Made by a program: the position numbers and the translations under genes | Notes under the pieces: model-generated | What the model was told of the DNA's origin: nothing | The model's database searches: none | Seen by the model: only the letters and a program-made list of their open reading frames with translations | In this document: positions 1 through 64,000 of the stretch, in pieces | Layout of the letters: every line of letters begins with the position of its first letter | Position numbering within the stretch: position 1 is the first letter of the stretch | Origin: Sphingomonadales bacterium | GTDB lineage: Bacteria; Bacteroidota; Bacteroidia; Chitinophagales; Chitinophagaceae | DNA length: 64,000 bases | Direction of reading: 5' to 3' | NCBI GenBank assembly: GCA_016872195.1 | Contig: VHAT01000005.1 | Coordinates: 1-64,000 of the forward strand

Positions 1-113
1 GGCTGGTCTAAGAAATACTGAAGAATGCGTTTACGACTTTCGGTTACACTAAGCGCCTGACGCTTTAGCAAGGCAGTGATCTTCTTTTCGGTAGAGGCAG
101 CAACACGAGGCAT
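1..113 (-). CDS. Fur-family transcriptional regulator, N-terminal fragment (cut by window edge)
   Basis: The reverse strand from an ATG at 111-113 encodes 37 residues before the window ends. They read MPRVAASTEKKITALLKRQA, followed by a segment containing TESRKRILQYFLDQ. A lysine-rich helix followed by 'L-S-V-T-x-x-R-x-x-I-L' is the typical start of the Fur/Zur winged-helix domain. Family members are metal- or peroxide-responsive repressors. The neighbours (SCO1-like protein, MerC-like protein) fit a metal-responsive unit. The metal-binding C-terminus lies outside the window, so the metal cannot be assigned. Confidence 0.6.
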   Translation of the reverse strand, partial: MPRVAASTEKKITALLKRQALSVTESRKRILQYFLDQ

Positions 114-125
114 AGACCGGTAAAA

Positions 126-740
126 TTAGTTTTTCTCCTCAAGTAGTTTTCGGGCATCGGCGATCAATTCTTTTACCTCCGATTCTTTGAGCCCGTCATA
201 GATCTTTTTGACATCGCCGTTTTTATCGACCAAGGCAAAGAACTGCGTATGAAGAAAATCGTCTTCGATAGAGGTAAGATTATTGGCCGGATCGTCGATC
301 GTATAACTGATACGGGCGGCATAATACAAACTGTCTTTGCGACCGGTCAGAAATACCCATTTGCGCGTATCAACTTGCAAAGAATCGGCATATCGCTTTA
401 ACTGAGAGACCGAATCGGTCTCAGGATCACAGGTATGAGAAACGATCAAGAATCCGGGCTCAGTATGCAATTCGTCATATACCGTTCTCAAGTAGTTATT
501 CATTCGCGGACAGATCCCCTTGCACGTAGTAAAAAAATAAGAGGCTACATAGACCTTACCTTTAATATCCTGCTCCGAAAAAAGGGTACTATCCTGGGTC
601 AAGAAGCGAAATGGGCGCACATAGCTGACCGGAGCTACTCCCTTTTTTGTATACCCCGGAATTAGGACCGCCAGGGTCGCATAGAAGCCGATCGCCAGCA
701 AGAAAAAAAATAAAAGATAGAGCCCTAGTTTTTTTGACAT
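126..740 (-). CDS. SCO1/SenC/PrrC family protein (thioredoxin-like copper chaperone)
   Basis: 204 residues from the ATG at 738-740. An upstream in-frame start at 800 would add 20 residues ahead of the membrane anchor and is less likely. Residues 6-27 form an N-terminal transmembrane anchor, followed by a periplasmic thioredoxin-fold domain. The SCO copper site is visible: C73 and C77 in TTCKGICP, and H164 in DDFLHTQFF. Family members deliver copper to the CuA site of cytochrome oxidase or act as thiol reductases. It lies 12 bp downstream of the Fur-like gene on the same strand, and divergent from the MerC-like gene. Family assignment is secure; the exact role is inferred. Confidence 0.85.
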   Translation of the reverse strand: MSKKLGLYLLFFFLLAIGFYATLAVLIPGYTKKGVAPVSYVRPFRFLTQDSTLFSEQDIKGKVYVASYFFTTCKGICPRMNNYLRTVYDELHTEPGFLIVSHTCDPETDSVSQLKRYADSLQVDTRKWVFLTGRKDSLYYAARISYTIDDPANNLTSIEDDFLHTQFFALVDKNGDVKKIYDGLKESEVKELIADARKLLEEKN

Positions 741-757
741 GACATCGTGTTGAATGT

Positions 758-765
758 CAAAATTA
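758..765 (-). promoter_or_regulatory. Bacteroidetes -7 box for the SCO1-like gene
   Basis: The minus strand reads TAATTTTG, a match to the Bacteroidetes -7 consensus TAnnTTTG, ending 17 nt before the ATG. No clear -33 TTTG is visible at 19-21 bp. Confidence 0.35.
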
Positions 766-803
766 CGAAGGCAGACTGGCTTTAAAGAAGCGGAGCTCAA
801 TTT

Positions 804-835
804 TTTGCAACTGTGTTGCTATTTTGATATTTTTG
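804..835 (+). promoter_or_regulatory. Bacteroidetes-type promoter of the MerC-like gene
   Basis: TTTG at 804-807, a 20-bp spacer and TATTTTTG at 828-835 match the TTTG-N19-21-TAnnTTTG consensus of Bacteroidetes primary sigma factors completely. The -7 box ends only 4 nt before the ATG at 840, so the transcript probably starts at or within a few bases of the start codon. Confidence 0.65.
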
Positions 836-839
836 CTCT

Positions 840-1232
840 ATGAAGCGTCGGATCAACTGGGATGCCTTAGGCATTAGTGCGTCTGTCATTTGCGCCATTC
901 ACTGTGCGCTTTTGCCCTTATTACTGACTAGCTTGCCATTGTTCGGCGTCAATATCATTCACCACCTGGGTTTTGAATTAGGGATGATCGCGCTAGCCCT
1001 GCTCATTGGCAGCTACTCGATGTATCATGGGTATACTAAACACCATCACCGGCTCTTACCCTGGCTGCTTTTTCTATTGGGAGGACTCTTTTTGGTACTC
1101 AAACAAGTTTTCCCGCTCTATCAACTCGTACTGCTTATTCCGGCTGTAGCACTGATCATCTATTCTCATCTGCTGAACGTACGCAGCTGCTGGGCGCATA
1201 ACCATGCCCACGCCGATGATTGCAGGCATTAG
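840..1232 (+). CDS. MerC-domain small membrane protein
   Basis: 130 residues with about four hydrophobic segments. The N-terminus carries C18, H21 and C22 (SVICAIHCALLPLL), matching the MerC family, in which paired cysteines in helix 1 bind a soft metal. The C-terminus is rich in His and Cys (SCWAHNHAHADDCRH), suggesting a second metal site. MerC proteins are inner-membrane mercuric ion transporters. In Bacteroidetes, homologues near Fur regulators more likely handle another metal such as zinc or copper; this is inferred from neighbours only. No MerA, MerT or MerP is nearby. The ATG directly follows a strong promoter. Confidence 0.75.
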   Translation: MKRRINWDALGISASVICAIHCALLPLLLTSLPLFGVNIIHHLGFELGMIALALLIGSYSMYHGYTKHHHRLLPWLLFLLGGLFLVLKQVFPLYQLVLLIPAVALIIYSHLLNVRSCWAHNHAHADDCRH

Positions 1233-1398
1233 CAATATCTTTTAGTTAGCCTTTCGGCCTATTTCAACCTGTAGTAGTATACTGGCATTCTCTACACGGT
1301 TCTTTCGAGAGCGGGCTTTCAGAAAGAAGAAAATAAATAAAGGTTATGCCTCGCGTCATTTAATATAGTAAGTTAGCCCTTTAACAAAGGTAAAAAAG

Positions 1399-1821
1399 AT
1401 GAAACTGTATTTTCTTATCGCACTGTTTACAGTAGCCGCCACGGTCTCGGGGCAGGGTGCCGATCAAACAGCGATCTACAATTTATTATCCTCCCAATCC
1501 CAAGCCTGGAATCGGGGCGACCTAGAAGGCTTTATGCAAGGCTACTGGAAGAACGACTCGCTCTGTTTTATTGGCAAGTCGGGCGTTACCTATGGATGGA
1601 ACAATACGCTGGCCAATTATAAAAAAGGATATCCCGATACAGCGGCCATGGGAAAGCTGCAGTTTACCATTTTGCAGGTGCAATTGCTTTCTAAGACCCA
1701 TGCACAGGTCATTGGCAAATGGCATTTAACAAGAAGTATCGGCAATGTGCAAGGTCACTTTACCCTGCTCTTAAGACGTCGCAATGGTCAATGGGTCATC
1801 ATTTCGGACCACAGTAGTTAA
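1399..1821 (+). CDS. Secreted SnoaL/DUF4440-type protein (NTF2-like fold)
   Basis: 140 residues. Residues 1-18 form a signal peptide ending near VSGQG. The mature part has the DUF4440/SnoaL pattern: an early helix with QSQAWNRGDLEGFMQGYW, a 'GW' after the cavity strand, and a terminal strand pair ending in NGQWVIISDHSS. Such proteins are small cone-shaped domains with unassigned ligands or hydrolase-like roles. Expected location is the periplasm. Its stop overlaps by 4 bp the end of a convergent membrane-protein gene. The 166 bp upstream hold no gene that I can see. Confidence 0.7.
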   Translation: MKLYFLIALFTVAATVSGQGADQTAIYNLLSSQSQAWNRGDLEGFMQGYWKNDSLCFIGKSGVTYGWNNTLANYKKGYPDTAAMGKLQFTILQVQLLSKTHAQVIGKWHLTRSIGNVQGHFTLLLRRRNGQWVIISDHSS

Positions 1822-2051
1822 TGGTGATGTTTTTTCCAGGCCTTTCGTAAATAACGGACCAGTGCGGTGAACGAAATAACGAGTAACGCGTAAAAGAGTA
1901 CCGTAACCCATGTAGCATAGCGACCCGGTACGGCCAATCCGGCATAGAGCCCCACCGTAGAGGCTGTAAGCATCCAAATGATGGTTACGGCAATGGCATT
2001 GACGATCCGAATAAAAAAGGCGCTTACTTCCGAATCCCATCCCTGCTCCAT
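1818..2051 (-). CDS. Small two-pass membrane protein, function unknown
   Basis: 77 residues from the ATG at 2049-2051; a TTG at 2058-2060 would add three residues. Two hydrophobic segments (about residues 14-35 and 44-65) are followed by a basic tail ending in KKHHH. The start lies 9 bp after the stop of the GH25 lysozyme gene, so the two are probably co-transcribed. I do not recognise a family. Overlap and spacing support it being real. Confidence 0.55.
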   Translation of the reverse strand: MEQGWDSEVSAFFIRIVNAIAVTIIWMLTASTVGLYAGLAVPGRYATWVTVLFYALLVISFTALVRYLRKAWKKHHH

Positions 2052-2060
2052 ACGTCTCAA

Positions 2061-2876
2061 TTAGGGGATCAAGATACGACGGAATGCAGTGGAATCTCCA
2101 TTAAATACATTAAAGTCAACAGGGCCCTCAATGCCGTTGACCCGTCCCACATCACTATGCTGCCAGAAGGCCCAGCCCCTGCTGATGCTGGGCTGGCCTC
2201 GTTGATAGTAATGCGCTACCCAAAGAGGATATTGATCAAAGGAGCGACCCAGGTAACGCCGATAAAAACCAACGTTGGTATAAAGAAGAGGGCGAATACC
2301 AGTGGCTTTCTCTACGGTGGTCAACCATAGCAAAACCTCTTTTCGTAATCGATCGGGGCTTACGCCTCCCGCCACCTCAATATCCAAGACGGGCGGAAGA
2401 TCGCCGGGAGCCAATGACACAGTCCGTAAAAAATGACGGGCCTGCTCAGCGCCTGATTGCGTAGGTGTAAAAAAATGATACGCACCGCGTACCATACCGG
2501 CTTGTTTACTTTTTCGCCAATTCCTATTGAATTGGGGATCGACATGTCCGGTGCCCCGCGTAGCCTTGATAAAACAAAAACCAAGTTTGATCCCCAAGAC
2601 CTCCATCGAAGAAACTGCCGGCCAGCTAATATACCGTTGATAACGCGACACATCTATGCCATGAATAGAATGATGAGCGGGCATGGCAATACCAAACTCC
2701 GGAAAACGGGTGTTAAGCACGCGCTGATAATGACGCCACTCTGTATATAAATAAAATCCGACCACCAGGGTGCCTAGCAGTACGGTCAGTAGCAAAAATG
2801 TTCGAATGCGCTTTCGGGTAGAGACAGAAAAACGCGATGCAGAATGCTTATTCTTTTTTTGAGACAAGCGAGCCAT
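2061..2876 (-). CDS. Glycoside hydrolase family 25 lysozyme, membrane-anchored
   Basis: 271 residues: a basic N-terminus, one transmembrane helix at about 27-43, then a GH25 muramidase domain. GH25 landmarks are GIDVSRYQ (D75), AYHFF at about 131-135, PVLDIE (D164, E166, the catalytic DxE pair) and DFNVFNG near the end. The enzyme should cleave the MurNAc-GlcNAc bond of peptidoglycan in the periplasm. In place of the common KATEG motif it has KATRG at 103-107; the Glu there is not the usual catalytic acid, so activity is still plausible. It ends 9 bp before a small membrane protein gene. Confidence 0.88.
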   Translation of the reverse strand: MARLSQKKNKHSASRFSVSTRKRIRTFLLLTVLLGTLVVGFYLYTEWRHYQRVLNTRFPEFGIAMPAHHSIHGIDVSRYQRYISWPAVSSMEVLGIKLGFCFIKATRGTGHVDPQFNRNWRKSKQAGMVRGAYHFFTPTQSGAEQARHFLRTVSLAPGDLPPVLDIEVAGGVSPDRLRKEVLLWLTTVEKATGIRPLLYTNVGFYRRYLGRSFDQYPLWVAHYYQRGQPSISRGWAFWQHSDVGRVNGIEGPVDFNVFNGDSTAFRRILIP

Positions 2877-2894
2877 TGAGTTTAACAGGGCTTG

Positions 2895-5267
2895 TTATAC
2901 GATCCGTAGTCTGGCATAATTGAGCATGATCTTTTTTTCGCCGTTTTGCTCAAATTGTACCGTTGCTATCGGATTGTGGGCGGCCCCTTCCAGACTTAAT
3001 ACGTTCCCGAAGCCAAATTTAGTATGCTCCACCCGCTGACCTACCTCAATTTTTGCGGGGTCACTGGCTACAAAATTAGCGGAAGGGGTATGCGGAATGG
3101 CCTTAGCCGTAGTTTTTGGAGGGCCCACATAAGAGGGCGCTTCGCGTTTTTCGCTCGCACCACTCGTCTTGTTGTCGGTCGAGCGCGCCCGCGAAAAATA
3201 ATCCCTTGTCTGGTCGGAAGCTGCGGGTCGTCCATACGCTGCTCCACGAGAATAGGATCCTCCGCCATTTGCCCTCGATAAACCGGCCGCACTGCCGCCT
3301 GCAAATCGCTTATCGAGATGTGTCTCAGGGATCTCCTTTATAAATCGGCTGGGCTCGTTTTGTACCAACTGGCCAAAACGGTAGCGCGTGTTGGCATAGC
3401 TGACCCACAAGCGTTCTTTCGCACGGGTAATGACCACATAGAAAAGGCGGCGCTCTTCTTCTAATTCCTCCCTGGTATTAATGGCCATTGCGTTGGGGAA
3501 AAGCATTTCCTCGAGTCCGGCGGCAAATACACAAGAGAACTCAAGCCCTTTAGCAGCATGAATAGTCATCAACTTAACCGTATCGGCATCCGTATCCTTT
3601 TGATCGGCATCAGTCAGTAAGGTGATCTGCTGTAAATATGCGCCCAAACTTTTATCGACCAATTCGCCACCCTCATTATCCGGGCTTTCCGTCCATTCTT
3701 TGATAGAGTTCAGCAATTCCTGAATGTTCTCGTATCGCTGAATACCCTCGGTGCTCTTATCGTTGAACAACTCTTTGACCAGACCCGTTTGCTTGCCAAC
3801 ATAGAAAGCCACATCATATGCATTCGTTTTTTCGAGCATACTGGCGAAACTCTTGATCATTGTTACAAACTCTTCCAGTATGGTAAGTGTCCCCGTCCGA
3901 AAGCCATATTGACGAGCCTCTTGCAAGATGGTCCACGAAGAACAATTTTTCTCATTGGCGGTCAGCAGTAACTTATCGAGCGAGGTCTTGCCAATGCCCC
4001 GAACAGGATAATTGATAATTCGCTTGAGCGCCTCCTCATCGTGCGGATTTACGATCAGCCGCAGATACGCTACCAGATCTTTTACTTCCTTTCGTTGGTA
4101 AAAACTAATGCCGCCATAGATGGTATAGGGAATGCCCATTCTGCGAAGCGCCTCCTCGAAAGCACGGCTCTGGGCATTGGTCCGATACAAAATCGCAAAA
4201 TCGCGATGCGCGTAATGATGCCGCAACTTTAACTCCTGAATGGAGTCAGCCACGAACTTTCCTTCGTCATTATCAGTAAGGGTTCGCACCAGTTGAATTT
4301 TTTCACCGGGCGGATTGTCGGTGAATAATACTTTTTCGATCTGCCCTTTGTTATGACTGATCACCTGATTGGCTACGGCCAAGATCTGACTGGTACTGCG
4401 ATAATTTTGTTCGAGTTTGACCGTTTTGACCTGATCGTAATCGCGCTGAAACTGTAAGATATTCTCGATGGTAGCCCCTCTGAAACTATAAATACTTTGT
4501 GCATCGTCTCCGACCACACAGACATTCTCGTGCATGGCCCCGAGTAATTTGATGATCTCGTACTGCGCCGGATTGGTATCTTGATATTCATCTATCAAGA
4601 TATACCGGAACTTATGTTGATAACGAGAAAGGCATTCCGGGACGGTGCTTAGCAATTGGTAAAACTTCAAGAGCAGATCATCAAAGTCCATGGCCCCATT
4701 GCGAAAACAGCGTTGCACATAATTTTCATAGATCTGCGATAAGGCCGGACGGCCAGATCGAATATCCTCTTGCTGAATGGCATAATCACTGCGATAGGCC
4801 GCAGGCCCGATCAGCGCATTCTTGGCGCTCGAGATCCGATTGTAAACAACATTAGGCTTATAATGCTTATCATCAAGATTGAGATCGTTGATAACGGCCT
4901 TGAGTACACTTTTACTATCGTCCGTATCGTAGATCGTAAAATGTCTGGGATAGCCGATCTTCTCGGCTTCGAAGCGAAGAATGCGAGCGAACACCGAGTG
5001 AAAGGTTCCGATAAAAAGATTGCGGGCCTCTCCATTCCCTAAAATCCGCTCCACTCGTTCCTTCATTTCGCGGGCCGCCTTGTTAGTAAAGGTGAGGGCC
5101 AGAATATTGAATGCATCTACTTGGTGCGCCGCCATTAGATGAATGATACGGGTGGTAAGTACTTTGGTTTTACCGCTACCGGCTCCGGCTACGACCAATA
5201 AAGGACCATTATGATGAAGTACGGCCTCGCGCTGTCTGTCGTTAAGCCCACTGAGATAATCCTGCAT
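2895..5267 (-). CDS. pcrA: UvrD/PcrA-type superfamily 1 DNA helicase
   Basis: 790 residues with all UvrD/PcrA motifs in order: Walker A AGAGSGKT (27-34), motif Ia ALTFTNKAAREM, Walker B LIDEYQD (224-230), motif III GDDAQSIYSFRG (253-264), motif IV LEQNYRST, motif V MTIHAAKGLEF and motif VI VVITRAKERL. The C-terminus has a low-complexity linker rich in Ser, Gly and Arg, then a PcrA-like Tudor segment (VGQRVEHTKFGFGNVLSLEG). It is a 3'-5' helicase for nucleotide excision and replication-fork repair. The length is close to the usual 720-800 residues. PcrA and UvrD cannot be separated here. Confidence 0.93.
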   Translation of the reverse strand: MQDYLSGLNDRQREAVLHHNGPLLVVAGAGSGKTKVLTTRIIHLMAAHQVDAFNILALTFTNKAAREMKERVERILGNGEARNLFIGTFHSVFARILRFEAEKIGYPRHFTIYDTDDSKSVLKAVINDLNLDDKHYKPNVVYNRISSAKNALIGPAAYRSDYAIQQEDIRSGRPALSQIYENYVQRCFRNGAMDFDDLLLKFYQLLSTVPECLSRYQHKFRYILIDEYQDTNPAQYEIIKLLGAMHENVCVVGDDAQSIYSFRGATIENILQFQRDYDQVKTVKLEQNYRSTSQILAVANQVISHNKGQIEKVLFTDNPPGEKIQLVRTLTDNDEGKFVADSIQELKLRHHYAHRDFAILYRTNAQSRAFEEALRRMGIPYTIYGGISFYQRKEVKDLVAYLRLIVNPHDEEALKRIINYPVRGIGKTSLDKLLLTANEKNCSSWTILQEARQYGFRTGTLTILEEFVTMIKSFASMLEKTNAYDVAFYVGKQTGLVKELFNDKSTEGIQRYENIQELLNSIKEWTESPDNEGGELVDKSLGAYLQQITLLTDADQKDTDADTVKLMTIHAAKGLEFSCVFAAGLEEMLFPNAMAINTREELEEERRLFYVVITRAKERLWVSYANTRYRFGQLVQNEPSRFIKEIPETHLDKRFAGGSAAGLSRANGGGSYSRGAAYGRPAASDQTRDYFSRARSTDNKTSGASEKREAPSYVGPPKTTAKAIPHTPSANFVASDPAKIEVGQRVEHTKFGFGNVLSLEGAAHNPIATVQFEQNGEKKIMLNYARLRIV

Positions 5268-5384
5268 GGTTGCAAGTTACACGGAAAAAACAGCTCGGAT
5301 AAAATTGTGGATTACTTTACGAAAAGGAATCGTCTGCCGCTCGCTCATCACCAACAGAAATCCGAATGCGGGTAGCAAAAGGGT

Positions 5385-6935
5385 TTATCGATGACGGCTT
5401 TCCAAATACTTTTCATGAATTACCTTCTCGAGGGTTTGGCCGGATAACTTAGCCTCGAGCCACGAAATAACATCCAGGTAGGCAAAAGCACGGGCCTGGA
5501 ACCGATTTGTTTCGAGGTGTTTGATCTGATCCAACAATTCGGTAAGGGCCGGAACCAATTGTCGCGGAGAGAGCGTTATGGACCGGCGCAAGAAGCGAAG
5601 CATGGCCTCTTCGACCATGGTAAAATTTTGCAGCTTAGACATAAACCGGTATACCGACTTGGTCAATGATTCCATCAACATATCGTTACCAAGTTCGTAG
5701 TGTGCGATCAAATGAAGCAGCCGGGCATAGCACTGCAGATCGTAGCGAAGATGCGTAGTACTGTGAATGATGGGCTGTAAATGATCGATACAACGACCAT
5801 AATCGCCACTGCCAAAATAGAGCATCGCAAATTTATAGTGAAGTACTAGGCCATGATGACTATCAATGAATAGATCGTACTGATGCAGCTCTTTTTTCAT
5901 GTCCGGGATGCGCTTGATCCCCTCCTTGAAATTACCGATCATAAAATGCTGGTTGATCCGGGCCGTACTCAGGTATATAAAGCTTTGGACCCGGAAATTA
6001 TCATTTTGGCGAACCCGGTCTAGGCTAACTACCGACTCAAATAGTCGGATCGTTTTACTGAAACCACAATGATTACGCAAAACAAAATGCGCATTGAGCA
6101 ATTGATGTATGCCCTTGATATAGTGCCCCGTCTCTACACGCACCATGGACGGCTGTTGGGTAAAAAGATCTACCCAGCGTTGACTGTATCGGTAATACTG
6201 AATAAAATCTTGGCGGATAAAGGCGTACCAGGTAATACTTTGATACAAATAAAGCTGCTCATAGAACCCGTCGAGCTGCCAGGCATCGACCGGAAGATTT
6301 GCCAGGAAAAATTGCTTTACTCCTTGTTCGTCGGCCTCGTTACGGGCATGCCCGTTTTGCACGAACCAACTGAAAAGCTGCAAGGAGAGATTCGATAATC
6401 GTCCCACCCGGTCTATATGAAGATTGACACTATTTACCTCGTCGGCCAATGTTTCGGCACGATATTGAACGTGGCGAGTAATATGAAGACTCTCGATCCT
6501 CTTTTCGAGTGATAAGAGCGGAGAAATGATATTGTACTTATGATGGGTCTTGGCCGTCTCTTTAGCTTTTTCGATATAGCGAAGACTCTGCAAGAACAAG
6601 CCTTTCTTATAGAGAATATGGGCAAAGTCGAATAGTTCGGTCAGTTGCAAATCGATACTGTCCGCACTTTTGAGCAGGCGCAAACTAGACAAGATCTCTT
6701 TGTAAAGATGGGTCTTTAGATTGGCCAGTCTCGATTTGGTCAGTCCGGGTATTTTTTTGAGCAAGAGTTTTTCATCGTAATCCGTGTTGCGCTCAATGGC
6801 GTCGAAGAGTTTTACGATCTTAAGATCGGCCTTTCCCGAATTTCGGGTTATGTAGAGCTTAAAATGCCTTTTCTCGGCCTTCTCAAGCGACTTAATTAGC
6901 AAAAACAATATATCGGTAGCGCGGTTGGACATCAT
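5385..6935 (-). CDS. Conserved large helical protein, function unknown
   Basis: 516 residues from the ATG at 6933-6935 (a second ATG follows directly). The N-terminal 85 residues are lysine-rich with a helical pattern (LIKSLEKAEKRHFKLYI). The rest is helical and rich in aromatic and Leu residues, resembling degenerate TPR/HEAT arrays. No signal peptide and no catalytic motif are visible. I recognise the general type as a Bacteroidetes-restricted conserved hypothetical but cannot name a function. An 8-bp-arm inverted repeat lies 16 nt upstream. Confidence 0.75.
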   Translation of the reverse strand: MMSNRATDILFLLIKSLEKAEKRHFKLYITRNSGKADLKIVKLFDAIERNTDYDEKLLLKKIPGLTKSRLANLKTHLYKEILSSLRLLKSADSIDLQLTELFDFAHILYKKGLFLQSLRYIEKAKETAKTHHKYNIISPLLSLEKRIESLHITRHVQYRAETLADEVNSVNLHIDRVGRLSNLSLQLFSWFVQNGHARNEADEQGVKQFFLANLPVDAWQLDGFYEQLYLYQSITWYAFIRQDFIQYYRYSQRWVDLFTQQPSMVRVETGHYIKGIHQLLNAHFVLRNHCGFSKTIRLFESVVSLDRVRQNDNFRVQSFIYLSTARINQHFMIGNFKEGIKRIPDMKKELHQYDLFIDSHHGLVLHYKFAMLYFGSGDYGRCIDHLQPIIHSTTHLRYDLQCYARLLHLIAHYELGNDMLMESLTKSVYRFMSKLQNFTMVEEAMLRFLRRSITLSPRQLVPALTELLDQIKHLETNRFQARAFAYLDVISWLEAKLSGQTLEKVIHEKYLESRHR

Positions 6936-6950
6936 AGTGTAAATGGGCCG

Positions 6951-6973
6951 AAACCCTTTACTGATAAGGGTTT
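6951..6973. repeat. Inverted repeat in the divergent upstream region
   Basis: AAACCCTT (6951-6958), 7-nt spacer, AAGGGTTT (6966-6973): perfect 8-bp arms. It sits 16 nt upstream of the minus-strand unknown gene and could be an operator or an RNA hairpin in its leader. No T-tract follows on either strand that would make a terminator. Confidence 0.4.
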
Positions 6974-7000
6974 TAGCAATTTATCCTGCTGTTAGGCATG

Positions 7001-7126
7001 CGATTGTAAAGGACTTTTCGTTTACCGAAGCCACTCACTGGCCGCTACATTTGTGGCTGCGATTCAATTCGACCTTTTCTCTCGCGTTCTTAGCGCAAGA
7101 TTTTCATATGGCAAGCAATCGTTAGA
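7001..7126 (+). ncRNA. Candidate small structured RNA ending at a terminator
   Basis: A strong plus-strand terminator at 7127-7160 has no gene reading into it: the preceding gene is on the other strand. The stretch before it can be closed by CGATTG (7001-7006) pairing with CAATCG (7116-7121), and contains an inner AGCCAC / GTGGCT stem. This suggests a small RNA or a terminated leader. A 60-codon ORF here has no family resemblance. I could not match it to a known RNA family, and the 5' end is a guess. Confidence 0.2.
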
Positions 7127-7160
7127 GCCCTTCCGTTTCTACGGAGGGGCCTTTTGTTTT
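7127..7160 (+). terminator. Rho-independent terminator
   Basis: GCCCTTCCGT (7127-7136), TTCT loop, ACGGAGGGGC (7141-7150): a 10-bp stem with one G-T pair, followed by CTTTTGTTTT. It is directional (plus strand only) and lies upstream of the asparaginase-like gene, so that gene needs a promoter further down or is controlled by read-through. Confidence 0.8.
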
Positions 7161-7217
7161 ACGAAGTTACAGATCGTAATAATGGCCCCTGCATTACCTT
7201 CACATAAATTTTCGAAA

Positions 7218-7706
7218 ATGGCGGTCCGCATATTTATTACCGGTGGCACCTTCGATAAAGAATACAACGAGCTTACCGGACAGCTTTTTTTTAAGGATAC
7301 CCATATGCCCGATCTGCTTTCGCTGGGCCGATGCAACGTGGATGTAGCGGTTCAGACCCTGATGATGGTCGATAGTTTGGAAATGACCGACGAAAACAGA
7401 TCCGCTATCGTGGACCATTGTAACCAATGCTCCGAAAAACAGATCGTTATTACCCACGGAACCGATACAATGGCGCAAACCGCCGCGCTACTGGCGACTA
7501 AAGTTCCCGATAAAACGATCGTGCTGACCGGTGCCATGATCCCGATCAAATTCGGAAGCTCTGATGGTTTATTCAATATAGGAAGCGCGCTGGCTTTTGC
7601 ACAGACCCTGCCTGCAGGCGTTTATATTGCCATGAACGGGCGTTGGTTCGCAGCAGGCCGGGTACGCAAGAACAAAGAGACCGGCATCTTCGAAGAGATC
7701 AATTGA
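7218..7706 (+). CDS. Single-domain asparaginase homologue
   Basis: 162 residues from the ATG at 7218; an in-frame ATG at 7182 would add 12. It contains the N-terminal asparaginase signature TGGTFDKEY and the second motif ITHGTDTMAQTA, then LTGAMIP and NIGSALA. Only the first of the two usual domains is present: bacterial L-asparaginases are about 330 residues. A catalytic Thr in TGGT and the Thr-Asp pair of HGTDT remain, but the substrate-closing C-terminal domain is absent. The reading ends normally before the convergent ompA-like gene, so the short form is likely natural rather than a truncation. Substrate is uncertain. Confidence 0.75.
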   Translation: MAVRIFITGGTFDKEYNELTGQLFFKDTHMPDLLSLGRCNVDVAVQTLMMVDSLEMTDENRSAIVDHCNQCSEKQIVITHGTDTMAQTAALLATKVPDKTIVLTGAMIPIKFGSSDGLFNIGSALAFAQTLPAGVYIAMNGRWFAAGRVRKNKETGIFEEIN

Positions 7707-7726
7707 GAACTACCGTGTAGGGGCCC

Positions 7727-8614
7727 CTATTGTTTCTCGAGCAATTTATAGAACTGATCAAGTTGCGGCAACACGACTATGCGCGTGCGGCGATTGGCAG
7801 CACGACCTTCTTTGGTAGCATTATCAGCAACGGGACGATACTCGCCACGACCGGCCGCCACCATGCGGGCGGGATCGAGTCCATACTTTTTTTGCAATAA
7901 ACGAACTACGGTAGTAGCCCGCATAGCGCTCAGGTCCCAATTATCACTGATCACACCCGAACCGGCATAGGGTACTCCGTCGGTATGCCCTTCGACCATA
8001 AATTCCAACTCAGGTTGATTCTTGAGCACCAGGGCTACTTTGCCCAACACCTCTTTGGCTCTCTCCGTAATATCATAGCTTCCGCTTTTGAATAGAAGCT
8101 TATCCGAGATGTCTACATAAACAACGCCCTTATCAACCTTAATATTAATATCCTCGTCGGCTAAATTTCCGATAGCCCCCTTCAGGTTGATCACCAGGGC
8201 CATATTCAATGAATCTTTGTACGACATCTGCTGCTGAATATTCTGAATGTAAGCATCCTTGATCCCGAGATTTTCCATCGATTTTTTGATGCTCTCGGCT
8301 TGCTGCGTAGAGATGACAGACAGACTCTCTAGTTGTTTCAGGGTTTGGTTATTATTATCCTTTACATAGGTTACCTGCTCTTGTAATTCTTTGATCCGTG
8401 CTGCCAGCAAGGCTTTCTCTCTTTCCAACATTTCTTTTTGCTTGAGCAAGATCCTTTTTTCTTCGCCACAGTCGTTGTTCTCGGTCTCCAGCAATTTGTA
8501 ACGCTCTTGCAGTTTAGAGTAGTCTTGCTGGGCGGTTTTGAATTTCTTGCTGCTCACACAGGCGCTCAGTGAAAACGCGCCAAGCAAAACGATCAAAAAT
8601 AAGCGGATGGGCAT
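7727..8614 (-). CDS. OmpA-family outer-membrane lipoprotein
   Basis: 295 residues. A lipoprotein signal peptide ends in the lipobox LSAC (C19). Residues about 25-110 form a charged coiled coil. Residues about 165-290 form an OmpA/MotB peptidoglycan-binding domain with FKSGSYDITERAKEVL, VEGHTDGVPY, SAMRATTVVRLL and GRAANRRTRIVVLP. It should tether the outer membrane to peptidoglycan. A clean -7 promoter box overlapped by a 14-bp palindrome lies directly upstream. Confidence 0.88.
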   Translation of the reverse strand: MPIRLFLIVLLGAFSLSACVSSKKFKTAQQDYSKLQERYKLLETENNDCGEEKRILLKQKEMLEREKALLAARIKELQEQVTYVKDNNNQTLKQLESLSVISTQQAESIKKSMENLGIKDAYIQNIQQQMSYKDSLNMALVINLKGAIGNLADEDINIKVDKGVVYVDISDKLLFKSGSYDITERAKEVLGKVALVLKNQPELEFMVEGHTDGVPYAGSGVISDNWDLSAMRATTVVRLLQKKYGLDPARMVAAGRGEYRPVADNATKEGRAANRRTRIVVLPQLDQFYKLLEKQ

Positions 8615-8622
8615 GGTTCAAT

Positions 8623-8638
8623 TATTTGTACAAATATA
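8623..8638 (-). promoter_or_regulatory. Promoter -7 box with overlapping palindrome (ompA-like gene)
   Basis: The minus strand reads TATATTTG (8638 to 8631), matching TAnnTTTG. The 14-bp perfect palindrome TATTTGTACAAATA (8623-8636) overlaps it and the expected start site, a position suited to a repressor operator. Confidence 0.4.
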
Positions 8639-8767
8639 AAACTGTTTGGCTTTTTTGAGGGGCCGATCTACACTGGCACTAAGAGTAAGCGATTGAAAAA
8701 CAGGCAAAAGAGGAAAAAATTCGTTCTGCCAACCTACTGAACGATCGTTAGTTTAAATTAGATCATT

Positions 8768-8775
8768 TACCTTTG
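8768..8775 (+). promoter_or_regulatory. -7 box of pckG
   Basis: TACCTTTG matches TAnnTTTG. It implies a leader of roughly 40 nt before the ATG at 8822. No convincing -33 TTTG is visible. Confidence 0.35.
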
Positions 8776-8821
8776 CGCCTTTCCTCGGCCACTTCCTGTG
8801 GCCTGCTCAAAAATCGATGCT

Positions 8822-10675
8822 ATGCCCACACAACAAAACTTTCTCGTTACCGAAACAGCCAAAGCCCGCACCGAATTGGATACCTGGGTCAAGCAAATGG
8901 CCGCTCATTGCGAGGCCAGTGCCATCCACTGGTGCGATGGCAGTCAAGAAGAGTATGACAACCTCTGTTCCCTACTCGAAAAAAAGGGAACCTTTATTCG
9001 CTTGAACCCCGAGAAAAGACCCAATAGTTTCGCCTGCTTCAGTGATCCCAGCGATGTGGCCCGCGTCGAAGACCGAACCTTTATTTGCAGCTTGCGAAAA
9101 GAAGATGCCGGCCCCACCAATAACTGGATGCACCCGGTAGAGATGAAAAATAAACTCAACGATCTCTTACAAGGCAGCATGAAGGGGCGTACACTTTATG
9201 TGATCCCCTTTTGCATGGGTCCGATCGGATCGGCCTTTTCCCGGTATGGAGTACAGTTAACCGATTCGGAGTATGCCGTGGTCAATATGCGCATTATGAC
9301 ACGCATGGGGTCGGACGTATTACCTTACTTACAAAAAAAGAGTTATGTAAAATGCCTGCATACGGTAGGCGCTCCCTTAGAAGGAAATAAAAAAGACAGC
9401 ACCTGGCCTTGTAATCCTGATGTAAAATATATCTCTCATTTTCCCGAGGAACGACTGATCATTTCGTATGGAAGTGGTTATGGGGGTAATGCCCTGATGG
9501 GAAAAAAATGCTTCGCCCTGCGGATTGCCTCTGTAATGGGTAGAGAAGAAGGTTGGCTCGCCGAACACATGTTGATCTTGGGGGTTACATCGCCCGATCA
9601 ACAAAAAAATTATCTGGCAGCCGCATTCCCCAGTGCCTGTGGCAAGACCAATTTCGCCATGTTGATCCCGCCCAAAGAATTCGATGATTGGAAAGTGACC
9701 ACGGTAGGAGACGATATCGCCTGGATACACAAGGGTAAGAAAGGGGGATTGCACGCCATCAACCCCGAGGCGGGTTATTTTGGAGTTGCTCCTGGCACCA
9801 ATTATCACACCAATCCCAATGCCATGGAGACCATCAAGGCCAACACCATTTTTACCAATGTGGCCGTTACTCCCGATAAGGATGTATGGTGGGAAGGACT
9901 TACCAAAGAAGTACCCGAAGGACTTACTGATTGGACCGGCAAGCCGTGGAATCCCTCTTCTGGTAAACCGGCCGCACATCCCAATTCTCGCTTTTGTGCA
10001 CCGGCCGCCCAAAATCCGGCCATCGATCCCGGTTGGGACAATCCCGAAGGAGTCCCCCTCTCTGGTTTTATTTTCGGCGGAAGAAGAAGCACGGGGGTAC
10101 CACTTGTCTACCAAAGTTTCAACTGGAACTTTGGCGTGTATTTAGCTACCACCATGGGCAGCGAAATGACAGCAGCCGCTTTTGGAGAAGTAGGAAAAGT
10201 AAGACGAGATCCCTTTGCCATGTTACCCTTTATGGGCTATCATATTGGAGACTATGTGAATCACTGGTTGCAATTTGGACGCGATCTTCCGAATGCACCA
10301 CGAATCTTTAGTGTCAACTGGTTCAGAAAAGACGAGAATGGTCAATTCCTCTGGCCGGGGTATGGACAGAATATGCGAGTGCTTAAATGGATCGTAGGCC
10401 GTATTCGAGGACAGGTATCGGCCGTCGAGAGTCCCTTGGGTTGGCGTCCCCGCTATGGAGACATGGACTGGAGAGGAATGGAAACCTTTACCAAAGAAGA
10501 TTTTGACCGGGTCATGATCATCGACCGCGAACAGGGTAAAAAAGAATTGCTCGGACACGAAGAATTATTCGAACAGGTATACGATAAACTTCCCAAAGAG
10601 TTTTTCTTTATGCGAGAGCTATTGCTCTCGGCGCTGTGGCGTTCTCCCGAGAAATGGGGACAACAACCCGAATAA
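8822..10675 (+). CDS. pckG: Phosphoenolpyruvate carboxykinase (GTP)
   Basis: 617 residues, the usual size of the GTP-dependent class. The ATG at 8822 begins MPTQQNF; an earlier start eight codons upstream is possible. The kinase P-loop ACGKTN is at about 272-277, preceded by FPS, as in GTP-PEPCKs. Also present are [18 protein letters not shown] (nucleotide and metal site) and [19 protein letters not shown] near the C-terminus. The enzyme converts oxaloacetate and GTP to PEP, CO2 and GDP, for gluconeogenesis or the reverse anaplerotic reaction. It is cytosolic and apparently has its own promoter. Confidence 0.96.
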
Positions 10676-10714
10676 GACTGAACAATTTAGTTACTTTGCC
10701 CATAATTCAATCGT

Positions 10715-11443
10715 ATGGGTAAAGACCAGGTGTTCCGTGACGAGATCGAAAAAGTCAGCGACTTTAAGTTTGGCGCCAATGTAGCCAGCGTATTTGACGA
10801 TATGGTCAATCGCTCGGTCCCCTTCTATGGCGAGATCCAGCGCATGATGGCCGAACTGGCCGCAGACCATGCCCGCGAGGGGAGTTTTGTATACGACCTG
10901 GGCTGTTCTACCGGCACGACCATGATCGGAATGGATACGCTGGTAGAAAAATCCATTCGCTTTATAGGTCTCGACGATTCGCAAGAAATGCTCGACAAGT
11001 GCAAGACCAAATTCGATGAAATAAAATTTGGCCGCCCCTACGAACTGCGTTGTGTCGATCTGAGTCAGGGCGTGGCCATTCATAATGCCTCGGTGGTGGT
11101 GCTTTGTCTGACCCTGCAATTCGTTCGACCCATTTACCGCGAAAAGTTAATACAGGATATTTGTAAAGGCCTCAATCCCGGCGGCGTGTTGATCTTGGTC
11201 GAGAAGATCTTGGCCGAAGAAAATAATTTTAATCGCGATTACATCAACTACTATTACAATTATAAAAGAAGAAATCAATACAGCGAATTAGAGATCTCCC
11301 AAAAAAGAGAAGCCCTCGAAAATGTATTGGTACCCTATAAGCTAAGTGAGAATATTTCGCTGCTGCGCGACCAGGGCTTCACCTCTTGCGAAGTGTTTTT
11401 TAAGTGGTACAATTTTGCTGGGCTCATTGCCGTCAAACGATAA
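10715..11443 (+). CDS. cmoA: CmoA-like carboxy-S-adenosylmethionine synthase
   Basis: 242 residues with a class I SAM-dependent fold: motif I DLGCSTGTTM at 61-70, LDDSQEML, and the CmoA-specific C-terminal block YSELEISQKREALENV followed by FKWYNFAGLIAVKR. E. coli CmoA makes carboxy-SAM from SAM and prephenate for wobble-uridine modification (cmo5U) by CmoB. No cmoB is in this window. Instead a membrane methyltransferase of the ICMT/PEMT type follows 9 bp downstream. Family assignment is firm from the C-terminal block; the pathway in this organism is open. Confidence 0.85.
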   Translation: MGKDQVFRDEIEKVSDFKFGANVASVFDDMVNRSVPFYGEIQRMMAELAADHAREGSFVYDLGCSTGTTMIGMDTLVEKSIRFIGLDDSQEMLDKCKTKFDEIKFGRPYELRCVDLSQGVAIHNASVVVLCLTLQFVRPIYREKLIQDICKGLNPGGVLILVEKILAEENNFNRDYINYYYNYKRRNQYSELEISQKREALENVLVPYKLSENISLLRDQGFTSCEVFFKWYNFAGLIAVKR

Positions 11444-11452
11444 ACAGCTGCT

Positions 11453-12190
11453 ATGATCTCGATCGGAAATTTCTTCTTCAAATACCGTAATTGGATCTTT
11501 ATTCTTTTTTATGGTGCCCTTTTCGTTCCCTCTCTTTCGCTGTTCAGCGAGGCCTCCTGTGGCCCCTATTGTTACAGGTGGCCGATCCTCTTGGGTTTGC
11601 TAATTACCTGCACCGGACAGGCTATCAGAGGCCTCACCATTGGACTGGCCTATATTGTAAGAGGCGGAAAAGAAGGTAAGCCCTATGCAGACGGGCTGGT
11701 AACGGAAGGAATTTTCAGGCATTGTCGCAATCCGCTGTACGTTGGTAATATTTTAATGTTGCTGGGGGTGGGCGTGTTGGCGAATTCTCTTTTTTATGTG
11801 GCGTTCATGATGCCCCTGTTCCTGTTCATTTACCAGGCCATTGTACTGGCAGAAGAAGATTTTCTGCGAAAAAAATTTGGGGAAGGATTTGATCGCTATT
11901 GCAAAGAAGTAAATCGCTGGTGGCCTTCGCTCAATGGACTGTCGGCCACCCTAAAGAGCATGGAATTCAATTGGAAACGCTGGATCTTGAAAGAACATAC
12001 CACCCAATTTATTTGGCTCTTGGGGATTTGTCTGCTATTATTCGCCCCCTTGCCAGCATTGCGGTACCCCGAATGGCTGGCTGGCTCTTCCGTAGCATCG
12101 GTAACCATTTTATATGCGCTGGTAGGAGCGTTGACAGGAGTATACCTCCTGATACGAGTGCTCAAAAAAACGGGACGCTTTACCGCCTGA
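11453..12190 (+). CDS. Isoprenylcysteine carboxyl methyltransferase (ICMT)/PEMT-type membrane methyltransferase
   Basis: 245 residues with about five or six membrane segments. The conserved C-terminal SAM-binding block is clear: RHCRNPLYVGN, then EEDFLRKKFGEGFDRYCKEV and NRWWP. Bacterial members methylate lipids or unknown membrane substrates. The tail (residues 175-245) adds extra hydrophobic segments beyond the core. It follows the cmoA-like gene by 9 bp and is probably co-transcribed. The substrate cannot be told from sequence. Confidence 0.8.
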   Translation: MISIGNFFFKYRNWIFILFYGALFVPSLSLFSEASCGPYCYRWPILLGLLITCTGQAIRGLTIGLAYIVRGGKEGKPYADGLVTEGIFRHCRNPLYVGNILMLLGVGVLANSLFYVAFMMPLFLFIYQAIVLAEEDFLRKKFGEGFDRYCKEVNRWWPSLNGLSATLKSMEFNWKRWILKEHTTQFIWLLGICLLLFAPLPALRYPEWLAGSSVASVTILYALVGALTGVYLLIRVLKKTGRFTA

Positions 12191-12215
12191 CCGAACCCTT
12201 TCCCCCGATTTTGGT

Positions 12216-12223
12216 TATTTTTG
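12216..12223 (+). promoter_or_regulatory. -7 box upstream of nfu
   Basis: TATTTTTG matches TAnnTTTG and lies 18 nt before the ATG at 12242. It suggests that nfu-pnuC-nadR has its own promoter in addition to any read-through from the genes before. No -33 box is recognised. Confidence 0.35.
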
Positions 12224-12241
12224 TATACCAATGTGTGAGTT

Positions 12242-12838
12242 ATGATCAAGACCGGAAATCCTATCGTTAGTATCTATACCGAGATGACGCCCAATCCCGA
12301 GACCATGAAGTTTGTGGCTAACAAACTTCTCTACCCCGGTAAAAGCGTCGACTTTCCCGATATCCCCAGCGCCAAACCTTCGCCCCTGGCGACCGAACTG
12401 TTTGGATTCCCTTTTATCAAAGCGGTTTTTATTGCCAGCAATTTTGTAACGCTGACCAAAACGACCGAAACCGATTGGAACGATGTGATCCCATCCATAA
12501 GGCAATTTTTAAAAGACTACCTCGAAGAAGGAAAGATGGTGGTAAACGAAGAAGAGTTAGCGGCCACCAAGACCATGAGTAGTAACGAAGTGAGTGCCGA
12601 TGACGACGACGTGGTAAAAAGAATAAAGGAATTACTTGATAATTATGTTCGTCCTGCCGTCGAAATGGATGGTGGCGCCATACAATTCAAAAGTTACGAG
12701 GCCGGCACCGTCAGTCTTTCGATGCAGGGAAGTTGCAGTGGGTGTCCCTCTTCTATGATCACCCTTAAAGCCGGTATCGAAGGCATGATGAAAAGAATGA
12801 TACCCGAGGTGAAAGAAGTAGTGGCTGAATCGGAATAA
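12242..12838 (+). CDS. nfu: Nfu-type iron-sulfur cluster scaffold/carrier
   Basis: 198 residues with two domains. The N-terminal Nfu_N domain (about 8-95) has TEMTPNPETMKF and FGFPFIKAVFI. The C-terminal NifU-like domain (about 122-198) has VRPAVEMDGGAIQF and the cluster-binding CSGCP (C165, C168). This architecture equals mitochondrial NFU1, which passes 4Fe-4S clusters to targets such as lipoyl synthase and NadA. The linker between the domains is acidic. A quinolinate synthase gene, a plausible client, lies at the other end of the window. Confidence 0.9.
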   Translation: MIKTGNPIVSIYTEMTPNPETMKFVANKLLYPGKSVDFPDIPSAKPSPLATELFGFPFIKAVFIASNFVTLTKTTETDWNDVIPSIRQFLKDYLEEGKMVVNEEELAATKTMSSNEVSADDDDVVKRIKELLDNYVRPAVEMDGGAIQFKSYEAGTVSLSMQGSCSGCPSSMITLKAGIEGMMKRMIPEVKEVVAESE

Positions 12839-12853
12839 TCAATCACTGCTCCC

Positions 12854-13462
12854 TTGTATCCCCCGCTACTTGCTACATTCCCGACTATAACACTTGTAGA
12901 GGCAATAGCAGTTGTTGCTGGCATTGCCAGTGTTTGGTGTAGCCGAAAAGAAAATGTGTGGGTCTATCCACTGGGGCTGATCAATACCATCATCTATACG
13001 TGGATCAGCGTGGGGGCCGAACTACCGGGCGAAGCGACCGTCAACTTTTATTATACGGTCATGAGTCTATATGGTTGGTATTGGTGGCTGCAACGAACCG
13101 AGCAAAATGAAAGAGTGGTAAAGATCAGCTTCAGTTCTACAAGGTATTGGACAGCGCAACTCTTGTTTTTTTTGATCTGTTATATAGCCCTTTACTTTTC
13201 ACTAGTCTATTTAAAAGGGGAGTTTTTTGAAGGAGCCATTCCGTGGGCAGACGCCCTGGCCTCTGCAGCAGCCTTTACCGGAATGTGGCTGATGACACAG
13301 AAAAAAGTGGAAAGTTGGTTTTGGTGGCTCCTCACCAATATTACCGCTGTTCCCCTCTACTATTCAAAGGGATTATGGCTAACGGCAGGATATTATCTTG
13401 TCTTGACCGGACTGGCCATTGCCGGATTGATGGAATGGAAAAAACGAGCCCAACGCCTATGA
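12854..13462 (+). CDS. pnuC: PnuC-family nicotinamide riboside transporter
   Basis: 202 residues starting at a TTG codon (12854), 15 bp after nfu; no ATG is available before the first conserved segment. About seven hydrophobic helices are seen. The PnuC signature is present: WCSRKENVWVYPLGLINT near the N-terminus, FYYTVMSLYGWYWW in the middle, and TEKSFWWLLTN-like aromatic residues (VESWFWWLLTNIT) near the C-terminus. It should admit nicotinamide riboside by facilitated diffusion. It overlaps the next gene by ATGA, so import is coupled to phosphorylation. Confidence 0.88.
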   Translation: MYPPLLATFPTITLVEAIAVVAGIASVWCSRKENVWVYPLGLINTIIYTWISVGAELPGEATVNFYYTVMSLYGWYWWLQRTEQNERVVKISFSSTRYWTAQLLFFLICYIALYFSLVYLKGEFFEGAIPWADALASAAAFTGMWLMTQKKVESWFWWLLTNITAVPLYYSKGLWLTAGYYLVLTGLAIAGLMEWKKRAQRL

Positions 13463-14052
13463 TAAAAAAAATTGTGATACTAGGCCCTGAAAGCACGGGT
13501 AAGAGTACACTCTGCGCAGCGCTGGCCGATCATTTTAAAACCAGTTGGGTGCCCGAATATGCCAGAAGTTATCTGCTGGAGCAGGGTACCAATTATCAAT
13601 TCGATGAGCTGCTGACCATTGCCAAAGGGCAACTCGCGCTGGAAGATTCCATCACGGCCGCCCTCAAAGAAAAACAAAAAGTAGCGAGCAATTCTGAAAG
13701 GAGCATACCCTTATTTATTGATACCGATATGTACGTTATGAAAGTGTGGTGTGAATTTGTTTTTAAGAAATGTCATCGCTATATCTTGGAGCAGATCGTA
13801 CAGCGACAATATGATCACTATTTGCTTTGCGATACAGATCTGCCCTGGGTACAAGACGCATTACGCGAATATCCCGATCAAACGACAAGAGACACCCTGT
13901 TGAAAATGTATACAGATTGTATGATTCATCAACCTGTAGGCTGGACGCTCATCAGGGGCGAAAAGAATGCCCGGTTAGAAATGGCTATTCGAGCGGTAGA
14001 TACGGTATTGAGTCAAGCGCCGAGCATCAACGACCTTCGACCAACGACTTGA
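13459..14052 (+). CDS. NadR-type ribosylnicotinamide kinase / AAA-like ATPase
   Basis: 197 residues. The ATG at 13459 overlaps the pnuC stop (ATGA). The Walker A motif is GPESTGKSTL (9-18), followed by PEYARSYL and FIDTDMYVMKVW, as in the C-terminal kinase domain of NadR. The N-terminal NMN adenylyltransferase and DNA-binding domains of enterobacterial NadR are absent. It should phosphorylate imported nicotinamide riboside to NMN, trapping it in the cytosol. Its last 26 bp overlap the 3' end of the convergent mtgA. Confidence 0.85.
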   Translation: MIKKIVILGPESTGKSTLCAALADHFKTSWVPEYARSYLLEQGTNYQFDELLTIAKGQLALEDSITAALKEKQKVASNSERSIPLFIDTDMYVMKVWCEFVFKKCHRYILEQIVQRQYDHYLLCDTDLPWVQDALREYPDQTTRDTLLKMYTDCMIHQPVGWTLIRGEKNARLEMAIRAVDTVLSQAPSINDLRPTT

Positions 14053-14731
14053 TCGCCGGATCTGATTGGATGTTTTTCATTTGGTCCGTAATAAACGAAG
14101 CCCTTCGCTGCATATAAGGAGACGGGGGTTGTACTCGATATTTTTTGGGGTTGGGCAGCGACGCCGCAATAAGAGCTGCCTCGTAACGAGAGAGCTGCGC
14201 AGCCGATTTACTAAAATAGTGCTGCGCGGCTGCCTCGATACCATAGATACCAGGCCCCATCTCAATCACATTCAAATAAACCTCAAGGATACGCTCCTTG
14301 CCCCAGATCAATTCGATCATGAAGGTAAAATACACTTCTAGCCCTTTGCGCAGCCAGCTGCGGCCTTGCCACAAAAAAACATTCTTAGCGGTTTGTTGAC
14401 TGATCGTACTACCGCCTCGCAGACGATCTGATTTCTTTTTATTGTACTCGAACGCTTCTTTTATTCGCTTCCAATCAAAGCCCTGGTGCGTGGTAAACAG
14501 CTGGTCTTCCGAAGCCAGCACCGCCAATTTTGCGTGGGGTGAAATTTTATCGTACGATACATAGTCTCGGTGCAGTCCATCCGAAGAGACCCAGGCCGAT
14601 ACTTGCGTCATGGTGATCGGTGGATCGACCCATTTTAGCAAGACAATATAGCCGAGTTGAAAAATAAAAAGATAGAACAGGAATTTCTTTATTCTAGACC
14701 ACCACGATATTGAAGTCGATGCCTCCTGCAT
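14027..14731 (-). CDS. mtgA: Monofunctional biosynthetic peptidoglycan transglycosylase
   Basis: 234 residues: one N-terminal transmembrane helix (about 14-32) and a GT51 domain. Catalytic region ASEDQLFTTHQGFDW (Glu75), GGSTISQQTAKN (106-117), and ERILEVYLNVIEMGPGIYGIEAAA are all present. It polymerises lipid II into glycan strands at the outer face of the inner membrane. No transpeptidase domain follows, so it is the monofunctional type. It is 15 bp downstream of the GH3-family gene. Confidence 0.93.
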   Translation of the reverse strand: MQEASTSISWWSRIKKFLFYLFIFQLGYIVLLKWVDPPITMTQVSAWVSSDGLHRDYVSYDKISPHAKLAVLASEDQLFTTHQGFDWKRIKEAFEYNKKKSDRLRGGSTISQQTAKNVFLWQGRSWLRKGLEVYFTFMIELIWGKERILEVYLNVIEMGPGIYGIEAAAQHYFSKSAAQLSRYEAALIAASLPNPKKYRVQPPSPYMQRRASFITDQMKNIQSDPAIKSLVEGR

Positions 14732-14746
14732 AGCTACAAAATTATA

Positions 14747-16282
14747 TCAGTGTGCTGAACGGGTCTGCAAGAACGATTCCCATTCAGCTAGCATCTTTCC
14801 TTTCATAACGCGGGGAAACTTATGTTGACTACCCAATTTTCCCTTCTGCTCCATAAACTGCATAAATACCGAAACAGGGTGAACCTCCAGAAATACCTCT
14901 TTTAATGCGCTATCTCGTTCTACCGCATAATCATCGTTCAAACTACGCAATTGCTTATCGATTCGCTCTTTGAGCAGGTCCGGATCGACTGCGTCGTCGG
15001 TAGCAATGTACCAGCGGTGAGCAAAGAACTGCTGGTAAGGAAAGCCCTGCACGGTGTACTCGGGAATACTGATATTGAACTCTTGACTGACCAACTCGAT
15101 GGCCTTGTTCATATTATCTACACTGAGATGCTCGCCGGTCAAACTCAAGAAATGTTTGATGCGGCCGGTAATGACCACCTCGGCCTTATCGAGGTCTACG
15201 AACCGAACGGTATCTCCGATCAGATAGCGCCAGGCGCCGGCATTGGTACTCATCACCAGGGCATACTCTTTATCCAAGGCCACCTCGTGTATCATCAGTG
15301 ATTGATGCTGGGGTAACAAATTACCATCGGCATCGAAATTATTTTCGGTAAAGGGGATAAACTCAAAAAAGATATTGTTATTCAAGATCAGCTGCATTCC
15401 CTTGGCGTGTTCCCTATTCTTGAACCCGATAAAACCTTCGCTCGATAAATAGTTCTCGACATACACGATCGGCTTACCCAATAACTTTTCAAATCCCTTC
15501 CGGTACGGCTCAAAGGCTACCCCGCCATGAACAAAGAAGCTGAAGTTGGGCCAGATCTCGTGGATATGCTTTACTTTATAATGATCGATGATCATTTCGA
15601 TACACATCTGGCACCAGGCCGGAACACCAACCACAAAACCGATATCCCAATTAGGCGCTTCTTCGACGATCTCATTTAACTTTTGGTTCCAATCGGTCAA
15701 AGCAGCAATACGACCACCGGGCTTATAGAAAGTCTGAAACCAGAAGGGTCTTTTCTTAGCCAGTATACCACTCAGGTCCCCGGCATACCAGCCCGCTTTT
15801 CCTTTTGTCAGGTCTGTGGCTCCTCCCAACATCAAAAAGCCCTTGGTCATGGCCCTTTTGTTGGCATCTTCGTAGCGGATCAGGCTGAGTAATTGTCGCA
15901 AATAGTTGATCATATTGCTTCGCAACAGATCATTGGTAATAGGAATGTATTTGCTGGCGGCCTCGGAGGTCCCGGAACTGAGTGCGTAATATTTGATCTT
16001 GCCGGGCCAGGCTATATCCGGAGTACCATCGAGTGTCAGTTTCCACCACTCATTATAGATCTTGTTATAGTCATGCACCGGCACCAACTCCTGAAAGCGT
16101 TTGTCCGGATGCGTACTCAATAAGGCCTCATCAAAGCCATAATGCTGCCCAAAGGCGGTAAAGCGTGCTTTACGAAGCAGCTTTTTTAAGACCCGCAGCT
16201 GCTGACGCCTTGGATCATAAAGAGCAAGTCGCAGGGCCGAGGCCAGTCCACGGGGCAAGGCATTTTCTAAAAATGAGGCCAT
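14747..16282 (-). CDS. GH3-superfamily acyl-amido synthetase-like protein
   Basis: 511 residues matching the GH3 auxin-responsive family. ATP-site motifs are YYALSSGTSEAASKYIP (nucleotide loop), VENYLSSEGFIGF and YRYLIGDTVRF-like (WRYLIGDTVRFVD), then GRIKHFLSLTGEHLS near the hinge. Plant GH3 enzymes adenylate carboxylic acids and join them to amino acids. Bacterial homologues are common in Bacteroidetes but have no established substrate that I know of. It lies just upstream of mtgA on the same strand and is divergent from suhB. Confidence 0.82.
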   Translation of the reverse strand: MASFLENALPRGLASALRLALYDPRRQQLRVLKKLLRKARFTAFGQHYGFDEALLSTHPDKRFQELVPVHDYNKIYNEWWKLTLDGTPDIAWPGKIKYYALSSGTSEAASKYIPITNDLLRSNMINYLRQLLSLIRYEDANKRAMTKGFLMLGGATDLTKGKAGWYAGDLSGILAKKRPFWFQTFYKPGGRIAALTDWNQKLNEIVEEAPNWDIGFVVGVPAWCQMCIEMIIDHYKVKHIHEIWPNFSFFVHGGVAFEPYRKGFEKLLGKPIVYVENYLSSEGFIGFKNREHAKGMQLILNNNIFFEFIPFTENNFDADGNLLPQHQSLMIHEVALDKEYALVMSTNAGAWRYLIGDTVRFVDLDKAEVVITGRIKHFLSLTGEHLSVDNMNKAIELVSQEFNISIPEYTVQGFPYQQFFAHRWYIATDDAVDPDLLKERIDKQLRSLNDDYAVERDSALKEVFLEVHPVSVFMQFMEQKGKLGSQHKFPRVMKGKMLAEWESFLQTRSAH

Positions 16283-16323
16283 GGTTCTAAACTGGTATGA
16301 GCGCTAAGGTAAGTAATTGAGAC

Positions 16324-17124
16324 ATGGAGGCAGTATCTTCGCGCATGCTTCGTTCAACACTGTTAGCGGCCACGCGGGCCGGTGCCGAAGAGATCATGCG
16401 CTTTTTTCAACGCTCTTTTGCCGTACATAATAAAGAAGGGGTCAATAACCTGGTCACCGAGGCCGATCATGCAGCAGAAAAAGCCATTCTCTCGGTTATC
16501 CGAAAAGAGTATCCCGACCACCAGATCTTGGCCGAAGAAAGCGGAAAACTTACGCAAGACTCTGTCTATAAATGGATCATTGATCCTATTGATGGTACGG
16601 TCAACTTTGCTCAAGGCATTCCGCTCAACTGTGTATCCATTGCCCTCGAGCACCAGGGGCAGATCGTTATGGGGGCGGTCTATAATCCCCATCTCAATGA
16701 ATTTTTCTTTGCCGAAAAGGGGCAGGGAGCCTTTCTCAACGATAAACCCATACAGGTAAGCCACAAGACCGATACTATCAAGTCTTGCCTGGTAACGGGA
16801 TTTCCCTATACGTACATCAATGAGCCCAATGGCCCGCTCGAAGTATTTGAGCGATTTGTCAGAAAAGGAGTTCCTGTCAGAAGATTAGGATCGGCTGCGA
16901 TTGATCTCTGCTGGGTAGCCTGCGGGCGTTTCGATGGGTTCTTCGAACAAAAACTAGAACCTTGGGATAGTGCAGCCGGTTATTTGATCGTAGAGGAGGC
17001 CGGAGGCAAGGTCACCGATTTTACCGGACAAGCTTTTAGCGTGTACCAACATAAGGTACTGGCTACAAATGGTAAGATCCACGAAGAGATGCTACAGGTC
17101 ATCAATGGCCATAAAGAACTTTAA
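16324..17124 (+). CDS. suhB: Inositol monophosphatase family protein
   Basis: 266 residues. Metal-binding motifs are EESG (71-74), DPIDGTVNF (87-95) and WDSAAGYLIVEEAGG towards the C-terminus, the standard set of Mg-dependent, lithium-sensitive phosphatases. Substrate may be inositol-1-phosphate or a related sugar or nucleotide phosphate. A start at 16345 is also possible. It is 13 bp upstream of thiL. Confidence 0.9.
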   Translation: MEAVSSRMLRSTLLAATRAGAEEIMRFFQRSFAVHNKEGVNNLVTEADHAAEKAILSVIRKEYPDHQILAEESGKLTQDSVYKWIIDPIDGTVNFAQGIPLNCVSIALEHQGQIVMGAVYNPHLNEFFFAEKGQGAFLNDKPIQVSHKTDTIKSCLVTGFPYTYINEPNGPLEVFERFVRKGVPVRRLGSAAIDLCWVACGRFDGFFEQKLEPWDSAAGYLIVEEAGGKVTDFTGQAFSVYQHKVLATNGKIHEEMLQVINGHKEL

Positions 17125-17137
17125 CCACACGCATTAT

Positions 17138-18172
17138 ATGAGTAACGAACGCACCGAGATCGGTTCATTGGGAGAATTTGGTCTTATTGAGCATCTGACA
17201 CGTAATATCGAATTACAACAGGCCTCTTCGATCGTAGGGGTAGGAGATGATGCAGCGGTGATCGATCATTTCGGAAAGCAGACCGTTATCACGACCGATC
17301 TACTTCTCGAAGGGGTACACTTTGATCTGATGTACACACCGCTCAAACACCTGGGCTATAAAGCAGTGGTCGTTAACCTGAGTGATATTTATGCCATGAA
17401 CGCTACGCCTACTCAATTGGTAGTGAGCATTGGGATCAGTAATCGCTTTAGTGTAGAAGCTGTAAGTGAACTATATGAAGGGATTTATGCCGCTTGCGAA
17501 AAATATGGTGTAGACCTGGTTGGTGGCGATACCAGTTCTTCGCAAAAAGGATTGGTCTTATCCCTAACGGCCATCGGAGAAGTAACCCCCGATACTTTTG
17601 TGAAAAGAAGTACGGCCAAAAAGGGTGATCTGCTCTGTGTAAGTGGTGATCTTGGCGCGGCTTATATAGGTCTGCTTTTTTTGGAAAGAGAAAAAAAGAT
17701 CTTTTTGGAGAGCCCCAAAGTACAACCCGATCTCGAAGGAGAACAATATGTGATCGGCCGGTTGCTCAAACCCGAAGCAAGAAAAGACATTGTCGCTTTC
17801 TTGAACAAGTCGGCCATTGTTCCCACCGCCATGATGGATATCAGCGATGGATTAAGTTCAGAGATCTTACACCTCTGCAAGCAAAGCCAGTTAGGTTGTG
17901 TCTTATACGAAGAGAAGATACCGATCGCAGAGGCCACCCGGCTGGCCGCGTTCAAATTTGAGATCGATCCTACGGCTTGTTCCCTTAGTGGCGGCGAAGA
18001 CTATGAGCTTTTATTTACAATTTCTGCTAACGATTACGAAAAGATCGTGCAAAGCGAACAGATCAGTGTGATCGGCTACATGACCGAGCCAGAGAAGGGT
18101 GCCACGTTAATTACCAAAGGAGGATCTACCCATCCGCTTATAGCACAAGGATGGAATCATCTGAAAAAATAA
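17138..18172 (+). CDS. thiL: Thiamine-monophosphate kinase
   Basis: 344 residues from the ATG at 17138; longer in-frame starts overlap suhB and lack family similarity. Landmarks are SLGEFGLIEHL near the start, VGDDAAVI (36-42), DLLLEGVHFDL, NLSDIYAMNATP, GGDTSSS, MDISDGLSSE and SGGEDYELLFT. The enzyme phosphorylates thiamine monophosphate to the diphosphate cofactor in the cytosol. Probably co-transcribed with suhB. It ends one base before the convergent nitrilase gene. Confidence 0.93.
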   Translation: MSNERTEIGSLGEFGLIEHLTRNIELQQASSIVGVGDDAAVIDHFGKQTVITTDLLLEGVHFDLMYTPLKHLGYKAVVVNLSDIYAMNATPTQLVVSIGISNRFSVEAVSELYEGIYAACEKYGVDLVGGDTSSSQKGLVLSLTAIGEVTPDTFVKRSTAKKGDLLCVSGDLGAAYIGLLFLEREKKIFLESPKVQPDLEGEQYVIGRLLKPEARKDIVAFLNKSAIVPTAMMDISDGLSSEILHLCKQSQLGCVLYEEKIPIAEATRLAAFKFEIDPTACSLSGGEDYELLFTISANDYEKIVQSEQISVIGYMTEPEKGATLITKGGSTHPLIAQGWNHLKK

Positions 18173-18173
18173 T

Positions 18174-18971
18174 TCATACGAGCAGTTCAAACCCATCGGC
18201 ATCATTCAAAAAAGGAAATTGTTGACGGACTTTTTGGATCCACTCCTGGCGAAGCGTTATAGTATGAACGCAAGCCTTGTCCTTTTGGGTAAATAAGACC
18301 TCCCCCAACGGATCGATGACCATCGAATCTCCACTATGATAAATTTGATGCCCGTCTTCTCCGATCCGATTTACCCCGATCACATAACACTGATTTTCGA
18401 TAGCGCGAGCTTGTAAGAGTTGCATCCAGGCCGATCGACGACGCGCTGGCCAGTTGGCCACATAAACGAGCAGATCATATTCCGGCCGGCCATCTTTAGG
18501 CTGTTGTCGAGCCCAGACCGGAAAGCGCAGATCGTAACAGATCTGTAAGTTGACCCTGAAGCCGTTTACCGAAGCGATCAATCGCTTTTTGCCCTTTTGA
18601 TAATGCCGGTCTTCTCCTGCGTAGGCGAACAGATGTCGTTTATCATATTGCCCGAGCGTTCCGTTTGGCAACACCCAAAGTAGCCGGTTAAAACACTGGC
18701 CCCCTTCTTCGATCATCACACTACCGGTAATGATCAGCTGTAGCTGTTGGGCCATCGTGCGCATCCACTGCACCGTAGGCCCCTCCATGGGCTCGGCCAA
18801 CGAAGTGGTTTGCATGCTGAAGCCCGTGCTGAATAACTCGGGCAATATCACTACTTGTGTTTTTCCCTTCAATAGATGCAGCTGGGCCTCCAGATGACGT
18901 AAATTAGCCTGCTTGTCTTCCCATACCAGATCGGTTTGCACCAATGAAACGAGTAATTCTCCCATAGCCAT
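18174..18971 (-). CDS. Nitrilase-superfamily omega-amidase (YafV-like)
   Basis: 265 residues with the nitrilase catalytic triad E45 (ILPELFSTGF), K111 (YDKRHLF) and C145 (QICYDLRFP). The FSTGF and YDLRFPVW contexts match YafV/Nit2-type omega-amidases, which hydrolyse alpha-ketoglutaramate or ketosuccinamate. Its start codon directly follows the recX stop with no gap, so translation is probably coupled. Confidence 0.85.
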   Translation of the reverse strand: MAMGELLVSLVQTDLVWEDKQANLRHLEAQLHLLKGKTQVVILPELFSTGFSMQTTSLAEPMEGPTVQWMRTMAQQLQLIITGSVMIEEGGQCFNRLLWVLPNGTLGQYDKRHLFAYAGEDRHYQKGKKRLIASVNGFRVNLQICYDLRFPVWARQQPKDGRPEYDLLVYVANWPARRRSAWMQLLQARAIENQCYVIGVNRIGEDGHQIYHSGDSMVIDPLGEVLFTQKDKACVHTITLRQEWIQKVRQQFPFLNDADGFELLV

Positions 18972-19451
18972 TTATTTGGTTTCGGTCCGACATTCGGCCA
19001 AGGCCACTCTGATCAGGTCGGACTCAAAGCCCCTTGCGATCAGATAGTCAGTTGTTTTCTTAATCCGGATAACATACTGAAAGGCCGCGAACTCAGCGTA
19101 CTTTTTAGCCGTAAGGCCGGACAGTATCAATAGGTATTCTTCTTCTTCAATGGTCTGCAGTGCCTTTTTGACACAATAGTCGCTGATTTTTCTTTGTTTA
19201 AGTTCGTAGCGGATGCGGTTTCGGCCCCATCGCTTTACACGCCACTTGCCCCCGGCAAAAGCAAGGGCAAAACGCTCTTCGTTCAGGTAATCATCCTCGA
19301 TGAGGCTGGCAATGATCGCATCATGCTCCTTTTTTGCACAATTTAGTTGAAGTAATTTCTCCCTAACATCCTGATGAGAACGCTCTTGATACGCGCAAAA
19401 ATGCCTCAGTTTTTGTAGGGCCTGCTGGGGGGTCAAGAGCTTTTTATACAT
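18972..19451 (-). CDS. recX: RecX-family regulatory protein
   Basis: 159 residues from the ATG at 19449-19451 (a longer in-frame frame overlaps dnaN and is discarded). The sequence is helical with the RecX three-helix repeats: FCAYQERSHQDVREKLLQL, then LIEDDYLNEERFALAFAGGKWRVKRWG and RIRYELKQRKIS. RecX binds RecA filaments and limits recombination. recA is not next to it here; dnaN is divergent. Confidence 0.85.
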   Translation of the reverse strand: MYKKLLTPQQALQKLRHFCAYQERSHQDVREKLLQLNCAKKEHDAIIASLIEDDYLNEERFALAFAGGKWRVKRWGRNRIRYELKQRKISDYCVKKALQTIEEEEYLLILSGLTAKKYAEFAAFQYVIRIKKTTDYLIARGFESDLIRVALAECRTETK

Positions 19452-19509
19452 CTCTCCAAAACTACCTAAAAAATTAGTAGTTTCGCTCGTAACCCACAAT
19501 AGAGATCGT

Positions 19510-20625
19510 ATGAAATTCATTGCGAATTCGTCCCTGCTGTTAAAGCAATTACAACACATTTCTGGTGTCATCAATACCAATACCGTTTTGCCGATTCTCG
19601 AAGACTTTCTCTTTGAGATCGAAAAAAATAAATTGACGGTCGTAGCTACCGATCTAGAAACCGTAATGCGGGTACAACTCGACATCGAAGCCAAAGATGC
19701 CGGCAAGGTTTGTATACCGGCGCGGATCTTGATGGACTCACTCAAAAATATCGGCGATCAGCCCTTGACCTTTACGATCGACAAGAATTTTGCCATTGAA
19801 ATTACCAGCGACAACGGTAAGTATAAAGTGATGGGCGAAAATCCCGATAACTTCCCCAAAGAGCCGGCCGCCGACGACACTACTTCTTTTACGATGACAG
19901 CAGACGCCCTGCTAACGGCTATCAACAAAACTATTTTTGCAACCAGTAACGACGACCTACGTCCGGCCATGACGGGCGTATTCTTTGAACTAGATAAAAA
20001 AGGTATGCAGTGTGTGGCTACCGATGCACACCGTTTGGTTCGCTACAAGCGCACCGATGTAAAATGCCCAAAGACCGATTCATTTATTGTTCCACGTAAA
20101 CCGCTCAATCTGGTCAAAGCCGCCATTCCGGTAAGTGAAGAAGAGGTAACACTCAGCTACAACACTAATCACTTATTTATCCGCTACGGCACCACGCAAA
20201 TGAGTTGTCGTCTGATCGATGCACGTTTTCCCGATTATAAAGTGGTAATTCCTGCCGAGAACCCCTATCGTCTTACGGTTAATACGGCCGATTTTCAAAG
20301 TGCTCTACGTCGCGTGAGTATCTTCAGTAATAAAAGTACCAATCAGGTAGCCCTGAATATCTCCGGCAGCGAATTGCAAATGGCCGCACAAGATGTCGAC
20401 TTTAGCTTCGAAGGAAACGAGCGCATGAAATGTCAATATGCCGGAGAAGATCTGGTAATTGCCTTCAACGCAAAATTCCTGATCGAGATGCTAGGCGCAG
20501 CCGACAGCGATGAAGTAAACCTGGAGCTCTCCACTCCCACCAAGGCCGGCTTGCTTAAACCCCGCGATTTAAGTGATCACGAAGAGTTGCTGATGCTGGT
20601 GATGCCGCTGATGCTAAATCAATAA
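19510..20625 (+). CDS. dnaN: DNA polymerase III beta sliding clamp
   Basis: 371 residues, the usual length. Clamp landmarks: MKFIANSSLLLKQLQHISGV at the N-terminus, TDLETVMR, PARILMDSLKN, TAVATDAHRLVRYK-like (VATDAHRLVRYKR), FPDYKVVIP, and a C-terminus ending in LVMPLMLNQ. The protein forms the ring that holds polymerase III on DNA. dnaA and recF are not adjacent, so this is not the classical dnaA-dnaN-recF locus. Confidence 0.97.
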   Translation: MKFIANSSLLLKQLQHISGVINTNTVLPILEDFLFEIEKNKLTVVATDLETVMRVQLDIEAKDAGKVCIPARILMDSLKNIGDQPLTFTIDKNFAIEITSDNGKYKVMGENPDNFPKEPAADDTTSFTMTADALLTAINKTIFATSNDDLRPAMTGVFFELDKKGMQCVATDAHRLVRYKRTDVKCPKTDSFIVPRKPLNLVKAAIPVSEEEVTLSYNTNHLFIRYGTTQMSCRLIDARFPDYKVVIPAENPYRLTVNTADFQSALRRVSIFSNKSTNQVALNISGSELQMAAQDVDFSFEGNERMKCQYAGEDLVIAFNAKFLIEMLGAADSDEVNLELSTPTKAGLLKPRDLSDHEELLMLVMPLMLNQ

Positions 20626-20675
20626 AGGGTCTTACGACGCTTGCTCTCTCGTTAGTCCCAGAAACGACACCGCCT

Positions 20676-21503
20676 ATGAACTGGTCTTCGATGATCGACT
20701 ACTTTAAAGATCTCGAGCAACGACCGCTCGAGCGAATGGGCATTTTAGTCGGAGGGCTTTTATTTTTTTGGATCCTCGAAGGGGTCATTCCGATCTTTCC
20801 TCTACGGTACCGCACGAACAAACTCCGTCATGCCGCTGTAAACTTTGTCTTTACGGTCATTCACCTGATCATTCACAGTATACTGGCCATTGTTATCGTC
20901 TGGCTTTCGGACTGGTGTCAGCAACACGCAATAGGGCTTGTACACTGGACATCGGCCTCCATCGGCTGGACGATCCTGATCGGTGTACTTGCTCTCGATT
21001 TTAGCAGCTGGTGGGTACACTGGGTAATGCACCGACAGCCCCGGCTTTGGAAATTTCACCTGATACACCATAGCGATACCAAAGTAGATGTCACTACCGG
21101 GTTACGACATCATCCCGGTGATAGTTTATTGAGGGGCTTGTTCTTTATCCTCTTTATTTTTTTATCGGGGGCTCCTATGTATGCGGTAATGATCTATCAA
21201 ACCCTGGTGGTGGGTTTTACCGCTTTTACGCATGCCAATATCGCATTGCCCACAGCGATCGACAAGGCACTTAGTATCTTGTTCGTATCACCCAATATGC
21301 ACAAGGTTCATCACCACCGCTTTCAACCGTATACCGATACGAATTACGGGGCTGTTTTTTCGATCTGGGATCGCTTGCTTGGCACTTTCTCAACGCTGAG
21401 CATACACGATGTTCAATATGGTATTGACCGATATTATCCGGCCGATAAAGATGAAGACCTAAAGACCTTATTGAAAAAACCCTTTCAGCGCTCGCAAGAT
21501 TAA
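20676..21503 (+). CDS. Fatty acid hydroxylase / sterol desaturase superfamily protein
   Basis: 275 residues, about four membrane segments, with the histidine clusters of the di-iron FA hydroxylase family: HWVMH (115-119), HLIHH (128-132), HH at 145-146, and HKVHHHR (209-215). Members insert oxygen into membrane-bound lipids. In Bacteroidetes they occur beside carotenoid, ornithine-lipid and sphingolipid pathways, but none of those genes is adjacent. Substrate not assignable. 12 bp before kdsB. Confidence 0.82.
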   Translation: MNWSSMIDYFKDLEQRPLERMGILVGGLLFFWILEGVIPIFPLRYRTNKLRHAAVNFVFTVIHLIIHSILAIVIVWLSDWCQQHAIGLVHWTSASIGWTILIGVLALDFSSWWVHWVMHRQPRLWKFHLIHHSDTKVDVTTGLRHHPGDSLLRGLFFILFIFLSGAPMYAVMIYQTLVVGFTAFTHANIALPTAIDKALSILFVSPNMHKVHHHRFQPYTDTNYGAVFSIWDRLLGTFSTLSIHDVQYGIDRYYPADKDEDLKTLLKKPFQRSQD

Positions 21504-21515
21504 TTTGACCTTAGT

Positions 21516-22238
21516 ATGAAGGCTATTGCCATGATCCCCGCCCGCTACGAGGCCTCTCGCTTTCCCGGAAAACTCATGCAGTTGCTCGGCGACAAGACCG
21601 TTATTAGAAGAACCTACGAAGCAGCCCTCCATACCGGGTTGTTCGATGAGGTCTGGGTAGTAACCGATAGTGACCAGATCGCTTCCGAAATAAATTCGAT
21701 CGGGGGCAAGGTCCTTCGTAGTAAGCAGGCACACGAAAGTGGTACCGACCGAATTGCCGAAGTAGCACGCGACATGGCGTTCGATATAATCGTAAATGTG
21801 CAAGGAGATAGTCCTTTTATTAAAAAAGAACCGCTGCTGCAATTACTGCAAGCATTTACAGACCCATTCGTTCAGGTCGGATCGCTAATGCGCCCCTTGA
21901 CACAGGCCGAAGACATTCAAAATCCCAATGTGGTCAAAGTGGTGGTGAATCAGAAAAATGATTCGATCTTCTTTAGTCGCAGTGTGATTCCCTTTCCCAG
22001 AGATCCGCAACAAGCAGCGCCTTACTATGAGCATGTGGGCGTGTATGCCTTTCGCAAAAAAACCTTGTTCGACTTTACAAGTTGGTCCTTGACCCCCTTG
22101 GAGAAAACGGAAAAGCTGGAATGCTTGCGTTTGTTAGAGCACGGTGTTCCGATCAGGATGGTGCTGACGCCCGAAAAAGGAGTAGAGATCGACACACCCG
22201 AAGATCTTGAAAAGGCGCGAGGGTTATTAGGTCTATAA
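21516..22238 (+). CDS. kdsB: 3-deoxy-manno-octulosonate cytidylyltransferase
   Basis: 240 residues. The nucleotide-binding start IPARYEASRFPGK, then VVTDSDQIA, SGTDRIAEVA, VNVQGDSPFI and GVEIDTPEDLE define CMP-Kdo synthetase. It activates Kdo for lipopolysaccharide inner-core synthesis in the cytosol. Other Kdo genes are not in the window. Confidence 0.93.
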   Translation: MKAIAMIPARYEASRFPGKLMQLLGDKTVIRRTYEAALHTGLFDEVWVVTDSDQIASEINSIGGKVLRSKQAHESGTDRIAEVARDMAFDIIVNVQGDSPFIKKEPLLQLLQAFTDPFVQVGSLMRPLTQAEDIQNPNVVKVVVNQKNDSIFFSRSVIPFPRDPQQAAPYYEHVGVYAFRKKTLFDFTSWSLTPLEKTEKLECLRLLEHGVPIRMVLTPEKGVEIDTPEDLEKARGLLGL

Positions 22239-22323
22239 TGGTCGATCCGGGCACAAACAACTACTTCCTACTACCCTCCGCTACTGTACAATACGGTCTC
22301 GTGTGTACAACGTATACGTTCTA

Positions 22324-25242
22324 CTAATTGATCCTGATATCGCGTACCTCTCGCTGCATAAAGCGTGGCATACCCGGCATTCCCTGAGGTTGTGTCGCGT
22401 TCTTGCCTCCCATGCGATTTAGATTAAATAAGAAGCTGACCAAGAAATAGCGGCGAAGCACCATGCTACGGGTATCTTGCAAGAAGTTGTCTCCGGCATT
22501 ACGGGTAATGCTCTCATTTTGGTTGAGTAGGTCATTGACAGAAAATTTCAATTCGCCATTCTTTTTCTTGAACATCAACTTGCTTACGCTCGCGTTCCAC
22601 AAGGGTATATTTTGATTAAACCCTTCGGCCCGGCCCGTATTGATCAGATAATCGAAATTACTGGCCAGTAAGATTCCTTTAGGGAAGGTAAAGGTAACAT
22701 CCGCATTATAGGTCTGTGTCCAGAAATCTTCGTTGAGTTGTGTATTGATGCTATAATTAAGATTCGTGTACGTCAGGTTGGCCCGCAAACCAAAATCGAT
22801 CTTTTCTTTGTTGATACTAATACCCGCTCCTTGGGTAAGCGCCAGTGTTTTGGTCACATTCTCGAGCTTATTGACCAAGCTGATATCACGGAGATACAAC
22901 ATGGTATTGGTCAAGCTGATATTAGACCCTTTTAGTTTCGGATTCTTAAATGGAAGTCCGAGCGTGAAGAAAGAAAACGCACGCAAGTATCCATCTACGT
23001 TAGCATAGGTTGTGGTTTGCACCGGACCTCGCACGGAGATACTATTGACAATACGATTTTGTGTAGTAGTAATATTGAAGTTAGCCGCTACAAAACGGAA
23101 TGTTGCCAGATTGAATGTATTATAGCCAATATTGAAACTATGATTGAATTCTTGCTTCAAATTCGGGTTACCAATGCGGACGTTCAATGTATCGGTCACA
23201 TCCGGAACATTTTGCGATTGGGCCACCGTGGGTTGGTTGGTTCGGCCATTGTATGCAACGCGCAAATTCTTGCTACGCGTCGGGGTAAAATTAAAATTGG
23301 CCGTGGGGAATAGATTGGTAAAGGTTTGACGACTGATGGAGTCTTTGTTCGTCAGCGCCTGGTAGCTGTGATTCTCGAGTTCGGCCTGTTGCACGCCAAG
23401 ACCGAACTGATAATTATATTTTTTCTCTTGCAGACGATAATTGACCCCTACCCGATGGGCCGTAAATATATTTTTAAACTCATTGGTCTGTAATAAGTTC
23501 GGGTTATCGTATTTCCCATTACTGTTATTGTAGTTAAAGGTTTCCTTTTCGCTACGACTAAAGTTGTTGGTATACGCATAATTGAACTCAAGCAATTTGT
23601 TGAGACCCAGTGGTTCGGTATACGAGGTACTCACCACATTGTTTCGGGTTTTGGTTTGCTGGTTGTACTGCTGATTTTGAGAGAAGTTCAATCCGATACT
23701 GCCGTTGGGACGCAAGAAAAGGTTATTGGCAATGGTCTTCCCATCCGCTTCGCTGCCTCCGATCGTATTATTCAACCCGACCGTTAGGGTTCGTCCGATC
23801 TTGCTGAACTTTCTTCTTAGCAAGACATTGTTATTGATATTATACCCGTCGCGCACATTGGTATTTTGCGAGTTGGTCTGAATGGCAAAAAAAGACGCCA
23901 ATGGTGTTTTAGAGATCGTACTGCTGCTATCAAAACTGGTATTGTCTGAGTGTTGCAGCGTTACAGAGGGGGTATATAGTATTGAGGTCAGCGAATCAAA
24001 CTGATGCTCGAATCGAACATTGATCCGGTGATTATGATTGATATTTTCTGAACGACTGCTACGATTTTGATTAGCCGAAGAATCGTTAACAAAAAAAGTT
24101 TGACGAAGGATGGTCTGCTCTTGTACCGGACGATTATCAGAGAAAAAATAACTGCCCGTCAACTTGGTCTTACCCCCATTCCATTCATTAGAAAAGTTCG
24201 TACCCGTAGCAAGCGATCGAATAATGCCGGTATTTCCGCCACCACCAAATCCACCGCCACCGCGACCACCGGTCATGGTCATGGATACCATGCCGCCACC
24301 ACCGCCGCTACCCATGGTGATGGTCGTCATGCCGCCACCGCCACCGCCAAAACCACTAAATCCTCCCATGGCGCCAATAATATCATTAAAAGAAAATCCT
24401 TGTTTGTTGATATTGTTAGCATTAAAAAGTACCGAGATGCGATTGTTGCCATCGAATTTGTTGAAGCTCAAATTACCCTCATAGCGGTCTTTACTTCCAT
24501 ACCCTGCCAGGGCTCTTCCAAAAAATCCTTTATTGCGATCTTTTTTAAGTTTGATATTGATGGTCTTGCTACGACTTCCATCATCGATCTTGGTAAACTT
24601 AGCCTGCTCGCTCATATCATCAAAGACCTGCACACTCTCAACCATATCGGCCGTCAGGTTCTTGGTCGCCAGCTTGGGATCGTTTCCAAAAAATTCTTTC
24701 CCATCTACCAAAATACGTTGCACTTGCTCACCCTGTGCTTTTACACCGCCTTCTTTGTCAACTTCCATGCCCGGAATTTTTTTGAGCAGGTCTTCGACCG
24801 TAGCGTTGGGCACTGTTTTAAATCCGCTGGCATTGAATTGCACCGTATCGTTCTTAACAACAATGGGAGATTCGCTCGTAACCACAACTCCTTCGAGCAT
24901 CTTATAATCCTTATTCATGGTCAGCGTTCCCAGATCGATCAATTTCTTTTCGGCCGTAATAGAGAATGATTGTCTAATTTCTTGAAGGCCTTTGCTACTT
25001 ACCACCAGTTTATATTCTCCGGGCAGCAGGTTTTTGATCTCAAAACCGCCCTGTTTACTCGACAGCGAAAAACTAGCCAACGCAGAATCGCGGGCACTGA
25101 TCACCGAAACGGTCGCATCCGCAACAGGTTGCTTGGCGGTAGAATCGATGAGCTTTCCCTTAATGCTGCCATCGGCCCGCTGGGCAAAAACAGAAGGGGA
25201 CATAAAGACAAAAAGGAACAGGAACAAGATGGATATTCTCAT
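22324..25242 (-). CDS. TonB-dependent receptor-like outer-membrane protein with carboxypeptidase-like domain
   Basis: 972 residues from the ATG at 25240-25242. A signal peptide ends at VFAQ. A carboxypeptidase-regulatory-like beta domain follows (about 24-105: [20 protein letters not shown]), then a plug domain ([31 protein letters not shown]) and a long beta-barrel of the 'outer membrane beta-barrel family' type. A striking Gly-rich stretch is encoded at about 24230-24370 inside the barrel start. No SusD partner is adjacent, and the C-terminus is polar rather than the classical Phe. Substrate unknown. Possible operators lie upstream at 25297-25320. Confidence 0.85.
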
Positions 25243-25260
25243 AGCGTTGTAAATGGTGCG

Positions 25261-25320
25261 CAAAGATAGACGCAAAACAGCTCTTGTACTTGCTGATAAA
25301 TCGTTAAATCGTCCGATTTA
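25261..25320 (-). promoter_or_regulatory. Promoter and repeat operator upstream of the outer-membrane receptor gene
   Basis: The minus strand has TATCTTTG (25268 to 25261), matching TAnnTTTG, 18 nt before the ATG. Upstream, plus-strand TAAATCG occurs at 25297-25303 and 25305-25311 and inverted as CGATTTA at 25314-25320; the last two form a dyad with a 2-bp centre. The spacing, at roughly -40 to -60 from the start site, suits an activator or repressor. Confidence 0.4.
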
Positions 25321-25387
25321 GTGGATAGACAAGGCCGGATGGCGCAAAAACAGGATAAATGGAAGGAAGATCAAGTGAAAAAATCGA

Positions 25388-28300
25388 TCAACTAAACAGG
25401 TATTCTACGTCTTCGCGAGTAAGGGTCTTCACAAAACCCTGATCATCGGCAATAATATCTTTGGCCAGATTGCGCTTTCGCTCTTGCAATTGCAGAATTT
25501 TATCCTCTATCGAGTCTTTACAGATCATTCGATACGCAAAAATATTTTTGGTTTGCCCAATACGATGCGTACGATCGATGGCTTGTTGCTCTACAGCAGG
25601 ATTCCACCAGGGATCCATTATGTAAACATAATCCGCCGCAGTAAGATTTAGACCCACACCGCCCGCTTTCAACGAGATCAAAAACACCCGAACCGACTCG
25701 TCTTTTTGGAAGCGCTGAATGGCTTTTTCCCTATCAGGAGCCGAGGTGCTGCCATCAAAATACACATAGGAAATACCCAGCTCGTCTAGTTTGGCGCGAA
25801 TCAACGAAAGCATTCCCAAAAACTGAGAGAATACCAGCGCCTTGTGCGAACTAATACCCTCACTTAGCTCTCTGGACAACTCATCGAGCTTAATGGAATG
25901 ATTGGGGAATTTATCTTGCTCATTCAAAATAGCTGGGGAATCACAGATCTGACGAAGCTTCATCAAGCCCTGAAGGATAGTGAGTTGAGATTTTTGAATT
26001 CCTTGTGACTCAATTGAACCAAGTATGTGATTTCTATAATCATTACGATAAGCATCGTAAATACTGCGTTGTTCCTCCTCCATCTCACAGAATAGAACGA
26101 CTTCTTGTTTTTCGGGCAGATCCTTGGCCACTTGCTCCTTGGTACGACGTAAAATAAAGGGATAGAGTAGTTTTCGCAAATGCTCCTTGCGGTCTTGCTC
26201 ACCCAACTTATCGATAGGGATGGCGAACTCTTGTCGAAAGAATTCAACCGAGCCAAGCATGCCCGGATTTAAGAAATTCATTTGCGCGTAAATATCGAAG
26301 GTGTTATTCTGCAACGGAGTTCCGCTCATGCAAAGACGGTGACGGGCTTGTAACAACGAGGCGGCCTTTGTCACTTTGCTTGAGGGATTTTTGATTGCCT
26401 GTGACTCATCCAGAACAGCATAGTCGAGTGCAAGTGTACTCAGTAACTTGATATCACTTCGTAAGGTACCATAAGTAGTAATGGTAATATCGTGATCGTC
26501 CAGCTCCTCTTTTTTTCGAGTACGTGCCGGTCCATGATGGATCCGAAAACTGAGCGTGGGCGTAAACTTCTTGATCTCGTTCTCCCAATTGTAGATGAGT
26601 GTGGTGGGGCAAACCACCAGGGCCTTTAATTTTCCTTCGGTGCGTTTATAGTATTCCAAAAAAGAAAGCGCCTGGACTGTCTTTCCCAATCCCATATCAT
26701 CGGCAAGTATGCCACCCCAATTGATACCACGCAGATAGTTGAGCCATTGGTAACCGGCTACTTGATAGGGGCGCAAGACCTCACTTAACGGGCCGGTCAG
26801 TGCGATCGATTCGATCTTATCGAACTGACGAAGTTGCTCATACTTTTCTTCGAGCTGTAACTCCAGATCTTCGTCTTGCTTATTAGCATATAGCTCGTCC
26901 ACTACACCCAAATGATAGCGGGAGAGCTTTAAGCTATCGGTCTTACCTTCTCCCACCCTGAACAGTAAGGCATATTTCTTTAGCCACTCGTCAGGAAGCA
27001 CCCCTAATGTCCCATCACCCAATTGCACAAAGGGTTGTTTGTTGGCTAAGGCATTCTTTACATCGGCCACCGTTACCTGTTGATCACCAAATACAATATT
27101 CACCTTGGCATCGAACCAATCGGTATGACTGCTAATAAAGATGCGCGTCTGGGGTTTGGCGGTATTGAACCGATACTGCTTCAGGTGTTCAAATCCAAAT
27201 ACGGGTGTTTTGGCTTCCTTCATCGCGTCAATAAAAAGGAAGAACCAATTATTGCGTAATACATCGGAGCCCTTTAAGGCCAAGGTGCCGTCTTCTTTAT
27301 TATATACAAACCCGGAATGAAGACTTTGCAACTTTTGTAAAAAAGCTTCTTCCTTTTCGGTTTGCCGCTTAATGATCAAGATACCGTTTCCTTGCGGCAC
27401 CAACACCCTGAGCCCATCGCTGAACCCGGCTTCGTATCCCTGGTAAACAAAACGGGGGGTAAACAAGAGGTAATCTCCCTTTTCACTCAGCAAGACCCTT
27501 GGCTCGGGAGCAGTTTGGGAGATCTCTGTTGTAAGCGATCTGTCAAATTGAACCGAATAGCTTTTTGAGAGGGGCAATATTCTTTCTTGCAGCGCTTGCT
27601 GCCATTCCCCGGGCTGAATAAGCAACTTACCCGAAGATTTGAATTGTTCGATCAGTAAGATGGTCTCTTTGTTCTTCCAGCAAAAACCCTGATGATTATA
27701 GAAATAGAGCAACGGCGTAGTGGCTTCATTATCGGTCAGGTCCAGTTCGGCAATGCCGGCCTTTACTTTGCACTGCAAGGTGTACTGGCTATTCTTTTTT
27801 ACCTGAAACACCGGAACGGCTTCAGTGGTCTGCAATTGAAGCGAGCGTAAATGAGCCGTCTTAAAAGACTTCCCTTCTGGCAACATATACACAATAGCCT
27901 GTTGACCGAACTCCTGAAACAAACGATGTAGTTTCGGCTGCAAATATTCGGTGATCAAATCCTTGGTCTCTTCCGGCAGATCGTCGGCTTCGTCCTGCAA
28001 GATATTTTCCCAAATACCCGAGAAAGGAGAATTCCGATTCACGTATTTATTGATCTCCGAATCCTGCAACTTGCGTATCACTTGTAAAAGCGAAGCATCT
28101 TCGGCACTAAACGTATCGGTATTGACAAACCGAGTGATATCGAGTTTTTCTACCGGTCCGATCAGACTATCGTTTTGCTCACTAGGTTCGCCAATGACCG
28201 CGTCTACTGAAAATCGAGGGAAAGACTTTTTATTGAAATTAAAGACCAGGCCCAACCGTTGTGAAGGTGTCGATACGTCGGGTAAGACAGGTGTCTCGGT

Positions 28301-29152
28301 AAGCTCGGTGATCTTTTCAGGAAACGAGCGAAGAGCCGGACGAGTGGTGGGTGCTACTACGGCCACGCGCTTAATAGAAGCATCGAGCACCCGCAAAAAG
28401 GGTTTACCTTCTTTATAAGCAAACTCGAATTTTCCCTTCAGGTCATCTTTCAGCGAATATCCGTAGGCTTCGAGCAGTTTATTTTTCTCTTTGTCCCAAT
28501 TGCGGATGCTATCAAAATAGCCAGACCCATAAGTATTCAGCAACTGTAAGAAAACGATCACCTTGGGTAAACAAAGCGGATGCTCGGTATCGTCATAATC
28601 ACAGCTGGTATCGAAATTGCGCTCCTCATTTTTTTTGATCAACACCTCGTAGGTATTGCCATCGAGAACCACTTGTGCTTTGACCGTTTCGTTCTCTGCA
28701 TAATCGATCCTCGCCTTTTTTGTGCGTAAAAAGGTCTCTGCCTCCATGAGTGTTTCAGAAGAGCAAAGCAAACGAAGATGCTTCAGATCGATCGACCGCA
28801 TCTTCACTGTAGTATGACGCTGGTCGTAACGCAGATGTCCGGTTTGCAGATGACCTCGATCGAGAAGCTCCTGCAATTGAAACAAGGCCGCCACTTCGTG
28901 ACGACAGATATCCCCTAAGTTGTAAGGGCAGCCGCAACGAAGGGAAGTAGCCTTAGGGTCTCTGAAATGATGGATCTGAACCTTGTAGTACGTGCTGTAA
29001 CTATCGTCCTTTACACGAAACGTGGCCGTACCAAATAACTCATCGTACTCCACTAACTCTACATACCCAATAGCATGTATCTTTTTACCACGCTTGATCA
29101 CCTCATCGGTGCCATGCGTATAAATATGTTTTACTAAATGGGGGAGAGCCAA
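25388..29152 (-). CDS. SNF2-family helicase with N-terminal SWIM zinc finger
   Basis: 1254 residues. The N-terminal SWIM finger has C73, C75, C83 and H85 (RCGCPYNLGDICRHEVA). A long middle region (about 150-780) is of mixed structure. The SNF2 core begins near 795 (LRPYQVAGYQWLNYL) with Walker A DDMGLGKT at about 815-825, DESQ box near 914, SGTPLQNN, and helicase C motifs FDGSTSAPDREKAIQRF, LISLKAGGVGLNLTAAD and QAIDRTHRIGQ. Such RapA-like or SWI/SNF-type ATPases move protein-nucleic acid complexes. The bacterial role is unknown; a transcription or DNA repair role is an inference. Confidence 0.9.
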   Translation of the reverse strand: MALPHLVKHIYTHGTDEVIKRGKKIHAIGYVELVEYDELFGTATFRVKDDSYSTYYKVQIHHFRDPKATSLRCGCPYNLGDICRHEVAALFQLQELLDRGHLQTGHLRYDQRHTTVKMRSIDLKHLRLLCSSETLMEAETFLRTKKARIDYAENETVKAQVVLDGNTYEVLIKKNEERNFDTSCDYDDTEHPLCLPKVIVFLQLLNTYGSGYFDSIRNWDKEKNKLLEAYGYSLKDDLKGKFEFAYKEGKPFLRVLDASIKRVAVVAPTTRPALRSFPEKITELTETPVLPDVSTPSQRLGLVFNFNKKSFPRFSVDAVIGEPSEQNDSLIGPVEKLDITRFVNTDTFSAEDASLLQVIRKLQDSEINKYVNRNSPFSGIWENILQDEADDLPEETKDLITEYLQPKLHRLFQEFGQQAIVYMLPEGKSFKTAHLRSLQLQTTEAVPVFQVKKNSQYTLQCKVKAGIAELDLTDNEATTPLLYFYNHQGFCWKNKETILLIEQFKSSGKLLIQPGEWQQALQERILPLSKSYSVQFDRSLTTEISQTAPEPRVLLSEKGDYLLFTPRFVYQGYEAGFSDGLRVLVPQGNGILIIKRQTEKEEAFLQKLQSLHSGFVYNKEDGTLALKGSDVLRNNWFFLFIDAMKEAKTPVFGFEHLKQYRFNTAKPQTRIFISSHTDWFDAKVNIVFGDQQVTVADVKNALANKQPFVQLGDGTLGVLPDEWLKKYALLFRVGEGKTDSLKLSRYHLGVVDELYANKQDEDLELQLEEKYEQLRQFDKIESIALTGPLSEVLRPYQVAGYQWLNYLRGINWGGILADDMGLGKTVQALSFLEYYKRTEGKLKALVVCPTTLIYNWENEIKKFTPTLSFRIHHGPARTRKKEELDDHDITITTYGTLRSDIKLLSTLALDYAVLDESQAIKNPSSKVTKAASLLQARHRLCMSGTPLQNNTFDIYAQMNFLNPGMLGSVEFFRQEFAIPIDKLGEQDRKEHLRKLLYPFILRRTKEQVAKDLPEKQEVVLFCEMEEEQRSIYDAYRNDYRNHILGSIESQGIQKSQLTILQGLMKLRQICDSPAILNEQDKFPNHSIKLDELSRELSEGISSHKALVFSQFLGMLSLIRAKLDELGISYVYFDGSTSAPDREKAIQRFQKDESVRVFLISLKAGGVGLNLTAADYVYIMDPWWNPAVEQQAIDRTHRIGQTKNIFAYRMICKDSIEDKILQLQERKRNLAKDIIADDQGFVKTLTREDVEYLFS

Positions 29153-29198
29153 TTTTTTGTTACGTTAACTATAGGCCGTGAATAAAAAGGATAACCTA

Positions 29199-29206
29199 CA
29201 AATCTA
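29199..29206 (-). promoter_or_regulatory. -7 box of the SNF2 helicase gene
   Basis: Minus strand TAGATTTG matches TAnnTTTG and lies 46 nt upstream of the ATG at 29152. No -33 box at the usual spacing. Confidence 0.3.
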
Positions 29207-29301
29207 AAGGAATGTGGCCCGTATTTCCATCAATAAAAAAAGAAAAATATAAAGTAGCCCCCTCGGGTAAAGGAGTCGATAAATTTCGTACCTTAAAGGA
29301 T

Positions 29302-30030
29302 TTATTTTTTTATGACCAGCTTCCCATCCTCGTAAAAGGGAAGTACGTTGGCCACATCGGGTGTTAGACAAAATCGAATATCCTCAATTAACCCAAAACG
29401 CTGGACCAATCGGTGGTAATGTGTTAACTGCGGAGCGAATCCGGGCAGATCATCCTTGTGCTGACGATATAGAGAAGAGGCCATAAGAGAACTATCGCAG
29501 TGAATGGTAAATTGCTCTTGCAGTCTTTCTATGATCGCTCCGGCAAAAAGGGTGTCTTCGAGATTAAAGCGATCTTTCCAACCCGCACAACCCAATACTA
29601 CGTTTCTATTTTGTTTTTGCAGGTAATCACAAATAGCACCCAGGTTCGGAAAACTACCGGCTACAATGGTATGGGCATTGCGATCGAGTGCCATTTGTAA
29701 AAGTCGCGTCCCATTGGTGGTGGTCAACACCAGGGTACGGCCACCAATAAAGTCGCGCGTGTATTCTAGCGGAGAGTTTCCGTGCTGTAATCCCTCAGCG
29801 ATCATACCGTCTCGCTCACCGGCCGCCACCCCATCGATATTTTTACTCATCTCGATCGCTTTCGGTACTGAATCTACCGGAATAACGGCACGAGCTCCAT
29901 TGAAAAGTGCGGAAGCAATGGTAGAGGTGGCCCTAAAAACATCGATGATCACCACTACACTATCAGAAAGGTCGTATAAATGAAGTAAGGCCGGAGAAAG
30001 AGACGTAAAGAGCGTAGGTTTTGATTTCAT
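29302..30030 (-). CDS. comB: ComB-like 2-phosphosulfolactate phosphatase
   Basis: 242 residues from the ATG at 30028-30030; a longer frame reaching 30072 would overlap the SRPBCC gene. ComB landmarks: VVVIIDVFRATSTIASAL, IPVDSVPKAIEM, AAGERDG, HGNSPLEYTRD, LVLTTTNGTRLL and VLGCAGWKDRFNLEDTLFAG. ComB removes phosphate from 2-phosphosulfolactate in coenzyme M synthesis. This organism is not a methanogen, so the enzyme more probably acts in sulfolactate or sulfonate metabolism, or on another phosphate ester. No ComA or ComC is in the window. It is the last gene of an apparent operon with gcvT and an SRPBCC protein. Confidence 0.82.
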   Translation of the reverse strand: MKSKPTLFTSLSPALLHLYDLSDSVVVIIDVFRATSTIASALFNGARAVIPVDSVPKAIEMSKNIDGVAAGERDGMIAEGLQHGNSPLEYTRDFIGGRTLVLTTTNGTRLLQMALDRNAHTIVAGSFPNLGAICDYLQKQNRNVVLGCAGWKDRFNLEDTLFAGAIIERLQEQFTIHCDSSLMASSLYRQHKDDLPGFAPQLTHYHRLVQRFGLIEDIRFCLTPDVANVLPFYEDGKLVIKK

Positions 30031-30047
30031 GTAGATATAATTCGCTG

Positions 30048-30524
30048 CTATTTGATTAGTATTTTTTTCCAACGATCTGTTTCGGCAAATCGTTTAATGG
30101 TCTCGTTGCGCTGTTGCAAGAGCGACTCCATGTACTTAGTAAAGTAGAGGGCGTTGAACCAGCGACCCATTCTGCCATAAGGCATCTCGAAACTGAGCAG
30201 ATCGATCAGCAACATTCCATTATCGATCGCCTTGAAATAATGTTCATGACGCATGGCGCTCAGATCGCCTTGCACCTGCACTTCGATGATCATATCAGGA
30301 CGTTGCACTTCGACATACTTGACCCGTTGGATTCGCTCTTTGAATAATTGATGAGAGCGCCAGGTAACCGTATCTCCTTTCTCGATCAGACCAAACCGAG
30401 TACCCGCTACCGCCTCGAGCTTGTACGGGCTCATTGACTCTTTATAAACGGAAATATGACGACTGAGGTCAAAGACCACTTCGGAAGAAGCCGCAATAAA
30501 GGTGGTAAGATGGATCGTAGGCAT
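30048..30524 (-). CDS. SRPBCC (START-like) domain protein
   Basis: 158 residues in one SRPBCC/START-like ligand-binding fold: IHLTTFIAASSEVVFDLSRHISVY at the N-terminus is cut here as the motif IAASSEVVFDLSRHI, then GDTVTWRSHQLFKERI and HEHYFKAIDNGMLLIDLLSF, and a final long helix. Related proteins are annotated as cell division inhibitors, cyclases or lipid-binding proteins. Function unknown. It is spaced 12 bp from gcvT and 17 bp from comB. Confidence 0.75.
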   Translation of the reverse strand: MPTIHLTTFIAASSEVVFDLSRHISVYKESMSPYKLEAVAGTRFGLIEKGDTVTWRSHQLFKERIQRVKYVEVQRPDMIIEVQVQGDLSAMRHEHYFKAIDNGMLLIDLLSFEMPYGRMGRWFNALYFTKYMESLLQQRNETIKRFAETDRWKKILIK

Positions 30525-30536
30525 AAGAAGAGCTAA

Positions 30537-31628
30537 CTATACGAACGGAAATTTTACAACCTGTGCCTTCAATTGCTTATCGCGCACTTGAATAAAGATC
30601 GTATTGTCAAGTCGTGATTGCGCCGTTTGCACATAGCCCATCCCAATGGCCTTGCCCAGGGTGGGCGACTGCGTACCCGAGGTAACGACCCCGATCGTGC
30701 TACCCGCTGCATCATTGATCTCGTAACCATGACGAGGAATTCCTTTATCGATCATCTCAAAACCGACCAGCTTCTTTGTTACGCCTTCGGCTTTTTGACG
30801 AGCAAAGAATTCTGAACTGGTAAATTCTTTGGTGAATTTAGTGATCCATCCTAATCCGGCTTCGAGTGGAGAGGTCGTATCATCAATATCATTTCCATAT
30901 AAACAGAATCCCATTTCCAAACGCAGCGTATCTCTGGCACCCAGTCCGATCGGTTTTAATCCTTGTGGGCCCCCTATGGTAAAAAGGGCATCCCAGATAA
31001 GATCGGCCTCTCCATTCTTATCCTCAAAATAGATCTCGACACCCCCGGCCCCGGTATAACCGGTAGCGCTGATCAACACGTTGTCTACGCCGGCAAATTT
31101 CCCTTTTACGAACGTATAGTATGCCAGGTTGACCAGATCGAGATCGGTAAGGGGTTGCAATATGCGAGCGGCCTGCGGCCCCTGCACGGCCAACAAACAA
31201 GTCTTCTCAGAGATATTGTGCATCTCTACCCCTTTGTGATTATGCTGTTGGATCCAAGTCCAGTCCTTTTCGATATTCGATGCATTTACCACCAACATAT
31301 AGGCCTTGTTCTCTTCGAGGCAATACACCAAAAGGTCATCTACGATTCCGCCTTTATCGTTGGGGAAACAACTATATTGAACCTTACCGGCAAAGAGTTT
31401 GGAAGCGTCATTGCTGGTAACCCGCTGGATCAGGTCAAGTGCATCGGGGCCCTTAAGCACAAACTCACCCATATGACTCACATCAAATACACCGGCATTT
31501 TTTCGCACCGTGGCGTGCTCATCATTGATTCCGGTATAGGAGATGGGCATATCGTATCCTGCAAAAGGAGCCATTTTGGCTCCTAAGGCGATGTGCTTTT
31601 TATAAAACGGGGTGGGCTTTACGGACAT
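30537..31628 (-). CDS. gcvT: Glycine cleavage system T protein (aminomethyltransferase)
   Basis: 363 residues from the ATG at 31626-31628. Folate-binding and catalytic motifs are [75 protein letters not shown] and [21 protein letters not shown]. It transfers the methylene group from lipoyl-GcvH to tetrahydrofolate, releasing ammonia. GcvH and GcvP are not nearby. A -7 box precedes it. Confidence 0.95.
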
Positions 31629-31646
31629 GTGCTTTTTTTGAGAGCA

Positions 31647-31654
31647 CAAATGTA
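31647..31654 (-). promoter_or_regulatory. -7 box of gcvT operon
   Basis: Minus strand TACATTTG matches TAnnTTTG, 18 nt before the ATG. A 6-bp inverted repeat (TGTGCT / AGCACA) lies between the box and the start codon. Confidence 0.35.
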
Positions 31655-31672
31655 CGCCAAACCGGGCTTGTT

Positions 31673-33673
31673 CTATAGGGCGCCGGGAGAGGTAGCCTCG
31701 TTGATCGGACGCAGCATTCCGTCAGGCATCATTTTATAAATAACGCCATACTCGTAGGGAAAATCTGCATTATTCCAGTCTACTTCGCGTAACCGGCCCT
31801 TGTTTAAGCGGACCTCCAACTCGCCCAACGTGAGCTTTTCTTTGATGGACTCATCAAAAGAAATGGTCTTTCCGACCGGAATTTTCACCACCAACTTGAC
31901 CTGCTGGGCGCGATACTTATCTTTTGCAGCGATCGAATAGTGGCTGGGCAGGTCAACGATCATTCCGGTATCGGCCTTATTGGATACCTGAATCAAGTTG
32001 CTCATCGTGTTAACGGTATAACCAAGCGCCTCTGCGCGCTGAAGGGCCTGTTGACTATTTCGCCCGGTGGCACTTCGTATAAGCTCCAGGTGAAAAGAAC
32101 TGTCCGGACTAATCGTGGTCTCAATAACCAAGGCCGAAAGCTTCAGCGAGTCCTTGGTGAGATCCCAGCCCTTTTCTTCGCCCTCAATATGTATCCAGGG
32201 GATCTTGTTGCTGTACATAATGGCAGGCTGCGAGACTGTAAGGTGTATAGTGGCCGGATCAGCAACTGAAATCGGCACAGTGGTGACGATCTGCTCTCGA
32301 GTAGAGAATTCCTTACCCATGGTGCTGACAAATAAAAACATGATGATCCAGCCTACTGTCCACAGCGAAAAAAAGCTATAGCGCAGCACGGCATTTTTTT
32401 TCTTATATCCCAGTATCCTTCTGATCAGCCAGATAATAAATCCAAGCAGCGGAACCAATACGAATAAAATGACTGCAGCCCAAGCCAATAATTGCTGCGT
32501 ATTGTTACCCCAAATAAAGGCTTGATAGGGCCAAGTGACTACCCCCACAAAAAATACAGCCAGAAGCGATACCATGAGCGAAAAAGCCAGAATGCCAAAA
32601 AAGAAAGCAAAGAATACTTTGATCAATAAGCCGATCGCATATAAAATACTTCCGCCAAGGGTACGATCTTTACCGCTAAACTTTTCTTGTACTTGCTGAT
32701 GGACCTCGCCGACTACTTTTTCGGCCTTACCCGGTAGCTCATTGGCGACAGCCTCTACTTCTTTACCCCAGCTGCTTACTTTTTCTTTAAACTGCTCCGC
32801 CCCCTGTCTTACCTGTTTTTGAATAGAGGCCAGATCGATCTTCTCTCCGCGCATCTCCATTTTCTGATAGGGGGTAATTGCCTTGGGCAGGATAATCCAA
32901 AGGGTGATATACATAATAAAGGAGAACCCGACCAATGAGCCAAAACTGAGGTTAAATAAGAGGAACGTAAAATCGTCGTCGGTCCAATTCAGAATGGAAA
33001 AAAAGACCTGCAAGAGCAAAGGAGCTAAGAAAATAAGCCTGATCGTTTTGACGGATTTATCAAAATAGGCCGCCAAGCCGCCAGCTACGCCACCCAATAC
33101 TTTATTGTCTGGGTCTCTATAAAAACGTTTGCCTTTATAGGGCTCCACGGATGCGAAAGGAAAGATGATCCATATTAACACATATCCAAATAAAATCAAC
33201 CCAAAACTCGAAAAAGCCAAGAGCACCAGTAGGGCGCGCACAATGGTCGGATCGATCCCCAAATAAGCAGCCAATCCGCTGGCCACCCCTCCAATGATCA
33301 TGTTATTACGATCTCGGTAGAGTTTGCGGGGTTCAGGTGCTTTTGTTCTTGTATTTTCTTCTGTCGCTGCCGATTCCGCACCAGATTGGTTTTTTTCTTC
33401 GGCAACTCCCTCTTGTGCCAGCGCTTCGGGGCTTCCCATTTGTGCGATCAAGATTTGCACATCTGCTTCTGTAATACAAGGACTTCCTTTTTTAATCTTT
33501 TCATTCATCAATTCGGCTATTCGGCCTTCGATATCATTAATGATCTCTTCGCGCCCCTCTTCGCGGTCAAAAAATTGGCGGAGGGTAGCGATATAAGCTT
33601 GAAGCTGTTCAAAGGCAATTTCTTCGATCGATAAGATCTGCCCGCTTAAATTAATGGTGATGATCTTTTTCAT
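31673..33673 (-). CDS. Twin-PspC-domain membrane protein
   Basis: 666 residues. The N-terminal 90 residues are soluble and acidic. Two PspC domains follow: [23 protein letters not shown] (about 118-140; shown as [18 protein letters not shown]) and [20 protein letters not shown] (about 182-201), each with a membrane segment. More membrane segments lie at about 345-460. The C-terminal 200 residues are a beta-rich periplasmic region. PspC proteins sense envelope stress and act on partner proteins. It lies 47 bp after padR on the same strand, a common Bacteroidetes pair, so padR probably regulates it. Confidence 0.85.
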
Positions 33674-33720
33674 GAGGCGGCTGATTAGTAGTATTTTTTA
33701 TTAAAATGAATTGAGATAGA

Positions 33721-34062
33721 TTAGAGATTGGTGGGTTTGGGCGAGATGGCCTTATTGACCGCCTCAGAAAGTTCTTTCCAGGTTTTTTCGAGTTCGGTAT
33801 AAAAAAGGAGGCCTTTTTCGGTCAGAGAAAAGTATTTGCGGGGGGGACCCGAAGGGCTCTCCACCCAACGGTAGGTAAGCATTTCAGCATTTTTGAGGCG
33901 GGTTAAAAGGGGGTAAAGCGTCCCTTCCAAAATGCTTAAGCCGGCCGAACGCAACTCATCTACGATATCACCAGGGTAGGCCTCGCCTCTCTTAATGGCA
34001 GAAAGAATGCAAAACTCCAGAATCCCTTTTCTCATCTGGCTCTGTGTATTGTCTATATTCAT
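33721..34062 (-). CDS. PadR-family transcriptional regulator
   Basis: 113 residues with the PadR winged helix: RKGILEFCILSAIKRGEAYPGDIV, then LSILEGTLYPLLTRLKNAEMLTYRW and GPPRKYFSLTEKG. PadR proteins repress their own operon and release it on ligand binding. It lies directly upstream of the PspC gene and has two overlapping -7 boxes 20-40 nt before its ATG. Confidence 0.92.
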   Translation of the reverse strand: MNIDNTQSQMRKGILEFCILSAIKRGEAYPGDIVDELRSAGLSILEGTLYPLLTRLKNAEMLTYRWVESPSGPPRKYFSLTEKGLLFYTELEKTWKELSEAVNKAISPKPTNL

Positions 34063-34084
34063 GACTATTTAAACAATTGAGGAA

Positions 34085-34103
34085 CAAAGATAATACAAAA
34101 ATA
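34085..34103 (-). promoter_or_regulatory. Two -7 boxes upstream of padR
   Basis: On the minus strand TATTTTTG (34103 to 34096) and TATCTTTG (34092 to 34085) both match TAnnTTTG. Neither has a TTTG at 19-21 bp. One or both may serve the padR-pspC operon. Confidence 0.4.
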
Positions 34104-34214
34104 TAGTACCATGCATTACAAAGTACCTTTTTTTATTAAATTTTTTGTCCCCCCACTAAAACATAATTGATGGAATCCTATAAATACCGTTTTTTTTACC
34201 GATTTTTGAGGAAT

Positions 34215-35270
34215 ATGACCCAAAAAATAGCGCTTTTTGCCCTTTTTGGCCTGATTTTGCTCTCTAGCGGATGTGCCGATAAATATCAATCCTATCGGTC
34301 CCTTTATCCTTTTAAGAGTCCATCAGGGCTACCGGATTATACCAATTTGGACTACTGGGCGGCTCATCCTGATAAAAAAGATCCCTCGGACAGTATCCCC
34401 AAACCACTCAAAACAGCACCCGGCGATACCCCAGCTGATGTATTCTTTATTCATCCTACCACTTTTACCGAAAAGAAAGAGGCCGCAATCCCCAACGCAG
34501 CCATTGATGACTACTATATTAATGCAAAGACAGATTATTCGACCATCCTTTTTCAAGCAAGTGCTTTTAATGAACAAAGTCGCGTATTCAGCCCTCGTTA
34601 CCGGCAGGCGCATATCGGTAATTTTTACAGCAACGACTCCTTGGCCTCACTAAAGGCCTTACAATTGGCGTACTCCGATATACGAACTGCGTTTCGCTAT
34701 TATCTGGAACACTATAATAATAAGCGTCCGATCATTATTGCCTCGCATAGTCAGGGCGCCCTAATGGCCATAGAACTGCTCAAGGAATTTTTCGACAATA
34801 AATCGCTTCAACAACAATTGGTCGTGGCCTATGTAGTGGGATGGCCGCTCGAAACAAGTCAATTCAAAACACTCAGCGCTTGTATAACCCCCTCGCAAAC
34901 GAATTGTCTATGCAGCTGGCGCACTTTTAAAATGGGATACGAAGCGCCCTGGGTGACCAAAGAAAAAGAAAGAAAGACCTCTCTGATCGTTACCAATCCC
35001 ATCACCTGGACAACCGATACTAATTTTGTATCACGCCAGCTAAACAAAGGCTCGGTGCTGACACGCTTTAATAAAGTGTATAAAAAAACAACGGATGCGC
35101 AGATCAAAAATGGTGTCGTGTATTCGTACCGCCCCCATTTTCCGGGCAGCTTCTTGTATCGCACCGATAATTATCATGTGGGTGATATCAACCTATACTA
35201 TTTGAACGTTCGCGAAAATGTGCGAGAAAGAGTAGGCGCCTTTCTGGCTATGCCAACTCAACGTCAATAA
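34215..35270 (+). CDS. DUF3089 lipoprotein with alpha/beta-hydrolase fold
   Basis: 351 residues from the ATG at 34215; the 16 codons upstream are basic and unlike a signal peptide start. The lipobox is LSSGC (C20). DUF3089 landmarks are ADVFFIHPTTF, AFRYYLEHYNNKRPIIIASHSQG with the nucleophile elbow SHSQG (177-181, Ser179), and a C-terminal HFPGSFLYRTDNYHVGDINLYY segment. Family members are putative esterases or lipases, here on the outer membrane or periplasmic face. Catalytic Asp and His are not certain. Confidence 0.8.
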   Translation: MTQKIALFALFGLILLSSGCADKYQSYRSLYPFKSPSGLPDYTNLDYWAAHPDKKDPSDSIPKPLKTAPGDTPADVFFIHPTTFTEKKEAAIPNAAIDDYYINAKTDYSTILFQASAFNEQSRVFSPRYRQAHIGNFYSNDSLASLKALQLAYSDIRTAFRYYLEHYNNKRPIIIASHSQGALMAIELLKEFFDNKSLQQQLVVAYVVGWPLETSQFKTLSACITPSQTNCLCSWRTFKMGYEAPWVTKEKERKTSLIVTNPITWTTDTNFVSRQLNKGSVLTRFNKVYKKTTDAQIKNGVVYSYRPHFPGSFLYRTDNYHVGDINLYYLNVRENVRERVGAFLAMPTQRQ

Positions 35271-35304
35271 GCTCGCTGACCTTGGTCATGGGTTGCCGCA
35301 ACGC

Positions 35305-35331
35305 CTGCGTTTATCTTTAAGACAAACGCAG
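35305..35331. repeat. Inverted repeat over a -7-like box before the Usp gene
   Basis: CTGCGTTT (35305-35312) and AAACGCAG (35324-35331) are perfect 8-bp arms with an 11-bp spacer. TATCTTTA, one mismatch from TAnnTTTG, falls in the spacer. The element ends 5 nt before the ATG, so it may be an operator or an RNA hairpin over the start. No T-tract follows. Confidence 0.4.
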
Positions 35332-35336
35332 ACCCC

Positions 35337-36164
35337 ATGAGGACAATACTAGTACCCACCGATTTTTCTCCCATAGCCACCAATGCCTTGCACTATGCCC
35401 TGGAAATGGCCAATGCTATAAAGGCCCATCTAATGTTACTGCACGTATACCAGGTGCCGGTCAGTTATAGTGATGCACCCATTGTACTGGTCTCTATCGA
35501 TGAGTTAAGAAAAGCGGCCGAACGAAAAATGGAACAGGTGCGAGAAGTCGCACGTAAAATATTACATGGAGATCAAAAGATCTATACCGAAACGCGGCTG
35601 GGTAATGTAACAGACGAACTCGAAGCCATCTGCGAAAAGATCAGACCCTTTGCCGTTGTAATGGGCACAAAGGGAGCCTCGGCCTTTGAGCGGGTTCTCT
35701 TTGGCCGCAACGCATTAAGTGCCATTCGCCACTTGCATGTACCGGTCATTTGCGTTCCGCCCGGAAAGACCTTTGGAAAAGGGATCAAAAAGATCGGTTT
35801 CGCTTGCGATTGCAAAGAAGTGGTAGCGACCACCCCCACTCGAATTATTCGCGACCTGGTTAAAAATTTTGAGGCCGAGTTATATGTGCTCAATGTAAAT
35901 ACCGATGGACGTGATCAAGAAGAAAAACCAGAGCAGACCGTTTTACTCGAAACCTTATTGAGCGACTTGCGACCCGTTTATTTTTTTCTGGAACATAACG
36001 ACATCGAGGATGCCATCAATGAGTTTGCTGAAAAAAACAACCTGGACCTGATCATCAGTATTCCCAAACAACATAAGTTGGTCGATAAGCTCTTTAAGAA
36101 AAGTTCAACTAGGCAATTGGTCTATCAAAGCCATGTCCCCGTTATGTGCATTCACGAAGAGTAA
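35337..36164 (+). CDS. Tandem universal stress protein
   Basis: 275 residues, two UspA domains (about 1-143 and 150-275). The first begins ILVPTDFSPIATNALHYAL and has GTKGASAFERVLFGRNALSAI as its nucleotide loop, written here as VMGTKGASAFERVLFG. The second is degenerate and ends SSTRQLVYQSHVPVMCIHE. Such double Usp proteins are common in Bacteroidetes; they bind ATP and respond to stress. The inverted repeat upstream may control it. Confidence 0.88.
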   Translation: MRTILVPTDFSPIATNALHYALEMANAIKAHLMLLHVYQVPVSYSDAPIVLVSIDELRKAAERKMEQVREVARKILHGDQKIYTETRLGNVTDELEAICEKIRPFAVVMGTKGASAFERVLFGRNALSAIRHLHVPVICVPPGKTFGKGIKKIGFACDCKEVVATTPTRIIRDLVKNFEAELYVLNVNTDGRDQEEKPEQTVLLETLLSDLRPVYFFLEHNDIEDAINEFAEKNNLDLIISIPKQHKLVDKLFKKSSTRQLVYQSHVPVMCIHEE

Positions 36165-36175
36165 AGAAGGTAAAG

Positions 36176-36225
36176 CAAAAACGTTTCTCTTCGCTCGGTG
36201 ATTACGAATAAGCGCGAGGAGAGAA
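36176..36225 (-). terminator. Probable terminator of asnS
   Basis: On the minus strand TTCTCT-CC-TCGC pairs with GCGA-AGAGAA (arms 36214-36225 and 36185-36194; CC is a 2-nt bulge), and a run of five T follows at about 36177-36181. The large loop makes it imperfect. It lies 20-70 nt after the asnS stop. Confidence 0.4.
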
Positions 36226-36244
36226 GGTGTCGAACGGATACTCG

Positions 36245-37687
36245 TTAAAATTCGGCAGAGCCCGGTGTACGCGGAAAGGCGATTACATCGCGGATATTGT
36301 TCATTCCGGTCACAAATTGAACCATGCGTTCAAAACCCAGTCCAAATCCGGCATGAGGCACGGTTCCAAAGCGGCGGGTATCGAGATACCACCAGAGTTC
36401 TTCTTCGCCAATGCCCATGGCCGCCATCTTTTGTTGCAGGTTTTCCAGTCGCTCTTCGCGCTGCGACCCTCCTACAATTTCTCCAATACCCGGTGCCAGT
36501 ATATCCATAGCGGCAACAGTTTTACCATCATCATTTTGACGCATGTAAAAAGCCTTGATGCCGGCAGGATAATTATAAAGAATAACAGGTTTCTTAAAAT
36601 GCTTTTCGACCAGATAGCGTTCGTGCTCACTTTGCAAGTCCATGCCCCATCCGGTAATCTCGTACTGAAACTTCTTTTTCTTATTGTAGTTGCTTTCGCG
36701 CAATATGTCGATAGCCTCGGTATACGTTAAGCGTTCGAATTTATTTTCGGTTACGAAACGTAGCTTTTCGAGCAAGCTCATCTCGCTGCGCTTATCTTGT
36801 GGTAACTGCTTTTCTTCTTCGGCCAGGCGCTGGTCCAAAAACTGCAGATCATCGGCACAATGCTCCATGGCATAGCGAATGATATACCCGATAAATGCCT
36901 CGGCCAGATTCATGTTATCTTCCAGATCATAGAAGGCCATCTCGGGTTCTATCATCCAAAACTCGGCCAGGTGACGCGTGGTATTGCTATTCTCGGCACG
37001 AAAGGTGGGGCCAAATGTATAGATCTCGCCAAAGGCGGTGGCGCCCAGTTCTCCTTCGAGTTGACCACTTACCGTCAAGTGGGTGGAGCGGCCGAAAAAA
37101 TCTTCTTTAAAATTGATCTGCCCCTCTTCGGTACGCGGGGCCGATCCATCGAGCGGCAATGAGGTAACTCGAAACATTTCACCGGCCCCTTCGGCATCGC
37201 TGGCGGTAATAATAGGTGTATGGAGATATAAAAATCCTTTTTGATTAAAGAACTGATGCACTGCGAACGATAAGGCATGACGAACTCTAAAGACGGCCGC
37301 AAAGGTGTTGGTACGAAAACGCAAGTGTGCTTTTTCGCGTAGAAATTCAAGACTGTGTTTTTTCGGTTGCAATGGATATTTTTCGGCATCAGAATCGCCT
37401 AAAATCTCCACCGAACTAGCTTGTAAATCTATTTTTTGTCCTTTACCCAGCGAAGGCACTACTTTTCCGGTCACCTTTATGGAGGCCGATGTAGTAATGC
37501 GTGATAATAAATTATCCGGAAACTGACCCAGGGTTAACACAACTTGTAGATGCGCATTCGTGCTACCATCATTTAATGCCACGAACTGGTTGTTGCGAAA
37601 CGTGCGCACCCAGCCCATTACCGTCACCTCTTGGCCGGCGGGTTCCTGGAGCAGCAACTCCTTAATCTTGATTCTATTGTTGAACAT
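36245..37687 (-). CDS. asnS: Asparaginyl-tRNA synthetase
   Basis: 480 residues from the ATG at 37685-37687. An OB-fold anticodon domain (VMGWVRTFRNNQFVALNDGST) precedes a class II core: motif 2 FGPTFRAENSNTTRHLAEFWMIEPE and motif 3 GLGFERMVQFVTGMNNIRDVIAFPR, quoted in part. AsnRS joins asparagine to tRNA-Asn. Length is normal. A -7 box precedes it and a likely terminator follows. Confidence 0.96.
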   Translation of the reverse strand: MFNNRIKIKELLLQEPAGQEVTVMGWVRTFRNNQFVALNDGSTNAHLQVVLTLGQFPDNLLSRITTSASIKVTGKVVPSLGKGQKIDLQASSVEILGDSDAEKYPLQPKKHSLEFLREKAHLRFRTNTFAAVFRVRHALSFAVHQFFNQKGFLYLHTPIITASDAEGAGEMFRVTSLPLDGSAPRTEEGQINFKEDFFGRSTHLTVSGQLEGELGATAFGEIYTFGPTFRAENSNTTRHLAEFWMIEPEMAFYDLEDNMNLAEAFIGYIIRYAMEHCADDLQFLDQRLAEEEKQLPQDKRSEMSLLEKLRFVTENKFERLTYTEAIDILRESNYNKKKKFQYEITGWGMDLQSEHERYLVEKHFKKPVILYNYPAGIKAFYMRQNDDGKTVAAMDILAPGIGEIVGGSQREERLENLQQKMAAMGIGEEELWWYLDTRRFGTVPHAGFGLGFERMVQFVTGMNNIRDVIAFPRTPGSAEF

Positions 37688-37706
37688 GAACAGGTGCTTA
37701 GGATGG

Positions 37707-37714
37707 CAAAGGTA
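37707..37714 (-). promoter_or_regulatory. -7 box of asnS
   Basis: Minus strand TACCTTTG matches TAnnTTTG, 19 nt before the ATG. A TTG occurs 23 bp further upstream, slightly too far for the usual -33 box. Confidence 0.35.
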
Positions 37715-37922
37715 AGCCCTGGGCCCCGTGGAGCTGACAACAGACAATTGAAAAAATTTTCGGAATTCGGGCTTTTATAGTAGTATTGCAATTGAAAGAG
37801 GCTCATTCGGGCCGGTTTCTTCTCAACTTTCTTTCGTTTGCCGCCTCTTTTATCTGCTTAACATTCAAATTTCAATTGACAAGACGGGTTGGTGTTGCTG
37901 AGGACCTGATCAATTTTCATTC

Positions 37923-39554
37923 ATGTACGATATATTACAACTGAACGACATGCTCGTTCCCGAGTTGCTCGATATTGCAGAGCGGCTCAAGATCCCACAG
38001 GCCAAAAGGCTTAGTAAACAAGATCTTATTTATAAGATCCTTGACAGCCAGGCCATTGCAGACGCCAAACAAGCAAAAGGAACCGAACCTAATCATACAC
38101 ATAAACGCATTGTAAAAACCAGTACCGGTATTGCCAGCGAAGAAGCCATTGTAGAAAGTGGCGATACGCGCCCCCCTCATCCCAAACAACTATCCATGAC
38201 TGCTAAAAACGAAGACAACAAACCCAAGAAAAGAGGAAGACCTAAAAAAGAAGAAAAACCCGAAGTGGGGCCGGTAAAACAAAAAGCCGGTGAAGAAACG
38301 CCGTCGGCCCCTAGCAAAACCGACTTATTGGCGCAGACCATCCTGCAAAACACCCCGGAGCCCGGCGCTATGCCCGAGTCCCAAGGGGGACCCGCTCGTT
38401 TTGTACCTCAAAAGAAAGAGCCCGTCTTTACCGTTGAGTTCGATGGTATGATCCCCGCCGAAGGCGTGTTGGAAATGATGCCCGACGGATACGGCTTCTT
38501 GCGCTCTTCTGATTACAACTACTTGTCTTCGCCCGACGACGTATATGTATCTCCCTCCCAAATAAAATTATTCGGCCTTAAAAGTGGTGATACGGTTTGT
38601 GGTGCTGTTCGCCCTCCCAAAGAAGGAGAAAAATATTTTGCACTACTAAAAGTCGATCTGCTCAACGGAAAAAGTCCCGACGAAGTACGCGACCGCGTTC
38701 CCTTCGATTATTTGACTCCTCTATTTCCGTTCGAGAAATTAAATCTGTTTACCACCCCTTCGGAATATTCTACACGGATCATGGACCTGTTTACCCCCAT
38801 TGGAAAGGGGCAACGGGGATTGATCGTGGCGCAACCCAAGACAGGTAAGACCATGTTGTTAAAGGCCGTGGCCAATGCCATTGCTGCCAATCATCCCGAA
38901 TGCTATCTAATGATCGTGCTGGTCGATGAAAGACCCGAAGAGGTTACTGATATGGAAAGAAGCGTTAAGGCCGAAGTGATCGCTTCTACTTTCGATGAAC
39001 CCGCCGAAAAACACGTGAAGGTCTCTACCATGGCCCTCAATAAAGCCAAGCGACTCGTAGAGTGCGGCCACGATGTAGTGATCTTGCTTGATTCCATAAC
39101 GCGATTGGCACGAGCTCACAATACCGTGGCGCCCGCTTCTGGTAAAGTATTATCCGGTGGGGTAGAGGCCAATGCCATGCAAAAGCCCAAACAGTTCTTT
39201 GGAGCCGCTCGTAAGATCGAGAATGGTGGCTCTCTTACCATTATCGCTACCGCCCTGGTCGATACCGGTAGCAAAATGGATGAGGTGATCTTTGAAGAAT
39301 TCAAAGGAACCGGTAATATGGAATTGCAACTCGACCGCAAGCTCTCTAACAAACGTATTTATCCGGCCGTAGACTTGAACTCTTCTTCTACCCGTCGTGA
39401 CGATCTGCTACTCGATGCGGCAGCGCTGCAACGCATGAACCTATTACGGGTATACCTGGCCGATATGAATATCGAAGAGGCGATGCGCGAACTACAAAAC
39501 AGGATGAAGGGCACCAAGAGCAACGAAGAATTCTTAGCATCAATGAACAGATAA
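37923..39554 (+). CDS. rho: Transcription termination factor Rho
   Basis: 543 residues. The Rho N-terminal helical domain ([15 protein letters not shown]) is followed by an insertion of about 100 residues rich in Lys, Glu and Pro (residues 50-165; [13 protein letters not shown] is an AT-hook-like part), which is longer than in E. coli Rho and typical of Bacteroidetes. Then come the cold-shock RNA-binding domain and the RecA-like motor with Walker A QPKTGKT at about 302, [10 protein letters not shown] and [13 protein letters not shown]. Rho is a hexameric RNA translocase that ends transcription. A strong hairpin terminator follows at 39561. Confidence 0.97.
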
Positions 39555-39560
39555 TTTCAG

Positions 39561-39585
39561 AGAGGACTTCGGTCCTCTTTTTTTT
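39561..39585 (+). terminator. Intrinsic terminator after rho
   Basis: AGAGGAC (39561-39567), TTCG loop, GTCCTCT (39572-39578) and a run of eight T ending at 39585. The stem is perfect and carries a stable UUCG tetraloop. The mnmH start codon begins at 39586, the very next base. Confidence 0.85.
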
Positions 39586-40686
39586 ATGCCCGTTCAGCGT
39601 ATCGATATTGAACAGTTTCTTTCATTAGCCGCTTCTCATCCGGTATTGGATGTACGAAGCCCGGGCGAATACACGCATGCCCATATTCCCGGTGCCATTT
39701 CGTTTCCGCTTTTTACCGATGAGGAGCGAAAGATCGTTGGTACCACCTACAAACAAAAAAGCAGAGAGCAGGCCATTAAGATCGGACTTGATTTTTTTGG
39801 ACCCACTATGAAAGACAAAGTGGTCACCGCCGAACAAATCGCTGCTTCTTTTTATAAAAGTGATACCCCTCGTAATGCAACACTACTTGTTCATTGCTGG
39901 CGGGGTGGGATGCGCAGTGCGGCCATTGCCTGGTTGCTCGACCTGTATGGATTTACCGTCTATACATTGGCAGGAGGCTATAAACGGTATCGGAACTGGG
40001 TATTAGACGAATTGAGTAAACCCCATTCATTACGAGTGATTGGAGGATACACCGGATCCGGAAAAACAGAACTATTGCAAGCACTCGCTAAAGCAGGAGA
40101 GGCCGTAATCGATCTAGAAAAGATCGCATCGCACAAAGGATCAGCCTTTGGAAGTATTGGGTTGCCAAAACAACCCGGGCAAGAACAGTTCGAAAATAAT
40201 TTGGCCGACGCCCTATATTCATTATACGCAACGGTTTCTATTCCTGAAGAGCCGGTTTCTGCCGTAAGCAAGTCCGGTCGCCATTCGCCACTTATTTGGA
40301 TCGAAGATGAATCACAGCGCATCGGACAAGTTAATCTGCCGAGCCCTTTTTGGACCACCATGCGACAGGCTCCCGTTTATTTTTTAGAGATCCCCTTCGA
40401 AGAAAGACTATCGCATATCGTGGAAGAGTATGGAGCGCTCGATAAGACGGCCTTGACCGATGCAACCATTCGCATCACCAAAAAGCTGGGACACCTGCAA
40501 GCGCAACAAGTTGCCGATTTGCTAGCTGAAAACAATATTCGTGCAGCCTTTGAAATCTTACTTCGCTACTACGACAAACTCTATGCTAAGTCGTTACAAA
40601 ATCGCACCACACTAGAACAGCAATTAACCAAGATCGAATCGTCGAAGACAGGGGCGGAGAATCTACGGCTGGTGTTGAAAGGCTAG
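39586..40686 (+). CDS. mnmH: tRNA 2-selenouridine synthase (MnmH/SelU)
   Basis: 366 residues. The N-terminal rhodanese domain has the catalytic loop HCWRGGMRS (C104). The C-terminal P-loop domain has GGYTGSGKTE at about 152-161. The enzyme replaces sulfur by selenium in 2-thiouridine at tRNA wobble position 34, using selenophosphate from SelD. It begins directly after the rho terminator with no room for a Shine-Dalgarno element. Its partner selD lies about 4 kb downstream across an AT-rich island. Confidence 0.93.
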   Translation: MPVQRIDIEQFLSLAASHPVLDVRSPGEYTHAHIPGAISFPLFTDEERKIVGTTYKQKSREQAIKIGLDFFGPTMKDKVVTAEQIAASFYKSDTPRNATLLVHCWRGGMRSAAIAWLLDLYGFTVYTLAGGYKRYRNWVLDELSKPHSLRVIGGYTGSGKTELLQALAKAGEAVIDLEKIASHKGSAFGSIGLPKQPGQEQFENNLADALYSLYATVSIPEEPVSAVSKSGRHSPLIWIEDESQRIGQVNLPSPFWTTMRQAPVYFLEIPFEERLSHIVEEYGALDKTALTDATIRITKKLGHLQAQQVADLLAENNIRAAFEILLRYYDKLYAKSLQNRTTLEQQLTKIESSKTGAENLRLVLKG

Positions 40687-40874
40687 CCTTTAACTACATT
40701 TTCATCTGCAAAAATCAATTTTGCGTATTTCTCACAAGTAGATCTACGTGGTTTTAGCTTGTCTTTTTCCACAAACGCTTTTTCGTGCTTTAGTACGGGG
40801 GAAAATTATATAGCTTTTGACTTCGCTAAGAAAACAGTGCCGCCCTTTTTAGTACCATACAAAACCCCTTAACA

Positions 40875-41408
40875 ATGAAAACACTAGTTTTATTATGTTC
40901 ATTGGCAACAATTTCTTTTGTTGCATGTAAGAAAAGCAACACTGGCGAAAGTCAAGATTTTGCAATGATAGATGTTACAAAAAAATACAAGGACATCGCA
41001 TTTGTAATCATTTCTACGGCAAAAACTAACGATAATTTCAGAACAATCGCCTATTCAGAATGTAACAAACAGAAATATGGCGATTACTATATTAAGTTAA
41101 AAGAGCTTATAACCCTTAACGCAACTCATAAATATTGGGATTCTGCTACCGTTACAAAGCTTTCATACTTGGAAAAGGCGATAACTGAAACCAAACGTAA
41201 TGACGTAACCATATTTATTCCCTCAATTGAAAAACACCCTGAGAAAGCAACCCAAAATAGAAATCAGTCAAGAACAGAGGCTTACGAAGAACCCATTGCT
41301 GTAATCGCCACAGAATATGACAATCCAACGCAAACAAGTCCTGGATATATAGTTGAAAGCAATGGCGTTTTAACTTTTTACCAGACTATAAACGAGACTT
41401 TTGCCTGA
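40875..41408 (+). CDS. Lipoprotein, first part of a gene split by an in-frame TGA
   Basis: 177 residues with a lipobox signal (SFVAC, C18) and a mature region rich in Lys, Thr and Asn. The ORF stops at TGA (41406-41408), but the same frame then stays open to 41954, giving a 359-codon reading if the TGA is read through. The family resembles a Bacteroidetes lipoprotein type in which a segment like E-x-D-V-W-V-x-G-E-E follows; this is from memory. Base composition is AT-rich compared with the flanking mnmH and selD. 188 bp upstream hold no gene that I can see. Either a nonsense-disrupted gene, a sequencing error, or recoding. Confidence 0.6.
   Translation: MKTLVLLCSLATISFVACKKSNTGESQDFAMIDVTKKYKDIAFVIISTAKTNDNFRTIAYSECNKQKYGDYYIKLKELITLNATHKYWDSATVTKLSYLEKAITETKRNDVTIFIPSIEKHPEKATQNRNQSRTEAYEEPIAVIATEYDNPTQTSPGYIVESNGVLTFYQTINETFA
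41406..41408 (+). other. In-frame TGA inside a continuous reading frame
   Basis: The frame reads ...N-E-T-F-A-TGA-E-H-D-V-W-V-V-G-E-E. The codons on both sides look coding. A weak hairpin GGTGA (41430-41434) / TCACC (41448-41452) lies 21 nt downstream. See findings. Confidence 0.6.
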
Positions 41409-41423
41409 GAACATGATGTTTGG

Positions 41424-41954
41424 GTGGTGGGTGAAGAAGAAAATTGCTCACCAGAGAATATGGTTGCTGCAGTAGAAGATACTGCTATATTGACATATGG
41501 AAGGGTTAATGGTGGTGCTGAATATGGAGGCATAATCAAGGTTACTGACTGGTCCTTAGTAGAACCTTGGGTGGCAGGTAAAGTTGAATTTCGTTGCATA
41601 GTTTTTAAAGGTGCTGGAGGAGGAGGTTCGGTTCATGACAAACCTTATGGCAAGTGGCGTAGGCAAAACTTCGATGGAGTATTTAAAGATTTTGGCACCT
41701 TTTTGTTTAACTGGAATATTTCTAATATTGGAGATTGGACAACTGAAAAATGGATTGAAGAAGATGGTGGAACAAGTAATGCTATTTCTAGCTCAGTATC
41801 ATGGAGGGACGCATTTGGAATTACTCATACAACTACTATTACATCGCCAGCGAAAGACAGAGATGATGACCTTGGGCTAACGATTATTCAGTTTTCTGAT
41901 AACATAAACCAAGAATATGATTTAGGTGGAGTAAAAATTAAAAGAAGAAATTAA
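41424..41954 (+). CDS. Second part of the split lipoprotein gene (family unknown)
   Basis: If translated separately the only early start is GTG at 41424, with no visible Shine-Dalgarno. The 176 residues have alternating strands with conserved-looking W residues (KVTDWSLVEPWVAGKVEF, GKWRRQNFDG, TEKWIEEDGG) and end in GGVKIKRRN. It has no signal peptide, as expected for a C-terminal part. The 5 codons before the GTG (after the TGA) already read as coding sequence. Best seen as the rest of the gene at 40875. Confidence 0.55.
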   Translation: MVGEEENCSPENMVAAVEDTAILTYGRVNGGAEYGGIIKVTDWSLVEPWVAGKVEFRCIVFKGAGGGGSVHDKPYGKWRRQNFDGVFKDFGTFLFNWNISNIGDWTTEKWIEEDGGTSNAISSSVSWRDAFGITHTTTITSPAKDRDDDLGLTIIQFSDNINQEYDLGGVKIKRRN

Positions 41955-42022
41955 TAAAAGAAGGTTATCGTGAAATTTAATAACCGTTGATTTTATTAAA
42001 AATCCTACTCAAATAAATATTT

Positions 42023-42631
42023 ATGAAGTTTCATTTTTCACTTCTTGCGGTTTTTTTCTTATTCACACAATGTATCGCCCAAAAACAACAACTTCAGTTT
42101 GCTCTTGGGACAAATTTTAATGGTACCGGGGATACAAAAGGGCTCGGATTTTTAACAGAGTATAATAAAAAATTCAAGAAGAGGCTTAGTTGGTCTGTTT
42201 CATTAGGAGGGACAATTAATGATGGATCGTTTGGTATACTTTATGAATACCCCCAAGGTCAACAGAGGGATGGCTCAGTCCGCTATACGATTGCAGGTTT
42301 CCAAGGAACATCTCATCTTGGCTTTAGTGTTTTTAGCTCAAATACAGGTAACCTTGTTTTTCGTCTAGGCAGTGTCATAAGATACCAATCTTCATCCTAT
42401 TGGGATATAGTAAATATTTTGTACGAGCCTATAACAGGGCTACCATATCCAGTTATTGTTTTCGAAAATACAAGTCCACAAAAGACACTGGCGTTAGGTG
42501 GAAGCAGTCAACTATCATATAGTTATACATTAAAGAACAGAATTTGCCTAGGCATATTAGCAAGCTTCCAGTTTGACACACAAGGAGATACTATTTCTCA
42601 GCTATTATTTACAATTGGAAAGCGGTTTTGA
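42023..42631 (+). CDS. Small outer-membrane beta-barrel-like protein, function unknown
   Basis: 202 residues with a signal peptide ending FTQCIAQ. The mature part alternates hydrophobic and polar residues with many Gly and aromatic positions (KRLSWSVSLGGTINDGSFGI, NLVFRLGSVIRYQSSSYWD) and ends in Phe (LFTIGKRF), the terminal residue favoured for BAM insertion. It fits an eight-strand porin-like barrel. I do not recognise a named family. AT-rich island gene. Confidence 0.6.
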   Translation: MKFHFSLLAVFFLFTQCIAQKQQLQFALGTNFNGTGDTKGLGFLTEYNKKFKKRLSWSVSLGGTINDGSFGILYEYPQGQQRDGSVRYTIAGFQGTSHLGFSVFSSNTGNLVFRLGSVIRYQSSSYWDIVNILYEPITGLPYPVIVFENTSPQKTLALGGSSQLSYSYTLKNRICLGILASFQFDTQGDTISQLLFTIGKRF

Positions 42632-42730
42632 CCCACACTTGAAACAGCAGAAGCCAAGCGGAATAACAAAGCTTTCTTTTTTAGAAACTTGTCTTCCTTT
42701 TCTACAATTAAAAACATTTGATCTGTATCT

Positions 42731-43210
42731 ATGTTTCGTGAAATGATTGATTCAGTTTTTGGTTACGTAGTTTCTAGAATAATTGATCCAATATGTACTA
42801 CGATTTGGAAGTGGGCGACTTTCCTCTTCTATAAAACATTTACTTGGCAAGGAATAAAAATAGCTGGTGAATGGGAAGCACAGGCAGAGAGTAAAGAAAC
42901 TACTTTTCACGAAGTGTTTAATATTAAACAAAGTGGATTCAGGTTGTCTGGTGATTATAGTGTTAAAAATGTGTTTAAGCATGAAGGAGGGGCAGTAAAC
43001 TCAAAGTATAAACTTGATGGAAAAGTCATTAATAACTATGTAACATTTATATGTTATATCAATTCGCATTCCGAGTATGGGGTAGCAACATTCATTCTTG
43101 AATTAGTTGATGGAGGTAGTTCTTTGGAGGGAAAGTCGCTTTGGTTAGACCGAAATGGCCGCAAAATTGTATATTATCCTAAGTACAAAATGAGCAGAAA
43201 AAAATATTAA
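42731..43210 (+). CDS. Membrane-anchored beta-rich protein, function unknown
   Basis: 159 residues. The N-terminus (about 8-38: VFGYVVSRIIDPICTTIWKW) is hydrophobic, then IKIAGEWEAQ opens a beta-rich, lipocalin-like domain with paired strands (HEVFNIKQSGFRLSGDYSV, GVATFILELVDGG). The GEWE...Q.G...G pattern resembles membrane-anchored beta-barrel effectors such as Cap15 from CBASS defence, but no cyclase gene is near and the similarity is only in layout. AT-rich, stand-alone gene in the island. Confidence 0.55.
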   Translation: MFREMIDSVFGYVVSRIIDPICTTIWKWATFLFYKTFTWQGIKIAGEWEAQAESKETTFHEVFNIKQSGFRLSGDYSVKNVFKHEGGAVNSKYKLDGKVINNYVTFICYINSHSEYGVATFILELVDGGSSLEGKSLWLDRNGRKIVYYPKYKMSRKKY

Positions 43211-43263
43211 CACCTTCAGTTGCTTTCAAAATATATCGTTCTGTTATTAACTACTTTTAACCC

Positions 43264-43938
43264 ATGGACGGCCGTATAGAAAAAATCAAATTTTCCTTTT
43301 CCTGCAACGAAAAGCTTTCTAAAATGAGGCCTTGTGCGGAGGGTTTGCATTGCCCAACTTGTAATAAATCTGTCGTCGACTTTAGGCAGAAAACCTTAGC
43401 CGAGTTGACAAGACAGCTGGAAGAAAACGAATCTGTGTGTGGCATTTTCTCAACAGATCAAATGCTGAAAAAAAGAAAGACATTCCAATTTGGCCGTCTT
43501 GTGGCGAGCATTTTTATTGCCTTGGGCCTTGGAACAATAAATAAATCTGTCTTTGGTCAAACCGGGGCCGGTGATACTTTATCTGCCTACCAAGAACAGA
43601 ATAAAGATGAAAATAATTTCATTGGAGGCATAGTAGAAACCCCTGCAATATTTAAATATGGGGGTGATAAACAACTTTCCGATTTTTTATCTAAAAACAT
43701 AACTTGGCCAAAGAATGGACGGCGAGGATATGTAGAGATATTCTTCGCCATCGATACGGCCGGGCGGCCCGGACAAGTAAAAATAATAAAGAGTCTGGGT
43801 ACGGCAGCAGATAAGGAAGCAATTCGATTGGTAATGCTTTTGGAATTTACCCCTTCCACCAAGTATGGCAGAAAAGTGAAAGAGTACAGGCGCTTGTCCA
43901 TCCCCTTCAATATGCGAGGCAAGAAGTACATATTGTGA
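43264..43938 (+). CDS. TonB C-terminal domain protein with cysteine-rich N-terminus
   Basis: 224 residues. The N-terminus has the Bacteroidetes motif M-x-P-C-x-E-G-L-H-C-P-T-C-N-K-S-V-V-D-F (cysteines spaced like a zinc ribbon), then a membrane segment at about 80-100. The C-terminal domain (about 140-224) reads SKNITWPKNGRRGYVEIFF and FTPSTKYGRKVKEYRRLSIPF, as in TonB. It would pass energy from an ExbB/ExbD complex to outer-membrane receptors; ExbBD is not in the window. The N-terminal ribbon is cytosolic and of unknown role. Confidence 0.75.
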   Translation: MDGRIEKIKFSFSCNEKLSKMRPCAEGLHCPTCNKSVVDFRQKTLAELTRQLEENESVCGIFSTDQMLKKRKTFQFGRLVASIFIALGLGTINKSVFGQTGAGDTLSAYQEQNKDENNFIGGIVETPAIFKYGGDKQLSDFLSKNITWPKNGRRGYVEIFFAIDTAGRPGQVKIIKSLGTAADKEAIRLVMLLEFTPSTKYGRKVKEYRRLSIPFNMRGKKYIL

Positions 43939-43983
43939 CAGACCGACTAAAAAGCCCTTACTGACCTATTCATCATTTTTCCC

Positions 43984-44026
43984 TTTGGGAGGTTCAATTA
44001 ATTGTAATAACTTTGTAATTACAATT
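43984..44026 (+). promoter_or_regulatory. Promoter and operator of the mazEF-type pair
   Basis: TTTG (43984-43987), 20-bp spacer, TAACTTTG (44008-44015) is a full Bacteroidetes promoter. A perfect inverted repeat with 9-bp arms, AATTGTAAT (44000-44008) and ATTACAATT (44018-44026), brackets the -7 box. It ends 6 nt before the antitoxin ATG. This is the layout of an autoregulated toxin-antitoxin operon. Confidence 0.65.
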
Positions 44027-44032
44027 CAACTT

Positions 44033-44278
44033 ATGGAAATTTCGTTGATCCAAATTGGAAACTCAAAGGGTATACGTCTTCCTAAAACCATCATCGAGAA
44101 ATACAAGTTTCAAGGATCCTTAGAGCTTGTTTTTGAAAAAGAGTATATTATACTAAAGCCAAAGAAAAAACCCCGTGAAGGTTGGGAAAAGAGCTTTCAG
44201 GAAATGCGAAAAAACGGTGATGATACTCTACTTATTCCAGATACTTTTAAGGATGAAGAACTAGAGGAATGGAAATAA
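44033..44278 (+). CDS. MazE/AbrB-type antitoxin
   Basis: 81 residues from the ATG at 44033. The AbrB swapped-hairpin domain is seen in EISLIQIGNSKGIRLPKTII, followed by LELVFEKEYIILKPKK; the acidic C-terminal tail (DTFKDEELEEWK) should wrap the toxin. It binds its own operator and neutralises MazF. It overlaps the toxin gene by 10 bp. Confidence 0.88.
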   Translation: MEISLIQIGNSKGIRLPKTIIEKYKFQGSLELVFEKEYIILKPKKKPREGWEKSFQEMRKNGDDTLLIPDTFKDEELEEWK

Positions 44279-44592
44279 GGCAATACCAGATTGTTTTGGT
44301 AAATCTTGATCCAACTATTGGTCGTGAAATAAGAAAAACCCGACCATGTGTGGTCATTTCACCAAACGAAATGAATGATTTTTTACAGACGGTCATTATT
44401 GCCCCTATGACTAGTGTGATAAAAAATTACCCCACGCGAGTTCCTGTCAGGCATAATAAAAGAAATGGGAGTATCGTACTTGACCAAATTAGAACAGTGG
44501 ACAGAAGAAGATTGATCAAGGCCTACAAGTGCTTAACGGCAAAAGAGGTCCTGGTGATAAAATCCGTCCTTCAAGAGATGTTTGTATTATAA
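44269..44592 (+). CDS. MazF/PemK-type mRNA interferase toxin
   Basis: 107 residues: QYQIVLVNLDPTIGREIRKTRPCVVIS is the PemK-family start (quoted as GREIRKTRPCVVIS), with the catalytic Arg in KTRPCVV, and TVIIAPMTS and GSIVLDQIRTVDRRRL following. MazF toxins cut RNA at short motifs. Translation is coupled with the antitoxin by the 10-bp overlap. Confidence 0.92.
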   Translation: MEIRQYQIVLVNLDPTIGREIRKTRPCVVISPNEMNDFLQTVIIAPMTSVIKNYPTRVPVRHNKRNGSIVLDQIRTVDRRRLIKAYKCLTAKEVLVIKSVLQEMFVL

Positions 44593-44622
44593 TTGTTGGG
44601 CGCAAATCTGTAAAACTACCCC

Positions 44623-45681
44623 ATGACCACACCACTTCTCACTGAATTTTCAAAAGGCGGCGGCTGCAGCTGTAAGATCGCCCCGCGGGTACTCGAAGAG
44701 ATCCTGCACTCCACCATCGCACGTCCGCACGATGCGGCTTTGTTAGTGGGCTACGACACCAATGACGATGCGGCGGTATATGATCTGGGTAATGGCATGG
44801 CGCTGATCTCTAGCACCGATTTTTTTTCGCCCCTTGTCAACGATGCATTCACCTTTGGTAAGATCGCAGCGGCCAATGCCATCAGCGACATCTATGCCAT
44901 GGGAGGAAAGCCACTGGTAGCGATCGCTATTTTGGGTTGGCCCATAGATAAATTGCCCAATGCCATGGCTCAACAAGTGATCGAAGGAGGTAGAACCATT
45001 TGTCAAGAAGCGGGTATTCCCCTGGCCGGCGGACACAGCATCGACAACCCCGAACCACTCTTTGGGTTGGCGGTTACTGGGATCGTTCCGATCGAAAATC
45101 TAAAACGAAATAATACGGCTCAAGTGGGCGATTGGTTACTGCTTACCAAACCCCTGGGCACGGGGGTACTGGCGAGTGCCGATAAAAAGGGCTTGCTCGA
45201 CACCGAGCATCAAACCGTTTTATTGGATGCCCTTTGCTCTCTCAATCAGATCGGAACCGAACTCGGAAGCATCAAGGGAGTCCATGCCATTACGGACATC
45301 ACGGGCTTTGGCATCATGGGGCATCTTATCGAAATGATAAAGGGAAGCCATGCCAGCGCGGCCATTTACTACGACCAGCTGCCCATATTGCCCCGCGTAC
45401 AGGAGTTGATCACACAACGTATCTTTCCGGATGCTACTACTCGTAATTGGAGTGCTTATCAAGATAAGATCCGATTTGAAAAGGGGGTGAACGTAATGGA
45501 AGCCTTTACGCTACTGCCCGATCCGCAAACCAACGGAGGATTGCTGATCAGTGTAGCACCCGATGCTCTCGCGGCGGTGCAACAATTATTAAAAGACCGG
45601 GGCTTTGAAGCACATACAGAACCGATCGGGCAAGTAGTGGAGGCAACAGAAAAAACATTGATCATTTATCCTGGTCGGTAA
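44623..45681 (+). CDS. selD: Selenide, water dikinase (selenophosphate synthetase)
   Basis: 352 residues. The N-terminal catalytic loop GGGCSCKI has C15, C17 and K18; the reactive position is Cys here, not Sec. The PurM-like core has DDAAVYD, SSTDFFSPLVND, ANAISDIYAMGG and LAGGHSID. It makes selenophosphate from selenide and ATP. The only visible consumer is MnmH (selU), separated from it by the island. No selA or selB is in the window. Confidence 0.95.
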   Translation: MTTPLLTEFSKGGGCSCKIAPRVLEEILHSTIARPHDAALLVGYDTNDDAAVYDLGNGMALISSTDFFSPLVNDAFTFGKIAAANAISDIYAMGGKPLVAIAILGWPIDKLPNAMAQQVIEGGRTICQEAGIPLAGGHSIDNPEPLFGLAVTGIVPIENLKRNNTAQVGDWLLLTKPLGTGVLASADKKGLLDTEHQTVLLDALCSLNQIGTELGSIKGVHAITDITGFGIMGHLIEMIKGSHASAAIYYDQLPILPRVQELITQRIFPDATTRNWSAYQDKIRFEKGVNVMEAFTLLPDPQTNGGLLISVAPDALAAVQQLLKDRGFEAHTEPIGQVVEATEKTLIIYPGR

Positions 45682-45686
45682 TTTCG

Positions 45687-46133
45687 CTAAAAAACCAGAT
45701 TTTCCTTATTGCGAATTTGATCGGTAGAAAGCTCGGCCACCAATTGTACGGCCGGAATCTGTCGTATAGTTTGAATCGTGGTCTGGATAGAGGCTTCACT
45801 GACCTCATCTTCTTTCATCAACCATAAAAAATCCAGGTGCTTGAACTCGGGCAGTAAAAATTCGCCGTCAAACTTATTGTTGTATATATAATGCTCTAAA
45901 GACCCGGTGGGTTCGCGAAACTCATAGACCGAAAAAAAATATTCGCGTTTTTTATAAATGCGTTTGATCTCCAGTTCATTGATCCGAAAATCGAGGCCGA
46001 TGGTATGATTCAGGTGCCAGCAAAACTGATACCCCCGTATGGGTGCAACGATGCCTAAGAGACGTGTTCCCTCAAAAAAGGCTTCTGTTATCAGCGAATT
46101 ATCGAGGACCAGCTTGTTGACCCGTTCTGCCAT
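45687..46133 (-). CDS. IPExxxVDY-family protein
   Basis: 148 residues. The family is specific to Bacteroidetes and named after a C-terminal motif; here it reads FLLPEFKHLDFLWL. Other family-like parts are LLGIVAPIRGYQFCWHLNHTIG and HYIYNNKFDG. No known function and no membrane or signal segment. It lies 33 bp after the M28 peptidase gene start region on the same strand, convergent with selD. Confidence 0.72.
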   Translation of the reverse strand: MAERVNKLVLDNSLITEAFFEGTRLLGIVAPIRGYQFCWHLNHTIGLDFRINELEIKRIYKKREYFFSVYEFREPTGSLEHYIYNNKFDGEFLLPEFKHLDFLWLMKEDEVSEASIQTTIQTIRQIPAVQLVAELSTDQIRNKENLVF

Positions 46134-46166
46134 AGGTTGGTCTATACAAGATACAACTTATAGTCG

Positions 46167-47819
46167 TTAGAACTGAATATCGGCCACCATCTGTTCGGAG
46201 CCGCGCTGATACAACACTTTTACACGGTCACCTTTCTTGAATTTTCCAAGCGTTTGCATATAGCTCTCCATTGAGCCGATCTTATAATCACCTATTTGCA
46301 AAACAATATCGCCGGCGCGAATACCTGCCTTTTGAGCAGGACGACCTTCGCTGACACCATCGGCTCTTACTCCTGTTCCGCTATAGGTATAATCGGGCAT
46401 AATACCCATAGAAACACTAAAGCGTGCCGATGTTGTGGTTTGCGTTTCGCGCGTTTTTAAAAAAGCCAATCGCCCTGTCTTATCGGTTTGGTCGATCAGT
46501 TGTTCCATGTGGCGAAGTATGGTTACCATTCCCTTGTAGTTGATGCGATCAGCATCATCGCTGGGCTTATGATAATCGGTATGCAAACCGGTAAAATAAA
46601 ATAAGACGGGAATGTCTTTGCGATAAAACGAGGTATGATCACTTGGACCCGAGCCGCTCGAATCGATCTTTACCTGAAACGCAGTCTTGGTATTATTGTT
46701 AACCACCGAAGACCAGTATGGAGATGTTCCGTATCCCCCAATAGTAACAGTTTTGGTGCTATCGTTCAGGCGACCCACCATATCCATATTGATCATGTAA
46801 TTGACCGTCTTGAGATCGATGGTAGGATTCTCAACGAAATGTTTTGATCCATAAAGTCCCAACTCCTCGCCAGAAAAAGCAATGAGTAAATAATTATTCG
46901 AGCGAGCGGCCGACTTTTTTAATTCGGAACCCAATACCAACAAGGTGGCCGTACCACTGGCATTATCATCGGCTCCGTTATGAATAGCCGCCTCTTTTTT
47001 CTCGTATCGAGAATTTCCATCTTCTCCATACCCAAGGTGATCGAAATGAGCGCCAAGCACCACGGTGGTAGGGGCGCCGTTATTTATATAGCCGATCACA
47101 TTCGACCCGCTTCGGACTACATCGCTCAGCGAAGCACGGGCATCGAGTTCTAGCGAAGCAATTTCTTGATTCAAAAAAGGAGCGATCGCGTTATGTTTGA
47201 TAAAAAAGACCGGAAGGTTTACCAGCGGTAGTTTATCCTTGGCGTTAAAGCTAAGTTTGTCGTCTATGGTGCTACTGTTATACCAAAGTAATGCTTCCGC
47301 ACCTTTTTCTTTGGCCTTTGTGCTGAATTCATAAATGTACCCCGCCAAGTCAAAATGAGGATTGGTCTTATTTTCTTCGAGTACCTCATGCAGATCGATC
47401 ATCCAGGGTGCGCCCATTTCGCGTAATCCTGGCGTAAGAGTACCCGCAACAGACCCGGTGGCGCTAAATGAAAAAACAAAGAACTCTTTTTCGGGGGTCA
47501 GTGCTTTTTTCGCTATGATCAACTTCGCATCGGTTCCTATTTTTTTTCCTTCATTAACAGAAAAGGGTTGATAATACCCTTCGGTGCCCTTTGGGATCAG
47601 CCCAGACAGTTGAAATTGCCCGGCAATGTATTCCATAGCTAGTTTTTCGCCGGGGGTTCCCGTGCGGCGGCCTTCGAGCCGATCATCGGCCAAAAACCGG
47701 ACATGGCCTTCGAGGGTGTTTTGCAACGAACTGTTTTTCTTATCAAGATGTCGCGTAGTCGTGCAAGCGCTCAGCACAAGCAATACTATAGCAAGCGGAA
47801 ATTTTGTAAAAACTCGCAT
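46167..47819 (-). CDS. M28-family peptidase with C-terminal PDZ domain, lipoprotein
   Basis: 550 residues from the ATG at 47817-47819, with lipobox LSAC. A PA insert domain (about 110-260) precedes the M28 zinc peptidase: LGAHFDHLGYG (His, Asp region), HNGADDNASGTATLL (zinc Asp), AFSGEELGLYGS (Glu pair), NMDMVGRL and HTDYHKPSDD (His). A PDZ domain forms the last 90 residues (GRPAQKAGIRAGDIVLQIGD). It should trim peptides in the periplasm or at the outer membrane. Confidence 0.9.
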   Translation of the reverse strand: MRVFTKFPLAIVLLVLSACTTTRHLDKKNSSLQNTLEGHVRFLADDRLEGRRTGTPGEKLAMEYIAGQFQLSGLIPKGTEGYYQPFSVNEGKKIGTDAKLIIAKKALTPEKEFFVFSFSATGSVAGTLTPGLREMGAPWMIDLHEVLEENKTNPHFDLAGYIYEFSTKAKEKGAEALLWYNSSTIDDKLSFNAKDKLPLVNLPVFFIKHNAIAPFLNQEIASLELDARASLSDVVRSGSNVIGYINNGAPTTVVLGAHFDHLGYGEDGNSRYEKKEAAIHNGADDNASGTATLLVLGSELKKSAARSNNYLLIAFSGEELGLYGSKHFVENPTIDLKTVNYMINMDMVGRLNDSTKTVTIGGYGTSPYWSSVVNNNTKTAFQVKIDSSGSGPSDHTSFYRKDIPVLFYFTGLHTDYHKPSDDADRINYKGMVTILRHMEQLIDQTDKTGRLAFLKTRETQTTTSARFSVSMGIMPDYTYSGTGVRADGVSEGRPAQKAGIRAGDIVLQIGDYKIGSMESYMQTLGKFKKGDRVKVLYQRGSEQMVADIQF

Positions 47820-47840
47820 AGGGGTATAATTAACCGGCAG

Positions 47841-47848
47841 CAAAGTTA
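47841..47848 (-). promoter_or_regulatory. -7 box of the M28 peptidase gene
   Basis: Minus strand TAACTTTG matches TAnnTTTG, 21 nt before the ATG. No -33 box is recognised. Confidence 0.35.
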
Positions 47849-47913
47849 CCAACTGTCCGGATGCTTTGTGCATTAAGCCCGAGATTTTGGGGGATGGTTT
47901 GGCGCTCAGTGTC

Positions 47914-47921
47914 TACTTTTG
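47914..47921 (+). promoter_or_regulatory. -7 box of feoB
   Basis: TACTTTTG matches TAnnTTTG. It ends 18 nt before the TTG at 47940 and overlaps the TTG at 47919, so it argues for 47940 as the feoB start. The nearest TTTG upstream (47886-47889) is 24 bp away, a little too far. Confidence 0.35.
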
Positions 47922-47939
47922 CATTCTATTATTAACAGC

Positions 47940-50048
47940 TTGAGTCAGACCGGTCTGCATATTGCGTTAGTGGGTAATCCCAACAGTGGTAAAAGCTCGC
48001 TTTTTAACTGTCTGACCGGACTGCAACAAAAGGTGGGCAATTTTCCGGGGGTAACGGTCGAAAAAAAACTGGGATCCGCTGTTATTGGAGAGGTTTCGGC
48101 CTCTATCATAGACCTGCCTGGCACCTATAGTCTCTATCCAAGAAGGCTCGATGAGTGGGTTACTTATCGGGTGGTCATGAACGAAGAGACAGATATTGTT
48201 CCCGATCTGATCGTGGTGGTGGTCGACGCCAGCAACCTGAAAAGAAATCTTCTTTTTTGTACCCAATTGCTCGATCTGAAGCGACCAGTCGTAGTAGCCC
48301 TTACTATGATGGATCTGGCCCGCCAGCGCGGCATCAAGATCGATATTGGAGCGCTGGCTCGTGAATTAGGCGTAGCGGTGGTAGCGGTAGATCCTCGAAA
48401 AGGAAAGGGGGTAACGGAATTAAAAAAAGCGATCGGGCTTACCTCACAAGGTGCCTATAAAATTCCTCCCCGCGATTTTATCGATAATCTTAGTTTGGCC
48501 CCACTCGCGATTCAAAAAATAAAAGCGATTGCGCCTGATTGCAGTGATTATAAAGCCATTCACCTACTTACTCATAACGATTCGTTTGAGTTGCCCGCTT
48601 TATTTCAACAGCAGGTGGAGTCCATTAAAAAAGAGGTTGCCTTTACGCCTACTAAAATTCAGGCCGAAGAGATCTTACAGCGTTATGCCCGTATTCGACA
48701 GCTTATGCAGATCGCCGTTGCTGAGCCCGATCCGCTGCAGCGAACCCTGCGTACCGAAAAACTAGATACGATCTTGTTGCATCGGCGCTGGGGATATCTG
48801 ATCTTGCTTTCCGTTTTGTTTTTATTTTTCCAAAGTGTGTTCGTCTTGGCGCAATATCCAATGGACTGGATCGAAATGGGAATGGGGCAGTTGGGAGAAT
48901 GGACGGCAGACCAGTTACCGCCGGGCATGCTAACCGACCTGCTGGTCAACGGTGTCTTAGCCGGGCTGGGGGGTATTGTAGTATTTGTTCCGCAGATCAT
49001 GATCTTATTTGGGATCATTACCCTGCTCGAAGATTCGGGTTATATGGCACGCATTAGTTTTTTATCGGACCGGCTAATGCGCAGTGTAGGGCTCAATGGG
49101 AAAAGTGTTATGCCCATGATCAGCGGATTTGCCTGCGCAGTCCCGGCCATTATGAGCACCCGAAATATCGAGAATAGAAAAGAGCGATTACTTACCATCT
49201 TGGTTACGCCCCTTATGAGTTGTTCGGCCAGACTGCCGGTCTATACGACCATTACCGGATTGGTAATTCCTAATAATTATCTATTGGGGTTTCTTAGCGT
49301 ACAAGGGTTGGTGTTATTGGGCATGTATATGATGGGCATCATCATGGCAATGCTTGTTTCGTATATCGCGAACCTGTTCATTAAAATTCAAGAAAAGAGT
49401 TTTTTTATTCTGGAGTTGCCCTCTTACCGTGCGCCCCGCTGGTCCAACATCTTGCCCACGATGCTCAGCAAGGCCAGGATCTTTGTACTCGATGCAGGTA
49501 AGATCATCATGATCATCTCCCTTATTCTTTGGGGCTTGAGTTCCTTTGGTCCGCAAGCGGGCATGCAGAAAGCGCAGCAACAATACGAAACAGCTGTGTT
49601 GTCTGGAATACCGAAAGCACAAGTCGAAAGAGAATATCAAACCGCTAAGCTCGAAAATTCATTCGCCGGTTTGCTCGGTAAGACCATTGAACCAGTCATT
49701 GCCCCCCTTGGCTTTGACTGGAAGATCGGCGTGGCGCTCATCACCTCGTTTGCGGCCCGCGAAGTTTTTGTGGGAACAATGGCCACGCTCTATAGTGTGG
49801 GAGACGACGATAGTCATTTGCTCACCGAAAAAATGCGTGCAGCCCTGCGACCAGACGGTAGTCCTGTATTTACACTGGCTACCGGGTTATCACTAATGAT
49901 ATTCTATGTGTTCGCCATGCAGTGCATGAGTACGCTGGCGGTAGTAAAAAGAGAAACCAAATCTTGGAAATGGCCCCTTATTCAACTAGTGTATATGACG
50001 GGGCTGGCCTATTTACTAAGTTGGTGCTGCTACTTATTGTTTCGCTGA
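47940..50048 (+). CDS. feoB: Ferrous iron transport protein B
   Basis: 702 residues from a TTG at 47940; an alternative TTG at 47919 lies inside the -7 box. No ATG precedes the G1 motif. The G domain has GNPNSGKS (G1, 12-19), DLPGTYSLYP (G3), and TMMD (G4). A membrane domain of the Gate type follows, with GFACAVPAIMSTR, TPLMSCSARLPVY and FAAREVFVGTMATLY. It is the GTP-coupled Fe2+ importer of the inner membrane. FeoA is not fused or adjacent but lies at 54178-54408. Its end overlaps the convergent beta-lactamase-like gene by 19 bp. Confidence 0.95.
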   Translation: MSQTGLHIALVGNPNSGKSSLFNCLTGLQQKVGNFPGVTVEKKLGSAVIGEVSASIIDLPGTYSLYPRRLDEWVTYRVVMNEETDIVPDLIVVVVDASNLKRNLLFCTQLLDLKRPVVVALTMMDLARQRGIKIDIGALARELGVAVVAVDPRKGKGVTELKKAIGLTSQGAYKIPPRDFIDNLSLAPLAIQKIKAIAPDCSDYKAIHLLTHNDSFELPALFQQQVESIKKEVAFTPTKIQAEEILQRYARIRQLMQIAVAEPDPLQRTLRTEKLDTILLHRRWGYLILLSVLFLFFQSVFVLAQYPMDWIEMGMGQLGEWTADQLPPGMLTDLLVNGVLAGLGGIVVFVPQIMILFGIITLLEDSGYMARISFLSDRLMRSVGLNGKSVMPMISGFACAVPAIMSTRNIENRKERLLTILVTPLMSCSARLPVYTTITGLVIPNNYLLGFLSVQGLVLLGMYMMGIIMAMLVSYIANLFIKIQEKSFFILELPSYRAPRWSNILPTMLSKARIFVLDAGKIIMIISLILWGLSSFGPQAGMQKAQQQYETAVLSGIPKAQVEREYQTAKLENSFAGLLGKTIEPVIAPLGFDWKIGVALITSFAAREVFVGTMATLYSVGDDDSHLLTEKMRAALRPDGSPVFTLATGLSLMIFYVFAMQCMSTLAVVKRETKSWKWPLIQLVYMTGLAYLLSWCCYLLFR

Positions 50049-50944
50049 TTGATGGGTGGGGTCCATTTGTCTTTGGGCTCAAAGTGATCCCATAGCATCG
50101 TGGCCATTGATCGCGCCAGGGTCCAAGCCTCATTGTCGTGCGTCCAGCGTTGGTCTATATTGTTCTTGGTAAAGATGCAAAATACAAAAGGCCTATGAGG
50201 GGCGTTCACGATCATGGCCTCGCTGCGCGACGCGTTGACACATCCGTTTTTGCTAAAGACCTCTATATAAGGAGGAAAGCAACCGAGCGATTCATCCTCA
50301 TCCCAAAAATTGCGGCTCATAGCCCTTAGCATTTTTTCGCTCGCATACGGAGAGAACACCTCTTTGCGATAGATCCTTTCGAGTAGAAGCCCCAGTTCGG
50401 CAGGCGTGGTTTGGCCCCAGCCGTATTGCGTTCTATTCGCTTCGCGACCGGGCGTTCTCGAATTAACATAGGTCGACAAGAGTCCTTGTTCATTTAAAAG
50501 TTGGTTGATGCGTTGACCCCCGCCAGCTAGCGATTGCAACCAGAGACTGGCTGTATTATCACTGGTGGTCATCATCAACATAATTATTTTTTTTAGCGCA
50601 ATCTTTTCGCCGTCCTTGAACGATCCCAAAATATCTTCCCCGGTATACAACAGCGAATCGCGATAAACATGCTGACTATCATACTGAAGTTGGCCGTTTT
50701 GCACAGCGGCCGTTATCCCTAGTAAAATGGGTACTTTGACAATGCTGGCAGTAGGAAAAATAGTATCGGCATGATAGACCGCGATCTTTCCGCTGCGAAG
50801 ATCCTTAATATAAACACCCACTTCTCCCCGAAATCCCTTTAGGGTAGTTGCGATTTTTGCTTCCAGTTTTTTATCGTGTGGTTGAGCGATCAGTAGTGTT
50901 GATACTGTCAACCCCAAAAGAAAAAAAACGATCAAACGATACAT
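50030..50944 (-). CDS. Class A beta-lactamase-like serine hydrolase with altered motifs
   Basis: 304 residues with a signal peptide ending LIAQ. SxxK is SIVK (S67, K70); SDN is at 128-130 (TTSDNTAS). The third motif is KNG (232-234) instead of KTG or KSG. In the omega-loop region (NSRTPGREANRTQYG) the general-base Glu166 of class A enzymes is not visible at the expected position; a Thr stands there. Such proteins can acylate with beta-lactams or peptidoglycan peptides but would deacylate poorly. It may be a DD-peptidase-like or regulatory protein rather than a resistance enzyme. It is 3 bp from the M20 amidohydrolase gene. Confidence 0.78.
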   Translation of the reverse strand: MYRLIVFFLLGLTVSTLLIAQPHDKKLEAKIATTLKGFRGEVGVYIKDLRSGKIAVYHADTIFPTASIVKVPILLGITAAVQNGQLQYDSQHVYRDSLLYTGEDILGSFKDGEKIALKKIIMLMMTTSDNTASLWLQSLAGGGQRINQLLNEQGLLSTYVNSRTPGREANRTQYGWGQTTPAELGLLLERIYRKEVFSPYASEKMLRAMSRNFWDEDESLGCFPPYIEVFSKNGCVNASRSEAMIVNAPHRPFVFCIFTKNNIDQRWTHDNEAWTLARSMATMLWDHFEPKDKWTPPINQRNNK

Positions 50945-50947
50945 GTA

Positions 50948-52255
50948 TTATTTTTTTGGCGTCCGCATATAATCCAAGACTAGCGCACAGAATGTTTTAA
51001 CGCCGGCAGGCATTCCGCTGTTATCAACATAAAAATCGGGTGTGTGATGTGGTGCGGCCTTTCTTGGATCGTTTCCCTTGGGCATACCCCCTACGGAAAA
51101 AAAGAAAGAGGGCGCCTTGGTTCCATAGAAAGAAAAATCTTCGGCGCCGGTAACCCAATTCGTATCGCCCACATTGGCAGCCCCCAGCGTACGCTCGATG
51201 GTAGGTACCATTTGCTTTACGAGTTCGGGAGTATTATAGGTAACCAATGTTTTTGTCTCGATCATGACGTCGGCGGTGGCTCCGCTGGCGGCGGCAATAA
51301 GAGTGGCGGTCTGTTTGATCTTTTCGTGGACGATCTTTTGCATCTCACTGTCGAGCGTGCGAATGGTTCCCTGAATAGTACAAGTCTCCGAAATAATATT
51401 CTGACGAACCCCTCCATTGATCATACCCACGGTAATAACAACAGGGGCCTTGGTCAATTCCATCTGGCGACTTACGATACTCTGTAATCCACCGATGATC
51501 TGGGCCGATATCTGAATGGGATCCACACCGCGCCAAGGTTGTGAACCATGGCTACCCTTTCCATTTACTTTTATTGAAAACCAATCTGCCGCGGCCATAA
51601 AGGCGCCCGGCTTGTAAAGCACCTTGCCCGCCTCTAGTTCGGAAGAAATGTGCATACCAAAGATCACGTCTACCTTCGGGTTGTCCATCACTCCTTCTTT
51701 AACCATTAAGGGTGCGCCACCCTCCTCTCCCTCGGGAGCCCCTTCTTCGGCAGGTTGAAAAATAAATTTTACACTGCCTTGTAATTGATCTTTCATAGAG
51801 GCTAATACCTCGGCAGTTGCCATCAACATAGCCACATGGGTATCGTGGCCGCAGGCGTGCATGACCCCAACTTCGTTACCATTATAAATGGCCCTTTCTT
51901 TAGAAGCATACGAAAGAGGTGCTCGCTCGGTAATTGGAAGGGCATCCATATCGGCACGCAATCCGATACAAGGTCCTGGTTTGGCGCCCCGTAACAGACC
52001 TACCACACCGGTTTTGCCCACCCCCTCGGTTACTTCGATGCCCAAGGAGCGAAGATGGTCCGCCACCAGACGGGCTGTTTTTACTTCACGATTCCCTAAT
52101 TCGGGATATTGGTGAATGCGCTCACGCCACGCATTGGTCTTTTGTTGTAGAGCATCGGCTTTTGCAAAAGCAATGCTATTAAGATCGGTTGTTTTTTGCG
52201 CGCTAGATAAAAGAGTGATAGAGAACAGGCAAAATAAAAGGGTAGCTTTTTTCAC
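50948..52255 (-). CDS. M20-family amidohydrolase, exported
   Basis: 435 residues from a GTG at 52253-52255; a signal peptide ends LLSSAQ. M20 zinc motifs are GLRADMDALPI, HACGHDTHVAML, QPAEEGAPEGEEGG and GMHISSE, and the dimerisation lid HGSQPWRGVDP. Family members (hippurate hydrolase, IAA-amino acid hydrolase) cleave N-acyl amino acids. Export suggests action on periplasmic or external amides. It is probably co-transcribed with the beta-lactamase-like gene. Confidence 0.88.
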   Translation of the reverse strand: MKKATLLFCLFSITLLSSAQKTTDLNSIAFAKADALQQKTNAWRERIHQYPELGNREVKTARLVADHLRSLGIEVTEGVGKTGVVGLLRGAKPGPCIGLRADMDALPITERAPLSYASKERAIYNGNEVGVMHACGHDTHVAMLMATAEVLASMKDQLQGSVKFIFQPAEEGAPEGEEGGAPLMVKEGVMDNPKVDVIFGMHISSELEAGKVLYKPGAFMAAADWFSIKVNGKGSHGSQPWRGVDPIQISAQIIGGLQSIVSRQMELTKAPVVITVGMINGGVRQNIISETCTIQGTIRTLDSEMQKIVHEKIKQTATLIAAASGATADVMIETKTLVTYNTPELVKQMVPTIERTLGAANVGDTNWVTGAEDFSFYGTKAPSFFFSVGGMPKGNDPRKAAPHHTPDFYVDNSGMPAGVKTFCALVLDYMRTPKK

Positions 52256-52361
52256 AATTCGGTGGTTTGATGTGAAATTACACCAATTGATTCTTTTTCT
52301 ACCCTTCGACCGACCCGGTCTTTGCTGATTAGCGCAGAATATTTTATATTTTTAAAGCACC

Positions 52362-53600
52362 ATGCTGCTTCGACACCTCCCCTTTTTACGGGCTGTTTTT
52401 TGGCACAGTATTTCTGCTTTTGGCGGACCGCAGGCACATCTGGGGATGATGTTAAAGACCTTTGTTCAAAAAACCCCCTATGTAACAGAAGAAGAACTGA
52501 TGGAATACAACGCATTTTGTCAGTTGCTTCCCGGCGCATCCTCTACTCAAACGCTGGCCCTGATCGGATATAAGCGCGGTGGGGTGCTGTTAGCGTCGCT
52601 AACCTTGTTGATATGGATCCTTCCGGCCAGTATTCTCATGGGTGCTTTTTCTTTTTTGCTGGTCAGCTTAGAGGGCCAGGAGGCCCAATTCGAAATTTTC
52701 CGCTTTATTCCCCCTATGGCAGCCGGTTTTTTGGCTTTTTCGATTTTGAGAATTTTTCCGTTGTCTATAAAAAATCCGATCACCTGGGTGATCATGCTGG
52801 TAAGCGCGGCCGCCACCGGCGTTTTGTTTGGCCGACCCTGGCTAGTGCCCTTGTTGATTGTGGTAGGTGGCATTGCCACGAACTTAAGTACCCGACGTAT
52901 TCCGCAAGGCGCCGACAAACCCAAGGCTGTTCGTTGGTGGAATTTTTGGCTCTTCGGAATTATTTTTATTGCCGCCGGTATTCTCAGCGAAACCGCCCGC
53001 ACCAACAACTGGGATGAGCGAAAGCCCATCAACCTTTTTGAAAACACTTATCGCCTTGGAAGTTTTGTTTTCGGGGGCGGACAAGTATTACTACCGATGA
53101 TGTACGAACAGTGGAGTGTTCGACCCGCCAATGTAAAAGAAAAAAATCCCAATGCCATTCAGATCGATCAAGATAAATTATATACCGGTATGGGGATCGT
53201 TCAAGCCGTTCCGGGACCTGTGTTTTCAGTCGCTTCATTTACGGGTGGCTTGGCTTTAAAAGACCAGGGAAGCGCAATGCAATTATTGGGTTGTCTGATT
53301 GGCACTATCGCCATTTTTTTACCCAGCGCCCTATTGGTCTTGTTCTTTTATCCTGTTTGGCACAACCTAAAAAAATATGCGGTCGTATATCGCTCGCTCG
53401 AGGGGATCAATGCGGCGGTGGTGGGGATCATGATCGCCTCTACCCTTTATATTTCAAAAGATATTTCATTGACAGACGGTAATGTGATCAGTAGTATCAA
53501 TCTGCTGGTAATACTGGCTACGGTCTTGTTGCTGCGCTTTACCAATACTTTTTCGGCATTGATCGTTTTGATTTGTCTGGCGCTGGGTTATTTTTTATAA
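52362..53600 (+). CDS. chrA: Chromate transporter ChrA family (CHR)
   Basis: 412 residues, long form with two homologous halves. N-half signature [13 protein letters not shown] and [21 protein letters not shown]-half [15 protein letters not shown] and [19 protein letters not shown]. It has about ten to twelve hydrophobic segments. Members export chromate; in many bacteria the real substrate is another oxyanion such as sulfate. Its stop overlaps the convergent nadD by 13 bp. Confidence 0.9.
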
Positions 53601-54160
53601 TACCCGCCTCTTTCTATTTCTTCTATGACCACATCGGGCAACATGTAGCGAATTGATTTTCCCTTCGCGATACAATCACGTATATAAGTAGAAGAGAGTT
53701 GAAGTATCGGGGCATCAATAACCCTGGCCTTAGCCCCCAACAACTCTTCGGCCTTGTAACCCAGCCGAGGATAAACGAATATTTCGTATTCCTTAATAAG
53801 TGTTTGATAGTTTTTCCAGCGAGGCAGATTCTGAAAACTATCTGCTCCCATGATGATACAAAATTCGTTTTGCGGATATTTTTCTTTCAAGTACAACAGT
53901 GTATCGATCGTATAAGAGGGTTTAGGAAGCGAAAACTCAATATCGCTTGCTTTGATCCGGCTGTCGTGCTCGGTGGCCAGGGTTACCAGGTGCAGGCGAT
54001 GATAGGCGTCAAGTAGCGTATTCTCTTTTTTCAGCGGATTTTGCGGCGATACCACCATCCAGACCTTTTCTATATCGGTCTCATTCAAAACATAATTGGC
54101 CACAATCAGATGACCCTGGTGAATGGGATTAAAGGAACCGAAATAGAGGCCAATTTTCAT
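53588..54160 (-). CDS. nadD: Nicotinate-nucleotide adenylyltransferase
   Basis: 190 residues. The nucleotidyltransferase start [15 protein letters not shown] (3-17) has the GxxxPxHxGH motif; the ISSTxxR motif is at [20 protein letters not shown] in the C-terminal half. It adenylates nicotinate mononucleotide to deamido-NAD. With nadA in the window it belongs to de novo and salvage NAD synthesis. 17 bp after feoA, same strand. Confidence 0.93.
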
Positions 54161-54177
54161 TTATAATACAATTATTA

Positions 54178-54408
54178 TCAATTGATTAAGTCGACAAAAA
54201 TGGCATCGGCTTCGTTGATTCGCAGGCTTAGATGATATCCTGCTACCGATACAGAAAGGGGGTCGCCCAAGGGGGCTATTTGCTCTACCAAGATGGTCTC
54301 GCCCGGAACACAGCCCATTTCCATGAGTTTTAGAAATATATCGTTGTTTTGAAACTCCTTTATTACTCCCGACTGGCCCGGCTTGAGTTCAGATAATCGA
54401 CACACCAT
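54178..54408 (-). CDS. feoA: FeoA-domain protein
   Basis: 76 residues from the ATG at 54406-54408; a longer frame to 54489 overlaps the divergent ybeY start. The SH3-like FeoA domain is clear: LSELKPGQSGVIKEF, LKLMEMGCVPGETILVE and AGYHLSLRINEADAIFV. It assists FeoB. Here it is separated from feoB by four genes and sits before nadD. It has its own -7 box. Confidence 0.9.
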   Translation of the reverse strand: MVCRLSELKPGQSGVIKEFQNNDIFLKLMEMGCVPGETILVEQIAPLGDPLSVSVAGYHLSLRINEADAIFVDLIN

Positions 54409-54426
54409 GATCCGAATATTATTTTG

Positions 54427-54434
54427 CAAAGCTA
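54427..54434 (-). promoter_or_regulatory. -7 box of feoA
   Basis: Minus strand TAGCTTTG matches TAnnTTTG, 18 nt before the ATG at 54408. No -33 TTTG is seen. The 65-bp gap to ybeY is shared by divergent promoters. Confidence 0.35.
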
Positions 54435-54473
54435 CCCTTGTTGAGTGGTATTTCTTTACGATTTTTGATATTG

Positions 54474-54992
54474 ATGAGCTCAGAATCAAAAGTTTATTTC
54501 TTCTTCGAGAAACGGGGGTTCTCCTTAACTAAAAGGGCCTTGCTAAAGTCTTTTATTGAAACACTGTTTAAGAAAGAGAAAACCCCACTTGAGTCGATTA
54601 ATTATGTTTTTTGCTCCGACAAAAGACTTTTAGAGATAAATAGGGGCTACCTACGCCACGATTATTACACCGATATTATAAGTTTTGACCTTTCTGGGCA
54701 CGGCGAACCCCCGCACAAGGCTGGCTCACCAGCAAGGGCTTCCGGAAATCGCAAGGTAAAGGGGGCGCCAGGTAAGGTGGCGGAGATCTATATAAGCGTA
54801 GACCGGGTTAGAGCTAATGCGAAAAAGATGGGTGTCTCCTTTAGTAATGAGCTACACCGGGTAATCTTTCATGGCGCGCTCCATATTTGTGGCTATAAAG
54901 ACAAAAAAGTATCAGAAAGGCTCACAATGCGTAAAAAGGAGGATCAATACCTTGTCTTATGGGGGTTTGTTCCACGTGGAACAAGGGCATAA
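54474..54992 (+). CDS. ybeY: Endoribonuclease YbeY (16S rRNA maturation)
   Basis: 172 residues from the ATG at 54474. The metal-site block is HRVIFHGALHICGYKDKK: two His of the usual HGxLHLxGYDH triad are present, while the third falls in KDKK, which I recall as normal for Bacteroidetes YbeY. Between TDIISFDLS (about 66-74) and VAEIYISVDRV (102-112) there are 27 extra residues (GHGEPPHKAGSPARASGNRK followed by VKGAPGK) encoded by GC-rich DNA with a hairpin. This loop is usually only a few residues. The enzyme acts in 16S rRNA 3' processing. It lies before mnmG. Confidence 0.85.
   Translation: MSSESKVYFFFEKRGFSLTKRALLKSFIETLFKKEKTPLESINYVFCSDKRLLEINRGYLRHDYYTDIISFDLSGHGEPPHKAGSPARASGNRKVKGAPGKVAEIYISVDRVRANAKKMGVSFSNELHRVIFHGALHICGYKDKKVSERLTMRKKEDQYLVLWGFVPRGTRA
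54696..54776 (+). repeat. GC-rich in-frame insertion in ybeY, with hairpin
   Basis: Codons 75-101 of ybeY are markedly GC-richer than the gene around them. GCTGG (54720-54724), CTCA, CCAGC (54729-54733) forms a perfect 5-bp hairpin. This fits insertion of a small palindromic element in frame. I did not see a second copy in the window. Confidence 0.35.
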
Positions 54993-55055
54993 TGGTTTAA
55001 TACATACTCCGGCATTTAATAGGTGTCTCCCCGCAACCCATAGGCGCTTTCGCGT

Positions 55056-55063
55056 TATCTTTG
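55056..55063 (+). promoter_or_regulatory. -7 box directly before mnmG
   Basis: TATCTTTG matches TAnnTTTG and ends 6 nt before the ATG at 55070. A transcript from it would be leaderless. No -33 TTTG at 19-21 bp, so it may be weak, and read-through from ybeY is also possible. Confidence 0.35.
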
Positions 55064-55069
55064 CAGCGC

Positions 55070-56932
55070 ATGTTCAAAGAATACGATGTTATTGTGGTTG
55101 GAGCCGGTCATGCCGGCTGCGAGGCGGCGGCTGCCGCCGCCAATATGGGCTCTTCTACCCTATTGGTTACCATGAATATGCAAACTATTGCCCAAATGAG
55201 TTGCAATCCCGCGATGGGCGGCATTGCGAAGGGTCAAATTGTAAGAGAAATTGATGCCCTGGGCGGCTATTCGGGTATCGTAACAGATCTATCTACCATT
55301 CAGTTTAGGATGCTCAACCGGAGCAAGGGTCCCGCCATGTGGAGCCCGCGTGCTCAAAACGACAGAATGCTTTTTCACCTGAAATGGCGTGAAATGCTTG
55401 AAAATACCACCAACTTAGACTTCTATCAAGATATGGTGGTGGGATTATTGATCAAAGGGTCTGTTTGCTACGGCGTAAGAACGGGCCTGGGTCACGAGAT
55501 TAAAGCAAAGTCGGTCGTTTTGACCAACGGAACCTTTTTGAATGGAATCGTGCACATTGGTGAAAAGAATTTTGGGGGCGGCAGAATGGCGGAAAAAGCA
55601 GCTACGGGAATTACAGAACAGCTTGTAAATCATGGGTTTGAAAGTGATCGCCTTAAAACAGGAACCCCCCCTCGAATAGACGGCAGAAGCTTGGACTATA
55701 CTAAAATGGAGGAGCAGCCTGGTGATGAGCTAGTCACTGGGTTTTCGTACACCGAAACACCGAAACCCACAAAACAAAGAAGCTGCTGGATCGCTTACAC
55801 CAATAATGATGTACACGAAAAACTCAAATCGGGTTTTGATCGCAGCCCCATGTTCGCCGGACGTATAGATGGTGTTGGCCCCCGTTACTGTCCCAGCATA
55901 GAAGACAAGATCAATCGCTTTGCCGAAAGAGATCGGCACCAGCTTTTTATTGAGCCAGAGGGGTGGAATACGGTGGAAATCTATGTAAATGGGTTTTCAA
56001 CCTCGCTTCCAGAAGAGGTTCAATACGATGCTCTTCGTAAAATTAATGGTTTTGAAAACGTTAAGATGTTCAGGCCGGGGTATGCAATAGAATATGATTT
56101 TTTTCCACCCACCCAGTTGAACTACTCCCTCGAAACAAAGCTCCTTAAAAACCTGTTTTTTGCAGGACAAATTAACGGTACGACCGGATACGAAGAGGCG
56201 GCTTGTCAAGGCTTGATGGCTGGTATCAACGCGCATCGATCAGCGAAAAACCTCGAGCCTGTAATTTTAAAAAGAAGTGAGGCCTATATCGGGGTCTTGA
56301 TCGACGACCTGATCAGCAAAGGAACACAAGAGCCCTATCGCATGTTTACTTCACGGGCAGAATTCAGAACCTTGCTACGGCAAGACAATGCCGATCTGCG
56401 TTTGACCGATATCAGTTTTGCCTGGGGCTTAGCCACTAGAGACAGAACGGAAAAAGTACAAACAAAAAAAGAGGAGATTGAAAAAATTAAAAAAATTCTC
56501 TTCTCGTTATCGCTCGAACCGCAAGAAGTAAATGGTTGGCTACAACAAAAAAATTCGGCGCCCATAACAGAAAAACAAAAGGCGCAAAAGATCTTATTGC
56601 GCCCCGACGTATCGCTCGAAGAGTTTGCTACATCCATACAAAAAGTTGGAGATGCCCTGTTTTCGTTTACAAAAGAAAGTATAGGACAAGCCTCTATACA
56701 GATCAAGTACGAAGTATATATAGAGAAAGAAAAAGAGCTGGTGCAGCGGATGGCACAACTAGAAGAGTTGGAGATCCCAGAAAGCTTCGACTACTTGAAG
56801 CTTTCCTCGTTGGGCAACGAGGCGCGTGAAAAACTAATTCGGGTGCGGCCAAGAACGCTCGGGCAGGCGAGTCGTATTTCGGGAATTAATCCCAGTGATG
56901 TGCAGATACTAATGGTATATATGGGCCGCTAG
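55070..56932 (+). CDS. mnmG: tRNA uridine 5-carboxymethylaminomethyl modification enzyme MnmG (GidA)
   Basis: 620 residues. The FAD site is VVGAGHAGCEAA (10-20). Further motifs are MSCNPAMGGIAKGQIVREID (quoted without flanks), NRSKGPAMWSPRAQ, LTNGTFLNG, GGGRMAEKA and RLKTGTPPRIDGRSLDY; C-terminal FAGQINGTTGYEEAACQGL and the helical tRNA-binding domain end with SGINPSDVQILMVYMGR. With MnmE it modifies U34 of several tRNAs. In many bacteria gidA lies near oriC; a candidate origin lies 6 kb downstream. Its end is 32 bp from the convergent ATP-grasp-SET gene. Confidence 0.97.
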   Translation: MFKEYDVIVVGAGHAGCEAAAAAANMGSSTLLVTMNMQTIAQMSCNPAMGGIAKGQIVREIDALGGYSGIVTDLSTIQFRMLNRSKGPAMWSPRAQNDRMLFHLKWREMLENTTNLDFYQDMVVGLLIKGSVCYGVRTGLGHEIKAKSVVLTNGTFLNGIVHIGEKNFGGGRMAEKAATGITEQLVNHGFESDRLKTGTPPRIDGRSLDYTKMEEQPGDELVTGFSYTETPKPTKQRSCWIAYTNNDVHEKLKSGFDRSPMFAGRIDGVGPRYCPSIEDKINRFAERDRHQLFIEPEGWNTVEIYVNGFSTSLPEEVQYDALRKINGFENVKMFRPGYAIEYDFFPPTQLNYSLETKLLKNLFFAGQINGTTGYEEAACQGLMAGINAHRSAKNLEPVILKRSEAYIGVLIDDLISKGTQEPYRMFTSRAEFRTLLRQDNADLRLTDISFAWGLATRDRTEKVQTKKEEIEKIKKILFSLSLEPQEVNGWLQQKNSAPITEKQKAQKILLRPDVSLEEFATSIQKVGDALFSFTKESIGQASIQIKYEVYIEKEKELVQRMAQLEELEIPESFDYLKLSSLGNEAREKLIRVRPRTLGQASRISGINPSDVQILMVYMGR

Positions 56933-56963
56933 TCTATTCTATACAATATATCCTATACGACAA

Positions 56964-58397
56964 CTAGTCTTTCTTATTTCGATCCTGCTCTCTTTTGGTG
57001 AGCGTATTGCCCTCGGGACCACTAATAGTGCCCCGACAATTGTTACTTCCACAACCACAGGTAAAGGGCTCCATGCGAGGGTCCAAGAAGGTCGCATAGT
57101 CTAATGTGAGTTCCTCGTTTGCCATTATGGCCCGTGTCGTGCATACATTCAACCCGTCGAAAACGGTATTGGCATTACAGCTGTGATTTTGTGGAGCCCA
57201 GCTGGCCGGATCTTCGTCCCAAAGGGCAAACACTTCTTCGCTTATTGGATAAGCATAGCGACGAAATCGCAACTGCTGTTCGCTGTTCCAACTCTTATCG
57301 ATATACCGTTTAGTCACCAGCCGTTGTGCGCGCTCTTCGCCGCAGTAGATCACTTCGCCTGCCGCTATGTTTCGGGTGGCATAAATCCCGTAGCCCGATA
57401 TGGAATCTCCTTTTACATAGTAGGGCTTTTGCTTTCGTTGATGGCGCGCAATACCCTCATTGATGATCTGCTCTAAAAAGCCACGCTTGCCCGCAGGGTC
57501 GTAATTAAGTATATAATCGGCCGACCCCTCGTATCCATCCTCATAAAACACAGAGCAGGTTAGGTTCATTTCCAAAAAATAAAGCTCGCCCTTGTTATTA
57601 ACCCGAAAATCGAGCCGCCCATATCCTACACAACCAGCCGTAATAAATATTTTTTTGCTCGCGTCGCGTAGTGCTAGCTCGAGCGCAGGGTCGTTGCAGG
57701 GTATATTCGAAGCGGGGTGAAGCGCCGATGTTTTTAGCGCATAGGTCTTAAATGCATCTCCCTCCGGAAAAATATATTCTACCGGCTTGTAGACAATACA
57801 ATCGCCGGGCTTGCTGTCGGCGGCAACCAATACAGTAAACTCGCGACCCTCAATATACTCTTCGATCAACACGCGATCGAATTCTTCCAAAAGGGATCGA
57901 CATTTATTTTCGAGCGCTTCTTTGTCTACGACCAACGAATCTCTCCCCACACCCAGGCTGTCACCCGCATAGGCTGGCTTAACAAAAAGAGGAAAACGAA
58001 GCGCAGACAACACGGATTCTATTTCAGAAAGGTGGGTAATTGCTCGATATGCTGGGGTAGGAACATCCTCACAATAGGATACATACTTCATCAACTCTTT
58101 GGGAAGATCATATACGCGAGAAGGGGGGCCGGTAAAGGGAAGGTTGAGTGTTTCGAGAGCATAGATCACGTCTACCCCGGGCACCTCCCAATCGGGATAA
58201 CCCTCGCAAAGGTTGACAAAAATATCGTACTGCTTTTTTGATAACGCTCGTAGCTGCTTGTGAGTAGTAAGCTTATTTAAAAAGACGTGGTCTACTTCGG
58301 CACCGGGTAATAGGCGAGCAAGATTCCGGGGTGGATCATAATTCTTATAATCTACTCCCGTTGTCGAATAATCCGGTTGCAACACACACACTCTCAC
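56964..58397 (-). CDS. ATP-grasp ligase fused to a SET methyltransferase domain
   Basis: 477 residues from a GTG at 58395-58397 that shares its G with the TAG of the upstream gene (TAGTG overlap). Residues 1-320 are a D-Ala-D-Ala ligase-like ATP-grasp: VNLCEGYPDWEVPGVDVIYA, FPLFVKPAYAGDSLGVGRD (137-153), LIEEYIEGREFTVLV, GRLDFRVNNKGELYFLEMN (260-278, metal-binding Glu and Asn). Residues 325-460 are a SET domain: GYGIYATRNIAAGEVI, NHSC (404-407), LTLDYATF, and a post-SET CxCx4C (C447, C449, C454). The ligase should join an amine to a carboxylate with ATP; the SET part should methylate Lys or another amine. Substrates unknown. Confidence 0.85.
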   Translation of the reverse strand: MRVCVLQPDYSTTGVDYKNYDPPRNLARLLPGAEVDHVFLNKLTTHKQLRALSKKQYDIFVNLCEGYPDWEVPGVDVIYALETLNLPFTGPPSRVYDLPKELMKYVSYCEDVPTPAYRAITHLSEIESVLSALRFPLFVKPAYAGDSLGVGRDSLVVDKEALENKCRSLLEEFDRVLIEEYIEGREFTVLVAADSKPGDCIVYKPVEYIFPEGDAFKTYALKTSALHPASNIPCNDPALELALRDASKKIFITAGCVGYGRLDFRVNNKGELYFLEMNLTCSVFYEDGYEGSADYILNYDPAGKRGFLEQIINEGIARHQRKQKPYYVKGDSISGYGIYATRNIAAGEVIYCGEERAQRLVTKRYIDKSWNSEQQLRFRRYAYPISEEVFALWDEDPASWAPQNHSCNANTVFDGLNVCTTRAIMANEELTLDYATFLDPRMEPFTCGCGSNNCRGTISGPEGNTLTKREQDRNKKD

Positions 58398-59533
58398 TAT
58401 ACAGCTTTTGCTTTTTTACTTTTGATGGCTTGTGGCATTTCGGCCCGGGTAATGGCATCGAACAAAATAGCTTCAATAACTTTTGAGTAGCTGATCTTGG
58501 ATGCTTTGATGATGGCCCCTATAGAGGTATAGTTTTCGTCTTCGCTAAGTCCGCATTGCGCGTTGGCCTCCAGTACATAGAGCTGGCCAGTATCGCTGTC
58601 TTGTCTAATGTCGATTCGTGTATATCCCCTTCCGCCCAGGGCGGCATACGCCTCGAGGCTTAGTTGTTGCAGTTTTTTTCGGAGTGTGGCGGAAACGGGG
58701 CCATACTCATAAAAATTTTCTTGTTGGGGCATGGGGGCTTCGTCTTCATATATTTCCCAAAGCCGGTCAAAAGAAAGAAAACGTTCTGTGTCGGGTAAAG
58801 ACGGATGAAATAGTCTTTCGACGGGTTCATATACCCTACATCCGGGAAGATGGTTAGAAGACCCGGTTATAAAGGTGGTGAACTCGGGTCCCTTTACGAA
58901 CTTCTCTACAAAAAGACCGTCGGCTAGCAGGTTCCAGCCCCGATATCCTGTTGATAACTCTTTTACGCGTTGGTGTAACTCCTCTTCGCTATTCACCACG
59001 TTTTTTACTGAAACCCCCATGCTTCCGCCCGATACGGCCGGTTTGATGATCATCGGGGTGCCCACCCGCCCACATACCCCTTTTAAAGAAGAGGGGCGCC
59101 CACTGATCAACTTCCAAGGGGCTGTCGATACACCGGCCTTATCAAAAGCCCGCTTCATGGGTATTTTTGAGGTGGTAATATTATAAAAGTGCTGGTCCGA
59201 GCCAGTATAAACCAGCCCATGCTCTTGCAGGGCGTCTATTACCGATACGCCGGGTGCACCATTTATTTCATCTCCATCACAAAGGTTTAGAACAAGGGGT
59301 TGGTGCTTCTTTCCGGTTTTTGCAATACTGGCAATCGTGGTCCTAAAATTTTTCAGGGTTACGGGTGTCCAAGTCCAACCCACGCCTAATTCTGAAAAAA
59401 CAACCTCATACTCTTTTATACTGTGTGTAAAGTCGTAGTAGTGAGAAAGGTTGGGGTCGTTGGTTTCCAGCTCGGGGGCTAAAACCCAAACATGATAAGC
59501 GGAGAGGTCAACGGGGGGGGTGCTGTGCTTCAT
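58397..59533 (-). CDS. ATP-grasp ligase (D-Ala-D-Ala ligase-like)
   Basis: 378 residues. ATP-grasp parts: NLCDGDEINGAPGVSVIDAL (83-102), MIIKPAVSGGSMGVSVK (161-177), FVEKFVKGPEFTTFI, RIDIR (306-310) and VLEANAQCGLSEDENYTS (320-337). It is a paralogue of the ligase part of the next gene (both have the GxPGVxVIxALE-type loop). True Ddl motifs for D-Ala binding (NTIPG) are lacking, so this is not Ddl. It sits between the two SET-encoding genes: 4 bp after the SET gene and overlapping the ATP-grasp-SET gene by one base. A divalent-metal carboxylate-amine ligase of unknown product. Confidence 0.85.
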   Translation of the reverse strand: MKHSTPPVDLSAYHVWVLAPELETNDPNLSHYYDFTHSIKEYEVVFSELGVGWTWTPVTLKNFRTTIASIAKTGKKHQPLVLNLCDGDEINGAPGVSVIDALQEHGLVYTGSDQHFYNITTSKIPMKRAFDKAGVSTAPWKLISGRPSSLKGVCGRVGTPMIIKPAVSGGSMGVSVKNVVNSEEELHQRVKELSTGYRGWNLLADGLFVEKFVKGPEFTTFITGSSNHLPGCRVYEPVERLFHPSLPDTERFLSFDRLWEIYEDEAPMPQQENFYEYGPVSATLRKKLQQLSLEAYAALGGRGYTRIDIRQDSDTGQLYVLEANAQCGLSEDENYTSIGAIIKASKISYSKVIEAILFDAITRAEMPQAIKSKKAKAV

Positions 59534-59537
59534 TCGA

Positions 59538-60044
59538 TCAGGCCACTTTTTTGCGGGCTTTACGGGTAAGGCGCTGTGTGATGTAATCGGTAAACCGATA
59601 CTTTGTTACTTGCTCCCGGTTTAGAAAGGACGCGCCCCTGACCTCGCCAATGCAAGAGGGGGTTCCACAAAAACAGCGAAAGGGTTGTTGCATTTCCCAC
59701 TCGGTGGAGGGATAAAAAAACCCAAGCTCTTCACCTGCGGCAATAGGTGTAAGCGCGACCAACTTCATGGTAGTGGTATCAAAAAAACAATTGGGTTCAC
59801 AACTGTGGTTGATGTACTGCAAATAAGAAGGTTGCAGTGTGATGTGCTTGTTGGTTCCGGTTTGCACAGTCAAATACGTTGGTCTCGAAGAAATACTTCC
59901 TGAACCAAACGAAGCAATTTCTTCTCCTTGTTTGTAGGCGCGTTTTGTAAAAAAACAACGTTGCTGATTAGTCTGATTCAGTCTGGTTTCTGCAAAACCG
60001 TGATCTTCTACCAGCTGGTAGTGTGTTATGAGTTCGGCTGTCAT
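59538..60044 (-). CDS. Stand-alone SET-domain methyltransferase
   Basis: 168 residues, little more than a SET domain. Motifs: RCFFTKRAYKQGEEIASFG at the N-half, QYINHSCEPNC (NHSC at 79-82), PIAAGEELGFFYPSTEW, and post-SET C124, C126, C131 (RCFCGTPSCIG). SET enzymes transfer methyl from SAM to Lys; bacterial ones have few known substrates. It is first in the SET, ATP-grasp, ATP-grasp-SET operon. Near its start the minus strand has TATCTTTC (one mismatch from TAnnTTTG) at 60061-60068, a weak promoter candidate. Confidence 0.85.
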   Translation of the reverse strand: MTAELITHYQLVEDHGFAETRLNQTNQQRCFFTKRAYKQGEEIASFGSGSISSRPTYLTVQTGTNKHITLQPSYLQYINHSCEPNCFFDTTTMKLVALTPIAAGEELGFFYPSTEWEMQQPFRCFCGTPSCIGEVRGASFLNREQVTKYRFTDYITQRLTRKARKKVA

Positions 60045-60128
60045 GGGGTAGTAATCTATAGGAAAGATAGACTGCGATCGCGTTGGTTTGAGCGTTGTTG
60101 CACTAATGTGAATAAGTCAACAATAACC

Positions 60129-60638
60129 TTACCGGGGTTTCTTATAAACTGGTACGGTACTACAGGGTTCTCCGTACATCAGGGTCTTTACGATTGGTAA
60201 AAGGCGCTTGGTAATTTCAGCAAAAGCAAACTCTCCAATGGGGGTGTCGCCACAGCCCTTTACAATAACTCGCTGATCCGTATAACTAGCGAGGTCAGCA
60301 GCATCTATGTTCTTTAAAAAGAGATGTTTGAGCAGCTCTTGTTCTGTTCCCATATACAGGTCGGAGCAGACGGGTTGCAAATAGCTCGATAATAACATAT
60401 AGGCCCAAACGGGTATAATAGCATCGGCCGAACAGGTAATAGCAACGGCTTTGCCTTTATACAAAGACCAATCTGCTTGCTTTAGCGACTCTCGAAACTC
60501 TTTTTCCTTTACGATCAGGCCCATAAAAAGATAGTCCTTGATATCGAAAAGGGCAATCTCTTGTTTGGGATACCACTGTTCCAGATCTAGTGATATCAGA
60601 CCGCTTTCTGCCACCTTATTGACAATCCGGTCAGTCAT
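60129..60638 (-). CDS. DUF2480-family protein
   Basis: 169 residues matching the DUF2480 family of Bacteroidetes: IVNKVAESGLISLDLEQWYP, LFDIKDYLFMGLIVKEKEFR, ADWSLYKGKAVAITCSADAI and IVKTLMYGEPCSTVPVYKK. Three Cys (in CSADA, KGCG, EPCS) look conserved. Function unknown. It starts 12 bp after the ppiD-like gene and lies 84 bp before the SET gene, so it could be the first gene of that operon or the last of the ppiD unit. Confidence 0.85.
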   Translation of the reverse strand: MTDRIVNKVAESGLISLDLEQWYPKQEIALFDIKDYLFMGLIVKEKEFRESLKQADWSLYKGKAVAITCSADAIIPVWAYMLLSSYLQPVCSDLYMGTEQELLKHLFLKNIDAADLASYTDQRVIVKGCGDTPIGEFAFAEITKRLLPIVKTLMYGEPCSTVPVYKKPR

Positions 60639-60650
60639 AGGGCTGTTTGA

Positions 60651-62771
60651 TTAATAGCGGTTTTGTCGCTTGTCTTTGATTTTTGCGGCATTGCGCAAAA
60701 TTCCAACGGGGTTTTGGGGACTATATTGATTACTGAATGCTTGTACCGCCTGTAGGTAACGGCTTTGACGAAAGCTGTTGATATCGCCTTGCACCACCGG
60801 CGTTGTTCCGGCATCGTCCACACGAATAACAAAAACGCCGCTCAACCCCTCAATCGGGCCAACCAGGGCCTTGCCTTTATTGGCGGGGTTAAACGCGGCT
60901 CCAGTTACTCGGGGCTCATACCCAAAGGTTCCAGTTAGGGCTCCACCCATTCTGATGCTATCGGCCACCTCGATGGCCTTGCCACCCAATGTGGCGGCGG
61001 CCGCTTCTAAAGAGGCGAGGGTGCCCAGCTTTTTACTTATATAGGCGGCTTTCTTTTTGTTTCTCAAAAAGGGATCCACAGAGGCCTTTACAGTGTTAAC
61101 CGATGCGGTTCCTTCTTCTTGCACATCAAAAAGGGCGGCCACAACATAATTATTCTCGATTCTTTCGGGCTTTAAGACGTCTCCCTTGTCGGCATCGTAA
61201 ATAGCGCGAACAAAGGATCGGGAAGAACCGACGCCCCTTACCTCAAATGAGATGGGTGTAATGTCGGTGGCAACTCCTTTGAATAAGCCCTGCGGTTTTA
61301 TCTTTTCTTCATAGGCCTTTTCGAAAGAAGCCAAGTCTTTACTGTAGCTGGCAAACTCGTTTGCCTTGTTTAGGGCCGCATTGTCTGTTTCTTGGCTAAC
61401 GACGATCTCTTTAGAAAGTTGGGCTATCTTATACGCTGGTCCCGATCCTTTCTGTGATAATATTTCTACGTAATGAAAGCCAAAATCCGTTTTTACAATG
61501 CCTTTAGATCCAGTGCCGCGCAAAAAGATAAAATCGTTGAAGGGTCCTACCATTTGCCCAGAGGGAACATTCTCGTATTTGCCGCCTGTTGCTTTGCTTC
61601 CCTGATCGTCAGAGAAGTTAACCACCAAAGAGTCGAAGTTGGCGCCCCTGGCAACTGCTTTTTGTAGACTATCACAAAGATTGTATGCTGTTGCTGAGTC
61701 GCGCCTTTGTGTACTAATCAATATATGTCTAATAGAAACCGTATCGGGCATGGTTGTTTTGCCCACCATGCGAGCCAGTGTGTAGGTGCTCGCATCCAAA
61801 TAGGGACCATATACCTCACCCACGGGAGTTCTAAAGATTGAATCTCGCAGTTGAAGCTGAATCGCCTTGGCGCTAATGTATCCGTTGTAAAATTGTCCGC
61901 CTTCTCCAGCTAAAAATTGATCGAGGTCCTCGGCGGCGTTAAACCGATCCTTAAGGGTTGACACCTCGTTTCTTGTGGCCGCACTGTCGGAGGAAGAGGG
62001 GCTTGCGCTAAAGAGCACATAATATATACTGCGACTCTCTTGTTGCTTGAATTGGTTGGCGTGTTTTGAAATATAGTCTTGAATCTCCGCATCGCTAACG
62101 GTTACGGCGGAGTCTGGAATATTAGTATATAATTCTCTTACCAGCGAAATACGAGCCATTTGGCTACTTTCTGCATTTTGTTTTTCAATTACCCAACGGG
62201 GATAATTGGTCGTGGTTGAGAACAAAGAGGTATATTTTTCTGATTTGCGCATATTGGTTAGCGCCTTTATATAATTACTAATACCCGCCTTTTGCTCGGC
62301 CGTTCCCGTGCTCAGTAGTTGGTCGATATTTTGTTTGGCGAGTGCACCATTATAAAGACCGGTTTTGCTATCGCGAAACTGGTTTTGGAGGTCTTGGGGT
62401 GCGTTTACACCATATAGTATATCATCGCTTTCTTTCTGGGATACATTAATGCCTAGAACGCCTAGCTCTTGGTCCAAGAGAACCTCAGCAACCGATTGCC
62501 CCCAAGCTTGTTCAATAGCTTGCTGCGTCATGGCGGCATTTTGGGGGTAACCCTGGGCCTTCATATTTTCTTCGGCTTGAACAACTAATTTATTGAACTC
62601 TTCAAAAGCGATATCCTTTCCGTTTACAGAGCCAACCGACTTCTCTTGCTTATTTCCGGTCATATTAAGAAACTGGAAGCGGTCCATTAAAATAAAACCC
62701 ACCATCGCCAACACAACAAGAGCAATAGCAGGTATGGCGTACTTGTCTCTAATCGTCTGAATAATAGACAT
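60651..62771 (-). CDS. ppiD: PpiD/SurA-like periplasmic peptidyl-prolyl isomerase
   Basis: 706 residues from the ATG at 62769-62771. One N-terminal transmembrane helix (about 13-32: AIPAIALVVLAMVGFILM) anchors a periplasmic SurA_N-type domain (VNGKDIAFEEFNKLV, QAWGQSVAEVLLDQELGVLG), and a parvulin domain at about 345-440 (IRHILIS, ATGGKYENVPSGQMV, FGFHYVEIL). A second parvulin-like part may follow. It is an outer-membrane protein folding chaperone. The in-frame extension to 62894 is AT-rich and lacks similarity. Confidence 0.9.
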   Translation of the reverse strand: MSIIQTIRDKYAIPAIALVVLAMVGFILMDRFQFLNMTGNKQEKSVGSVNGKDIAFEEFNKLVVQAEENMKAQGYPQNAAMTQQAIEQAWGQSVAEVLLDQELGVLGINVSQKESDDILYGVNAPQDLQNQFRDSKTGLYNGALAKQNIDQLLSTGTAEQKAGISNYIKALTNMRKSEKYTSLFSTTTNYPRWVIEKQNAESSQMARISLVRELYTNIPDSAVTVSDAEIQDYISKHANQFKQQESRSIYYVLFSASPSSSDSAATRNEVSTLKDRFNAAEDLDQFLAGEGGQFYNGYISAKAIQLQLRDSIFRTPVGEVYGPYLDASTYTLARMVGKTTMPDTVSIRHILISTQRRDSATAYNLCDSLQKAVARGANFDSLVVNFSDDQGSKATGGKYENVPSGQMVGPFNDFIFLRGTGSKGIVKTDFGFHYVEILSQKGSGPAYKIAQLSKEIVVSQETDNAALNKANEFASYSKDLASFEKAYEEKIKPQGLFKGVATDITPISFEVRGVGSSRSFVRAIYDADKGDVLKPERIENNYVVAALFDVQEEGTASVNTVKASVDPFLRNKKKAAYISKKLGTLASLEAAAATLGGKAIEVADSIRMGGALTGTFGYEPRVTGAAFNPANKGKALVGPIEGLSGVFVIRVDDAGTTPVVQGDINSFRQSRYLQAVQAFSNQYSPQNPVGILRNAAKIKDKRQNRY

Positions 62772-62793
62772 AATATTATATATTAAAGGAGTG

Positions 62794-62801
62794 CAAAAAT
62801 A
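62794..62801 (-). promoter_or_regulatory. -7 box of the ppiD-like gene
   Basis: Minus strand TATTTTTG matches TAnnTTTG, 22 nt before the ATG at 62771. No -33 TTTG found. Confidence 0.35.
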
Positions 62802-62811
62802 GGGGAAAAAC

Positions 62812-63300
62812 TGTGGAAAAACCAGTCGTTTGATCAGATCCCCTGGCTTCTTTTCGGGGCTCCTTCTTGGGGCAAGAAGTAAAGAATTTTCCAACAGCTG
62901 GTGTTAATTAAGTCGGTTTTTTTGTTAATATCTCGCCGTGAAACGTGAAAGGAAAACGGGAAAATTGGGTGGTTTTTTAAGGGTTAAGTTGCTTTCTGAC
63001 TTCCACTGTTGGATTCTTATCTTAAATCCACAAACAATAAAGAGTGGCTTATTTAATTAATAATAAACAGTTGCTTTTTTTTTATCAACTAAGTAATGTT
63101 AATATCATTCTATATAAATAATAATCAATCACTTACTTTTCTCTTTCTATTCAACCACCTGTTAATATCTAAAAATAAACCTACTAGATTCTGAGCTTAT
63201 TAACATATTAACACCCCTAATAATAATAGATTTTTATAAAAAAAAATATACTAATACTATTATAAATACAGAATAGAAAGCTGTTTTTAGTTTTTGAAAA
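62812..63300. other. AT-rich repeat-bearing non-coding region, candidate replication origin
   Basis: The 557 bp between divergent ppiD and nadA hold no gene. TGTTAATAT-like 9-mers occur at 62903 (TGTTAATTA), 62923, 63097, 63160 (plus strand), and at 63197-63205 and 63205-63213 (minus). TGTGGAAAA (62812-62820) and TCCACA near 63027 resemble DnaA boxes. Very AT-rich stretches follow (63050-63130, 63220-63270), like an unwinding element. A perfect 7-bp hairpin, CTTCTTG-GGG-CAAGAAG, is at 62863-62879. Divergent flanking genes fit. GC skew was not computed. Confidence 0.4.
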
Positions 63301-63328
63301 AGCCACTTCAAAAGCGGAATATTGTGCC

Positions 63329-64000
63329 ATGGAACTAGATTTACAAGATGGGTATCTCGATATACCGGTAGCGCCAACACTGAATCTTTTTGAGGAGATA
63401 AAAAAACTAAAAAAGGAGAAAAATGCGATTATCTTGGCGCACTACTACCAAGATAGCGACATTCAGGAAATAGCCGATTACATAGGGGATAGTTTAGGCT
63501 TAGCGAGAAAAGCACAAGAGACCCATGCAGACATGATCGTTTTTGCCGGGGTTCATTTTATGGCCGAGACCGCCAAAATTTTAAATCCTTCTCGAAAAGT
63601 AGTGGTGCCCGACCTGTTAGCGGGTTGTTCTCTGAGTGACAGCTGCCCCCCGGCCCTCTTTAAAAAATTCAAAGAAAAGTACCCCGACCACAAGGTGGTA
63701 AGTTATATTAACTGTAGTGCGGCAATCAAGGCACTAAGCGATGTAATTTGTACCAGCTCTAATGCTGTTTCTGTTGTTAATAGCTTTCCCCAAGACCAGC
63801 CCCTGATCTTTGCGCCCGATAAAAACCTCGGTCGCTATGTGAATCAAAAAACAGGACGCAAGATGATACTTTGGGATGGAGCCTGCATGGTGCACGAACT
63901 CTTTAGTCTCGAAAAAATAATACGCCTAAAAGGTCGCTATCCCAAGGCAAAGCTGATCGCTCATCCAGAATGTGAAGAATCGGTTTTAGAACTGGCAGAT
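63329..64000 (+). CDS. nadA: Quinolinate synthase NadA (C-terminal part beyond window)
   Basis: 224 codons from the ATG at 63329, running off the right edge. Motifs seen: [43 protein letters not shown] (first 4Fe-4S cysteine), [21 protein letters not shown], and AHPECE. NadA condenses iminoaspartate with dihydroxyacetone phosphate to quinolinate; its cluster may be supplied by Nfu. It is the first gene after the putative origin region. Confidence 0.93.

Follow-up and report, generated by a model that had tools for sequence, protein, structure and literature searches.

Gene arrangement and surroundings

Three co-oriented genes form a compact operon within the 64,000-nucleotide stretch of DNA that was analysed (referred to as the window). 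Listed in their order within the operon, they are:

59538-60044, minus strand: first gene, stand-alone SET-domain methyltransferase of 168 aa (open reading frame; Pfam SET, 45.7 bits)
58397-59533, minus strand: second gene, stand-alone ATP-grasp ligase of the Ddl fold, 378 aa (Pfam Dala_Dala_lig_C, 60.8 bits)
56964-58397, minus strand: third gene, ATP-grasp-SET fusion of 477 aa with a GTG start (Dala_Dala_lig_C, 73.9 bits, and SET, 40 bits); the Ddl-fold ligase spans approximately residues 1-322 and the SET domain, with its post-SET cysteines, approximately residues 330-465

All four Pfam matches (Dala_Dala_lig_C twice and SET twice) scored above the curated cut-offs. Open reading frames and Pfam agree with an earlier note on this DNA, which had described three genes in one orientation with two ATP-grasp and two SET domains, one protein uniting both. 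The spacing given there was also read in the sequence: a gap of 4 bp separates the stop codon of the SET gene from the ligase start, and the ligase and fusion genes meet at TAGTG, where stop and start codons overlap by one base.

In the window, Pfam assigned the genes upstream of the operon to DUF2480 (84 bp away) and to the PpiD/SurA type, and the convergent gene downstream (31 bp away) to mnmG. Neither of these flanks can hold a precursor-peptide gene, and a graspetide or other precursor-peptide system was rejected for this lack of space beside the operon in the window. DUF2480 was rejected as an operon partner because it was seen in near relatives only. In the window, the operon has no ABC-type membrane gene next to it, and a search of the host genome for a homologue of such a membrane protein, run without a positive control, gave no match. 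In addition, PADLOC matched none of the three proteins to anti-phage defence.

Properties of the ligases and SET domains

The best scores of the two ligases against NCBIfam D-Ala-D-Ala ligase models were 83.1 and 90.4 bits, about a third of the cut-off of 243 bits, and the host genome holds a separate, true ddl. Residues of 28 fusions and 19 second ligases were compared by alignment to the host's own Ddl, and are named here in what we take to be E. coli DdlB numbering, with E15, S150 and Y216 as the presumed triad that anchors D-Ala; the replaced positions discussed below are those that bind and activate the first D-alanine. Equivalents of the ATP- and metal-site residues R255, D257, E270, N272, E180 and E187 were found in all 28 fusions and all 19 second ligases, and that of K144 in 27/28 and 19/19, respectively. 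At the S150 position, fusions carried Asp (24/28), Ser (3/28) or Ala (1/28), and second ligases Gly or Ala (19/19). The Y216 position was occupied by Thr, Trp, Val or Ile in 28/28 fusions and by Trp or Thr in 19/19 second ligases. The E15 column was weakly aligned and S281 was not alignable with the host Ddl. At the K215 position, the second ligase had Leu in 16/19 sequences. A predicted model of the fusion (pLDDT 88.8) retrieved Ddl structures in Foldseek. Because the ATP/metal core is kept and the D-Ala-anchoring residues are mostly replaced, both proteins are, as judged from sequence, predicted ligases of the Ddl fold with substrates other than those of Ddl. The alignment thus bears out the earlier note, which had described retained ATP and metal residues and a missing D-Ala-D-Ala signature. 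Ordinary Ddl, one of the identities that the note had named as fatal to its proposal, was rejected given the scores far below the cut-off, the replaced anchoring residues and the host's own separate ddl. The second ligase also carries an acidic NLCDGDE motif; it is our guess that this motif binds a positively charged unit.

Thinning by locus left 96 of 155 ligase rows for a maximum-likelihood tree, which was rooted at the midpoint and has the host Ddl as a long branch. Second ligases (26 rows) and fusions (45 rows) formed well-supported sister clades, both apart from the host Ddl and most distant ATP-grasp relatives, in agreement with the proposal that the two ligases are paralogues. One branch of the fusion clade united the host lineage, Brasilonema, a deltaproteobacterium, Verrucomicrobia and some Gemmatimonadota, mostly accompanied by a second ligase (L049 and L095 had none nearby). 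The other branch contained Chlorobium, Caldilineaceae, Longimicrobiales, Anaerolineae and others, and no second ligase was present in the loci read, implying that the two successive couplings suggested in the earlier note are not needed everywhere. Deltaproteobacterial and verrucomicrobial copies paired with each other among the fusions and again among the second ligases, a pattern expected of two ligases that travel together. Among the distant ligase relatives, some adjoined GNAT and lysine-2,3-aminomutase-like genes.

The SET domains were examined in two of five alignments of hand-picked rows (A1 to A5, with 11, 18, 19, 28 and 12 rows). The NHSC motif, the motif tyrosine and the post-SET cysteines were conserved: N79-H80-S81-C82, Y109 and C122/C124/C129 were invariant in 12/12 fusion SET domains (A5), and N79, H80, C82, Y111, C124, C126 and C131 in 18/18 stand-alone SET proteins (A2). 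The earlier note had also described retention of NHSC and the post-SET cysteines.

SET domains are known chiefly as histone methyltransferases and are usually read as protein-lysine methyltransferases, the name that public records give to these proteins. By sequence profile and by predicted fold, the best match of the stand-alone SET was BurB (PDB 9l4t, 9l4v), at approximately 26% identity; a common Bacteroidota SET, used as a single control, matched MLL1 and not BurB. The fusion SET matched BurB with 56.4 bits over its C-terminal half only, and MLL1 with 55.3 bits over nearly the whole domain. The profile and fold matches assign the stand-alone SET to SET methyltransferases of BurB kinship; because few bacterial SET structures have been solved, the nearest solved relative is a weak guide. 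The published account states that BurB methylates free methionine, yielding S-methylmethionine en route to the osmoprotectant DMSP, and that it holds methionine via main-chain atoms (PMC12542666), so that side chains do not settle the substrate of a SET protein. By analogy, resemblance to this methionine S-methyltransferase points to a small-molecule rather than a protein substrate for the stand-alone SET. BurB was the only SET enzyme with a free-metabolite substrate that we met in the literature searched.

Most studied SET enzymes act on proteins, and the fusion SET is equally close to MLL1 and BurB. Both observations fit a different reading, in which the ligases attach an amino acid to a protein (or carrier) that is also methylated by the SET domains, as in a bacterial analogue of the eukaryotic protein TTLL12. 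However, the Ddl fold of both ligases is that of a family of free amino-acid ligases, presumably the opposite kind to TTL, the family to which we assign the ligase part of TTLL12. In addition, the stand-alone SET sides with BurB, and no partner protein or carrier gene recurred beside the operon in the loci compared. We therefore consider modification of a protein unlikely. TTLL12 is similar to the fusion in joining a SET-like and an ATP-grasp-like TTL domain in one protein, but it is reported to have neither histone methyltransferase nor tubulin ligase activity (PMC3520985). It was the sole protein with this combination met in the literature searched.

Co-occurrence and distribution of the genes

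The host's family was represented by 244 genomes taken from a larger group, 74 of which contained the fusion. The second ligase was present in all 74: in 71 among the matches listed, 70 of them on the same contig as the fusion, and in the other three (G090, G593 and G633) on direct reading of the locus. The stand-alone SET occurred in 70/74 genomes with the fusion versus 2/170 genomes without it, counted among the matches listed, which leave out weaker ones (Fisher p 1.5e-53 over the 244 genomes, relatedness not corrected). In the four remaining fusion genomes, SET is not visible because the contigs end there: three stop inside the second-ligase gene and the fourth (G577) approximately 110 bp before its matched part. 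Of the two genomes with SET and no fusion, one (G571) has a contig that stops inside the adjacent second ligase; the other (G573) has no ligase in the approximately 830 bp to the contig end and may be a true exception.

In seven genomes SET was present and unlinked from the fusion: in six of them it was on a different contig, flanked on either side by other genes, and in G347 it was 1.7 Mb away on the same 3.15 Mb contig; an eighth separation (G626) is an assembly split. Because SET is kept when physically separated, it likely works together with the fusion and ligase. No pathway gene was recognised around the seven unlinked SET genes or beside that in G573, where the neighbours were not Pfam-scanned. 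Some housekeeping-type neighbours at these places recur among related genomes.

The three genes behave as one unit. The earlier note had proposed a joint function and had stated that homologues occurring apart, with no conserved linkage, would speak against it; instead, the genes co-occur and their order is conserved. Adjacency by chance of three genes with separate roles could account for the housekeeping genes that flank the operon in the window and for the seven unlinked SET genes. Nevertheless, close homologues share gene order both within the host genus and far beyond it, which argues against chance, as do conservation of this order across phyla, the domain fusion and co-occurrence even when unlinked. 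Chance adjacency is contradicted by the co-occurrence counts, and we regard it as extremely improbable.

In the host genus, the fusion was found in 29 of 35 genomes, including a copy truncated at the end of its contig and another divided between two contigs. Four of the six genomes without it are 98-100% complete (the other two, 74% and 86%), and the fusion is therefore dispensable. It was absent from all 23 genomes of other families of the same order, and present in 17 of 395 genomes drawn from the phylum.

A scan of named genomes, among them many metagenome bins, covered the best 80 of 571 relatives; phyla are those given in the record titles. Among these 80, fusion hosts included Chitinophagaceae, other Bacteroidota, Gemmatimonadota, the cyanobacterium Brasilonema, Verrucomicrobia, a deltaproteobacterium, Desulfomonile, Chlorobium and Caldilineaceae, so that by record title the cassette occurs in Bacteroidota, Gemmatimonadota, Cyanobacteria, Verrucomicrobia, Chlorobi and Chloroflexi. 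Matches in an Acidobacteria and a Planctomycetota bin were not resolved by ORF calling. The fusion query detected 3645 homologous proteins at E 1e-10, not all of which are fusions, and the SET query 3814 at E 1e-8. Only 9 of 72,556 plasmid records matched, all on the ligase part (27.6-31.0% identity); none reached 80% query coverage, and plasmid carriage was rejected.

We read 57 named loci with a ligase domain; at 4 of 61 (L094, L101, L110 and L124) the fusion was lost in ORF calling, which also masked the upstream SET of L109. The ligase was joined to a SET domain in 48/57 loci, and the nine without a SET domain comprised seven from Chloroflexi, one from Rhodothermia and one cut by a contig end. 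A second ligase was adjacent in 39/57 (in Brasilonema, additionally, at 1.8 kb), and a separate SET gene lay within 1.4 kb in 27/57, or 28 if a second, shorter SET in Chlorobium is counted. An ABC_membrane_3-type protein followed the fusion in 14/57 loci, and 43/57 had no adjacent transporter. The single member of this type that was scanned had no ATPase domain. An ABC exporter gene was among the operon neighbours in some hosts, and in Brasilonema a FemAB-like gene, annotated there only, was located between the fusion-SET and the ligase. These three kinds of neighbours fit a peptide-like product leaving the cell. GH3, SDR, carbonic anhydrase and cupin genes upstream in one annotated locus (L107) were judged unrelated.

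The FemAB-like gene, whose type takes its name from peptidoglycan work, and the Ddl ancestry of both ligases would also be consistent with a specialised side branch of Ddl chemistry that supplies a modified peptide to peptidoglycan or to a different surface polymer. However, the FemAB-like gene was annotated at a single locus, no murein or polymer gene recurred adjacent to the operon in the loci compared, and near-complete genomes of the same genus lack the operon. A role in the cell envelope is thus quite improbable.

A candidate small-molecule pathway

Our preferred reading, to which we assign an even chance, is that the operon encodes one small-molecule pathway for a non-ribosomal, methylated di- or tripeptide-like metabolite. 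Its basis is the gene order and overlap, the co-occurrence, the intact ATP/metal and SET residues, the replacement of most D-Ala-anchoring residues and the kinship of the stand-alone SET with BurB. The two Ddl-fold ligases likely couple amino-acid-like units via acyl-phosphate intermediates, and both a building block and the coupled product are likely methylated by the two SET domains. The stand-alone SET would act first, on a free amino acid (at a thioether sulfur or an amine), and the stand-alone ligase would then couple the methylated unit. The fusion would add the next unit and methylate it on the same polypeptide, and the product would be exported where an ABC-type membrane gene follows. 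Several observations count against this pathway: the fusion SET has no preference for BurB; 43/57 loci have no adjacent transporter; no second ligase was found at the loci read for the Chlorobium branch, nor at L049 and L095; the second ligase has no K215 equivalent (Leu in 16/19); and the fusion is dispensable, being missing from four 98-100% complete genomes of the host genus.

The 43/57 loci without an adjacent transporter would suit a zwitterionic methylated dipeptide that stays inside the cell, where it serves as a compatible solute or protects against stress. The GNAT and lysine-2,3-aminomutase-like genes beside distant ligase relatives, a pairing that we take to be as in N-acetyl-beta-lysine osmolyte synthesis, point in the same direction, as does the synthesis of S-methylmethionine toward the osmoprotectant DMSP by BurB (PMC12542666). 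On the other hand, a transporter-type gene follows the fusion in 14/57 loci, and, by record title, many hosts (among the best 80 of 571) come from freshwater or soil, habitats in which salt stress is mild. Such a protectant is accordingly an improbable product.

Several known enzymes come closest to the candidate small-peptide pathway. BurB resembles the stand-alone SET as a small, stand-alone SET protein and is its top profile and structure match, but it belongs to a DMSP/malleicyprol route that, in the available text, includes no ATP-grasp ligases (PMC12542666). Ddl (PF07478) has the same fold and ATP/metal core as both ligases, whereas the latter fail the NCBIfam cut-offs and have the D-Ala-anchoring residues mostly replaced. 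BacD and MysD are Ddl-type ligases of small-peptide and mycosporine pathways, respectively, in which short gene sets use an ATP-grasp enzyme to make a small amide; we know of no pathway of this type that includes a SET methyltransferase. In the PDB, BacD was only a weak match of the second ligase (E 0.006). A link to N-methyl-bacillithiol in Chlorobium was dropped, since nothing seen ties NmbA to SET.

The remark in the earlier note that it knew of no characterised enzyme set of this kind agrees with the literature searched, which included few subscription papers and described no bacterial ATP-grasp-SET system; a mention in surveys of ATP-grasp amidoligases or of chromatin methylation is possible. 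ATP-grasp amidoligases were reportedly surveyed comparatively by Iyer and others in 2009. In a review of bacterial SET proteins, a word search found no word beginning with ligase.

More tentatively, the operon could represent a small-peptide pathway of a new class: its SET domains would methylate free amino acids and non-ribosomal peptides, and a bifunctional ligase-SET protein would link the formation of the bond to methylation. The resulting peptide would be permanently charged (a sulfonium or quaternary ammonium), and some hosts might export it for use as a metallophore, signal or antibiotic. This is a possibility that we favour less than not. If true, methylating small molecules with SET domains would be a common activity among bacteria. 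Lacibacter cauensis and Chlorobium ferrooxidans are among the cultured hosts of the cassette, which makes this reading directly testable.

Names in public records and a third host SET gene

In public records, the proteins of the operon (56964-60044, minus strand) carry one of two names. The label D-alanine-D-alanine ligase conflicts with the evidence of the present analysis, and the label SET domain-containing protein-lysine N-methyltransferase is unsupported by it. The host genome (G000) contained a third SET-domain gene, located outside the window and scoring above the Pfam cut-off:
G000, contig C7, 1215-1508: third host SET-domain gene

Gene content around the fusion

Among 57 named loci in which the fusion-type ligase domain was read, a gene for an ABC_membrane_3-type (PF13748) membrane protein followed the fusion gene in 14. 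In the one member scanned, the ATPase domain was absent.

Three of the 14 ABC_membrane_3-type (PF13748) genes after the fusion (positions within each locus)
L047, 9919-10800
L055, 9788-10693
L056, 10068-10967

A complete ABC exporter half-unit was present in two Chlorobium-type loci, together with SET, the fusion and a second, short SET protein:
L051, 8348-12612: Chlorobium-type gene set
L109, 6001-9763: Chlorobium-type gene set

In the Brasilonema locus, a two-component regulator pair was located upstream of the following set:
L097, 5072-10363: fusion, SET, FemAB-like acyltransferase and second ligase, in this order

Relatives of the ligases

Near kin of the ligase half of the fusion, which lacked a SET domain, were observed in Chloroflexi (loci L116-L120, L122 and L123). 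In one of these loci, L117, the SET-less ligase gene adjoined sugar genes, a GH4 glycosidase and a galactokinase-type gene. More distant ATP-grasp relatives occurred in other gene sets:
L125, 5701-9413: tandem distant relatives, GNAT acetyltransferase and lysine-2,3-aminomutase-like gene
L127, 1260-5063: distant relative, NAD synthase, pyruvoyl arginine decarboxylase and GNAT
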